From Fibrobacter sp. (GTDB taxonomy: Bacteria > Fibrobacterota > Chitinivibrionia > Chitinivibrionales > Chitinispirillaceae): DNA of 37,410 nt. Shown here in pieces: positions 1 to 37,410 of this stretch (position 1 is the first letter of the stretch; the number at the start of each line of letters is the position of its first letter). The DNA lies in the NCBI GenBank assembly GCA_012523595.1, contig JAAYIG010000085.1:1-37410 (forward strand). Direction: 5' to 3'. The position numbers and the translations under genes were made by a program. The notes below the pieces were generated by a model. It worked only from the letters and a program-made list of their open reading frames with translations, searched no databases and was not told where the DNA came from.

Positions 1-566
1 GCATCAAAGTTCTTTCTCATCTCAAAACCATACCCGGCAAGATAGGTCTGAAAGGCAGGTGCAGAGATCTTGTTTCTTGCCAGTACTCTTGAAGAATCCT
101 CCCTGGAGAGATTGATCTTCAATAGAGAAGCGCACTTTAAAATCATATCTGGTATGTAAACATGGAAATCTTTCACCCCTGCGGAAATTCTGGTATCCAT
201 TTTCAGCGGTTCGTCTTTACCCGTAGCCCAGATTATTCTGGAGCTGAGGAAAACCGAGTCATCTCTGATGTGATAACTGCCGCCAATAAGCACATCCCAG
301 CCCCATCTGTTTCTGTGCGCAGTAATAAGACTATCGGAGTCTAAATCGTATCCTGTTGAATCAACCTGAAAGAGATAGAGCGGATCCCATATCTGCAGAC
401 CGCTCTTCTGGCCCATTTTATTGAAGAATGCTTCAGGGAAAGCAGATCCTATCCAGTCATAAAGCGGCAAATCTGTTTGATTTTTAAATGGAAAAACAGC
501 AATGCTCAATTGTGCAGCAGAGGCAAGTTGAAGAAAAGATAACAGTAGAAGAGCCGTTCGCTTCAT
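1..566 (-). CDS. Secreted protein with TolB/CsgG-like N-terminal motif, 3' end outside window
   Basis: Reading the minus strand from the ATG at 566 gives an uninterrupted frame of 188 codons that runs off the left edge. The N-terminus (MKRTALLLLSFLQLASAAQ) is a clear signal peptide, followed by SIAVFPFKNQTD. That IAVFPFxNxT pattern is typical of the first strand of TolB/CsgG/FlgO-type N-terminal domains found in secreted or TPR-bearing proteins; the family link is inferred from the pattern only. No good Shine-Dalgarno sequence precedes the ATG, but the signal peptide fixes the start fairly well. The gene is divergent from rpsT, with 270 bases between them. The function and the C-terminal domains cannot be told because the gene is truncated by the window. 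Confidence 0.8.
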   Translation of the reverse strand, partial: MKRTALLLLSFLQLASAAQLSIAVFPFKNQTDLPLYDWIGSAFPEAFFNKMGQKSGLQIWDPLYLFQVDSTGYDLDSDSLITAHRNRWGWDVLIGGSYHIRDDSVFLSSRIIWATGKDEPLKMDTRISAGVKDFHVYIPDMILKCASLLKINLSREDSSRVLARNKISAPAFQTYLAGYGFEMRKNFD

Positions 567-759
567 TTTAAGGATAGGCCCGCCCGCACCTTAATGGTCT
601 GATTACTTAAATTTAGAAATTATATAAGTAATATGTAATAATAAGATATTGGCCATCATGTAACAAGGTTTTTCCAGAAAAAGGCGCCGTTTCAGTTAAG
701 TTACAATTATTAGATAAAGTAAATTAATTACATTCCAGAGAACTGTTTTGGCAATCAGA

Positions 760-788
760 TTGACCTGTTGACAGTAAAATAGTATTTT
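760..788 (+). promoter_or_regulatory. Sigma-70-type promoter for rpsT
   Basis: TTGACC at 760-765, a 17-base spacer and TATTTT at 783-788. It lies about 50 bases upstream of the rpsT start in an AT-rich divergent region. A TTGACA at 768-773 is also present but has no -10 box at a usable spacing. Confidence 0.5.
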
Positions 789-836
789 TTGTGTTTTGTC
801 CAAGAGATTAACTCACAATTTTAAGGAGAGATTTTC

Positions 837-1094
837 ATGCAGCGACATAAGTCTGTAGAGAAGCGTGCCCGCAAAAACGTAGTAGAGAATCAGGTAAATC
901 GTCAGGGACGGTCGCGTATTAAAACTGCTGTTAATAAAGTTTTACACTCCAAGGACAAGAAAAGCGCTCAGGAGGCCCTGAAAAATGCCGTTTCAGTTCT
1001 GGATAAAAGTGTCAAAAGCGGCCTGATTCATATAAATAAAGCAGCTAATAAGAAATCTACTCTTTCCAGAATAGTAAACAAACTGGAAAAATAG
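837..1094 (+). CDS. rpsT: 30S ribosomal protein S20
   Basis: An 85-residue, highly basic, Ala- and Lys-rich protein with the S20 layout: an N-terminal RHKSVEKRARKN stretch, then RQGRSRIKTAVNKVL, and a C-terminal IHINKAANKKSTLSRIVNKL helix. S20 binds 16S rRNA in the body of the 30S subunit. Length and the helical Lys/Arg pattern match the family (about 85-90 residues). The start is supported by AAGGAGAG eight or so bases upstream of the ATG. It stands alone between a divergent gene and an unrelated membrane protein gene, with its own promoter. S20 is often encoded as a single-gene unit, so the arrangement is ordinary. Confidence 0.95.
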   Translation: MQRHKSVEKRARKNVVENQVNRQGRSRIKTAVNKVLHSKDKKSAQEALKNAVSVLDKSVKSGLIHINKAANKKSTLSRIVNKLEK

Positions 1095-1104
1095 CTAAAG
1101 CGAA

Positions 1105-1131
1105 GCAGCGCCATCCCAGGAACGGTGCTGC
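1105..1131 (+). terminator. Weak hairpin after rpsT, possible terminator
   Basis: GCAGCGCC at 1105-1112 can pair with GGTGCTGC at 1124-1131 (one G-U pair) around an 11-base loop, eleven bases after the rpsT stop. There is no T-run directly after it; the nearest T-rich tract is about 45 bases further on. The hairpin may instead protect the 3' end of the mRNA. Confidence 0.3.
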
Positions 1132-1233
1132 TGCCCTGTTCACCCTGCTTTCGGTTCATTGCTGCAAATAGTTATTTTTTATTTTTGATTTCACACAGCC
1201 TGGTGTGGTGATTATAGTTCAGTAGCCGAGAGA

Positions 1234-3363
1234 ATGTCCGTGCGCCTTTCTGGTCTAAAATTTCTCTTTTTTTTCTCTTTCATTACAGCAGCAACCGCTT
1301 CTCCTCTGAATCTATTCTGGACCGACCAGATCAATTCAGCTATACAGGAGAGAGATTCATATTTCTCGGCAATGGGAGTCATTTCAGAGAACAGCCGCAG
1401 AAGTATCGATGATGAGCAGAGTAAAATCAGGTTATCAGGCCTTCTGGACTCCTCACCCGCATATAACAATCCCTGGTTCAACCTGTTAAAGGGTATTTCA
1501 ACTCTTGATACAGTTGCCGGATTAAAAGAATACTCTTTTAATCGTGCCCTGTCTATTGCACAAAAGGACCCCGGAACAACCTGGGTGCTTTTTGTAGAGT
1601 TTATCAGATATAAACAGGATGTGTGGGCTGAAAAAAGTATCGTGCAGCTTGAGAGACAACTGTTTGAATCCGGCGCACGCTCCTCAAGGATAATCTCCAG
1701 TCTGTTGCTCAATTACGGGATTCTTGCGGAAAAGGAAAAAAATACCTTTAAAGCTCTGAAATATTATGAATGGGCAAAACGGTTTGATCCTTTGGACGGG
1801 GCTCCATATCTTCGCGGGATCCTCCTTTATTTCCCATTTTCCATAAATGGTTTAAAAGAGGAACTTGGTGGTTTTCTCTACACACTCAGAAATTCATGGA
1901 CTGAGCAGATTGAGCTTTTCAGCACTGGTTATAACTGGTTAAGATGTGTAGTTCTGTTTTTTATACTCTCAGTTTTTATAACATTGATTATAAAATACTT
2001 TCCTTTCTCACTTCATAATATCGCGGATCTCTTCCCCACCAGCGTGTCACTGACCCTGAGGACTATCCTTGCTTCTGCATGTGTCATCTCGCTCTCCTCC
2101 TTTGGAATCCTGCCTTTCCTGTGGGTATCGGCATACCTTATATGGCACTTTCTTAACATTAAGGAAAGAGTTCTGCTGGCTGTAGCACTCATTTTTCTGA
2201 TTCTTGCTCCTGTTGATACTTATCTTCAAAGCATGTTCAGCGAGGCACTGAACCCGGAAAGCAGTGTACAGATGCTCTCGAAAGCGGTAAATGAAGGGTA
2301 CTCCGATGCAATTTATAAAGAGGTAATCCGCAGAAGCAGTGAAAATCCAACAGATTTTCTTTCTCCCCTGAGCGCAGCAATTTATGAAGTAAAGAGAAAT
2401 GATTACTCTTCAGCCAGGCAAAATATTCAGAAAAGCACTGCTTTACGTCAGGACGATCCGGTTGTTCTGATATCTGCCGGAAATCTTTCCTACCTTGAGG
2501 GAGACCTGGATAAGGCTAAGACATACTTTAAAAGGGTTGTCGAGCAAGACAAGGGAATTGTGAGCGCCAGGTTCAATCTGGCCCAGTGCTATCTTAGAAA
2601 AATGGAAACCATCACCGGCACTGAAATGCTAAATGACGCTGCAGAGAGGGATCCGATACGGGTCAATTCTTTTGTCCACAAAAACGACACTTATTTTTCG
2701 ACAAACTGGCCTGCTTTGCGTCAGGTTATGTTTTCAGATTACCCTGCCATTTATTTCTGGACCAGCATCTTCCCCTTCTACACCGGCAGCTGGAGTGATG
2801 CAGGGACTCTCTGGGGAACACAGTTTCTTGGATTATCTCCTCTGGTTTCAATTATTGTTTCCATAATTTTGTTTATTTTCCTTTTCATAATCCACAGCAG
2901 AGAAGCAAGCCACAGTAAAGTGAGGAGATTTTTCGAATGCAAGTATTGTGGCAGGATAATCTGCCGTAAATGCAAATCGGGCCTGTTATGCAACTCCTGC
3001 TTTGAGAAAACCAGATTTATCAGAAATGAGAATAAACTGGTAAAAAAGCAGCACACCATCTCCAACAGATTCCATCTTGCAGCAATGATTAAGAAAGAGA
3101 TTCTGGAGATTGTATTCCCGGGTTCCGGGAGTATGCTTGATGGTCAGAAGCCTTTTTTCCTTGTTATACTCTTTTTACTGATAACAAGTTTCGTGTATGC
3201 TTCTTATGCAGCTCTTTTGTTCAACAATCACATTTCATCGGCAAAAGTATTGTACTTCCTGTTGGTCATCCTTTTTGCATATAACTTTTTATTTCTCTAC
3301 AGTGGAGGCGTGAAAATTGTACGGTTTTTCCGAGAGTATTTTAAGATGCAAAAATCTGCATAA
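1234..3363 (+). CDS. Multi-pass membrane protein with TPR repeats and a cytosolic-type zinc ribbon
   Basis: 709 residues. In order: a signal-like hydrophobic N-terminus (about 8-23), a helical region of about 200 residues resembling TPRs, three hydrophobic segments (about 234-257, 270-310 and 312-331), TPR-like helices (about 345-475), another membrane segment (about 540-560), a six-cysteine cluster CKYCG-x3-CRKC-x5-CNSC (about 568-588), and two C-terminal membrane segments (about 640-690). The Cys spacing suggests one or two bound zinc ions. It is followed after 12 bases by the DUF4388 gene and then by mglA and mglB, so it is probably part of the same cellular system. TPRs suggest a scaffold. 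No enzymatic motif is visible and I do not recognise a named family. The ATG has only a weak upstream GAGAG. Confidence 0.8.
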   Translation: MSVRLSGLKFLFFFSFITAATASPLNLFWTDQINSAIQERDSYFSAMGVISENSRRSIDDEQSKIRLSGLLDSSPAYNNPWFNLLKGISTLDTVAGLKEYSFNRALSIAQKDPGTTWVLFVEFIRYKQDVWAEKSIVQLERQLFESGARSSRIISSLLLNYGILAEKEKNTFKALKYYEWAKRFDPLDGAPYLRGILLYFPFSINGLKEELGGFLYTLRNSWTEQIELFSTGYNWLRCVVLFFILSVFITLIIKYFPFSLHNIADLFPTSVSLTLRTILASACVISLSSFGILPFLWVSAYLIWHFLNIKERVLLAVALIFLILAPVDTYLQSMFSEALNPESSVQMLSKAVNEGYSDAIYKEVIRRSSENPTDFLSPLSAAIYEVKRNDYSSARQNIQKSTALRQDDPVVLISAGNLSYLEGDLDKAKTYFKRVVEQDKGIVSARFNLAQCYLRKMETITGTEMLNDAAERDPIRVNSFVHKNDTYFSTNWPALRQVMFSDYPAIYFWTSIFPFYTGSWSDAGTLWGTQFLGLSPLVSIIVSIILFIFLFIIHSREASHSKVRRFFECKYCGRIICRKCKSGLLCNSCFEKTRFIRNENKLVKKQHTISNRFHLAAMIKKEILEIVFPGSGSMLDGQKPFFLVILFLLITSFVYASYAALLFNNHISSAKVLYFLLVILFAYNFLFLYSGGVKIVRFFREYFKMQKSA

Positions 3364-3375
3364 AAGGAGGAACTG

Positions 3376-4455
3376 TTGGTATTAAGCGGCACCCTGCGGG
3401 AGTTTATTCTTGCTGATGTGTTTCAGTTGCTCACTCAGCAGAAAATCACAGGAAAGCTGATTTTGAACAATGGACGAAGCGAAGGCTTTGTCATTTTTCA
3501 AAACGGACTGGTAGTTGCTGCCCAAAAAGATGACGAAAAATTTCTCTCTAAACTCTACAATTACCTCATCAGTGTAAAAAAACACAGTTCTTCAAAAATA
3601 CGGGCACTTTTTGCAGCATTTGAGGGTGATATCAGCGGATTAACAAATGAGATTACTGTCATGGGCCTCATTCCCAAACATGACCTGAACATGCTTGCAG
3701 AATCCACCACGATGGATATTGCCTGCAGTCTTTTTCTATGGAAAACTGGAACCTACCGTTTTAATTCCATTACCAATGTAGACTCTCTGGTTCCCGCAGA
3801 AATCTCCATTCCAGTGGAGAATATAGTCATGGAAGCGATGAGAAGAGTGGATGAATGGAACAGGATGCTTCAATGCATCTCTGAGCAGTCAATATTTGTC
3901 CGAAACCAGAAAAATGCAAATGATTTGATGCAGGAAATCGACCCTCTCTCCGACCCGGACAGTTACATTCTGATGCGAATCAACGGAACATCACCTGTCA
4001 AGGATCTTTTAAGCAGTCTTTGCCTCAGCGAATACAAAATCTACGAATCATTGTACAATCTCTTACAAAACAAGAGAATTACGTTTCTTTCTGACCGCAT
4101 CTCCCAATCTGTACAGGCAGCTCTTCACAAGAAAGAGCGCGAACATTCTACTTCACGATTCTACACGCTTTATTCAATTCTGACAGCTCTTGGAATCATT
4201 CTGCTGATACTCTTTATGGCCCTTGTGGTTTTTAAAAAAGTAATAGTACCGGATAGGGCCACCGATGCCCATCATAGCAGAATCGAGTTACCCTCTGCAC
4301 TGGCAAAAGAAAAGGCCTCCATTGCAAAAATCTACTACAGAGCCAAATACAGCACAGAACCACAGAGCCCGGAAGAACTGAAGGAATTCAAATTATTATC
4401 GGATAGAGATTTTTTTCATTATCTGATCAATTCTGATTCTGAACAGAAAAAGTGA
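3376..4455 (+). CDS. DUF4388 (PatA N-terminal-like) domain protein with C-terminal membrane anchor
   Basis: 359 residues starting at a TTG codon, chosen because a perfect AGGAGG (3365-3370) sits five bases upstream and the DUF4388 core begins at once (LSGTLREFILADVFQLLTQQ, then KITGKLILNNG and IFQNGLVVAA). DUF4388 proteins recur in bacteria with Mgl/Frz-type or two-component polarity systems; no catalytic activity is known for the domain. Residues about 100-240 are helical and look like a second, divergent copy. A membrane segment follows at about 263-288 (YSILTALGIILLILFMALVVF), leaving a short C-terminal tail. It is tightly coupled to the upstream TPR gene. A separate promoter lies between it and mglA. 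Confidence 0.8.
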   Translation: MVLSGTLREFILADVFQLLTQQKITGKLILNNGRSEGFVIFQNGLVVAAQKDDEKFLSKLYNYLISVKKHSSSKIRALFAAFEGDISGLTNEITVMGLIPKHDLNMLAESTTMDIACSLFLWKTGTYRFNSITNVDSLVPAEISIPVENIVMEAMRRVDEWNRMLQCISEQSIFVRNQKNANDLMQEIDPLSDPDSYILMRINGTSPVKDLLSSLCLSEYKIYESLYNLLQNKRITFLSDRISQSVQAALHKKEREHSTSRFYTLYSILTALGIILLILFMALVVFKKVIVPDRATDAHHSRIELPSALAKEKASIAKIYYRAKYSTEPQSPEELKEFKLLSDRDFFHYLINSDSEQKK

Positions 4456-4513
4456 AATCTTGCATGGAAAATTGTTATACTTAATTATATTAATTGCAAG
4501 GTAAAGCTCCTTC

Positions 4514-4542
4514 TTGCAAAAACTCAATATCAGAACTATATT
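4514..4542 (+). promoter_or_regulatory. Promoter for mglA-mglB
   Basis: TTGCAA at 4514-4519, exactly 17 bases, then TATATT at 4537-4542. It is about 65 bases upstream of the mglA ATG in a 153-base gap. The same -10 hexamer and spacing occur upstream of the EF-G-like gene (13139-13167), which supports the call. Confidence 0.55.
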
Positions 4543-4608
4543 AATTCTGGTAAAGAGGAATCTCCTACCGGAGCATTTTGGCCATTGATTTAAACAGAAG
4601 GACAATTC

Positions 4609-6315
4609 ATGGCATCAATTAATTATGCGGCTAGGGAAATTAGTGTAAAAGTCGTGTATTATGGCCCTGGTTTGAGTGGTAAAACTACCAATCTACAAGT
4701 CATACACAAAAAAGTCCCCCCTGAGTTCAAGAGCGACATGGTCTCTCTGGCTACGGAAACAGATCGTACTCTGTTTTTTGATTTCCTGCCTCTGGACCTG
4801 GGGAAAATCAAAGGCTTTGCCACAAAATTTCAGCTCTATACCGTACCGGGGCAGGTCTACTATAATGCCACACGTAAACTGGTTCTCCGCGGTGTTGACG
4901 GAGTAGTGTTTGTGGCTGATTCATCTCCGGACAAGGTTCAGGAAAACCTGGAGAGCTTTCAGAACCTCGAAGACAACCTGGCAGAATACGGATATAAGCG
5001 TGAGAGCATTCCAATTCTCATCCAGTATAATAAAAGGGATCTCCCTAACGCTCTTCCTGTTGAAGAACTGCAGAAGCTCATAAATAAATACAACCTTCCA
5101 TGGAATGAGGCTGTAGCATACAAGGGAATTGGTGTTTTTGACTCCCTTAAGTTAATCGGAAAAATCGTCATAGACTATCTCAACAAAAAGTACTCTCGCC
5201 AATCACCCCGTTCTGCAGCGCCTCAGGCCGCAGCGCCCCAACAGGCAAATCCCGGGCCTGCGCCAAGACAATTTGCTCAGCCGCAGCAGTTCGGACAAGT
5301 CAATACAGGGTACAGCCAGCCACAGATGCCCAGACCTGCGCAGCCAAGAGCACCGCAGCAGACACCAAGGCAATATCCCGGTGTTTCTCAGCAAATACCG
5401 CCAAAGCAGACACCGCAATTTCCGCGGATGCCGCAGCAACCCAATATGCAGAATCCATCTCAGAGTCGGCAGCAGATGATCAATCGTCCTTTTACTCCTC
5501 CGGTTACAAATACACCGCCGAAGAGTTCTGCCGCCGACGATCACTATATTGACACTTTTGAACCAGCACCTCAGAATAATCCCGTCCCGCCTCAGGCCAG
5601 TGCCGATTCCGGTTATTACAACTATGGCAACATCCAGTTGCAGGAAATGGACGAACCACAATTTGAGGCTCAGAATCTTAAAGATCAAAATCAGGATCCC
5701 TCATTTTATTCTCAGAATCAACAGGCGGGTTTTTCCGGAGCGGAGCCTGCTCAGGGACAGTTTGAAGTCAGTGACAAAACCGATCTGGATCTGGAAATAG
5801 AGAAATACCAGCGTGAGATAGAGGAAAAACAGCGTCGCATGCGTCAGTCAAAACAATCTCCGCAGAATCATCAGTACCAGGCACCACAGCAACAGTATCA
5901 GCAGCCTGCGCCTGCCCAGCAGCACCAGCAGTTTCAGCAGAAACAGCAGTTTCAGCCGCCGCAGCAGCAGTACAATCAGCAGGCACAGCAGTATCAGCAC
6001 CCTTCTGCCCCCAGGCAGAATGTGCAGAATCCTGCTTTCGGTGGAACACAGCAGCAACAGTCTTTTGCTCCCTCTCAGAGTGCTGATGAAAACGATTACG
6101 ACGTTTACAATCTGGAAGTTTCATCATATCCTGAGCAGAACCAGGCACCTGCCAAGCAGGCCCCGGCACAATCTGAGGATGGAGATGAAGATATGTTTTT
6201 TACATCGGTAGATACTGACCGTCAGAAAAAACCGATGAGAAAACCAATCAATCCCCGTACAAAGCAGCAGAAGGGTTTCCTTTCAAAATTCTTTAATAAC
6301 AGGGATACTCTCTGA
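4609..6315 (+). CDS. mglA: MglA-type small GTPase with long Gln/Pro-rich C-terminal extension
   Basis: 568 residues. The first about 195 form a complete MglA Ras-like domain: P-loop GPGLSGKT (19-26), Arg53 in the switch region, the VPGQ switch II motif with Gln82, RGVDGVVFVADS, and NKRD (about 141-144). MglA switches front-rear polarity for gliding or type IV pilus motility in Myxococcus-like bacteria, with MglB as its GTPase-activating partner. Arg53 and Gln82 match the catalytic residues described for Thermus MglA, so GTP hydrolysis should be intact. Residues about 205-545 are low-complexity, dominated by Gln, Pro, Ala and Asn, with one charged helical patch (DLDLEIEKYQREIEEKQRRMRQ). The tail ends with a basic motif (KQQKGFLSKFF). 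Usual MglA is about 195 residues, so two thirds of this protein is extra. AAGGA precedes the ATG. Confidence 0.92.
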   Translation: MASINYAAREISVKVVYYGPGLSGKTTNLQVIHKKVPPEFKSDMVSLATETDRTLFFDFLPLDLGKIKGFATKFQLYTVPGQVYYNATRKLVLRGVDGVVFVADSSPDKVQENLESFQNLEDNLAEYGYKRESIPILIQYNKRDLPNALPVEELQKLINKYNLPWNEAVAYKGIGVFDSLKLIGKIVIDYLNKKYSRQSPRSAAPQAAAPQQANPGPAPRQFAQPQQFGQVNTGYSQPQMPRPAQPRAPQQTPRQYPGVSQQIPPKQTPQFPRMPQQPNMQNPSQSRQQMINRPFTPPVTNTPPKSSAADDHYIDTFEPAPQNNPVPPQASADSGYYNYGNIQLQEMDEPQFEAQNLKDQNQDPSFYSQNQQAGFSGAEPAQGQFEVSDKTDLDLEIEKYQREIEEKQRRMRQSKQSPQNHQYQAPQQQYQQPAPAQQHQQFQQKQQFQPPQQQYNQQAQQYQHPSAPRQNVQNPAFGGTQQQQSFAPSQSADENDYDVYNLEVSSYPEQNQAPAKQAPAQSEDGDEDMFFTSVDTDRQKKPMRKPINPRTKQQKGFLSKFFNNRDTL

Positions 6316-7046
6316 TGAAGGATATGATTCTTTTCCCTGAGGATATTGACCAGTTAAATGCAGTATTATCACAACTGGTCCTCAAGGCCAACCTTTTGCT
6401 CGCTGTTCTGATCAACAAAGACGGGCGGTTACTCACGAGTCAGGGAAGCCTTGAAATCGTAGACACGGTCTCTATGGCAGCACTGGTGGCAGGAAACTCT
6501 GCTTCTACTTTAGCAATTGCCAATCTCATGGGAGAGACAGAGTTTTCAACAATGTATCATCAGGGAAAAGAGAAGCACATCTATATCGCTGTCGTTGACG
6601 AGAATACGTTTCTGGCTCTGGTATTTGATGATCGTACCAATATTGACAGAGTTAAAGTGTTCGCAAGGCAGTTCGACAGACAGCTTAAACAAACTCTTGA
6701 GCAAGTCTACAACAAAACTGAAGATCAGATCGATCTTGATCTGGGTATGGGTTATGACCCGATGTCACAGCAGCAATCCTACCCGGAAACTTTTATGAGT
6801 GATCAGGCGTTTTCTGATCCTCAGCAAAACCCGATTCCTATTCTGGAAAGCAACCCCATACAAAACTTCGCTCCTCCAGAACAAATGGCCCCCATACCCC
6901 AGCCATCAGAATATAAACAAGCTTCTGATGAAGAGGTTTTTTATATTGAATCAATGCAGAAGAAAAAGATGGCTGAGTCTAACGATACTAACCGTCTGTA
7001 TCTGAAGAATAAAATCAGAGAGACAAAGATCAAAAAAGATAAATAA
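6315..7046 (+). CDS. mglB: MglB-like roadblock/LC7 domain protein
   Basis: 243 residues. The first about 130 have the roadblock/LC7 pattern of MglB: LVLKANLLLAVLINKDGRLLTSQG, a central VDTVSMAALVAGNSAST helix, then KHIYIAVVDENTFLALVFDD and a long C-terminal helix. MglB dimers bind MglA-GTP and stimulate hydrolysis, restricting MglA to one cell pole. The ATG overlaps the mglA stop (TGATG, one shared base), implying translational coupling and a fixed MglA:MglB ratio. As in MglA, the protein carries an extra disordered, Gln/Pro-rich tail (about 140-200), ending in a Lys-rich helix. The order mglA-mglB is the reverse of the mglBA order in Myxococcus. Confidence 0.88.
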   Translation: MKDMILFPEDIDQLNAVLSQLVLKANLLLAVLINKDGRLLTSQGSLEIVDTVSMAALVAGNSASTLAIANLMGETEFSTMYHQGKEKHIYIAVVDENTFLALVFDDRTNIDRVKVFARQFDRQLKQTLEQVYNKTEDQIDLDLGMGYDPMSQQQSYPETFMSDQAFSDPQQNPIPILESNPIQNFAPPEQMAPIPQPSEYKQASDEEVFYIESMQKKKMAESNDTNRLYLKNKIRETKIKKDK

Positions 7047-7047
7047 C

Positions 7048-7317
7048 TTACCAGCCTGCAACTGTTTTTACAACCAGCATCAAAATCAGGACAAGAAGCG
7101 CAAAGCCGGTTATAGTTTGCCAGGAAAGGACTGTTTTACCGGAACCAAATTCCCTTTCTTTAATCTCCTGATACGATTCCTCATCAGGCAGATCGATTCC
7201 ATCTAAATACCTTTCCGGTGACCATCCGGTATTTTCATCAGAGCCGCAATGGGGACATGCTTTGGCTTTATGGGAGATTTCGCTGCCACAATGTGGGCAA
7301 TTTACACTTTGGTTCAT
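7048..7317 (-). CDS. Small zinc-ribbon membrane protein
   Basis: 89 residues. Residues about 8-26 form a zinc ribbon with two CPHCGS knuckles (CPHCG-x9-CPHCG). A polar linker follows, then one C-terminal membrane segment (about 67-85, ITGFALLVLILMLVVKTVAGW). This zinc-ribbon plus tail-anchor layout is common in uncharacterised bacterial proteins; no function is assigned. AGAGG lies seven bases before the ATG. Its stop codon is one base away from the mglB stop on the other strand, so the two genes converge with no room for a terminator. Confidence 0.78.
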   Translation of the reverse strand: MNQSVNCPHCGSEISHKAKACPHCGSDENTGWSPERYLDGIDLPDEESYQEIKEREFGSGKTVLSWQTITGFALLVLILMLVVKTVAGW

Positions 7318-7382
7318 AATACCTCTTATTAAAATAATTAAAACCCGGTCTCCAGTATTATTTTCTTCATGGTTACGATGAA

Positions 7383-7408
7383 TTGTGATTTAACTTGTGA
7401 ACTCACAA
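7383..7408. promoter_or_regulatory. TTGTGA half-site cluster, possible operator
   Basis: TTGTGA occurs at 7383-7388 and 7395-7400, and its complement TCACAA at 7403-7408, in the 147-base divergent gap between the zinc-ribbon and deacetylase genes. The spacing makes both a direct and an inverted pair. TGTGA/TCACA half-sites resemble those of CRP/FNR-family regulators, but no such regulator is in the window. Confidence 0.25.
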
Positions 7409-7416
7409 AATTCTCC

Positions 7417-7453
7417 TCAGAGGTGAAATAGTGACTTATTTTTTTACCTCTGA
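7417..7453 (+). promoter_or_regulatory. Hairpin in the leader of the polysaccharide deacetylase gene
   Basis: TCAGAGGT (7417-7424) and ACCTCTGA (7446-7453) are a perfect 8-bp inverted repeat, and AAATA/TATTT inside can extend the pairing. It ends 11 bases before the start codon at 7465, so the folded RNA would sit over or beside the ribosome-binding region. Confidence 0.35.
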
Positions 7454-7464
7454 AAAGAAATGTT

Positions 7465-8316
7465 ATGATATTAGCACCAACTTTATTAAGCATTTTCCTG
7501 GGGCCTGTCTTTCTGGGAGGGATGGCATCGCTGCTGTTTGGGTACCAGAGACATTCCAGCAGAAAGCCAGGGCTTCTGTTCCATTCTATACTGGATAAAC
7601 CCCAAAGGAATATGTCTCAGTATTCCACAGAGCGGTTCAGATCTCTTCTCGCTGAATTGAAGAAAAACTCTCTTTCAGCAGTATCCCTGAAGCAGTTCAG
7701 TTGTCCCGGGGAAAAAACCGGCGAAGTCTTATTGACATTTGATGACGGATTCGAGAACATATACCGAAATGCGATTCCGGCGCTTGAAGATTGCGGATTC
7801 AAGGCAAGCATCTTCTGTGTTGCAGGATTTGTCGGGAGGGATTCCACCTGGGATGTCTACAGGAGCAGCAGACAGTTGACAAAATCACAGATATCAGAAA
7901 TCTCTTCCCTGGGCCATGAAATTGGCAGTCACACACTGACACATGCCAATCTCCCCTATCTCAGCAGCAGCAATCTTGAGAAGGAACTGAGGGAATCGAA
8001 GCAGAGACTTGAGGACATTACAGGAAGAGCTGTTACAAGCATTTCATTTCCTTACGGGAGCTGCTCCCGCCGTGTATGGGATAAAGTCAAGGAAACAGGT
8101 TATACTCAGGCTGCGCTTTACAGAAGATCTTCTTTTTCAGATCCGGATCTTTACCCTGTTTATGGTGTCTACAGATTAGATAGAGTCAATGATGTCATGG
8201 AGAGGCTGTTAAAAAAAGGGTTTTGTGCTTCAGCAGCACGAGCCAGGATGATGTCGCATTTTTCAAAAGGATCCCCGGTCTGGAAATTCAGAGAAGAATA
8301 TATTACCGTTCTGTAA
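7465..8316 (+). CDS. Polysaccharide deacetylase (NodB homology, CE4)
   Basis: 283 residues. The NodB motifs are all visible: motif 1 TFDDGF (about 92-97) with the catalytic-base and metal-binding Asp pair, motif 2 SHTLTH (about 153-158) with both metal-binding His residues, and motif 3 SFPYG (about 194-198). Such enzymes remove acetyl or related acyl groups from N-acetylated sugars in cell-wall or exopolysaccharide. The N-terminus (MILAPTLLSIFLGPVFLGGMAS) is hydrophobic and could be a signal anchor, placing the enzyme at the cytoplasmic membrane. An ATG at 7460 is out of frame and stops at once; the start at 7465 has only a weak purine-rich leader. The exact substrate cannot be told. Confidence 0.87.
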   Translation: MILAPTLLSIFLGPVFLGGMASLLFGYQRHSSRKPGLLFHSILDKPQRNMSQYSTERFRSLLAELKKNSLSAVSLKQFSCPGEKTGEVLLTFDDGFENIYRNAIPALEDCGFKASIFCVAGFVGRDSTWDVYRSSRQLTKSQISEISSLGHEIGSHTLTHANLPYLSSSNLEKELRESKQRLEDITGRAVTSISFPYGSCSRRVWDKVKETGYTQAALYRRSSFSDPDLYPVYGVYRLDRVNDVMERLLKKGFCASAARARMMSHFSKGSPVWKFREEYITVL

Positions 8317-8337
8317 ACTAACATTTCACTACCATTG

Positions 8338-8366
8338 TTGTTTTTAAAGGAAACTGTAATTATTTT
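8338..8366 (+). promoter_or_regulatory. Promoter giving a near-leaderless transcript
   Basis: TTGTTT at 8338-8343, 17 bases, TATTTT at 8361-8366. Transcription would start near 8373, about five bases before the ATG at 8378, which fits the absence of a nearby Shine-Dalgarno sequence for that gene. Confidence 0.4.
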
Positions 8367-8377
8367 GTTCTAAGATT

Positions 8378-9445
8378 ATGGGAAACAGATTTTTTACAAT
8401 ACAGCAGATACTGGATGAGACGGATGGCAGAGCCGGAATAACGATCAGGTACACCGGAACTGGTGCTATGCTGTTCTCCGAATTCGGAGCGCGGCTTCTG
8501 GGACTTTTCCCCGACAAATCCGGTCTGAACCTGCTCTGGCTTGCACACGACCTGAGAGAAAAAATCGACAACTGCAGTTGGCTTACCGGTGGGGAAAGAT
8601 TGTGGATCGCCCCTCAAAGAGATTATTTCTTTGAGAACCCCCGTGATTTCGAGGGTTTCAGGGTCTCGCCGGAAATAGATCCCGGAGTATATAAACAAAA
8701 CGGGGATCTTCATTACGAAAACATCTTCTCACTGCTTGACTACATGAGGAACCGGATATACGCTGAAAGTCTGGCAAGCAGGCGTTTTCATCCAATCGCT
8801 GACCCATATTCCAGTGGTCTGCCCTATGCTGGTGTAAAGATAACCGATCACCTGTCAATCTCAAGCTCCGGCCTCGACCTCTGTCCCTGGTCAGTATCGA
8901 TGGTTAATTCATGCGGCCCGGAAAACCCCGGTACTGCGCTTTTCCCGGTCAGAAACAATCCCTCACTTCTCAGCTATTTCGATCCCGTTCCACCGGAAAG
9001 AGTATCACTGGAAAACGGCTACGCCCGCTTCCTTCTTGATTCCAGAATGCATCTGAAACTGGCGATAAATCCGGAAAATATTGTCTGGGAGAACCCTGCC
9101 AAGATCCTCTATGTCTCTCCTTTCCCGGACCGTCCCGAATGGTTCTGTGTCGTCAAGAGAAGTGATGATCTCCCCAGGAATCAGGATGAATGTGTGGATA
9201 TATCCATGAGTAACCCCACAGGGCCAAGGGGAGCAATCCAGGTATACAACAATCTTTCCGAAGATCACGAGAGACTCTGCTACGGGGAGATTGAACTGCA
9301 ACTAACAAAAGGCAGATCTGTTGACGGGAGGACCGTCAGCACGGCTACCCATGAACTGCTTGGTTACAGCGGAACCAGAGATGAAATACTGAATCTGGCT
9401 GGCAAGGTGCTAGGTATTGACTGCAAACCCGAGATTTACTGCTGA
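8378..9445 (+). CDS. Uncharacterised protein, possibly galactose-mutarotase-like fold
   Basis: 355 residues with no signal peptide and no membrane segment. The stretches GAMLFSEFGARLLGLFP and GGERLWIAPQRDYFFENP, followed by many short beta-strand-like segments and a late YGEIELQ, resemble the DUF4380/DUF6786 group of proteins with a galactose-mutarotase-like beta-sandwich. That assignment is a pattern impression, not a secure match. There is no Shine-Dalgarno sequence next to the ATG; the promoter at 8338-8366 suggests a near-leaderless mRNA. The 3' end overlaps the convergent cold-shock-like gene by ten bases. A carbohydrate-related role would fit the neighbouring deacetylase, but this is inference. 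Confidence 0.65.
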   Translation: MGNRFFTIQQILDETDGRAGITIRYTGTGAMLFSEFGARLLGLFPDKSGLNLLWLAHDLREKIDNCSWLTGGERLWIAPQRDYFFENPRDFEGFRVSPEIDPGVYKQNGDLHYENIFSLLDYMRNRIYAESLASRRFHPIADPYSSGLPYAGVKITDHLSISSSGLDLCPWSVSMVNSCGPENPGTALFPVRNNPSLLSYFDPVPPERVSLENGYARFLLDSRMHLKLAINPENIVWENPAKILYVSPFPDRPEWFCVVKRSDDLPRNQDECVDISMSNPTGPRGAIQVYNNLSEDHERLCYGEIELQLTKGRSVDGRTVSTATHELLGYSGTRDEILNLAGKVLGIDCKPEIYC

Positions 9446-9651
9446 TCGGATTCCGGAATTATATCCACAGCAAAGGGTCCCCTGGAAGTCCTTACAAGCC
9501 GGAATTTAACCAGTTGTCCCTCATTTACAATCCGGTAACCGGTCTTTCTGATCTCTCTGTAGGAAAAACGGATAACTCCAGGCTCACAGTCCGACTCAAT
9601 AAACCCGCAGCCAACTATATCATTGAAGAAGCGTACCCTTCCGTTCTGCAT
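9436..9651 (-). CDS. Divergent cold-shock-domain protein
   Basis: 71 residues with the order of strands of a CspA-type OB fold: GRVRFFNDIVGCGFIES (normal Csp: GxVKWFNxxKGFGFI), then VIRFSYREI (normal VFVHFSAI), GYRIVNEGQLVKFRLV and GPFAVDI. Csp proteins bind single-stranded RNA or DNA through the RNP1 and RNP2 aromatic residues. Here RNP1 is degraded (VGCGFI for KGFGFI) and RNP2 has Arg for His, so nucleic-acid binding may be altered. It starts eight bases after the mtnA stop and is probably cotranscribed with it; GAGAGCTGG just before the ATG may serve as ribosome-binding site. It overlaps the convergent upstream-strand gene by ten bases. Confidence 0.72.
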   Translation of the reverse strand: MQNGRVRFFNDIVGCGFIESDCEPGVIRFSYREIRKTGYRIVNEGQLVKFRLVRTSRGPFAVDIIPESDQQ

Positions 9652-9659
9652 ACCAGCTC

Positions 9660-10718
9660 TCAGCCCTTTTTTCCGAGTGCTTCTGCCAGATTCCTTTCGT
9701 AAGGAGGAGTGATTACCCCTTTGTCAGTGATAAAAGCACTGATCAGGTGAGACGGGGTAACATCAAAAGCGGGGTTATACACTTCTACGCCTGAAGGAGC
9801 GGTCTGCTTTCCAAATCCACAGGTTACCTCTTCAGGACCGCGTTCCTCGATAGGGATCTCTTTCCCTGTATGGAGCGAGAGATCAAAAGTGGAAAAAGGA
9901 GCTGCGACATAAAAAGGTATTCCATGAGCCCTTGCCAGAAGAGCGACTCCGTAGGTACCGATTTTGTTGGCTGTATCACCATTACTGGCAATCCTGTCAG
10001 CCCCCACAATCACCGCGTCAATTCTCCCTCCAGCCATCACCGATGCGGCCATGTTATCACAGATCAGAGTAACAGGAATTCCCGCCTGTGACAGCTCAAA
10101 AGTGGTGATTCTGGCACCCTGAAGCAGTGGACGGGTTTCATCTGCATAAACATTGAATGTTATTCCCTGCTCTGCTCCAACATAAACAGGAGCAAGTGCG
10201 GTTCCATACTCTGCCGTGGCCAGTCCTCCCGCATTGCAGTGTGTCAGAATTGTTTTTTTCCCTTTCAACAACTCCAATCCAGCCTCACCAATCGCCCGCC
10301 CGGTTCTCCTGTCCTCTTCAAGAATCTCGATTGCCTCACTTAAGATTCTATCTTTTGTTTCCTCTATAGAGGCGCCCTTTTCAATGCTCTGTTCTCCTGT
10401 ACGCTTAATTCTCTCCAGAGCCCAGAAGAGGTTTACTGCAGTGGGTCTGGAACCAGCGAGGTATGCAGCTTTACTGTTTAGATTTTCGATGAACTCCTGA
10501 GTTGATCCGCTTTCAGGAAAGTCCCTTATACCGAGGTAAAGGCCAAAAGCCGCTGCAATGCCAATGGCGGGTGCACCCCTGACCTTAAGCACCTTAATTG
10601 CATCGTACATGCTTTCAATGCAGTCTATTTTTTTATAATGCAACTCAAGAGGCAGTATTGTTTGATCTACAATGACTACAGAGTTTTCCTTCCACTCTAT
10701 AGTTTTAATCCGCGGCAT
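9660..10718 (-). CDS. mtnA: S-methyl-5-thioribose-1-phosphate isomerase
   Basis: 352 residues, the usual length. It converts methylthioribose-1-phosphate to methylthioribulose-1-phosphate in the methionine salvage pathway in the cytosol. Family marks are all present: KVRGAPAIGIAAAFG near the N-terminus, THCNAGGLAT with the catalytic Cys (about 160), GADRIASNGDTANKIGTY with the catalytic Asp (about 240), and FDVTPSHLISAFITDKGV at the end. GGGAGG lies eight bases before the ATG. No other salvage gene (mtnK, mtnB and so on) is in the window; the only partner is the cold-shock-like gene downstream. The preceding EF-G-like gene is separated by a strong terminator, so mtnA needs its own promoter in the 160-base gap. 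Confidence 0.95.
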   Translation of the reverse strand: MPRIKTIEWKENSVVIVDQTILPLELHYKKIDCIESMYDAIKVLKVRGAPAIGIAAAFGLYLGIRDFPESGSTQEFIENLNSKAAYLAGSRPTAVNLFWALERIKRTGEQSIEKGASIEETKDRILSEAIEILEEDRRTGRAIGEAGLELLKGKKTILTHCNAGGLATAEYGTALAPVYVGAEQGITFNVYADETRPLLQGARITTFELSQAGIPVTLICDNMAASVMAGGRIDAVIVGADRIASNGDTANKIGTYGVALLARAHGIPFYVAAPFSTFDLSLHTGKEIPIEERGPEEVTCGFGKQTAPSGVEVYNPAFDVTPSHLISAFITDKGVITPPYERNLAEALGKKG

Positions 10719-10753
10719 TTTTTTTTCCTCCCGGAGAATATAAATCTAAGTTG

Positions 10754-10780
10754 ATAATCCCTGAGTGACTTCAGGATTAT
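10754..10780 (-). promoter_or_regulatory. Inverted repeat upstream of mtnA, possible operator or leader hairpin
   Basis: ATAATCCCTGA (10754-10764) and TCAGGATTAT (10771-10780) are near-perfect complements with one extra C and a six-base centre. It lies 36-62 bases upstream of the mtnA start, where a repressor site or leader hairpin would act. It does not resemble a SAM riboswitch, which needs a much longer leader. Confidence 0.3.
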
Positions 10781-10878
10781 TACATTGGAACCCTTAAATC
10801 ACCTCTGATGTGTGAACTGCCTTCTGATGCTATCCAGAGAGGTATACGAAAAAACACCAGAAATAATCTTCACAGCAA

Positions 10879-10931
10879 TAAAAAAACTCACTTCGGACTG
10901 TTTATACCCACAGTTCATTCTGAAGTGAGTT
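10879..10931 (-). terminator. Rho-independent terminator of the EF-G-like gene
   Basis: On the minus strand AACTCACTTC and GAAGTGAGTT form a perfect 10-bp stem (10922-10931 with 10885-10894), with a further inner stem GAACTGT/ACAGTCC (one G-U pair), followed directly by a T-run (the A-run at 10879-10886 on the plus strand). It begins 18 bases past the stop codon at 10949. Confidence 0.88.
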
Positions 10932-10948
10932 GGTTTTACGGAACTCGA

Positions 10949-13036
10949 TTAATCGGAAGATTCCTCTTCCTTTTTGTGTGCCTCAATAATCTTTTTCGCC
11001 AGTTCAGCAGGAACAGGCTCATAGTGAGAAAATGCCTTTGTATAAAACCCTCTTCCCTGGGTAAGTGATCTCAGGGTCGTGGAGTAATTCTGAACCTCAG
11101 CTTCCGGAACTTTGGCGGTAATAGTCTGATTCTTGCCACTTGGACTCATTCCACCAATTTTCCCCCTGCGTGAAGACAGATCTCCCATGATGTCACCTGT
11201 ATACTCTTCAGGAACTGTGACTTTCAGTTCCACAACAGGTTCAAGAAGTATAGGCGATGCCATTTCAAAGGCTTTCTTAAAGACTTCGCGGCCGGCAATC
11301 TGGAAAGCTATATCTTTTGAGTCCACAGGATGTGTTTTTCCGTCAACCAGAGAGACTCTTACATCCACAATCGGATATCCGGCTAAAATACCCTCTTCAA
11401 GTTTGGCGTGTATGCCTTTATCAACACTGGGACGTAAAGACTGATCTATTACTCCGCCCACGATTTTATCGAGAAATTCGTAACCGCCACCACGAGGAAG
11501 CGGTTCCAGATCGATAAATACGCGTGCATACTGCCCTGCTCCACCCGACTGTTTCTTATGCGTATACTCGACATACTTTGCAGCCTTGGTAATGGTTTCT
11601 CTGTAGGAGATTTTGGGTGGCTTTTTATCCACTTCGACCTTAAAACGGTTTTTCAGGTTTTCCAGAATTACATCAATCTGAATATCGCCCATCGCAGAAA
11701 GGATAGATTGATGAATGTCCGGGTGGAATTTATAGGTAAAGCTGACGTCTTCCTCACGAAGTTTATTGAGCCCTACTGCTATCTTATCTTCATCACCCTT
11801 CTGCTTGGCTGATATTGCTACACTGACAAGTGGTTCCGGAAGATCAATAGGTGGGAACTTATACTTTACACTTTTATCCACCAGGGAATCATTGGTATGA
11901 GTGTCTTTTAATTTCAGGAGTCCTCCGATATCCCCGGCGACAATCTCTGTTGCATCGGTACGCTCCTTTCCTTTCAGGAAGTACATGTTACCGATACGTT
12001 CAGACATGCCTCTGGCAGTGTTCGACACATCAGAACCTGTTGTAAGTTTTCCGGAGAAAACCCTTGCCACGTTGATCTCACCGAGATGCTCCTCAGAGAT
12101 AGTTTTGAAGATAAATACTGCGAGAGGTCCTGATTCCTGGCAGGGTATGGTTTTGGTTTCCCCGTTCTCGGTAACCTCAACCTCTTTGCGGCTTTCTGCT
12201 GAGGGGCATAGATTTACAATTTTTGTAAGCAGTTGATCGATCCCGATATTCAGAAGAGCACTTCCGACGAGGAGTGGATGGACACTTCCGGAAGCAACGC
12301 CTTTTGCCAGTCCCGCTCTGAGTTCCTCGTCTGTCAACTCCCCTGCCTCAAAATACTTGTTCATGAGATCTTCATCTGTTTCAGCGACAGACTCCATCAG
12401 TGACTGCCTCAGAGAATCGACAATGTCTTTCATATCAGCAGGAATTTCGATTTTATTTCCGATGCCATTTCCATCGCGGGTATATTCATAAGCTTCCCTG
12501 GCAACCAGGTCAACTACACCCTTAAAAGAAGCTCCGGCGGAGATCGGAATAACCAGAGGTGCGACACTGGTTCCATAGGCTGATTTGACTGCATCCAGAG
12601 TTTTCTGAAAATCGGCATTTTCCTTGTCCATTCCGTTTACAAAAAACATTCTCGGAAGTCCGGAACCATCTACATACGAGGAAACCAGTTCGGTGCCGAC
12701 CTGAATTGCATCAACCGCATCAACCAGAATAATAGCTGTTTCCACAACTCTGAGAGCTGCTTTTGCATCATTGAGAAAATCCAGGAATCCTGGAGTGTCA
12801 AGAAAATTGATTTTATTATCTTTCCATTCGCAAAACCCCACATGCATCGAAATGGTCATTTTCCGTTCTTTTTCGTCGCTCCTGTTGTCGAAGATACTAC
12901 TGCCATTATCGACTTTGCCCAGTTTGGAGGTGGATTTGGAGGTGAAACAGGCAGCCTCCAGGAGGCTTGTTTTTCCTACACCACCATGAGAGAGAAGACA
13001 GACATTTCGAATCGATCCGGCCTGATATTTTTTCAT
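10949..13036 (-). CDS. Elongation factor G-like GTPase (EF-G paralogue)
   Basis: 695 residues, full EF-G length, with all five EF-G domains recognisable. G1 is SHGGVGKTSL (16-25) rather than AHIDAGKTT, switch I ends DEKERKMTISM rather than ERGITI, G3 is DTPGFLDF, and G4 reads VNGMDKE (about 131-137) where EF-G has NKMD. The C-terminal half has VEYTHKKQSGGAGQYARV (domain IV) and VPEEYTGDIMGDLSSRRGKI (domain V). These differences match the EF-G-like/EF-G2 group, which is distinct from the main fusA and whose role is not settled; some members act in recycling or slow translocation. GGAGG precedes the ATG. It has its own promoter (13139-13167) and terminator, so it is monocistronic. Confidence 0.9.
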   Translation of the reverse strand: MKKYQAGSIRNVCLLSHGGVGKTSLLEAACFTSKSTSKLGKVDNGSSIFDNRSDEKERKMTISMHVGFCEWKDNKINFLDTPGFLDFLNDAKAALRVVETAIILVDAVDAIQVGTELVSSYVDGSGLPRMFFVNGMDKENADFQKTLDAVKSAYGTSVAPLVIPISAGASFKGVVDLVAREAYEYTRDGNGIGNKIEIPADMKDIVDSLRQSLMESVAETDEDLMNKYFEAGELTDEELRAGLAKGVASGSVHPLLVGSALLNIGIDQLLTKIVNLCPSAESRKEVEVTENGETKTIPCQESGPLAVFIFKTISEEHLGEINVARVFSGKLTTGSDVSNTARGMSERIGNMYFLKGKERTDATEIVAGDIGGLLKLKDTHTNDSLVDKSVKYKFPPIDLPEPLVSVAISAKQKGDEDKIAVGLNKLREEDVSFTYKFHPDIHQSILSAMGDIQIDVILENLKNRFKVEVDKKPPKISYRETITKAAKYVEYTHKKQSGGAGQYARVFIDLEPLPRGGGYEFLDKIVGGVIDQSLRPSVDKGIHAKLEEGILAGYPIVDVRVSLVDGKTHPVDSKDIAFQIAGREVFKKAFEMASPILLEPVVELKVTVPEEYTGDIMGDLSSRRGKIGGMSPSGKNQTITAKVPEAEVQNYSTTLRSLTQGRGFYTKAFSHYEPVPAELAKKIIEAHKKEEESSD

Positions 13037-13138
13037 GTATCCTCCATAGAAGTTCTGCTAATTAAATTCGAAAACCTGGAAAAAAACTGATTTTCAGCCG
13101 TATTTGCAGAGGGATCTCTGAAAAAGGCAAGATTTATT

Positions 13139-13167
13139 AATATATAAATACGCCATTACCCGTGCAA
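13139..13167 (-). promoter_or_regulatory. Promoter of the EF-G-like gene
   Basis: On the minus strand TTGCAC (13162-13167), exactly 17 bases, TATATT (13139-13144). It is about 100 bases upstream of the start codon and just downstream of the tRNA-Ala terminator. Confidence 0.6.
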
Positions 13168-13253
13168 GAAATCACATCTTTATTTTAAACGCTCAAGTTG
13201 GGTGATGTTTATTGTGGTATAGCCAATGATGGGTTTTTTCCGGAGGAATAAAC

Positions 13254-13297
13254 AAAAAACCCCCGAAATTGTCTTTGACAAATCCAGGGGATTTTTT
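13254..13297 (-). terminator. Terminator after tRNA-Ala
   Basis: CCCCTGGATTTGTC pairs with GACAATTTCGGGGG (two G-U pairs, one mismatch) around a three-base loop, flanked by A6 and T6. It begins five bases after the end of tRNA-Ala. The symmetric A and T runs would let it work in both directions. Confidence 0.85.
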
Positions 13298-13301
13298 GTT
13301 A

Positions 13302-13374
13302 TGGAGCTGGACGGGTTCGAACCGACGACCCTCAGACTGCCAGCCTGATGCTCTCCCAACTGAGCTACAGCCCC
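13302..13374 (-). tRNA. tRNA-Ala (anticodon GGC)
   Basis: 73 bases on the minus strand, CCA not encoded. The acceptor stem GGGGCTG/CAGCTCC contains the G3-U70 wobble pair, the classical alanine identity element. D arm GCTC/GAGC, anticodon loop CTGGCAG with anticodon GGC, T loop TTCGAAC. The T stem has a U-U mismatch at 50-64, otherwise the cloverleaf is regular. It has its own promoter twelve bases upstream and a terminator directly downstream. Confidence 0.96.
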
Positions 13375-13386
13375 TAAAGTCTATTA

Positions 13387-13415
13387 AAAATACAATCCTC
13401 AAAAGTAGGAGTCAA
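13387..13415 (-). promoter_or_regulatory. Promoter of tRNA-Ala
   Basis: On the minus strand TTGACT (13410-13415), exactly 17 bases, TATTTT (13387-13392). Transcription would start about six bases before the mature tRNA, so the tRNA is its own unit rather than the tail of the glnS transcript. Confidence 0.6.
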
Positions 13416-13433
13416 GCAGTGATAAATCATTCC

Positions 13434-15146
13434 TCACTTCCCCCCCCGCTTCATTATTTTTGCCCATTCATCCTTAAGAGTAACGGTGCGATTAAAAACC
13501 GGCTGACCAGGCCTGGAATCCGGGTCAACGCAGAAATAACCGATGCGCTCAAACTGAAAGCGTTCTCCGGGCTTTGCCTCAGAGAGGGATTGTTCCACTT
13601 TGCAGGAATTACGAATTTTCAGAGAATCAGGATTGAGATTGAGCATGAAATTACCCTCAGGCGCATCATCAGGATCCTCTTTGCTGAACAGTTTTTCATA
13701 AAGCCTTACCTCTGCATCAACAGCATGTGCCTCTGAGACCCAGTGAAGAGTCGCCTTCGGAGAACGTCCATCAGGTGCAGATCCTCCGCGGGTAGCAGGA
13801 TCGTAGGTACAGCGGAGTTCTATAATCTCCCCTGTGGCTGGATCTTTCACCACTTCCTTACAAGTAATAAAGTAAGCGTACCTCAGTCTGACCTCACGGC
13901 CCGGAGCAAGCCTGAAGAATTTTTTCGGCGGTTCCTCCATGAAATCACCACGCTCGACATACAGAGTCTTTGAGAACGGAACCTTCCTTGTTCCCATCGA
14001 GGGGTCTTCAGGATTGTTTACAGCCTCAAGTAGTTCCACCTGCCCTTCGGGGTAATTCTCAATCACCACCTTCAGAGGTTCAAGGACAGCCATGGCCCTG
14101 AGTGCTCTTTTATTGAGATCCTCTCTCAGGCAGTGTTCAAGAAGAGCGTAATCGACAATACTATCACGTTTAGCGACTCCGATACGCTCACAGAAATTTC
14201 TTATCGACTCTGGAGTAAACCCTCTTCTGCGTAAACCCGAGAGTGTTGGCATCCTGGGATCATCCCAGCTGCTCACCACCTCATCCTTTACTAACTGCAG
14301 AAGCTTCCGTTTGCTCATTACAGTGTATGTGAGGTTGAGTCTGGCGAATTCGATCTGCCTGGGGTGATGAATCTTGAGCTGATCAAGGAACCAGTCGTAA
14401 AGCGGACGATGGTCTTCGTATTCAAGAGAACAGAGTGAGTGAGTGACTTTTTCTATTGAGTCTTCGAGGCCATGAGCCCAGTCATACATGGGATAGATAA
14501 CCCATTTTGTACCTGTACGGGGATGCGGTGCTTTCTTAATGCGATACATTACCGGATCGCGCATGTTGATATTGGGATGAGCCATATCGATTTTAGCCCT
14601 CAATACCTTCTCCCCCTCATCAAACTCCCCTCTGGCCATGCGCTCGAAAAGATCGAGGTTTTCCTCAACAGTTCTGTTACGGTAAGGACTCTCTCTTCCC
14701 GGTTCTGTCAGGGTACCTCTGTACTGACGGATCTCCTCTGCGTTGAGATCATCTACATAGGCCTTTCCATCCTTTATCAACTGTATAGCCCAGTTGTACA
14801 TCTGTTCGAAATATTCGGAGGCAAAATAGATCCTCTCTCCCCAGTCAAAGCCCAGCCAGCGCACATCATTTTCTATGGCATCGATGTACTCCTGCTCCTC
14901 TTTTGCAGGATTGGTGTCGTCAAATCTGAGATGGCACTCACCATTGAACTCCTCAGCCATTCCGAAATCGATGCAGATTGCCTTTGCATGCCCGATGTGT
15001 AAATACCCGTTGGGCTCAGGAGGAAAGCGGGTCACTATTCTTTCCCACTTGCCGGCACTCAGTTCCTCTTTAATAATTTCCCTGATAAAATTAGCCGTTT
15101 GTGCAGGAGGCTGTACATTTGATCCATTGCTTATAGAATTATCCAT
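13434..15146 (-). CDS. glnS: Glutaminyl-tRNA synthetase
   Basis: 570 residues from the ATG at 15146. It charges tRNA-Gln with glutamine in the cytosol. Class I marks: [18 protein letters not shown] with HIGH at about 50-53, the KMSKS equivalent VMSKRKL (about 285), the GlnRS-specific [12 protein letters not shown] and [12 protein letters not shown], and a two-barrel C-terminal anticodon domain. Length matches GlnRS of E. coli type (about 554). A longer frame to 15194 exists, but the 15146 ATG has AGGTGG at proper distance and overlaps the gltX stop by eight bases, so coupled translation is likely. Direct GlnRS means the cell need not rely on Glu-tRNA-Gln amidation for glutamine. Confidence 0.95.
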
Positions 15147-16629
15147 TTTCTTTTTCCACCTGTGCTGTTGATTTGCTGATAAATTCGATTGCACGTTCTA
15201 TTCTTCGTAAAACGGTTTCCTTGCCCAGTGTCTGCATCAGTTCAAACAGACCAGGGCCAAAGCTGATTCCGCTGACCGCAAGCCGTGTGGAATGGATCAG
15301 TTTTCCGGAAGAGATTCCCGATTTAGCGGCAAGGTCTCTATACAGGGCCTCGAGTTTCTCATGTGAAAAGTCATCCTGAACCGAAAGAGCAGATTTGATC
15401 TTATTCAGGTTTTGCAAAGAATCCGGAGTAAAGGTTTTTCTGGCCGCTTTTTCCTCATAGGATTCCGGGTCTTTGAAGAAATAGGATGAATTATCGATAA
15501 GTTCCGTAACACGTTTTGATCTTCCCTTGAGCAGATCTATTATTTGAAGCAGCCATGGATCATCGGAGGTCTTTTCAGATGATACATAACCCCTCTCTTT
15601 CCATACAGGGAGTACTTCTTCTGCAAGGGAACGGGAATCTCTCTCGGCCATGTAAAGACCGTTCATCCATTCCAGCTTTTTCTCATCCAGTACCGAGGCT
15701 TTCGGAGAGACCTGTTCAAGGGAGAATGCCTTGATAAGTTCCTCACGGCTCATTTTTTCCCGATCATCACCCGGGGCCCATCCAAGGAATGCCAGGAAGT
15801 TAAACAAAGCCTCAGGAAGGTACCCGGCGTTTTTATAATCCATAACAGAGGCTGCACCTTTTCTCTTGGAGAGCTTGCCACCATCAGGGGAAAGGATCAC
15901 CGGAAGATGGGCAAAAACAGGCGCATCCCACCCGAAGGCTTCATAGAGCAGGACATGACGGGGTGTTGATGCAATCCACTCATCACCGCGAAGCACATGT
16001 GAGATTGCCATGAGGTGATCATCAACCACATTTGCCATGTGATAGGTAGGAAAACCGTCGGATTTTATCAGTACCAGATCGTCAAGGACATCGCTGCTGT
16101 ACTCGATTTTACCTCTGATACCATCTTCGAAAGCGACTGTTCTTCCGGAGGGGATTTTAAAACGGATCACATACGGCGTACCGGCATCAAGGAGTTTCTT
16201 CTCCTCTTCTGGAGAAAGATTACGGCATTTGCGGTCATAGCCGGCGTTCTGTTTTGTCTTCTCCTGCTCGGCTCTTAATTGCGAAAGTCTCTCAGGAGTA
16301 CAGAAACAGCGGTAAGCGTGTCCGCTGTCCAGAAGTATCTGAGCGTGTTTTCTGTAGATATCAAGTCTCTGAGATTGAATATAGGGGCCGTATTCTCCCG
16401 GAGCCTCAGGTCCCTCATCCCACTGAAGTCCCAACCATCTGAGACTCTCATAGATCTCCTTGAGAGCATCTGCCACAAAACGGCTTCTATCGGTATCTTC
16501 GATTCTCAGGATGAAAGTACCCCCATGGTGACGGGCAAAAAGGTAGTTAAACAGAGCACTTCTGGCCCCACCTACATGGAGGTAGCCAGTGGGTGAAGGA
16601 GCAAAACGAACTCGTACCGGCTTATTCAT
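15139..16629 (-). CDS. gltX: Glutamyl-tRNA synthetase
   Basis: 496 residues. It charges tRNA-Glu. Motifs: [21 protein letters not shown] (HIGH variant HVGG), [10 protein letters not shown], and the KMSKS equivalent [13 protein letters not shown] (about 250), followed by the helical anticodon-binding domain. The ATG at 16629 is preferred over the in-frame TTG at 16635 because AAGGA lies ten bases upstream of the ATG but only four from the TTG. It is first in a two-gene unit with glnS and divergent from the pseudokinase gene. The Cys cluster CFCTPERL-x33 region (about 100-140) keeps only part of the zinc motif seen in some GluRS enzymes. Confidence 0.95.
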
Positions 16630-16835
16630 TTTCAAATGTTCCTTTCAGGTTCAGGAGTCTAAAAATACGTTTTTATTTGGTATTTCGGGATTTTTTTATG
16701 AAATGCGGGTTTAAGAGATGCAGGACACGTCTGCACATTTTCCAGATGGAACGGATTTTGAAGCAATGTTAAACAGAGCAAGGAGCCCGCGTTAAGGAAA
16801 GAGAGTTTCGGCATGTAAAGGCGTGCGGAGGCAAT

Positions 16836-18608
16836 ATGAGACTGTTTCGGAAATTCCTCAATTTCAGACTTCCCGGCAGATTCTCCACTGAAAAGAGCAA
16901 CAGCGATAAGCAAAACGTATCAGAGGTTAACAGAGAAACTCTGCCTGACGGATCAGAGCCGGTGTCAATAGGTTCGGGAACAATCTCCGGGCTTATCGAA
17001 CAGAATGAAACAGATATTCTCTATGAGATCAACAATAAGCAACTGGGGTTCAGACGCACACTGAAACTTCTGAAGCCGGGCAATACAAAAGAGAACCAGA
17101 AAAGATTTGTGAACCGTTTCGCAGTCGCGGCACAGCTCACTCATCCAAATATCACCACGGTACATAACCTCGGGAAATGGAACGGTCTGGATTTTGTGGA
17201 AACTGAAAGAGTTTCCGGGTTCAGTGCGGAAAAGTTAATCAGTAATACCCCCCTCCCGCCGGCTGTGTGTACTGCAGCGGGAATACTGATATGTAAATTT
17301 CTTGAATACATCCATGGAGCCTGTATAGTCATAGAAAACCGGGAATTCAGAGGATTTCTGCACCTTGATCTTAAAACTGAAAGCCTGATTTTCTCCAATT
17401 CCGGAGTACTGAAAGTCAGTGGACCGGGGAAAGTAATACCAATTCAGTTAGCAAGGTCCGGGAAGTTCGAGGCCGAGGGAGTTTCTCCTTATTACAGCGC
17501 TCCTGAGGTCCTGACAGGTGAAACAACACCGGATGAGAGGTCGGATCTTTTCTCCCTCGGTTGTATTCTCTATGAGCTTGCATCCGGAAAAAAAGCAGTT
17601 CAATCCCCAGAGCAGAGCAAGGAGCAACTGCGGATCGGAAAGGCTATCAGTGGCCTTCCGGCCGAGTATACCACAATAGTAAGAAAATGCCTCTCTTTTA
17701 GAAAGGAAGACAGACCTTCAGACCCGGAAACCGTAAGGGAGGAGCTTGAGGAGATCCACTCCAGGATCACAAGCCTCTCACCTGAGAATACAATTTCTCA
17801 ATTTATCAATCAGCGCAAAATGAACGAACCGGCAATGTTTCCAGAATCCATCAAGGGCGCCGGAAAACCATCGAAGTGTCTAAGTGGAAGCATGGTAGCG
17901 GTATCCGCCTGCATTCTGCTGCTTGCCGCATCGCAGGAGGTCAGAGATGCCTCAAAGAGGTTTGGAAGATCTCTGCAAAAAGCACCATTAGTCGAGTACA
18001 TCCTGAAGACCGGTAAGTCTGTAACCAGTTTACCATCAGTACTATTCTCCGAAAACCGGAAAAAAAAGACGGATAAATTATCACCTGTTCAGCAGGTACA
18101 CACCAGACCTGCAGAAGTTTATACTCCACAGACAAGCAAAGCATCATTTACCGGCCTCGCTGAAACAAACAAAGCAGGAAAAAACAGCCTTCCGCAGACA
18201 AAAGATGCAGTGGTGACACCCTGGGAATCTATTGGAAAAGATACAGGCAGCTATTCTGATCCAGGGATTGAAATTAGTGATGGAGAACACTTTCTCAACA
18301 AGGCATGGCAGCTTTACGGAAAGCAGGACTATACCGGAGTTCTGGAGAACCTTAACAAAGCAGATTCGCTCCCTTCCAAATACATAGAAGCCACATACCT
18401 CTCCAGAAATATTCAACACCTGAGGGCAAAAACCCTTACTGCCGTTTTCCGCAATACTCCATCTCAGGCAAGCCTGACCGCAGCTTTAAATTCCTGGGAA
18501 GAGCTATTGCTGAAAAACAGCACAAATCCAGACAGCAGCCTTAGCAAAGAGGCTGAAAAGGAGAAGATGAATCTTATAACCGAAGCTTCCTGGAGAGGAA
18601 TTGAGTAG
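16836..18608 (+). CDS. Membrane-anchored Ser/Thr pseudokinase
   Basis: 590 residues. Residues about 42-315 have a Ser/Thr kinase fold: a glycine-rich GSGTISG, Lys in RTLKLLK (about 77), LTHPNITTVH, and a well-kept YYSAPEVLTGE-x4-DERSDLFSLGCILYELASGK. But the catalytic loop reads HLDLKTESLIF (176-186): Arg of HRD is Leu and the Mg-binding Asn is Ser. The DFG segment reads VSGPGKV with no Asp. Two metal ligands are therefore missing, so phosphotransfer is unlikely and a scaffold or sensing role is more probable. A membrane segment follows (about 350-366), then a Ser/Thr-rich linker and a C-terminal TPR-like domain (about 485-590). GGAGG lies five bases before the ATG. No partner phosphatase or kinase is nearby. 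Confidence 0.82.
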   Translation: MRLFRKFLNFRLPGRFSTEKSNSDKQNVSEVNRETLPDGSEPVSIGSGTISGLIEQNETDILYEINNKQLGFRRTLKLLKPGNTKENQKRFVNRFAVAAQLTHPNITTVHNLGKWNGLDFVETERVSGFSAEKLISNTPLPPAVCTAAGILICKFLEYIHGACIVIENREFRGFLHLDLKTESLIFSNSGVLKVSGPGKVIPIQLARSGKFEAEGVSPYYSAPEVLTGETTPDERSDLFSLGCILYELASGKKAVQSPEQSKEQLRIGKAISGLPAEYTTIVRKCLSFRKEDRPSDPETVREELEEIHSRITSLSPENTISQFINQRKMNEPAMFPESIKGAGKPSKCLSGSMVAVSACILLLAASQEVRDASKRFGRSLQKAPLVEYILKTGKSVTSLPSVLFSENRKKKTDKLSPVQQVHTRPAEVYTPQTSKASFTGLAETNKAGKNSLPQTKDAVVTPWESIGKDTGSYSDPGIEISDGEHFLNKAWQLYGKQDYTGVLENLNKADSLPSKYIEATYLSRNIQHLRAKTLTAVFRNTPSQASLTAALNSWEELLLKNSTNPDSSLSKEAEKEKMNLITEASWRGIE

Positions 18609-18625
18609 AAATACCCCTCAGCAGG

Positions 18626-21046
18626 TCATGCCTTCTCCTTTACAGGTGGGATATAGCTTTTCAGCATCAAAGAAAGAGTTACAACAGTTACTGAACTGAA
18701 TGCCATAGCAAGGGCAGCCAGTTCGGGACGAAATGTTATCTTCCAGATCGGATACAGGACACCGGCAGCCAGGGGGATCAGAGCGGCATTGTAGGCAAAT
18801 GCCCAGAAAAGATTCAACTTTATTCTTGAAAGCAGTTTACGACCTAACTGAATCGCAGCCACAACATCTACAGGGTCACTCTTTACAAGCACAATCTCGC
18901 CGCTCTCAAGTGCTATGTCAGTTCCGCTACCAATGGCTATCCCTATATCCGCCTGCGCCAATGCAGGAGCATCATTGATACCATCACCGACAAAAGCTAC
19001 AGATTTGTTGTTCCCCTGCAGTTTCTTTACCTCTGATGCCTTATCACCTGGAAGAACCTCTGCCAGGACATTTTTTATTCCAAGTCTCTCAGCAACTGAG
19101 ACGGCAGTTCTGCGATTATCACCGGTCATCATTACCACCTCAAGCCCCATCTTTTCAAGTTCCCTGACAGCCTTCGCAGATGTATCCTTGGGCGGATCAG
19201 CTATTGCCAATACTCCTCTTAACTGCTTCTCCTCAGCAACCAGCACAACAGTCTTTCCTTCCGCCTCTAAAGGAGTAATCCTTTGCTCCAGAGAATCAAA
19301 TTCTACTCCGTTTTCCTGCATCAGTTTCCGGTTTCCAATCAATACGATTTTATTGTCCAGGGATGCGCTGACGCCTTTACCCTCGAGTGTGTTAAAACCG
19401 GTTACACTCCTTATTTCAAGTCCTCTTTCCGATGCCTTTTCTACTATCGCGTCAGCTAAAGGATGCTGAGATCCTTTCTCTACAGATGCGGCCATGGAAA
19501 GCAGTACATCATCGGAACAGTTTACACCTGAAAGATCTGTCACTTCCGGTTTCCCTCTTGTCAGTGTTCCGGTTTTGTCAAAAACAACTGTGGTGATTTT
19601 CTGAGCGTTTTCAAGCGCCCCGCCATTTTTTACCAGTATGCCAAGCTCTGCGCCTCTTCCAATGCCGACAGTTACTGCTGTCGGGGAGGCAAGCCCCAGG
19701 GCACAGGGACATGCTATCACCATAATAGCTATGAGAGTTGTAAGGGCGAAAAGCAGAGTACTTCCAACAACAAAATACCAGATAGAAAATGTAACCAGTG
19801 CGATGACAAGAATAAATGGTATAAAATAGCTTACTACTTTATCTGCTATCTGCTGGATCGGTGGTTTAGATCCCTGCGCATCCCTGACAAGTTTTATTAT
19901 CTGGGAAAGAACTGTATCACTCCCCACTCTTTCGGCTCTGAAATTCAGCACTCCATGCTGGTTGATGGTACCACCAACCAGGGGGTCACCCTCTTTTTTC
20001 GCCACTGGAATTGGCTCACCACTTATCATCGATTCGTCAACCCTGCTCTCCCCCGCTGTTACCGTACCGTCAACCGGGATCTTTTCTCCCGGTTTGACAA
20101 TGATTACATCTCCGATCCTGACCTCCTCAACGGGTACCTTTCTCTCCCCCTTTTCGTCAATAATTGTCGCTGTCCTGGGTTGAAGCCCAATAAGCTTTTT
20201 GATCGATGCTGATGTCTTTCCCCGAGCCCTTGTTTCAAGATAGCGGCCAAGTGTCAGAAATCCGGCAAGCATGATAGCAGTATCATAAAACATGAACTCA
20301 TGAGTGAGTATAATACCAAAGGTACCCATGACACTGGCAACGAATGCAGTCCCGATACCCATGGCATACATTACATCCATGGTCAGATTGAATCTCCTGA
20401 GTGCCGCAAAAGCAGCTTTAAAGATAGGCCATGAGACATAGATAAATACAGGAACCGATATAATCAGTGAAAAAATACCGTAATCAAAAGGCAGAGTATG
20501 AGGAAGAAACATTAAAACCATAAGAGGAATGCTGACAGCAAAAGAAACTATAATCCTGCGGATTCTCCCATTCTGCTCTATGCGACGCAGACGCTCACTT
20601 TCCTCCTCTCCAGCTTCACCTGCAACTCCCCTGTATTCATATCCGGCTTTAGTTACAACGTTGCGAAATTCTGAAACCGAAACATTATCCGGATTATAAG
20701 TGACAAATGCGCTCTCAGTCGCCGGATTTACAGTGACATCAACAACCCCGTCAAGTCCGGCAATTGCATCCTTTACTTTTGCCGCACAGGAGGCACAGTG
20801 CATACCACCGATTGAGATTGTCACATTCTGGTTGACAGCCTTATAGCCAGCCTCACTTATGGTCTTTTCCATATCGGTAATTGAAACCCGAGAGGGATCA
20901 TATTTAACAAACGCAGTCTCATTACTGAAATCTACATGTGCCTCGATGATTCCTTTTCTTCCGGAAAGAGCTCTCTCTAGGTTTTTCGCGCAATTGGCAC
21001 AGTGCATACCGGAAATTTTTATTCCGGTTCTCTTTGATTCTTCCAT
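18626..21046 (-). CDS. copA: Cu(I)-exporting P1B-type ATPase
   Basis: 806 residues. It pumps Cu(I) out of the cytosol across the inner membrane using ATP. Two N-terminal heavy-metal domains carry MHCANC (14-19) and MHCASC (about 84-89). Then come the membrane helices, the actuator motif SGEPIP, the CPC copper site in IACPCALGL (about 446-448), the phosphorylation site DKTGT (about 489-493), the HP motif GSQHPLA, and [16 protein letters not shown]. NxxxxYN in [12 protein letters not shown] of the penultimate helix fits the Cu(I) subgroup. AGG precedes the ATG. A perfect palindrome sits about 50 bases upstream. It faces the pseudokinase gene tail-to-tail with 17 bases between. The cusCBA unit in this window would carry on the export to the outside. 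Confidence 0.95.
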
Positions 21047-21094
21047 TCAGAGCCTCATTGAGTTTAAAACCTCAGCTTATGATTCTGTTAAATT

Positions 21095-21110
21095 ACGATT
21101 GCTCAATCGT
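21095..21110 (-). promoter_or_regulatory. Perfect palindrome upstream of copA, candidate operator
   Basis: ACGATTG-CT-CAATCGT, 7-bp arms with a two-base centre, ending 49 bases upstream of the copA ATG. On the minus strand it sits between a TTTACA and a TTTAAC that are 17 bases apart, i.e. inside a weak promoter spacer. That is where copper regulators of MerR type bind, but the sequence matches no known site I can name. Confidence 0.4.
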
Positions 21111-21196
21111 GTAAATTGGGAAAAAGAGAGAAGATGCTTTGAAGCGGGAAAAGTGGTTCTGCCGTTTCGATGATTACAACCGTTTTTATCCAGTCC

Positions 21197-21226
21197 GGGG
21201 TCGGTATCGGTATCGGAATCGATTCC
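21197..21226 (+). repeat. GGTATC-type interspersed repeat, copy 1
   Basis: A 30-base element starting GGGGTCGGTATCGG and continuing as period-6 (GGTATC)n/(GGAATC) units to GATTCC. Non-coding, between copA and the AsnC-type gene. Three more copies occur at 22042, 22369 (inverted) and 28191. Confidence 0.75.
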
Positions 21227-21267
21227 ACTTTTTATGATTTCACACTACACGAGTACCGGATCAGAAC

Positions 21268-21537
21268 CTACAGCGAGAACATGCTCTCCAGATCGTGTTT
21301 AGAGTATACCCTGAAAGTAATAAGTGTTTCGGAATCGGTGATACCCTCAGTTTTCAGCATCCGGTCAGTGACAATCTCCGCCAATCCCTCGTTATCTTTA
21401 ACCCTGATGATAACCGCAAGATCGTATCTTCCCGCGACAGAATATACTTCACTTACCCCATCCATCTCAGAAAGCCTGGATGCGACGGTGTTGACAAGGT
21501 CTCTTTTTACTTTCAATAAAACCAGTGCTGTTACCAT
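21268..21537 (-). CDS. Stand-alone Lrp/AsnC ligand-binding (RAM) domain protein
   Basis: 89 residues matching only the C-terminal effector-binding domain of Lrp/AsnC regulators: an N-terminal VTALVLLKVKRDLV strand, VYSVAGRYDLAVIIRVKD, and ITDSETLITFRVY. The helix-turn-helix is absent, and full-length Lrp is about 150-165 residues. Stand-alone RAM proteins form oligomers that bind amino acids or other small ligands and may modulate Lrp relatives. GGAG sits eight bases before the ATG. It follows the lipoprotein gene by 12 bases, so the two are probably cotranscribed; the functional link is unknown. Confidence 0.82.
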   Translation of the reverse strand: MVTALVLLKVKRDLVNTVASRLSEMDGVSEVYSVAGRYDLAVIIRVKDNEGLAEIVTDRMLKTEGITDSETLITFRVYSKHDLESMFSL

Positions 21538-21549
21538 GTGTATCTCCGT

Positions 21550-21912
21550 TCATTCCTTTTTCCAGGGAAATGATGTCACATCGAAATAATAGATCCTTCG
21601 CTCGGAAACAGAGCCCAGCTTGATTTCTATTACGTCGAACACCTTTCCGCCTTCATGAATAATAGTCTGTCCTGCTACTGACCAGTCTCTGTTTTTCAGG
21701 CCATGTTTATTGCTGATATACTCATACTCTGCATCGAGTCTTTCGTTCTGTTTGAGGGCACCTGAAATCACAACCGCATCTTCGTAGGAATCGCCACTGC
21801 CCCCGGAGATATGTACCTTTGGAGTCTTTTGCTGCTGTTCTCCGACTTTTACACTCTGCCGACCGCATCCGGCCAGAGCCAGTATGATGCAGAAAAGAAG
21901 AAAATTACGCAT
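21550..21912 (-). CDS. Small lipoprotein of unknown function
   Basis: 120 residues. The N-terminus MRNFLLFCIILALAGCGRQ is a lipoprotein signal with lipobox LAGC, so the mature protein should be acylated on Cys15 and membrane-anchored in the envelope. The mature part has a low-complexity linker, then a mixed alpha/beta segment ending VIEIKLGSVSERRIYYFDVTSFPWKKE. No family is recognised. The frame extends 23 codons further upstream, but the inner ATG at 21912 begins the lipoprotein signal and has GGAG at fair distance, so it is chosen. Confidence 0.72.
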   Translation of the reverse strand: MRNFLLFCIILALAGCGRQSVKVGEQQQKTPKVHISGGSGDSYEDAVVISGALKQNERLDAEYEYISNKHGLKNRDWSVAGQTIIHEGGKVFDVIEIKLGSVSERRIYYFDVTSFPWKKE

Positions 21913-22041
21913 AATTTGATGTCTCCGTGTGGTGTGAAGGATAGCAGTTGCAAAATAATAAGCGTTCATGACCCAAAGCAATCAAGGTGAAAGTTTCTCA
22001 GTTAAAAAGCAGTCAGAACGACGATCTTTGTTTTTTATATC

Positions 22042-22062
22042 GGGGTCGGTATCGGTATCGAA
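22042..22062 (+). repeat. GGTATC-type interspersed repeat, copy 2 (short)
   Basis: GGGGTCGGTATCGGTATCG followed by AA. It is identical to the first 19 bases of the copy at 21197, then diverges. Confidence 0.75.
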
Positions 22063-22249
22063 TGCCCTTCATCCGGTTTTTTCAGGAAATTAATCCAGAA
22101 AAGTTTGTTCCTGAGCCAAAGCCGCGATGGCTCTTCTCGTGCTCAGTGACAACTCGGTATATTGCAATTTCGTAGTGTCCGGTTAACTTATCTAAATAGT
22201 AACATTCTATTTTAAATGTACCGGTTTACCAGTACCCCCTTGTGTATTA

Positions 22250-22294
22250 GAATCCCCCGCTGGAAGCGCCCCCCTTAATAAAAGGGGGATTTCC
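22250..22294. repeat. C/G-tract hairpin repeat
   Basis: AATCCCCC (22251-22258) and GGGGGATT (22284-22291) are perfect complements, with an alternative inner pairing of CCCCCC (22269-22274) and GGGGG (22284-22288). The minus-strand peptide PPFIKGGASSGGF encoded across this element is a familiar spurious product of a dispersed non-coding repeat in several bacterial phyla; that familiarity is from memory. Confidence 0.5.
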
Positions 22295-22368
22295 TTCCCA
22301 CTCTTTTTCTATCAAATGTTTTTTAATGTAGATTTTACCGGATACTTCTGACCAGCAGTAAGAAGATA

Positions 22369-22399
22369 CGATATCGATGCCGATTCCGATACCGACCCC
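22369..22399 (-). repeat. GGTATC-type interspersed repeat, copy 3 (inverted)
   Basis: On the minus strand it begins GGGGTCGGTATCGGAATCGG and ends in CATCGATATCG. It is in inverted orientation to the copy at 22042, about 310 bases away. Confidence 0.72.
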
Positions 22400-22423
22400 G
22401 ATCAGATAACAGACAACTCGATA

Positions 22424-22452
22424 TTGCAATTAAAACACGGAAAAGGTAAATT
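22424..22452 (+). promoter_or_regulatory. Promoter of the STAS-domain gene
   Basis: TTGCAA (22424-22429), 17 bases, TAAATT (22447-22452); the predicted start leaves a leader of about 24 bases. Confidence 0.42.
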
Positions 22453-22482
22453 ACTGTATCTGCTCAAGAATTAGAAAAAATT

Positions 22483-22812
22483 ATGACAAAACCGCCAAAA
22501 GAAACCTCTGAAACCGACACAATCAGGATAGCTTTTTCGGGCGAACTGATAAACGCGCGTGTAGCGATGCTGGACCAGGAAGTTGCCCTGAGATACAGCG
22601 AGGGTATAAATCAAAACCTGGTGCTTGATCTTACAGGTGTAAGCAAAATTGACTCACGAGGAATTACATTCTGCATCCGTCTCTTCAATGAATTGAAGAA
22701 GAAAAACCTGAAACTTACAATCGAGACTGGTAAGAAGATCTACAGCTTTTTCAATCAGGTAAATCTTGTCAAAATGCTTGATATCAGATTGGTTGGAGAG
22801 GCTTCAAACTGA
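22483..22812 (+). CDS. STAS-domain protein (anti-sigma-factor antagonist type)
   Basis: 109 residues: an N-terminal strand RIAFSGELINAR, then NQNLVLDLTGVSKIDSRGITFCIRLFNELKKKN, and a C-terminal helix FFNQVNLVKML. This is the SpoIIAA-type STAS fold. In antagonists the loop normally reads DSSG and one Ser is phosphorylated by the anti-sigma kinase; here it reads DSRG, leaving a single Ser. It may still act as a phospho-switch. No anti-sigma kinase or sigma factor is adjacent. No Shine-Dalgarno sequence is evident. The 3' end overlaps the convergent glycosidase-like gene by nine bases. Confidence 0.8.
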   Translation: MTKPPKETSETDTIRIAFSGELINARVAMLDQEVALRYSEGINQNLVLDLTGVSKIDSRGITFCIRLFNELKKKNLKLTIETGKKIYSFFNQVNLVKMLDIRLVGEASN

Positions 22813-24084
22813 TCCGAAAAACGCGCTTACCGAGTGCGCCGGTGCCAGACTCTCTACCTTTCCCTCCCTGACCGGAATTATTCCTACTGACACGAATTTT
22901 TCCTGCGGTGATGTGCGGTAAAGGGCAAATTTACTGCTTGCGCTGCCTCTGATTTCAACAGGGATTTCCCTGTCTTTATCAGAGGAGTTTACCAGCACAA
23001 AGGAATCGGGGTTACCGGAAAGATTTCCTGAAAAACCGGTGATTGAAATCCCTTTACAGTTGCATGCAACCTGACAGATAACCATTCCTGGCTGTCCTGC
23101 CCAGAAAAGCGGTTTCAGAAAATCAACAGAGACAGCGTTGACTTCTCTCTCTGTTTCCACTGGAATACTGTCAAGCAGTGCAGCGTTTATTTTAGCGCCA
23201 TAGATATAGTTGTGAATAAGGGAGGAAAAAGAGGTATCCGCAACATCAGAATGCTCAAGCACTATCCATTCGGGGGTATCAGGCCGCTGCTGATGGATCA
23301 GGTCTATCGCCGAGCTTCTGCAATCCAGAGCGTCTTCACCGGAAAATGAGCCATACGAAGAAATCAGATCCAGAGATCCTAGAGCCTGAGGATCATCGAT
23401 TATCGCGTCCACATAGCCCCAATCCTGGAAATTGATAATGCTCTCTGTCTCTCCGGGTGCCAGACCTGTCTGTAATGAACTTTTCTGCAGCATCTTTTTT
23501 AGGAGCTTCAGAAAATCAGTCACATGCTCAGGAGGCCAGTAAAGGTTGTGTAAATCTCTGCTTAGATTTCTCCCCTGCTCATCCCAGAGGTCCCATCTCT
23601 CTCCCTTACAGTGAAGCGATAGATATTTCACCGGGATCATCTGTTTTTCCAGAAACTTCAGCCAGGAGATCATATATCTTGCGTATTCAGCCCTGTGCAG
23701 AGGATCAAGATCACGCCCTGAAATCACTTTCTGCTTTGTCATCCATTCAGGAGGAGCGAGGCAGGTAGTGATTACCTTTAGACTCTGTCCTCTTTTCTGC
23801 AGTTGAGACTGGGCAGATGTACAGAATTCACGGATCTGTTCTGTGCCTGTGGTATGATCATACTCATCAGCCTCTACAGGAACATCCTCAGGGTAACGTG
23901 TATCAGTTTTTTTTTGATGCCAGGGATCAAGAAAGATACGTACAATGCCTGCTCGCAGACCATCACTGCCGAAAACAAACTCCGGATTAAAGCGGGCTGG
24001 AGCAGAAGCAAAGGTTCTGTATGTCACCCCGAAACCATCCCAGGGGCGCAGGATTCTGGAAAAATCCACATAAGCTCGAAGCAT
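22804..24084 (-). CDS. GH30-like glycoside hydrolase, cytosolic
   Basis: 426 residues with no signal peptide. The start WDGFGVTYRTFA, then LRAGIVRIFLDPWHQ, LKVITTCLAPPEWMT, VKYLSLHCKGERWD and EWIVLEHSD, follows the order of strands in the GH30-type TIM barrel (GFG start, strand 3 with xxPPxWM, acid/base after strand 4, nucleophile near strand 7). The usual NEP acid/base motif is not obvious: the position reads KGERWD, so catalysis is uncertain. The last about 90 residues form a beta-sandwich side domain with VLVNSSDKDREIPVEI, as in GH30 enzymes. AGGGAAG lies about ten bases before the ATG. Substrate unknown. It may be an outlying paralogue. Confidence 0.65.
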   Translation of the reverse strand: MLRAYVDFSRILRPWDGFGVTYRTFASAPARFNPEFVFGSDGLRAGIVRIFLDPWHQKKTDTRYPEDVPVEADEYDHTTGTEQIREFCTSAQSQLQKRGQSLKVITTCLAPPEWMTKQKVISGRDLDPLHRAEYARYMISWLKFLEKQMIPVKYLSLHCKGERWDLWDEQGRNLSRDLHNLYWPPEHVTDFLKLLKKMLQKSSLQTGLAPGETESIINFQDWGYVDAIIDDPQALGSLDLISSYGSFSGEDALDCRSSAIDLIHQQRPDTPEWIVLEHSDVADTSFSSLIHNYIYGAKINAALLDSIPVETEREVNAVSVDFLKPLFWAGQPGMVICQVACNCKGISITGFSGNLSGNPDSFVLVNSSDKDREIPVEIRGSASSKFALYRTSPQEKFVSVGIIPVREGKVESLAPAHSVSAFFGSV

Positions 24085-24123
24085 CTTTTTTCTTCCCTTT
24101 GTATTCAGAATCCACTTACGCTA

Positions 24124-24140
24124 ACCCGGATAATCCGGAT
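24124..24140 (-). promoter_or_regulatory. CCGGAT-A-ATCCGG palindrome upstream of the GH30-like gene
   Basis: A perfect 13-base palindrome (24126-24138) within ACCCGGATAATCCGGAT, 40-56 bases upstream of the start at 24084. A similar site, ACCCGGATTGTCCGGGT, lies 38-54 bases upstream of cusC. Apart from this site, the 218-base gap to the U32 gene shows nothing clear. Confidence 0.35.
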
Positions 24141-24302
24141 CAAAAAACATTTCCTCGGTTTTAGCCTGAAAAAAGACTCTCTTTGTACTGATCAATTCAC
24201 TCCAGAATCTCCCTTCACTGCTTCAAAAAACACATACCAGTACCTGTGGTCATAAAATGACGACAATGCAATCAAAATGCCGAAAATCTCAAAAGGAAGG
24301 AT

Positions 24303-25556
24303 TCAGGACTGGCCCTGTGAGAGCTTTCTCAGCATATCTCCAGGCCGCAGTTTTACAGTAGTCTTGCCCCTAACCAGACGATTAGAAGGAGCGTTTGCGA
24401 CCTCATTTCCGGAAAGGTCGCTTAATGAGGTAAAAGTCACCTGAAAAGGAGATAAGGATTGTTTTACAGGCAGAACTTCAAGCACTTCACCAGCCTTAAA
24501 ACAGTTCTTCACATCTATGACAGGCTCTCCGTTCTTCAGCATTCCCTTTACGATGCCAATCACACGCGATGCAGTAGGAGCCTTCGATGAGAAGACTTCC
24601 TGAAGAGTGGTTTCTCCGGCATAGAAACCTGTTGTATACGCACGATGTTCAACTTTTTCCAGCTCATGTTTCCATTCCGGTTTAACCTCGTAGGGAACAC
24701 CGCCGGCAATCAGATCCAGTGCCTCACGGTAAACCTTCACTACAGTTGACACATAATGAATACTCTTGTTTCTGCCCTCGATCTTCAAAGAGTTGAGACC
24801 AGTCTTGAGTATGTCCGGAAGAATATCTATAGTACAAAGATCCCGTGAATTCAGCAGATACACACCACTGCTGTCCTCCTCTGCATCAAACCACTCTCCG
24901 GTCTCTTCAGTTCCAACCTTTACAGGAGCGATTCTGTACCGTAAACGGCATGGCTGAGCACAATCCCCGAAATTAGGGTGACGTTGATCAATATATGCCC
25001 CCAGAAGACATCTTCCGGAAACCGACACACACATTGCCCCATGGATAAAAGCCTCTGTTTCAAGTATCCGTCCTGATGTAATCCCTGTTATCTGCTCAAG
25101 AGTCAATTCCCTCGGAAGAATGACACGGCTTACTCCCTGTTTTTTCCAGAACTGCAGAGACATTGAGTTAAATGAGCCTGTCTGCGTGCTTAAATGCAAA
25201 GGGATTCCAGGAAACACTTCCCTGCAGGTCATTAAAACCCCGGGATCACTGATGATCAGAGCATGAGGAATACTCCCCTGCTCCTTGACCCGTAACAGCA
25301 TTTCTCTGATCCCTGAAAGCTTTTTATCATCAGGCATTATATTGAGCGCAACATAAACCCTCTTACCTTTTCCTTCAGCCATCCTGATGAGTTCCGGCAG
25401 ATCGCCGACATCGAAATTCGGGGAATGTGCACGTAAATTAAACTGACCAAGCCCGATATAGACAGCATCCGCACCATGGTCAAAAGCTGCTTCCGCAACA
25501 CTGAAACTGCCTGCCGGAGCAAGAAGTTCCGGCTTTTCTGATACCATCGAATTCAT
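24303..25556 (-). CDS. U32-family protein, TrhP-like RNA hydroxylase
   Basis: 417 residues: PELLAPAGSFSVAEAAFDHGADAVYIGL at the start, then VYVALNIMPDD, LSTQTGSFNS, and the family signature EAFIHGAMCVSVSGRCLLGAYIDQRHPNFGDCAQPCRLRY with its conserved Cys residues. Although labelled peptidases, characterised U32 members of this length (E. coli YegQ/TrhP) hydroxylate uridine-34 of tRNA, and the longer RlhA acts on 23S rRNA. Size favours the TrhP type. The four Cys probably hold an Fe-S cluster. Start codons at 25556 and 25547 are both possible; neither has a strong ribosome site. It begins 11 bases after the thioredoxin stop and is probably in the same operon. Confidence 0.85.
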   Translation of the reverse strand: MNSMVSEKPELLAPAGSFSVAEAAFDHGADAVYIGLGQFNLRAHSPNFDVGDLPELIRMAEGKGKRVYVALNIMPDDKKLSGIREMLLRVKEQGSIPHALIISDPGVLMTCREVFPGIPLHLSTQTGSFNSMSLQFWKKQGVSRVILPRELTLEQITGITSGRILETEAFIHGAMCVSVSGRCLLGAYIDQRHPNFGDCAQPCRLRYRIAPVKVGTEETGEWFDAEEDSSGVYLLNSRDLCTIDILPDILKTGLNSLKIEGRNKSIHYVSTVVKVYREALDLIAGGVPYEVKPEWKHELEKVEHRAYTTGFYAGETTLQEVFSSKAPTASRVIGIVKGMLKNGEPVIDVKNCFKAGEVLEVLPVKQSLSPFQVTFTSLSDLSGNEVANAPSNRLVRGKTTVKLRPGDMLRKLSQGQS

Positions 25557-25567
25557 AAATCACTAAG

Positions 25568-26026
25568 TTATTGCTGAGGCTGAGTGGCCGGGTCTTTTAA
25601 TGGAGCATTCTTCGGTTCTGAGACCATGGCAACTTCTTTAAGCGCCGCATCGTAAGCTTCCTTTGGGTTGAGCCCAGGAAGCACTTTAACCACTGTTTTA
25701 TCTTTTATAATGAAAATTGCGGGAATAGCCCTCACACCGAAATAGGATGATATTGCTCTGTGCACATCAATATTTACCTTTAAAAACATCACCTTGCCTT
25801 TGTATTCCTCTTCAAGCTCCTTTATGATAGGATTCAGCATACGACAAGGCATGCACCATGCAGCCCAGAAATCTACCAGAACAGGGATCTTTGATTTGAT
25901 GATCTTATCAGCTATCTGCTGTGATGAGTCAACAATTACAAATTTCCCTGCTGAATCCTCAGCCGATGCATTAGCACTTGTGAATGAAACCGTAATGATG
26001 ACAGCCAGTAACAGAAGTTTTCTCAT
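25568..26026 (-). CDS. Periplasmic thioredoxin-like protein
   Basis: 152 residues. A signal peptide (MRKLLLLAVIITVSFTSANASA) leads a thioredoxin fold: PVLVDFWAAWCMPCRMLNPIIKELEEEYKGKVMFLKVNID, then the cis-Pro loop FGVRAIPAIFII. The active site is WCMPC instead of WCGPC, which should shift the redox potential. Export puts it in the periplasm, where it would reduce or exchange disulfides, perhaps for cytochrome or envelope proteins. A Pro/Gln-rich tail of about 15 residues follows. AAGGGG lies four bases before the ATG. It is flanked by the outer-membrane protein gene (46 bases) and the U32 gene (11 bases), all on one strand. Confidence 0.9.
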   Translation of the reverse strand: MRKLLLLAVIITVSFTSANASAEDSAGKFVIVDSSQQIADKIIKSKIPVLVDFWAAWCMPCRMLNPIIKELEEEYKGKVMFLKVNIDVHRAISSYFGVRAIPAIFIIKDKTVVKVLPGLNPKEAYDAALKEVAMVSEPKNAPLKDPATQPQQ

Positions 26027-26072
26027 ATTCCCCTTTAAATTACTTCAGCAGATCACACACAGATCTTCCATA

Positions 26073-26906
26073 CTAGAAATGATTAATATACACTACTTTC
26101 AGCTCTCTGCTCCATCCTACTGTACTGCCATTTTTCCTTTTCCTGTTCTCTAATACGTCTCTGGCGTCGAATTCGATGAAAAAGTTTTCAGAGAAAGCCC
26201 ATTTCAGACCCACATTCATATATCCCTGACTGAAGCGGGCGTAATAGTTTGGCTTGCCCTCCACGGGATCTCTGGTATTGAACCCCAGGTTATACTCCAA
26301 CACAAACGAGAGTTCATCGTTTATGCCCAGATCGATCCCTGCATCAAAATTCGGCCACTTGACAGTTTTAACCTCTTCCATGGAGAAAGAGAGAGCGCCA
26401 TGAATGCCAAACTGAAGCTTTGTAAATAGAAGATAATTTTTACTCCCAGCCAGGAAAAAACCCGGTGATTTGTAGATATAGCCTCTGTAATCAAACTGTG
26501 ATGTATCAGAAAGGCCGCCGTGTCCCTGATGATCATACCCAAGAACAATGCCAGGGAAGAAGTAATTCTCTTCGAAAATCCTGTACTTTACCAGAAAACC
26601 CGGCATTGGATTTCCTTTGGCATTCCTTCCTCTCCCCACAAACCCCTCTCCACCGTAACTCAGACCAATCATCAGACGATTCGTCACCCCTACCCCAAGT
26701 CCCAGATTGATTCCTGTACCCAAATCCGGATCTCCGGCAGGATAAATGGAACAGTCAAACTCATAGCTTCCCCTGGAGAGTACACCCGCAGTATGAGTGT
26801 CAATTAAACGCCTTAACTGCCATGATTCCTGGGAAAAAACCTGACTGGAAAAAATCAGAGCAAAGAAAAAAGCGCTTAGCGCCCCTTTTGAGAACCTTTT
26901 TCCCAC
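26073..26906 (-). CDS. Outer-membrane beta-barrel protein
   Basis: 277 residues from a GTG start preceded by AAGGAG at ideal distance. A signal peptide ending SQVFSQ is followed by alternating amphipathic strands rich in Gly and Tyr (GINLGLGVGVTNRLMIGLSYGG, MNVGLKWAFSENFFIEFDARD). The protein ends in Phe (VVYINHF), the BAM recognition signal of outer-membrane barrels. About ten or twelve strands are suggested. The SYGGEGFVGRG segment recalls YjbH-like exopolysaccharide barrels, but that is only a resemblance. The start lies 31 bases inside the end of mltG, which favours coupled translation. Confidence 0.78.
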   Translation of the reverse strand: MGKRFSKGALSAFFFALIFSSQVFSQESWQLRRLIDTHTAGVLSRGSYEFDCSIYPAGDPDLGTGINLGLGVGVTNRLMIGLSYGGEGFVGRGRNAKGNPMPGFLVKYRIFEENYFFPGIVLGYDHQGHGGLSDTSQFDYRGYIYKSPGFFLAGSKNYLLFTKLQFGIHGALSFSMEEVKTVKWPNFDAGIDLGINDELSFVLEYNLGFNTRDPVEGKPNYYARFSQGYMNVGLKWAFSENFFIEFDARDVLENRKRKNGSTVGWSRELKVVYINHF

Positions 26907-27922
26907 TGAGTCTCCTTGTTTTTCCTCTGTAGTTTATTGCGCCGGCGGATTTCATGTTTTTTCCGGTCGTGTTCTTCGTTTGTCAATGAAAAATCATGTG
27001 CCCCGCTGCCATCCCACTTCGCCACGAAATAAAGCTCATTTGTTTTTTCCGGATTTAAAGCAGCATTCAGAGCATCTTTACCCGGAGAACAAATCGGCCC
27101 TGGGGGCAACCCTGTAAATTTCCGGGTGTTGTAGGGAGAATTGGAATTGAGTTCGGAAACGCGAAGAGGCCCATTAAATTTCCTGAAAATGTACCTCACT
27201 GTGGGATCTGCGCCCAGAGGATATCCAAGCCTCAGACGGTTGTGAAATACACCTGCAATACGGGCCCGTTCAGAAGGAAGTGTGGCCTCTTTTTCCACTA
27301 TGGAAGCAAGAGTGACAAACTGATGTTTTGTAAACTTTCCGGCAATCACAGGCTCTGCTGATAATGAATTATAAGCCTGTTCAAATTTTTTTAACATCCT
27401 CTTGATTATCTCGGCAGGTTTGACATCATCGGAAAAACGGTAAGTATCCGGAAAAAGATACCCCTCAAGTGAGGTTGCATCCAGTCCTATATGCTTGATG
27501 AAATCGGCATTATAGCAGAGATTGATAAATTCAGTTGTATCAATTGGCAAAAACTGTCTCAAACGGGCAGCGGTCTGCTCTATCGTCAAACCCTCCTGAA
27601 TCGTAACCACAGTCTCAATAGCCTCTGCATTCATAAGACTTGAGGCAGCTCTCAGTACTCCTTCACCCTTTTTGAATGTTACCCTGCCGGCCTGAATTTT
27701 CCTGTCTTTTCCGCTTAACTTGAGCCATATAAGAAGAACCTTATCAGAGGTAACAATCTCTTTCTTTTCAAGCGTATCAGCTATTGATCTAAGCGTAGCA
27801 TTGCGCGGGATTACAATCTGAATCTCCTCCTCAAGAGGACCAATTGGAAAGAGGAAATAGTAAGCACCCAGCATCGAGAAAAGTAAGATGATACCACCGG
27901 CAAAGAAAAACTTAAGCTTCAT
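26876..27922 (-). CDS. mltG: Endolytic peptidoglycan transglycosylase MltG
   Basis: About 348 residues from the ATG at 27922. MltG cuts nascent glycan strands and sets their length, working at the periplasmic face of the inner membrane. One N-terminal membrane segment (MKLKFFFAGGIILLFSMLGAYYFLF) precedes the LysM-like part and the YceG core, with LEGYLFPDTYRF, ASIVEKEA (catalytic Glu), GVFHNRL, LGADPTVRY and the PYNTRKFTGLPPGPICSPG signature. The C-terminus is Lys/Arg-rich. The frame can extend to 28027, adding a second hydrophobic segment. I prefer 27922 because one membrane segment puts the catalytic domain outside, and no ribosome site lies near 28027. The 3' end overlaps the barrel gene. 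Confidence 0.92.
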   Translation of the reverse strand: MKLKFFFAGGIILLFSMLGAYYFLFPIGPLEEEIQIVIPRNATLRSIADTLEKKEIVTSDKVLLIWLKLSGKDRKIQAGRVTFKKGEGVLRAASSLMNAEAIETVVTIQEGLTIEQTAARLRQFLPIDTTEFINLCYNADFIKHIGLDATSLEGYLFPDTYRFSDDVKPAEIIKRMLKKFEQAYNSLSAEPVIAGKFTKHQFVTLASIVEKEATLPSERARIAGVFHNRLRLGYPLGADPTVRYIFRKFNGPLRVSELNSNSPYNTRKFTGLPPGPICSPGKDALNAALNPEKTNELYFVAKWDGSGAHDFSLTNEEHDRKKHEIRRRNKLQRKNKETQWEKGSQKGR

Positions 27923-28190
27923 CGTTCCCATCAATCTCACAACCCAGATAATACTATACAGAACATAGCCGCAAATAACAAGCAGAAAAAGAATGCCAGT
28001 AAACCAAAGACGAAAAAGACGGCTCATAACAGACTAAAATAATACTCGCCTTCCCTCTTAAAACCTTTATCAGGCTTGCCGACACTCAATATGACGCACT
28101 TTTTGCTTACCTGTTTTTTATATCTGAATCAGTAATAGCCGGTAGATTTAATACAGGGGTTTACATTTCTAAACCCATCCTGATGTTCCG

Positions 28191-28214
28191 GAATCGGAAT
28201 TGGTATCGAATCGA
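28191..28214 (+). repeat. GGTATC-type interspersed repeat, copy 4 (degenerate)
   Basis: GAATCGGAATTGGTATCGAA followed by TCGA; the same period-6 pattern as the copies near 21-22 kb but more diverged. It sits between mltG and a small membrane protein gene. A small hairpin (GGGTTT 28157-28162, AAACCC 28171-28176) lies just left of it. Confidence 0.55.
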
Positions 28215-28256
28215 CAGGTTTTCAGGTACAACAAAATTCAGCCCTGGAGAATTTGT

Positions 28257-28466
28257 ATGACCAAAAAGATACTTATTGTCCTCTGGATACTCTTTTTTGC
28301 TGCAGTAACTGGATTATTAGTAAAGATTGTTAAAAAATCCAAAAAAAAACCACCAGAACCTGAGAAAAAAGGCTGGATAAAAACTGCCTTCTGGACAATT
28401 CTTTCAGCACTTCTAAGTTCACTTTCAAAACTTCTGGTTAAAAAGACAGCCAAATTGGCCAGGTAG
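28257..28466 (+). CDS. Small basic membrane protein
   Basis: 69 residues: MTKKILIVLWILFFAAVTGLLVKIV forms one N-terminal membrane segment. A Lys/Pro-rich linker (KKSKKKPPEPEKKG) follows, then an amphipathic helix ending in basic residues. The start is the ATG at 28257, with GGAG eight bases upstream, rather than an upstream in-frame TTG at 28200 that lies in the repeat. No family is recognised. It stands alone between two convergent or divergent minus-strand genes and is followed by a 17-bp perfect hairpin. The codon pattern and ribosome site make it likely to be real. Confidence 0.55.
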   Translation: MTKKILIVLWILFFAAVTGLLVKIVKKSKKKPPEPEKKGWIKTAFWTILSALLSSLSKLLVKKTAKLAR

Positions 28467-28488
28467 CATTCTTTCACATGTATTGATT

Positions 28489-28529
28489 GTATCTGAATTA
28501 TCTGCCGGGAGCGCAGATAATTCAGATAC
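28489..28529. terminator. Perfect 17-bp inverted repeat between convergent genes
   Basis: GTATCTGAATTATCTGC (28489-28505) and its exact complement (28513-28529) around the 7-base loop CGGGAGC. It lies between the stop of the small membrane protein (28466) and the stop of cusA (28590). No T-run follows on either strand, so it is an atypical terminator; it could also be an mRNA stabiliser or a mobile repeat. Confidence 0.5.
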
Positions 28530-28589
28530 TGTGGCAAACAATTAAGATATTTAAACGCAATCCATTCTGATACTGGTCAATCCCGTTCG

Positions 28590-31500
28590 TCAGTTGGATC
28601 TCTTCCTGTACTCCCATTCTTTTAACCAGCAATAAAGTATCGGAGCCTGGAAAATTGTGGTCAGTTCCAGGAGCATTCCACCAAATGATGGTATTGCCAT
28701 AGGAACCATCACATCTGCTCCCCTGCCAGTTGATATCAACACCGGCAGAAGCGCAAGGATGGTAGTGGCTGATGTCATAAGTGCCGGCCTCACCCTTCGC
28801 GTAGCCGCCTCAACAGTCATCTTCCGGATTTCTTCAATCGAAGAAGGCTTTTTTCCATTGAATCGCTGGTCAAGGTAAGTGCATATTAATACTCCATCAT
28901 CAGAGGCAATCCCAAACAGCGCCAGAAATCCTACCCAGACAGCCACACTAAGGTTGATAGTGTGGATATTGAAGATCTCCCGTAAATTGATTCCAAACAG
29001 GGAAAAATCCATAAACCATCCCTGCCCGTACAGCCATATCAACAGGAAGCCTCCAGACCATGTTGTTATTATCCCCAGAAACACCAGTGATGTGGTAGAG
29101 ACTCTCTTGAACTGAAAGTAAAGCAGCAGAAAAATCAGAAAAAGAGCCAGAGGCAGCACAAGAGCAAGTGTCTTCTCAGAACGCACCTGATTCTCGTAAC
29201 TTCCGGAAAACTGATAGGAAACTCCTGCAGGCAGTTTCAGTTCTCCGGAATCAATTTTACTTTTAATATAGGACTCAGCCGCTTTCACAACATCCACTTC
29301 AGCGTACTGAGGCTTTTTATCAAAAAGAACATAGCTGGTAAGAAATGTCTCCTCCCCCTTTATCATGTCCGGCCCGCGCCTGTATGAAACTGATGCAATC
29401 TGTCCTAATGGAATCTGAGCACCATCTATCGCAGGGACAAGTATCCTTTGAAGTGTCTCAGGATTATCCCTCAATTCTCTTGGATAACGTACCCTCACCC
29501 CATACCTTTCACGCCCCTCTATAGTGCTGGTAATCCCTTTCCCCCCTGCAGCAATCTCGATTACATTCTGAACATCCTCGATTCTAAGCCCGTAGCGGCC
29601 GATTGCCTCCCTGTCAATATTTATCTCCAGATAAGGTTTACCCGCGATCCTGTCGGCAATCACTGCAGATGGTTCAACCAGCGGAACTTCTTTCAACAGT
29701 TCCCCCAGCTTTATCCCCACCTCTTCAATAGCCTCCAGTGATGGACCCTTTACTTTGATACCCATTGGAGCCCTCATACCGCTCTGAAGCATCACTATTC
29801 TGGCTGCAATAGGCTGCAACCGGGGAGCACTGGTGACACCTGTCATCTTTGCTGCTTTCACAATCTCTTCCCAGATCTGATCCATATGCCGTATCTCAGG
29901 TCTCCATTGACGAAATGGTTTTCCACCCTTATCTGGAATCAGTCTGCCTTTTTCATCAAGAACAAACTCCTTTTTCTTTTTGTCATATTTGTATCTCACT
30001 CTCCTGCCGGCCTGGTCGAGAATGTATTCAGGTTTCACAGTTATTACAGTTTCGAACATGGAAGTTGGAGCCGGATCAAGAGCGCTCTCCACCCGTCCGA
30101 TTTTCCCAACTACACTCTCCACCTCGGGAATCGCCTTGATAAACACATTCTGCTGATTCATGATCTCCTGTGACGCACCAAGCGAAAGATGTGGCATTAC
30201 AGTTGGCATGTAAAGAAACGATCCCTCGTCAAGGGGAGGCATGTATTCCTTGCCCAGTCCCGGGAATGCATGGGCCAGAGCCACAACAGGTCTGGTATGA
30301 CTGATAAATTCCGGCAGGAAAAAGAAAACCCTGGAAAAACCCAGCCACACACATGCTCCTGTCAACACAATTAAAAAAACCGGCAGAACAAATGCATATT
30401 TTCTCTCTAAAAACCAGGACAGAAACCGGGGATAGTACTTTCCAAACTGTGAAAACAACCCCATTAATCCTCCAATAAATACAGCTACAAAGAGTATGTT
30501 TGAAAGGGTGGATCTCCCCGCACCAAGAGGGAGCCATTTAAGTGCCAGAAGTAAAGCTATAACAGCTACACAAATACCATTCAGAATCAGAGGTAATCTC
30601 ATTTTCCATCTATCCGGAAGATAGTTAACCAATAGGAATCGTGTTCCGGACGCGACTGTAATCAATCCAACCCACCAGGAGAGCTTTATCATCACCGCAA
30701 TACCTGCAATGATTGCAAAGATGCTCCAGAAGACCCTTGTCCTTGTACCGATTTTCTTTTTCATGAAAAGAATGTGTGCCAGCGGGGGTATTATAGTAAG
30801 CGCAACTATTATCGATGACGCAAGAGCGAATGTCTTTGTGTATGCCAGAGGCTTGAAGAGTTTTCCCTCCGATGCTGTCATCATAAAAACCGGCAGAAAA
30901 CTGACAATAGTCGTTGAGCATGCAGTCAGAATCGCCCCTCCAACCTCAGATGCGGCACGATAAACTACATTTTTTACATCCTCATCTCTGGAAGCTGCAT
31001 CCAAATGCTTAATAGTATTCTCAGTGAGAATTATCCCCATATCTACTATGGTTCCAATAGCTATAGCTATCCCTGAGAGCGATACTATGTTGGCATCGAC
31101 ACGAAAAAGCTTCATACCAATGAAACTCATCAGAACCGCCAGAGGTAAAACACCCGATATGAGAACCGAGCTTCCCAGATTGTTAACCATAATGAGAATA
31201 ACAATGATGGTTATGAGTATCTCCAGGTAAATGGCCTCGTTTAGTGTTCCAAGCGTCTCTTTTATCAATCCCGTACGGTCATAAAAAGGGACAATTTTTA
31301 CCTGGCTTTCGGTACCATCAGCGAGAGTTTTCACAGGCAGTCCGGGCGAAATCTCCCCAATTTTCTGTTTTACATTTTTAATAGTCTGAAGAGGATTTTT
31401 GCCATACCTTGAAACAACCACTCCCCCTACCGCTTCCACACCCTCTTTATCGAGTGTCCCTGTTCTCAGAGCCGGCCCCAGCGTAACCTTCGCTACATCT

Positions 31501-32360
31501 TTCACTCTGACAGGAGTGTTATTCCTGACTTTGATAACAGCACTCTCAAGATCTGAAATAGTCTTTACAAATCCGATACCCCTGATCATGTACTCGACTC
31601 TGTTTATCTCGACAGTCCGCGCACCCACATCCATATTACTCATCCGAACTGCATGATATACCTGCTCCAGCATTACATCGTGAGCACGCATGGCATCCGG
31701 ATCGACATCGATCTGGTACTCCTTTACAAATCCCCCGATAGAGGCAACCTCGGAGACTCCTTCTGCTGAAGCAAGCGCATAACGTACATGCCAGTCCTGA
31801 ATTGAACGCAGTTCCTGGGGATCCCAGCCACCGGTAGGATTTCCATCCTTATCCCTGCCCTCGAGAGTATACCAGAAGATCTGCCCCAATGCTGTAGCAT
31901 CAGGGCCCAGAGCAGGTTTTACATCCGCAGGAAGAGTTCCGGCAGGAAGTGATGCGAGCTTCTCAAGAATCCTGCTTCTTGACCAGTAAAAATCCACCTT
32001 CTCATCGAAAATCACATATACAGTTGAAAAACCGAACATGGAATAACTGCGGACACTCTTCACCCCTGGAATTCCAAGAAGAGAAACGGTAAGAGGATAT
32101 GTAATCTGATCCTCAACATCCTGAGGAGACCTCCCCATCCAGTCTGTAAAAACTATCTGCTGATTCTCCCCAATATCCGGTATCGCATCAACAGACACTG
32201 GATTTCTGGGCAGCCAGTCGATCTCCCAGTCAAACGGTGCCACGATTATCCCGGCTACGACAATGGCAATGGCAATAAGCGCCACAACCAGTTTGTTATC
32301 AAGGCAGAACCAGATAACCTTGTCCACTAAAGTCTCCGGTTTTTTATCATTTATATCCAT
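28590..32360 (-). CDS. cusA: CusA/CzcA-type heavy-metal RND efflux pump
   Basis: 1256 residues. The inner-membrane proton-driven pump of a Cu(I)/Ag(I) tripartite exporter. Features: ENQQIVFTDWMGRSPQDVEDQITYPL, SMFGFSTVYVIFDE, the TM4 proton-relay region GTIVDMGIILTENT, the Met-rich periplasmic segment around RIVMLQSGMRAPMG (Met residues are Cu/Ag ligands in CusA), and the TM10 motif GIASDDGVLICTYLDQRF. It is about 200 residues longer than E. coli CusA (1047); the excess lies mostly between about 545 and 660 (extra hydrophobic segments) and about 770-830 (a charged stretch). This long form is common outside Proteobacteria. GAGGTGAT precedes the ATG; 68 bases separate it from cusB. Confidence 0.95.
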   Translation of the reverse strand: MDINDKKPETLVDKVIWFCLDNKLVVALIAIAIVVAGIIVAPFDWEIDWLPRNPVSVDAIPDIGENQQIVFTDWMGRSPQDVEDQITYPLTVSLLGIPGVKSVRSYSMFGFSTVYVIFDEKVDFYWSRSRILEKLASLPAGTLPADVKPALGPDATALGQIFWYTLEGRDKDGNPTGGWDPQELRSIQDWHVRYALASAEGVSEVASIGGFVKEYQIDVDPDAMRAHDVMLEQVYHAVRMSNMDVGARTVEINRVEYMIRGIGFVKTISDLESAVIKVRNNTPVRVKDVAKVTLGPALRTGTLDKEGVEAVGGVVVSRYGKNPLQTIKNVKQKIGEISPGLPVKTLADGTESQVKIVPFYDRTGLIKETLGTLNEAIYLEILITIIVILIMVNNLGSSVLISGVLPLAVLMSFIGMKLFRVDANIVSLSGIAIAIGTIVDMGIILTENTIKHLDAASRDEDVKNVVYRAASEVGGAILTACSTTIVSFLPVFMMTASEGKLFKPLAYTKTFALASSIIVALTIIPPLAHILFMKKKIGTRTRVFWSIFAIIAGIAVMIKLSWWVGLITVASGTRFLLVNYLPDRWKMRLPLILNGICVAVIALLLALKWLPLGAGRSTLSNILFVAVFIGGLMGLFSQFGKYYPRFLSWFLERKYAFVLPVFLIVLTGACVWLGFSRVFFFLPEFISHTRPVVALAHAFPGLGKEYMPPLDEGSFLYMPTVMPHLSLGASQEIMNQQNVFIKAIPEVESVVGKIGRVESALDPAPTSMFETVITVKPEYILDQAGRRVRYKYDKKKKEFVLDEKGRLIPDKGGKPFRQWRPEIRHMDQIWEEIVKAAKMTGVTSAPRLQPIAARIVMLQSGMRAPMGIKVKGPSLEAIEEVGIKLGELLKEVPLVEPSAVIADRIAGKPYLEINIDREAIGRYGLRIEDVQNVIEIAAGGKGITSTIEGRERYGVRVRYPRELRDNPETLQRILVPAIDGAQIPLGQIASVSYRRGPDMIKGEETFLTSYVLFDKKPQYAEVDVVKAAESYIKSKIDSGELKLPAGVSYQFSGSYENQVRSEKTLALVLPLALFLIFLLLYFQFKRVSTTSLVFLGIITTWSGGFLLIWLYGQGWFMDFSLFGINLREIFNIHTINLSVAVWVGFLALFGIASDDGVLICTYLDQRFNGKKPSSIEEIRKMTVEAATRRVRPALMTSATTILALLPVLISTGRGADVMVPMAIPSFGGMLLELTTIFQAPILYCWLKEWEYRKRSN

Positions 32361-32428
32361 TAATCACCTCGTTTTACAGACTATAATGAAAGGAGGTTTT
32401 TATCTCCATTCCGGCTCCCGCACTGCTT

Positions 32429-34414
32429 TTAATGCCCGGAAATTCTCTCTTTCTCTCCACATCTGAGCATTGCTTCACCGAAATATGGATTGTTAATGAC
32501 CTCTGTTTCCTGTAACCAATAAGCTCCTTTGTTCGACAGAGCCATTGGACAGAAAGCAACATACCTCTGACCGCCCTGGTGTCTGTAATGCTTCTCAAGA
32601 GCGATTATCTGAGTTGATACTTTCTCAAACGCCACTCTGGCTCCGGTAAGATCTCCGATTTTTTCCACATGGGCAAGATCAGCAAGAAGAGCTTTACTGC
32701 TTACATTCCAGCCATTATACACCTTTCCTTTTCCCAACTTCACGTTAGATATAACTTTGCGTATCTCATCCAAACCTTTTCTCGCCTCATCGAGATCATC
32801 TTTAACCAGTGCACTGCTGGCCCTGAAATATGCTTTGTAAATTGCATCGAGCCCGGTACGGAATTCTGGAGACACCGAAACAGATGCTCTATCAGCTATC
32901 TGCATGCCTTCCTTTTTTCCTAATCCCGCATGTCCGGCGTGCATTGCTGAACCACTCCCTCCCACGGGATTCATCATGCTGGGTTTTGCCCGTATCTGCA
33001 GTTCACTGTCAATCCTGAAGGCACCGTTAACAACAACCTTTTCTCCTTCGGAAATTCCGGATTTAACAACATAGTAATCCCCTGCCCTCGGCCCCAGTAC
33101 CACTTCCCTTCCCTCGTAAGTGGTTCCTTTCTCACTGGAAGCGGTTTCCACATAGATAATTGCTCTCTCACCGGTAAAAAGAGGAGCTGTTGCCGGAATG
33201 AGAAGAGGACTGAGTTTCCCGTTTCCTGAAGTAACATATCCCAGTGATTCAGCCGGAACCAGAGGCATTCCGCAGATATCACATGTCCCGGGGCCGTCCT
33301 TTACGATTTCCGGATGCATCGGGCTTATCCATTTCCCTTTCAGTGATGCATTATAAACGTTACCTGAGGCTGAAATCTGTGCCTTCGCCACAGCCCTCAC
33401 AAGCATCTCCGGCTTCAGTTTACCACTGCTGTTATCCGTTACTACCCTTATCTTTACCGTGCGGGCCATGGGATCCACCATTGGATCAATAAAGGATACA
33501 GTACCACTGAAAGTCTCACCCGGAAATGCCTCAACTGTAAACTGAACCCTCTGCCCGACTCGCAGCCAGACAAGATCCGATTCGTATGCATTGAGCTCGA
33601 TCCATAATTTCTTCAGATCCGCTATGGATAAAATCGGCACCCCTGTCTCCACATAACTCCCAGTAGTAGCCATCTTCTCTATTACCACTCCGCTCTGACT
33701 TGCTCTAATGGTCATGTGGTCTGATGGAGCACCCCGGGTCAACACAGCATCAAGTTCATCTTCGGAAAAACCAAGCAGACGAAGTTTCTCCTTTGCAGCC
33801 TCCAGTGTACCTCTGGCATTGGATTTCACAAGCTCACTTGCATCAGGAGAGATCGCCTCCACTGCTCTTGCTGCCCCAAGCAGTTCCTGCTGCAGCAAAA
33901 CCAGCTCAGGGCTGTAGATTAACGCAAGATGATCACCTTTTTTTACCTCCATGCCGGTGTAATCAACAAAAAGCCTGTCAATCCGTCCCTTTACCCTTGA
34001 TGAAATCGACTCTACTCGCCTCTCATCTATTACTACCTTTCCTGACATTCTTATCTCCGATGAGGCATTACGGCGGATTGCAGGCGCAGTCATTATTCCA
34101 GCCAGACGACGGGCACTTTCTGACAGGGTCAATTGACGCGGATTATCGTCTGCATCTCCCAGTGCATCGGTCTCCAGAGGAATCAGATCCATAAAACAAA
34201 TCGGACACTTCCCCTGCTTGTTCAGTTTTATCTGAGGATGCATCGAGCAGGTCCAGAATGTCTCTTTACCATGGTCATGCCCTGTCTCCTTTTCCGACAG
34301 TTCCGCTTTACTGCCAACTTTTCCGCCTGTCCTGCTTCCGATCTGAAAACTGGAAACAGCGACAAGAATTACAAGAAGCGGGAAAATGATTTTTTTAATA
34401 TTTACTTTTTTCAT
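32429..34414 (-). CDS. cusB: CusB-type membrane fusion protein with two metal-binding ribbons and a DUF3347 tail
   Basis: About 661 residues, far longer than E. coli CusB (about 407). Order: signal or anchor (8-24), heavy-metal-binding ribbon WTCSMHPQI-x7-CPICFMDLIP (about 54-80), membrane-fusion core (hairpin, lipoyl and barrel, about 100-345), a second ribbon WISPMHPEI-x6-TCDICGMPLVP (about 361-387), the remaining core (GISEGEKVVVNGAFRIDSELQI), and a C-terminal DUF3347 (about 505-661) with AFCPMAL and GEAMLRCG. It links CusA to CusC and hands periplasmic Cu(I)/Ag(I) to the pump; the added domains give at least three metal sites. The ATG at 34414 has GGAG at good distance. An upstream ATG at 34432 overlaps the cusC stop (ATGA). 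Confidence 0.93.
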   Translation of the reverse strand: MKKVNIKKIIFPLLVILVAVSSFQIGSRTGGKVGSKAELSEKETGHDHGKETFWTCSMHPQIKLNKQGKCPICFMDLIPLETDALGDADDNPRQLTLSESARRLAGIMTAPAIRRNASSEIRMSGKVVIDERRVESISSRVKGRIDRLFVDYTGMEVKKGDHLALIYSPELVLLQQELLGAARAVEAISPDASELVKSNARGTLEAAKEKLRLLGFSEDELDAVLTRGAPSDHMTIRASQSGVVIEKMATTGSYVETGVPILSIADLKKLWIELNAYESDLVWLRVGQRVQFTVEAFPGETFSGTVSFIDPMVDPMARTVKIRVVTDNSSGKLKPEMLVRAVAKAQISASGNVYNASLKGKWISPMHPEIVKDGPGTCDICGMPLVPAESLGYVTSGNGKLSPLLIPATAPLFTGERAIIYVETASSEKGTTYEGREVVLGPRAGDYYVVKSGISEGEKVVVNGAFRIDSELQIRAKPSMMNPVGGSGSAMHAGHAGLGKKEGMQIADRASVSVSPEFRTGLDAIYKAYFRASSALVKDDLDEARKGLDEIRKVISNVKLGKGKVYNGWNVSSKALLADLAHVEKIGDLTGARVAFEKVSTQIIALEKHYRHQGGQRYVAFCPMALSNKGAYWLQETEVINNPYFGEAMLRCGEKERISGH

Positions 34415-34428
34415 GAGACTCTCCGGAT

Positions 34429-35724
34429 TCATAATTCTTTGATTTCAGTTTTTCCCCGCATTGCATCTATGGATGCAAGCTGTTTTCCGTTTCTTGCCCT
34501 TTCCTCAGCCAGATCTTTTTCCAGATCAAAAAGAGTCCTTTGAGCATCTAAAAGCTCGATAACCGGTATCAGACTGGTTCTGTAACCTGAATACATCAGC
34601 TCCAGAACCTGGCGTGCCTGAGGAATCAGCACATCTTTAAGTAAAGTAATTCTGCGCTGTGAATCAGTATATTCATTGAACATCTGCTTTGCTTCAGATA
34701 ACATTGAATTCAGCATGTCCTCTCTCTGATTTTCCATCTTCTTCTGCATATCTGTTGAGCTTGAAATCTCTTTTCTTATCCTGTTAATCCAGAGCGGGAC
34801 GTTTATATTTACACCAACTCTCCAGCCGCTTTCTCCCCCCATCGATGAGAATTTATTGGAAGATTCATACATGTGCTCTACAGCGATCGAGAAATCCGGC
34901 AGAAAGCCGCTCTTAGCCATGTCCACCATCGAACGTGCCGCATCGATATCAGATTTCATGGCCTGTAAAGATGGATTGGAATTGGCCACTTCATGAAAGA
35001 GATCATCTATCGATAAGACCCCTTTCATATCAGGAATGGAATCGGGAAATGGAAAAAAACTGCCTGAATCGAGAGCAAGAAGAGAAGCCATCCTGGCACG
35101 CTGCGAGTCACCCATCAGCTCCATGCTCTTTATCTCATCCTCAAGGATCGCAATCTCGACCTGTACCTTCAGAAGCGAAGCCTGAGTAGCAGTTGCATTT
35201 GCATAATTGGTGCGGGTAACAGATTCCATCTGCTTGAGCAGTTCCAGATTCTGCTTCTGAATTTTGATCATCTGGCCTGTTTTGTAAAGATCAACAAATG
35301 CGGTTCTGATATCCCGGACAAGGTCCGCTTTTTTCTCCTGAAGCCTGGCACGCAGCTTTTTCAGAACATGACTCTCACTCTGGTGCTTGATAAAATATTT
35401 AGTCGGAAACATAAACATCTGAGAAGCACCGATTGAGGCCAGATTCATTCCATCCTCAATATCCGCCTGGGCCATAATCATGGGATCAGGCAGAGAGCCT
35501 GCCAGGGAAAGATTCTTTTCCTGAGATGCGATCTCTTTTTCCGCAGCCTTTATTGCCGGATTATTCCTGAGAGTGTATTCGATATATGACTCAAGTGAGT
35601 GTTCAACAACGGAACCAGCCTCTTTTTTCTCTTCGGCAGACAACACTACTGCAAAAAAAGAAGCCCAAAGGAACAAGATAAGTATCAGTCCGCGTGCAAA
35701 CAGTTTTTTGTTCCTGTTTTTCAT
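34429..35724 (-). CDS. cusC: TolC/CusC-family outer-membrane efflux protein
   Basis: 431 residues. A signal peptide (LILILFLWASFFAVVLSA) is followed by the repeated TolC layout: NPAIKAAEKEIASQEKNLSLAGSLPDP in the first half and NPSLQAMKSDIDAARSMVDMAKSGFLPDFSI in the second, each followed by long coiled coils. A trimer forms the outer-membrane channel of the efflux pump. No lipobox is present, unlike E. coli CusC. GGAGG lies five bases before the ATG. Its stop overlaps or nearly abuts the cusB start, so cusCBA is one unit. A palindrome lies 38 bases upstream in the gap to the Cys-rich peptide gene. Confidence 0.92.
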   Translation of the reverse strand: MKNRNKKLFARGLILILFLWASFFAVVLSAEEKKEAGSVVEHSLESYIEYTLRNNPAIKAAEKEIASQEKNLSLAGSLPDPMIMAQADIEDGMNLASIGASQMFMFPTKYFIKHQSESHVLKKLRARLQEKKADLVRDIRTAFVDLYKTGQMIKIQKQNLELLKQMESVTRTNYANATATQASLLKVQVEIAILEDEIKSMELMGDSQRARMASLLALDSGSFFPFPDSIPDMKGVLSIDDLFHEVANSNPSLQAMKSDIDAARSMVDMAKSGFLPDFSIAVEHMYESSNKFSSMGGESGWRVGVNINVPLWINRIRKEISSSTDMQKKMENQREDMLNSMLSEAKQMFNEYTDSQRRITLLKDVLIPQARQVLELMYSGYRTSLIPVIELLDAQRTLFDLEKDLAEERARNGKQLASIDAMRGKTEIKEL

Positions 35725-35761
35725 GCAAACCTCCGCATGGAGAAAATCGGTTGTAATGCTG

Positions 35762-35778
35762 ACCCGGATTGTCCGGGT
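35762..35778 (-). promoter_or_regulatory. CCCGGA-TTG-TCCGGG palindrome upstream of cusC
   Basis: Perfect 7-bp arms (ACCCGGA/TCCGGGT) with a three-base centre, in the 137-base gap between the Cys-rich peptide gene and cusC. It could be an operator, or a hairpin that adjusts readthrough from the first gene into cusCBA. A similar palindrome is found at 24124-24140. Confidence 0.4.
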
Positions 35779-35861
35779 TTAAAACAATTACTTGAATTGA
35801 CTATAGGTAATGATTTTCCGGCATTGTTACCAGACAATCAAAAGTGAAATTGCAGCAGGTC

Positions 35862-36242
35862 TCAAATTCTGAGAGGATAGAGAGAGGAGAAAGAATCCCC
35901 GGGTATTTTCAGGGAATTTGCCTTAACCGGGGAACATTTAGGAGAGAAATTCAGATAACAGATGTCAACCGGGTGATTCAAATGACCGGCGATAAGGGGG
36001 AAAGAAGAAATAATAGAGATAGTTCTCTCTGATTGATTGGATTCGCTGTTGCAGATGATACACTCGGATTTGGAATCGCAGTGATGGTTAGACTCTTTCT
36101 TCGTTTCATTTTCCTTCTGACAGCATGAGTGGGCACTTTCCTGCTGTTTTTTTGCAGCCCGGGCAGTGCAGCAAGGCATTGATGCCCAGGTTATCATGTT
36201 GCAGATAAGCAGAAGGATGGAGATAGTTGAAAGTGTCCTCAT
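35862..36242 (-). CDS. Cys/His-rich secreted peptide leading the cus operon
   Basis: 126 residues from the ATG at 36242. A signal peptide (MRTLSTISILLLICNMITWAS) is followed by a mature part with paired Cys (MPCC, HSCC), a HHC and a SECIIC cluster, and Lys/Glu-rich spacers; ten Cys in all. A hydrophobic stretch (TISIISSFPLIAGHL) comes near the middle of the mature part. Such a secreted thiol-rich protein could bind Cu(I) or Ag(I) in the periplasm before CusB. The function is inferred from composition and position. The promoter at 36277-36306 would start transcription near 36270, downstream of the longer frame's ATG (36296), so the inner start is preferred. No named family is recognised. Confidence 0.7.
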   Translation of the reverse strand: MRTLSTISILLLICNMITWASMPCCTARAAKKQQESAHSCCQKENETKKESNHHCDSKSECIICNSESNQSERTISIISSFPLIAGHLNHPVDICYLNFSPKCSPVKANSLKIPGDSFSSLYPLRI

Positions 36243-36276
36243 ATATTTCACTTTGTTGATTAAGTTACTCAACATA

Positions 36277-36306
36277 ATTATACCATAAGGGAACATTTGT
36301 AGTCAA
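36277..36306 (-). promoter_or_regulatory. Strong extended promoter of the copper-export operon
   Basis: On the minus strand TTGACT (36301-36306), 18 bases, TATAAT (36277-36282), preceded by TGG to give an extended -10 (TGGTATAAT). It is the best-matching promoter in the window. Confidence 0.75.
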
Positions 36307-36308
36307 TA

Positions 36309-36321
36309 CCAGTTGAACTGG
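36309..36321 (-). promoter_or_regulatory. Perfect palindrome next to the cus promoter, candidate operator or activator site
   Basis: CCAGTTGAACTGG, six-base arms around one central G, three bases upstream of the -35 box. This is where an activator bound just upstream of RNA polymerase would sit. Confidence 0.4.
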
Positions 36322-36595
36322 AGAGGGATAGAAAGTTGTCCTCATTATTTGTATGTTCACCTGTATTGCTTTCTGTGATTGCAAGACACTTGAAAGCATC
36401 ACCACACACTTTTCAGTAAAGGCATAGGGCAGGTATTTAACATTCTGACCCCTTTTCAGGATCACATTTTGTGATCTTGAAGCTCCGCCTCTTCACTTGT
36501 AAGCTGTTTCAACTGTGAATAAAAAGAGCCGCATCCGGGGAAGATTCCAAGGCTTGAAATAAGGAGAAAAATGCGGGAAAGTGAGAAGAAGAAAC
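36322..36595. other. Gene-free stretch between the cus promoter and the tRNA-Leu scar
   Basis: No coding frame has support on either strand. The only structure noted is GATCACA-TTT-TGTGATC at 36460-36476, a perfect 7-bp inverted repeat with a three-base centre. It has no T-run after it. Confidence 0.5.
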
Positions 36596-36625
36596 AAAAA
36601 AGGCAGTCTTTTGGTAAAAGCTACC
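36596..36625 (-). terminator. Terminator of the former tRNA-Leu gene
   Basis: On the minus strand GGTAG-C-TTTT and AAAA-GA-CTGCC pair (one G-U) around ACC, followed by six T. It lies 33 bases downstream of the tRNA-Leu fragment, in the place expected for that gene's terminator, although the tRNA itself is now incomplete. Confidence 0.7.
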
Positions 36626-36658
36626 TTAAATTGCGTAATTTCGCGGTTTTTGATTATT

Positions 36659-36713
36659 TGCCGAAGCCCGGAGTCGAACCGGGATGGTGTTGCCACCGCT
36701 GGATTTTGAGTCC
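36659..36713 (-). pseudogene. 3' half of tRNA-Leu(CAA), probable attachment site
   Basis: On the minus strand the sequence from GGACTCAAAATCC through the variable arm GCGGTGGCAACACC, the T arm CCCGG-TTCGACT-CCGGG and the acceptor strand CTTCGGC-A matches a tRNA-Leu. The anticodon loop CTCAAAA gives anticodon CAA. CCA is not encoded. The 5' half is absent: no GCCGAAG acceptor strand and no D arm lie upstream, and pairing of the anticodon stem fails from position 28. A 3' tRNA fragment next to a clean tRNA terminator is the typical right- or left-hand attachment site left by a tyrosine integrase. It implies that an intact tRNA-Leu and the far end of the element lie to the right of the window. 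Confidence 0.82.
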
Positions 36714-36802
36714 TGAACACCGCTTAAAAACCCTCAAAAATGGCGTTTTTAGCGCAATTTCAACAGGTCATATTTACTATTACAGGTTATTGCGGGATAT
36801 AG

Positions 36803-36820
36803 TTGGGCAATTTTGGGCAC
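36803..36820 (+). repeat. Two TTGGGCA direct repeats one helical turn apart
   Basis: TTGGGCA at 36803-36809 and 36813-36819, ten bases apart start to start, about 90 bases inside the presumed element from the tRNA fragment. Short phased repeats next to an att core are typical of integrase arm sites. Confidence 0.45.
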
Positions 36821-36860
36821 TCACTTGTAAATTAGTACCTTTTTCAGATTACTATGAAAG

Positions 36861-36897
36861 CCGTATCTGGGATTCTCCCCCGGATACGGTTTTTTTT
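36861..36897 (+). terminator. Strong Rho-independent terminator with no gene before it
   Basis: CCGTATCTGGG (36861-36871) pairs with CCCCGGATACGG (36878-36889; one G-U pair) around a short ATTCT-type loop, followed by eight T (36890-36897). No plus-strand coding frame with support ends within 600 bases to its left. It lies 28 bases before the sigma-factor start. Confidence 0.85.
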
Positions 36898-36925
36898 ATT
36901 TCCCCCTCTTCCCTGAAGGAATGCT

Positions 36926-37410
36926 ATGAGATCTGAAGCTGAAGCAGTAAAGCTGGCAATAAGCCACAAGGGCTATCTGGGAACCGTATGCAGTCAATAC
37001 CTCAAAATGGGTATAACCTTTCAGGAGCTTTTCTCGATCGGCTTTATAGGCTTAGTTGCGGCGGCAAAGCGTTTCGATGAATCCAAGGGGCTGAACTTTA
37101 TAGCCTATGCAGATTCTTACGTGAGAAGTGAAATTTTAAAGGCTCTCAAGAAGCAATCAATTATCCGCATTCCGTTTAATGTACAACAGACAATCAAACA
37201 GGTACGCAAGGCCATTGCTGAACTGAAGACAAAGACAGAACAGGAACCGGATATACAAGCGATTGCAGAGTATACCGGACTGCCTCACCGCAAAGTAATA
37301 AACGCAATATTTCTATCAGAACCCATTATCAGCCTGAATACTCACACTAAGGGAGAAAATGAGGCAGAGCTAATTGAGTTCATACCTTCCGACACTCCCC
37401 CGGATACTGA
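36926..37410 (+). CDS. Sigma-70-family RNA polymerase sigma factor, 3' end outside window
   Basis: 161 codons are open from the ATG at 36926 to the window edge. AAGGA lies five bases before the ATG. Region 2 is clear: ITFQELFSIGFIGLVAAAKRFDESKGLNFIAYADSYVRSEILKALKKQSIIRIP (about 31-84), containing the core-binding and -10 recognition helices, with SIGFIGLVAAAKRFD matching RpoD/RpoS-type 2.2. Region 3 starts at TEQEPDIQAIAEYTGLPHRKV. A region 1.1 is absent, so it is a short primary-like or group 2/3 factor. It lies just inside the presumed integrated element, so it may serve that element's own promoters. Region 4 is not in the window. Confidence 0.85.
   Translation, partial: MRSEAEAVKLAISHKGYLGTVCSQYLKMGITFQELFSIGFIGLVAAAKRFDESKGLNFIAYADSYVRSEILKALKKQSIIRIPFNVQQTIKQVRKAIAELKTKTEQEPDIQAIAEYTGLPHRKVINAIFLSEPIISLNTHTKGENEAELIEFIPSDTPPDT

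Follow-up and report, generated by a model that had tools for sequence, protein, structure and literature searches.

The tRNA-Leu junction at the contig end

The window analysed in this work is the whole of contig C85 (37410 bases) from the Fibrobacterota assembly G000, which comprises 4.1 Mb in 260 contigs. It was compared chiefly with G001 (JAAYYB01), a MAG titled 'Fibrobacter sp.' and the sole congener found. The window carries a gene for a metal P-type ATPase (18626-21046) and a heavy-metal efflux operon (28590-35724) encoding an RND pump, a CusB-like adaptor with a metal-binding domain and an outer membrane channel. The features of its right end are as follows.

36556-36658, no strand assigned: chromosomal 3' flank of tRNA-Leu, common with the intact G001 locus (comparison with G001)
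about 36600-36627, minus strand: former tRNA-Leu terminator, a hairpin and U-run lying toward the chromosome (folding; flank common with the congener)
36659-36713, minus strand: displaced 3' 55 nt of tRNA-Leu(CAA), from the anticodon loop to the 3' end; putative attR core (comparison with relatives)
36714-36802, no strand assigned: AT-rich element side of the junction (weak likeness to G014 and to an arm of the tRNA-Glu element in G001)
36803-36819, plus strand: TTGGGCA repeat pair, proposed arm-type sites of an integrase (repeat search; analogous pairs in G001)
36856-36894, plus strand: terminator-like hairpin with U-run, where the homology with the G001 element begins (folding; comparison with G001)
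36926-37410, plus strand: sigma-70 family gene, truncated by the contig end, with regions 2 and 3; first gene of the element (Pfam; homologues)

A reading based on the sequence only had described 55 bases of a tRNA-Leu 3' half, loss of tRNA identity inside the anticodon stem, the terminator of the former tRNA on the left, and phased TTGGGCA repeats followed by a sigma-70 gene on the right. Each of these features was recovered by the comparisons below. On the minus strand, 36659-36713 shows a single mismatch with the 3' 55 nt of the G001 tRNA-Leu(CAA), and another relative is matched by BLAST over 56 nt with E = 7e-25. Identity to the intact genes of the relatives breaks off at 36713, on the 5' side of the anticodon stem. 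ARAGORN and Rfam called no tRNA at 36659-36713 because the site consists of a tRNA fragment only.

On the chromosome side, 36556-36713 is 81% identical to the intact tRNA-Leu locus of G001. The hairpin located in this common flank has an MFE of -10.4 kcal/mol (z = -2.55, 5 of 200 shuffles folding equally well). Left of 36556, synteny with G001 is lost; this change in gene order, situated on the 3' side of the tRNA, is a separate rearrangement. SprT and mnmA, which neighbour tRNA-Leu in G001, were located on contig C173 of G000 (L144 8542-13626), next to a putative permease gene. In addition, 36518-36551 contains an inverted and degraded copy of the hairpin sequence of the element (82% over 34 nt), which now folds poorly and may have been left by an earlier insertion into this tRNA.

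A tRNA gene divided between two contigs

An intact tRNA-Leu(CAA) gene was not found anywhere in the G000 assembly. A search with the G001 locus showed that positions 1-22 of another contig, C197, match exactly the 5' 22 nt of tRNA-Leu. Beyond this 5' end, C197 carries Sua5/YrdC, purE and purD, identified in G001 as the genes preceding tRNA-Leu. Taken together, C197 and the window fragment represent 77 of the 84 nt of the gene, with 1 mismatch against G001, and 7 nt are assigned to neither contig. Judging from these sequences, the tRNA-Leu gene of G000 is divided between C197 and C85, in a manner consistent with a site interrupted by an insertion. The earlier proposal of an integration boundary at tRNA-Leu(CAA), for which an empty site was to be sought in relatives, is borne out by G001, whose contig C256 presents the contiguous flank, tRNA-Leu and Sua5/purE/purD without interruption.

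The gene is whole in nearly all the genomes of the same family, with the exception of G014, which has a fragment only, and of G012, in which a contig begins within the gene. A split or intron-containing tRNA was dropped as an explanation, the gene being whole in relatives. The G014 sequence (C55, L103 6901-6954) is a second 3' fragment of tRNA-Leu(CAA), in another genus of the family, and bears a TGTGCTA pair 10 bp apart on its far side; no intact tRNA-Leu was found in this assembly. Internal stretches resembling tRNA-Leu(CAA) were also observed in G007, at C3:4060-4087 (L104, about 870-900 from the 3' end) and on C110 (L105 3129-3157). They span 28-29 nt covering the anticodon and the variable arm, and the end of one of them coincides with that of the window fragment in tRNA coordinates.

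The lack of an intact tRNA-Leu(CAA) gene in an assembly that is 99.5% complete would also be expected if the element did not restore the tRNA and the host gene were truly broken, a case of tRNA-dependent lysogeny as described for phage Gaia at tRNA-Leu-CAA (PMC10865867). Indeed, an attR by itself does not tell how long the core carried by the phage is. This possibility is nevertheless considered improbable: C197 stops short of the telling point, and both elements found in G001 (see below) adjoin an intact tRNA.

Repeats, hairpin and sigma factor gene on the element side

The first bases beyond the tRNA fragment, 36714-36820, bear a weak resemblance to the attR arm on the integrase side of a G001 element inserted at tRNA-Glu, and to the element side of the G014 tRNA-Leu fragment. 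The corresponding scores were reached by 0 of 300 and 2 of 300 shuffles, respectively, which speaks for this stretch being a genuine attR arm. The minus strand of 36740-36845 was considered as the tail of a lost integrase gene, on the basis of a weak likeness to a G014 stretch and to integrase-side arms, and was rejected as too short. Two TTGGGCA copies lie 10 bp apart, at 36803 and 36813, and the 37.4 kb contain 1 further copy when both strands are counted. On its own the pair is weak: when the 143-nt stretch was shuffled 1000 times, 41 of the shuffled sequences held a 7-mer repeat as close.

Between the repeats and the sigma gene, 36856-36894 folds into a stable hairpin (MFE -24.5, z = -6.4), the U-run of which ends about 30 nt before the sigma start codon. 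A plus-strand search upstream of this gene revealed no consensus promoter. From these two observations, the hairpin would lie either in the leader of the sigma mRNA or at a position where it shields the sigma gene against transcription coming from outside.

The open reading frame running from 36926 to the contig end matches sigma-70 region 2 (E = 3.5e-9) and region 3 (E = 7.3e-10) in Pfam. It ends before region 4, which is seen in the G001 orthologue, so that regions 2, 3 and 4 of a group 3-like sigma-70 factor are all present when region 4 is taken from that orthologue. Among the 41 genomes searched with the protein, all of which possess several sigma-70 genes, the only close relative is that of G001 (89% of amino acids); the next best match reaches 36%, and the gene is thus found at 89% or more in 2 of 41 genomes. 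Its identity to phage sigma factors in a phage collection is about 30%, and viral contigs searched with the protein gave no match. Alignment to RpoD from the same genome shows SY (YADSYVRS) in place of the WW pair of region 2.3 (YAIWWVRQ), and the region 4.2 helix reads LSHTSIWTIK in the G001 orthologue against LTNERVRQIE in RpoD. The altered positions are promoter contacts in E. coli sigma-70, which suggests that this sigma factor may select promoters differing from those of RpoD.

Two related elements in the congener

G001 harbors two elements, each recovered in pieces, at tRNA-Asn (contigs C80 and C88) and at tRNA-Glu(CTC) (contigs C334 and C75). Both follow a common plan, in which one end carries the intact tRNA and the other the integrase and a 3' tRNA fragment, with pairs of TGTGAA repeats, specific to each element, at the two ends. 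On C80, the intact tRNA-Asn is followed by an TGTGAACACG pair, a hairpin, the sigma gene and a capsid gene. The sigma gene is the first gene of the element and starts 267 nt past the tRNA; small open reading frames come next, then the HK97-type capsid gene 1.3 kb further on (Phage_capsid_4, E = 1e-34, with siphophage matches). C88, which homology suggests should be joined to C80, encodes an integrase of 367 aa (PF00589, 1.4e-20) adjoining a 54-nt 3' fragment of tRNA-Asn, and a TGTGAA pair is found at the end of the integrase gene.

The second element shows, on C334, the intact tRNA-Glu(CTC), an TGTGAAGGC pair, a hairpin, a sigma gene of a second type, a primase-like gene and a tape-measure gene. 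On C75, the integrase adjoins a 47-nt 3' fragment of tRNA-Glu, again with an TGTGAAGGC pair. Viral contigs searched with this integrase gave no match.

Two side observations concern the tRNA-Asn site. On C88, the sequence lying on the chromosome side of the fragment (L099 9382-9663) is similar to the attL flank of that element, at 74% over about 300 nt; this similarity takes in the repeats and the hairpin and may reflect the end of an older element. In G000, a tRNA-Asn gene is absent among the 39 tRNA matches; with its sister G001 bearing an element at this gene, another element may occupy the G000 tRNA-Asn site.

The window element shares with the G001 elements a hairpin and sigma gene, a capsid gene, repeat pairs spaced by 10-11 bp and a 3' tRNA fragment. 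It differs from them by the tRNA used, by its motif (TTGGGCA instead of TGTGAA) and by the opposite orientation of the core relative to the sigma gene. The tRNA fragments of all three (Leu in the window, Asn and Glu in G001) begin in or near the anticodon arm, and the anticodon is one of the standard subsites of integration into tRNA genes (PMC4383910). Paired sites on both sides of the core are typical of the arm-type sites of lambda-like integrases in tRNA-targeting phages (PMC10865867). Since such pairs, spaced by 11 bp, flank the core as analogous sequences in the attL and attR of G001, the TTGGGCA pair is best read as a candidate arm site of a third integrase.

Element DNA shared between the two genomes

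DNA homology between the window and C80 starts at the hairpin base, at 36857, and shows 91% identity, the final 149 nt of the window being 100% identical. Considering the behaviour of short-read assemblers, this identity is the probable reason for the contig break. The element would continue on contig C20 of G000 (6.5 kb), according to the gene order of G001: C20 begins within an HK97-type capsid gene, 97.5% identical in DNA to that of G001 over 445 nt, and carries beyond it another sigma-70 gene, distinct from that of the window, together with a HicA/HicB pair. The latter is a toxin-antitoxin pair (L114 1270-1831) adjoining the second sigma gene.

The chromosome near tRNA-Leu, by comparison, is 71-78% identical between G000 and G001 over most of its length, against 91-97.5% for the element DNA. 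The element DNA has therefore been shared more recently than the divergence of the hosts, and the same figures point to the sigma gene as phage cargo. An exception close to the locus, L102 16313-18609, is 89% identical to G000 C125:3665-5959 amid neighbours at 71-78%, and is possibly another transferred gene.

The earlier suggestion that the sigma factor is cargo of the element thus holds well, its only close homologue being located at the end of a capsid-bearing element in G001. Several sigma-70 genes are present in every genome searched, as would suit an ordinary host gene lying beside an old tRNA pseudogene. This explanation is very improbable and largely refuted, given that the orthologue is restricted to the congener, in a different chromosomal place beside a capsid gene, and that its DNA identity is higher than that of the chromosome around the site. 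Searches of the phage collection with the boundary DNA, and of viral contigs with the junction sequence, the tRNA core and the repeat pair, yielded no match.

A probable prophage and its orientation

Taken as a whole, these data indicate that a prophage, or an element resembling one, is inserted in a Fibrobacterota tRNA-Leu(CAA) gene and that its attR forms the right end of the window, with a probability estimated at about 0.85. The element lies on the right because of the orientation of the tRNA fragment, in agreement with the sequence-only reading. The structural genes associated with it, namely the HK97-type capsid (C80 of G001, and in truncated form on C20 of G000) and the tape measure (C334), are linked to the window by homology. 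No terminase or portal was detected in the open reading frames of the element contigs scanned with Pfam or PHROGs, in assemblies that are gapped. A phage satellite was also considered, some element contigs having a capsid gene without terminase; the tape-measure gene found at tRNA-Glu in G001 makes a complete phage the more probable reading in these gapped assemblies.

In the proposed mechanism, a tyrosine integrase would recombine the phage attP with the anticodon-stem region of the tRNA-Leu gene, the TTGGGCA pair acting as an arm-type site. The window fragment would be the original 3' half, now displaced, while a phage-borne copy of this half would restore the gene at an unassembled attL. 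The sigma factor would then bind the host RNA polymerase core and direct it to phage promoters.

Neither attL nor a phage-type integrase related to those of G001 was found in the G000 assembly, and no phage-type integrase occurs within 1.5 kb of tRNA-Leu(CAA) in relatives. The three PF00589 proteins of G000 are neither close to the integrases of the G001 elements nor tied to the element. A XerC-like protein at the end of C203 was rejected as the missing integrase on the basis of its sequence and lack of element context.

The orientation of the window junction departs from the layout of the G001 elements. There, the core of the tRNA is directed inward, toward the sigma gene, and the integrase adjoins the fragment at the opposite end. 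In the window, on the contrary, it is the sigma end that adjoins the tRNA fragment, and the core is directed outward. Either the G000 element has a reversed integration module, with the integrase beside the unassembled attL, or this end was rearranged, or the contig is chimeric.

According to the second possibility, attR and arm sites would remain from a decayed, integrase-less element, to which the hairpin-sigma-capsid block was later joined by inversion, recombination or a second insertion. In addition to the opposite orientation, this would account for the G001 homology beginning exactly at the hairpin base, for the G014 fragment, whose arm stretch is similar and whose surroundings hold no integrase up to 1.1 kb away, and for the degraded inverted hairpin copy left of the window fragment. 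Such a history is rather unlikely, since the identity of 91-97.5% with G001 shows that the block is not old, and since an integrase at the element end opposite the fragment is ordinary and requires no rearrangement.

The third possibility, an element end joined in silico to the tRNA-Leu flank by assembly or binning, draws on the same orientation, on the contig break at sequence identical to G001, as short-read graphs produce at shared sequence, and on the fact that C197 too breaks within the tRNA. In the compared DNA, the 36713 junction shares no sequence long enough to mislead an assembler, the fragment and the hairpin are separated by 143 nt of unique sequence, and the tRNA gene is split regardless because C197 ends within it. 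A chimera is, consequently, quite improbable.

Returning to the prophage interpretation, a more general scheme can be proposed tentatively, being possible rather than probable. The three elements would form a prophage family with one body (hairpin leader, sigma, capsid) and interchangeable integration modules swapped at the hairpin, each having its own tRNA target (Asn, Glu or Leu) and arm-site motif. Two phage sigma factors would run the programme, the first behind a conserved terminator-like leader that may constitute a switch.

Relation to known systems

Insertion at tRNA genes and sigma factors encoded by phages are well documented, and the window is a fresh example of both. As in the Islander tDNA islands (PMC4383910), a 3' tRNA fragment is displaced without overlap of a conserved gene, the subsite is centred on the anticodon, and the element is on the 5'-end side of the tRNA with the chromosome on the 3' side. 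Unlike these islands, an intact tRNA and an integrase were not recovered in G000, and the island therefore fails the Islander integrase filter as it stands. The mycobacteriophages Omega and Gaia use attB-11, a tRNA-Leu-CAA, which is restored by Omega and not by Gaia (PMC10865867). The attachment site is thus of the same isotype, and pairs of arm-type sites flank the core in such integrases; the host of the window element, however, belongs to another phylum, and the likeness is one of attachment site and layout. The sigma factors of Bacillus phages, also sigma-70 family genes on phages or prophages, are described chiefly as sporulation-like in phages of Bacillota (PMC9429907), whereas the host here is a Fibrobacterota MAG.

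Among the papers searched, six mention both Fibrobacterota and prophage and none names prophage in its title or abstract together with the phylum, and the integrated phages of this phylum therefore appear little described. Fibrobacterota are known for the breakdown of cellulose and chitin. The three related junctions supply exact att sites for integration tests. If the sigma factors act as proposed, these elements would represent temperate phages reprogramming the host RNA polymerase in Fibrobacterota.
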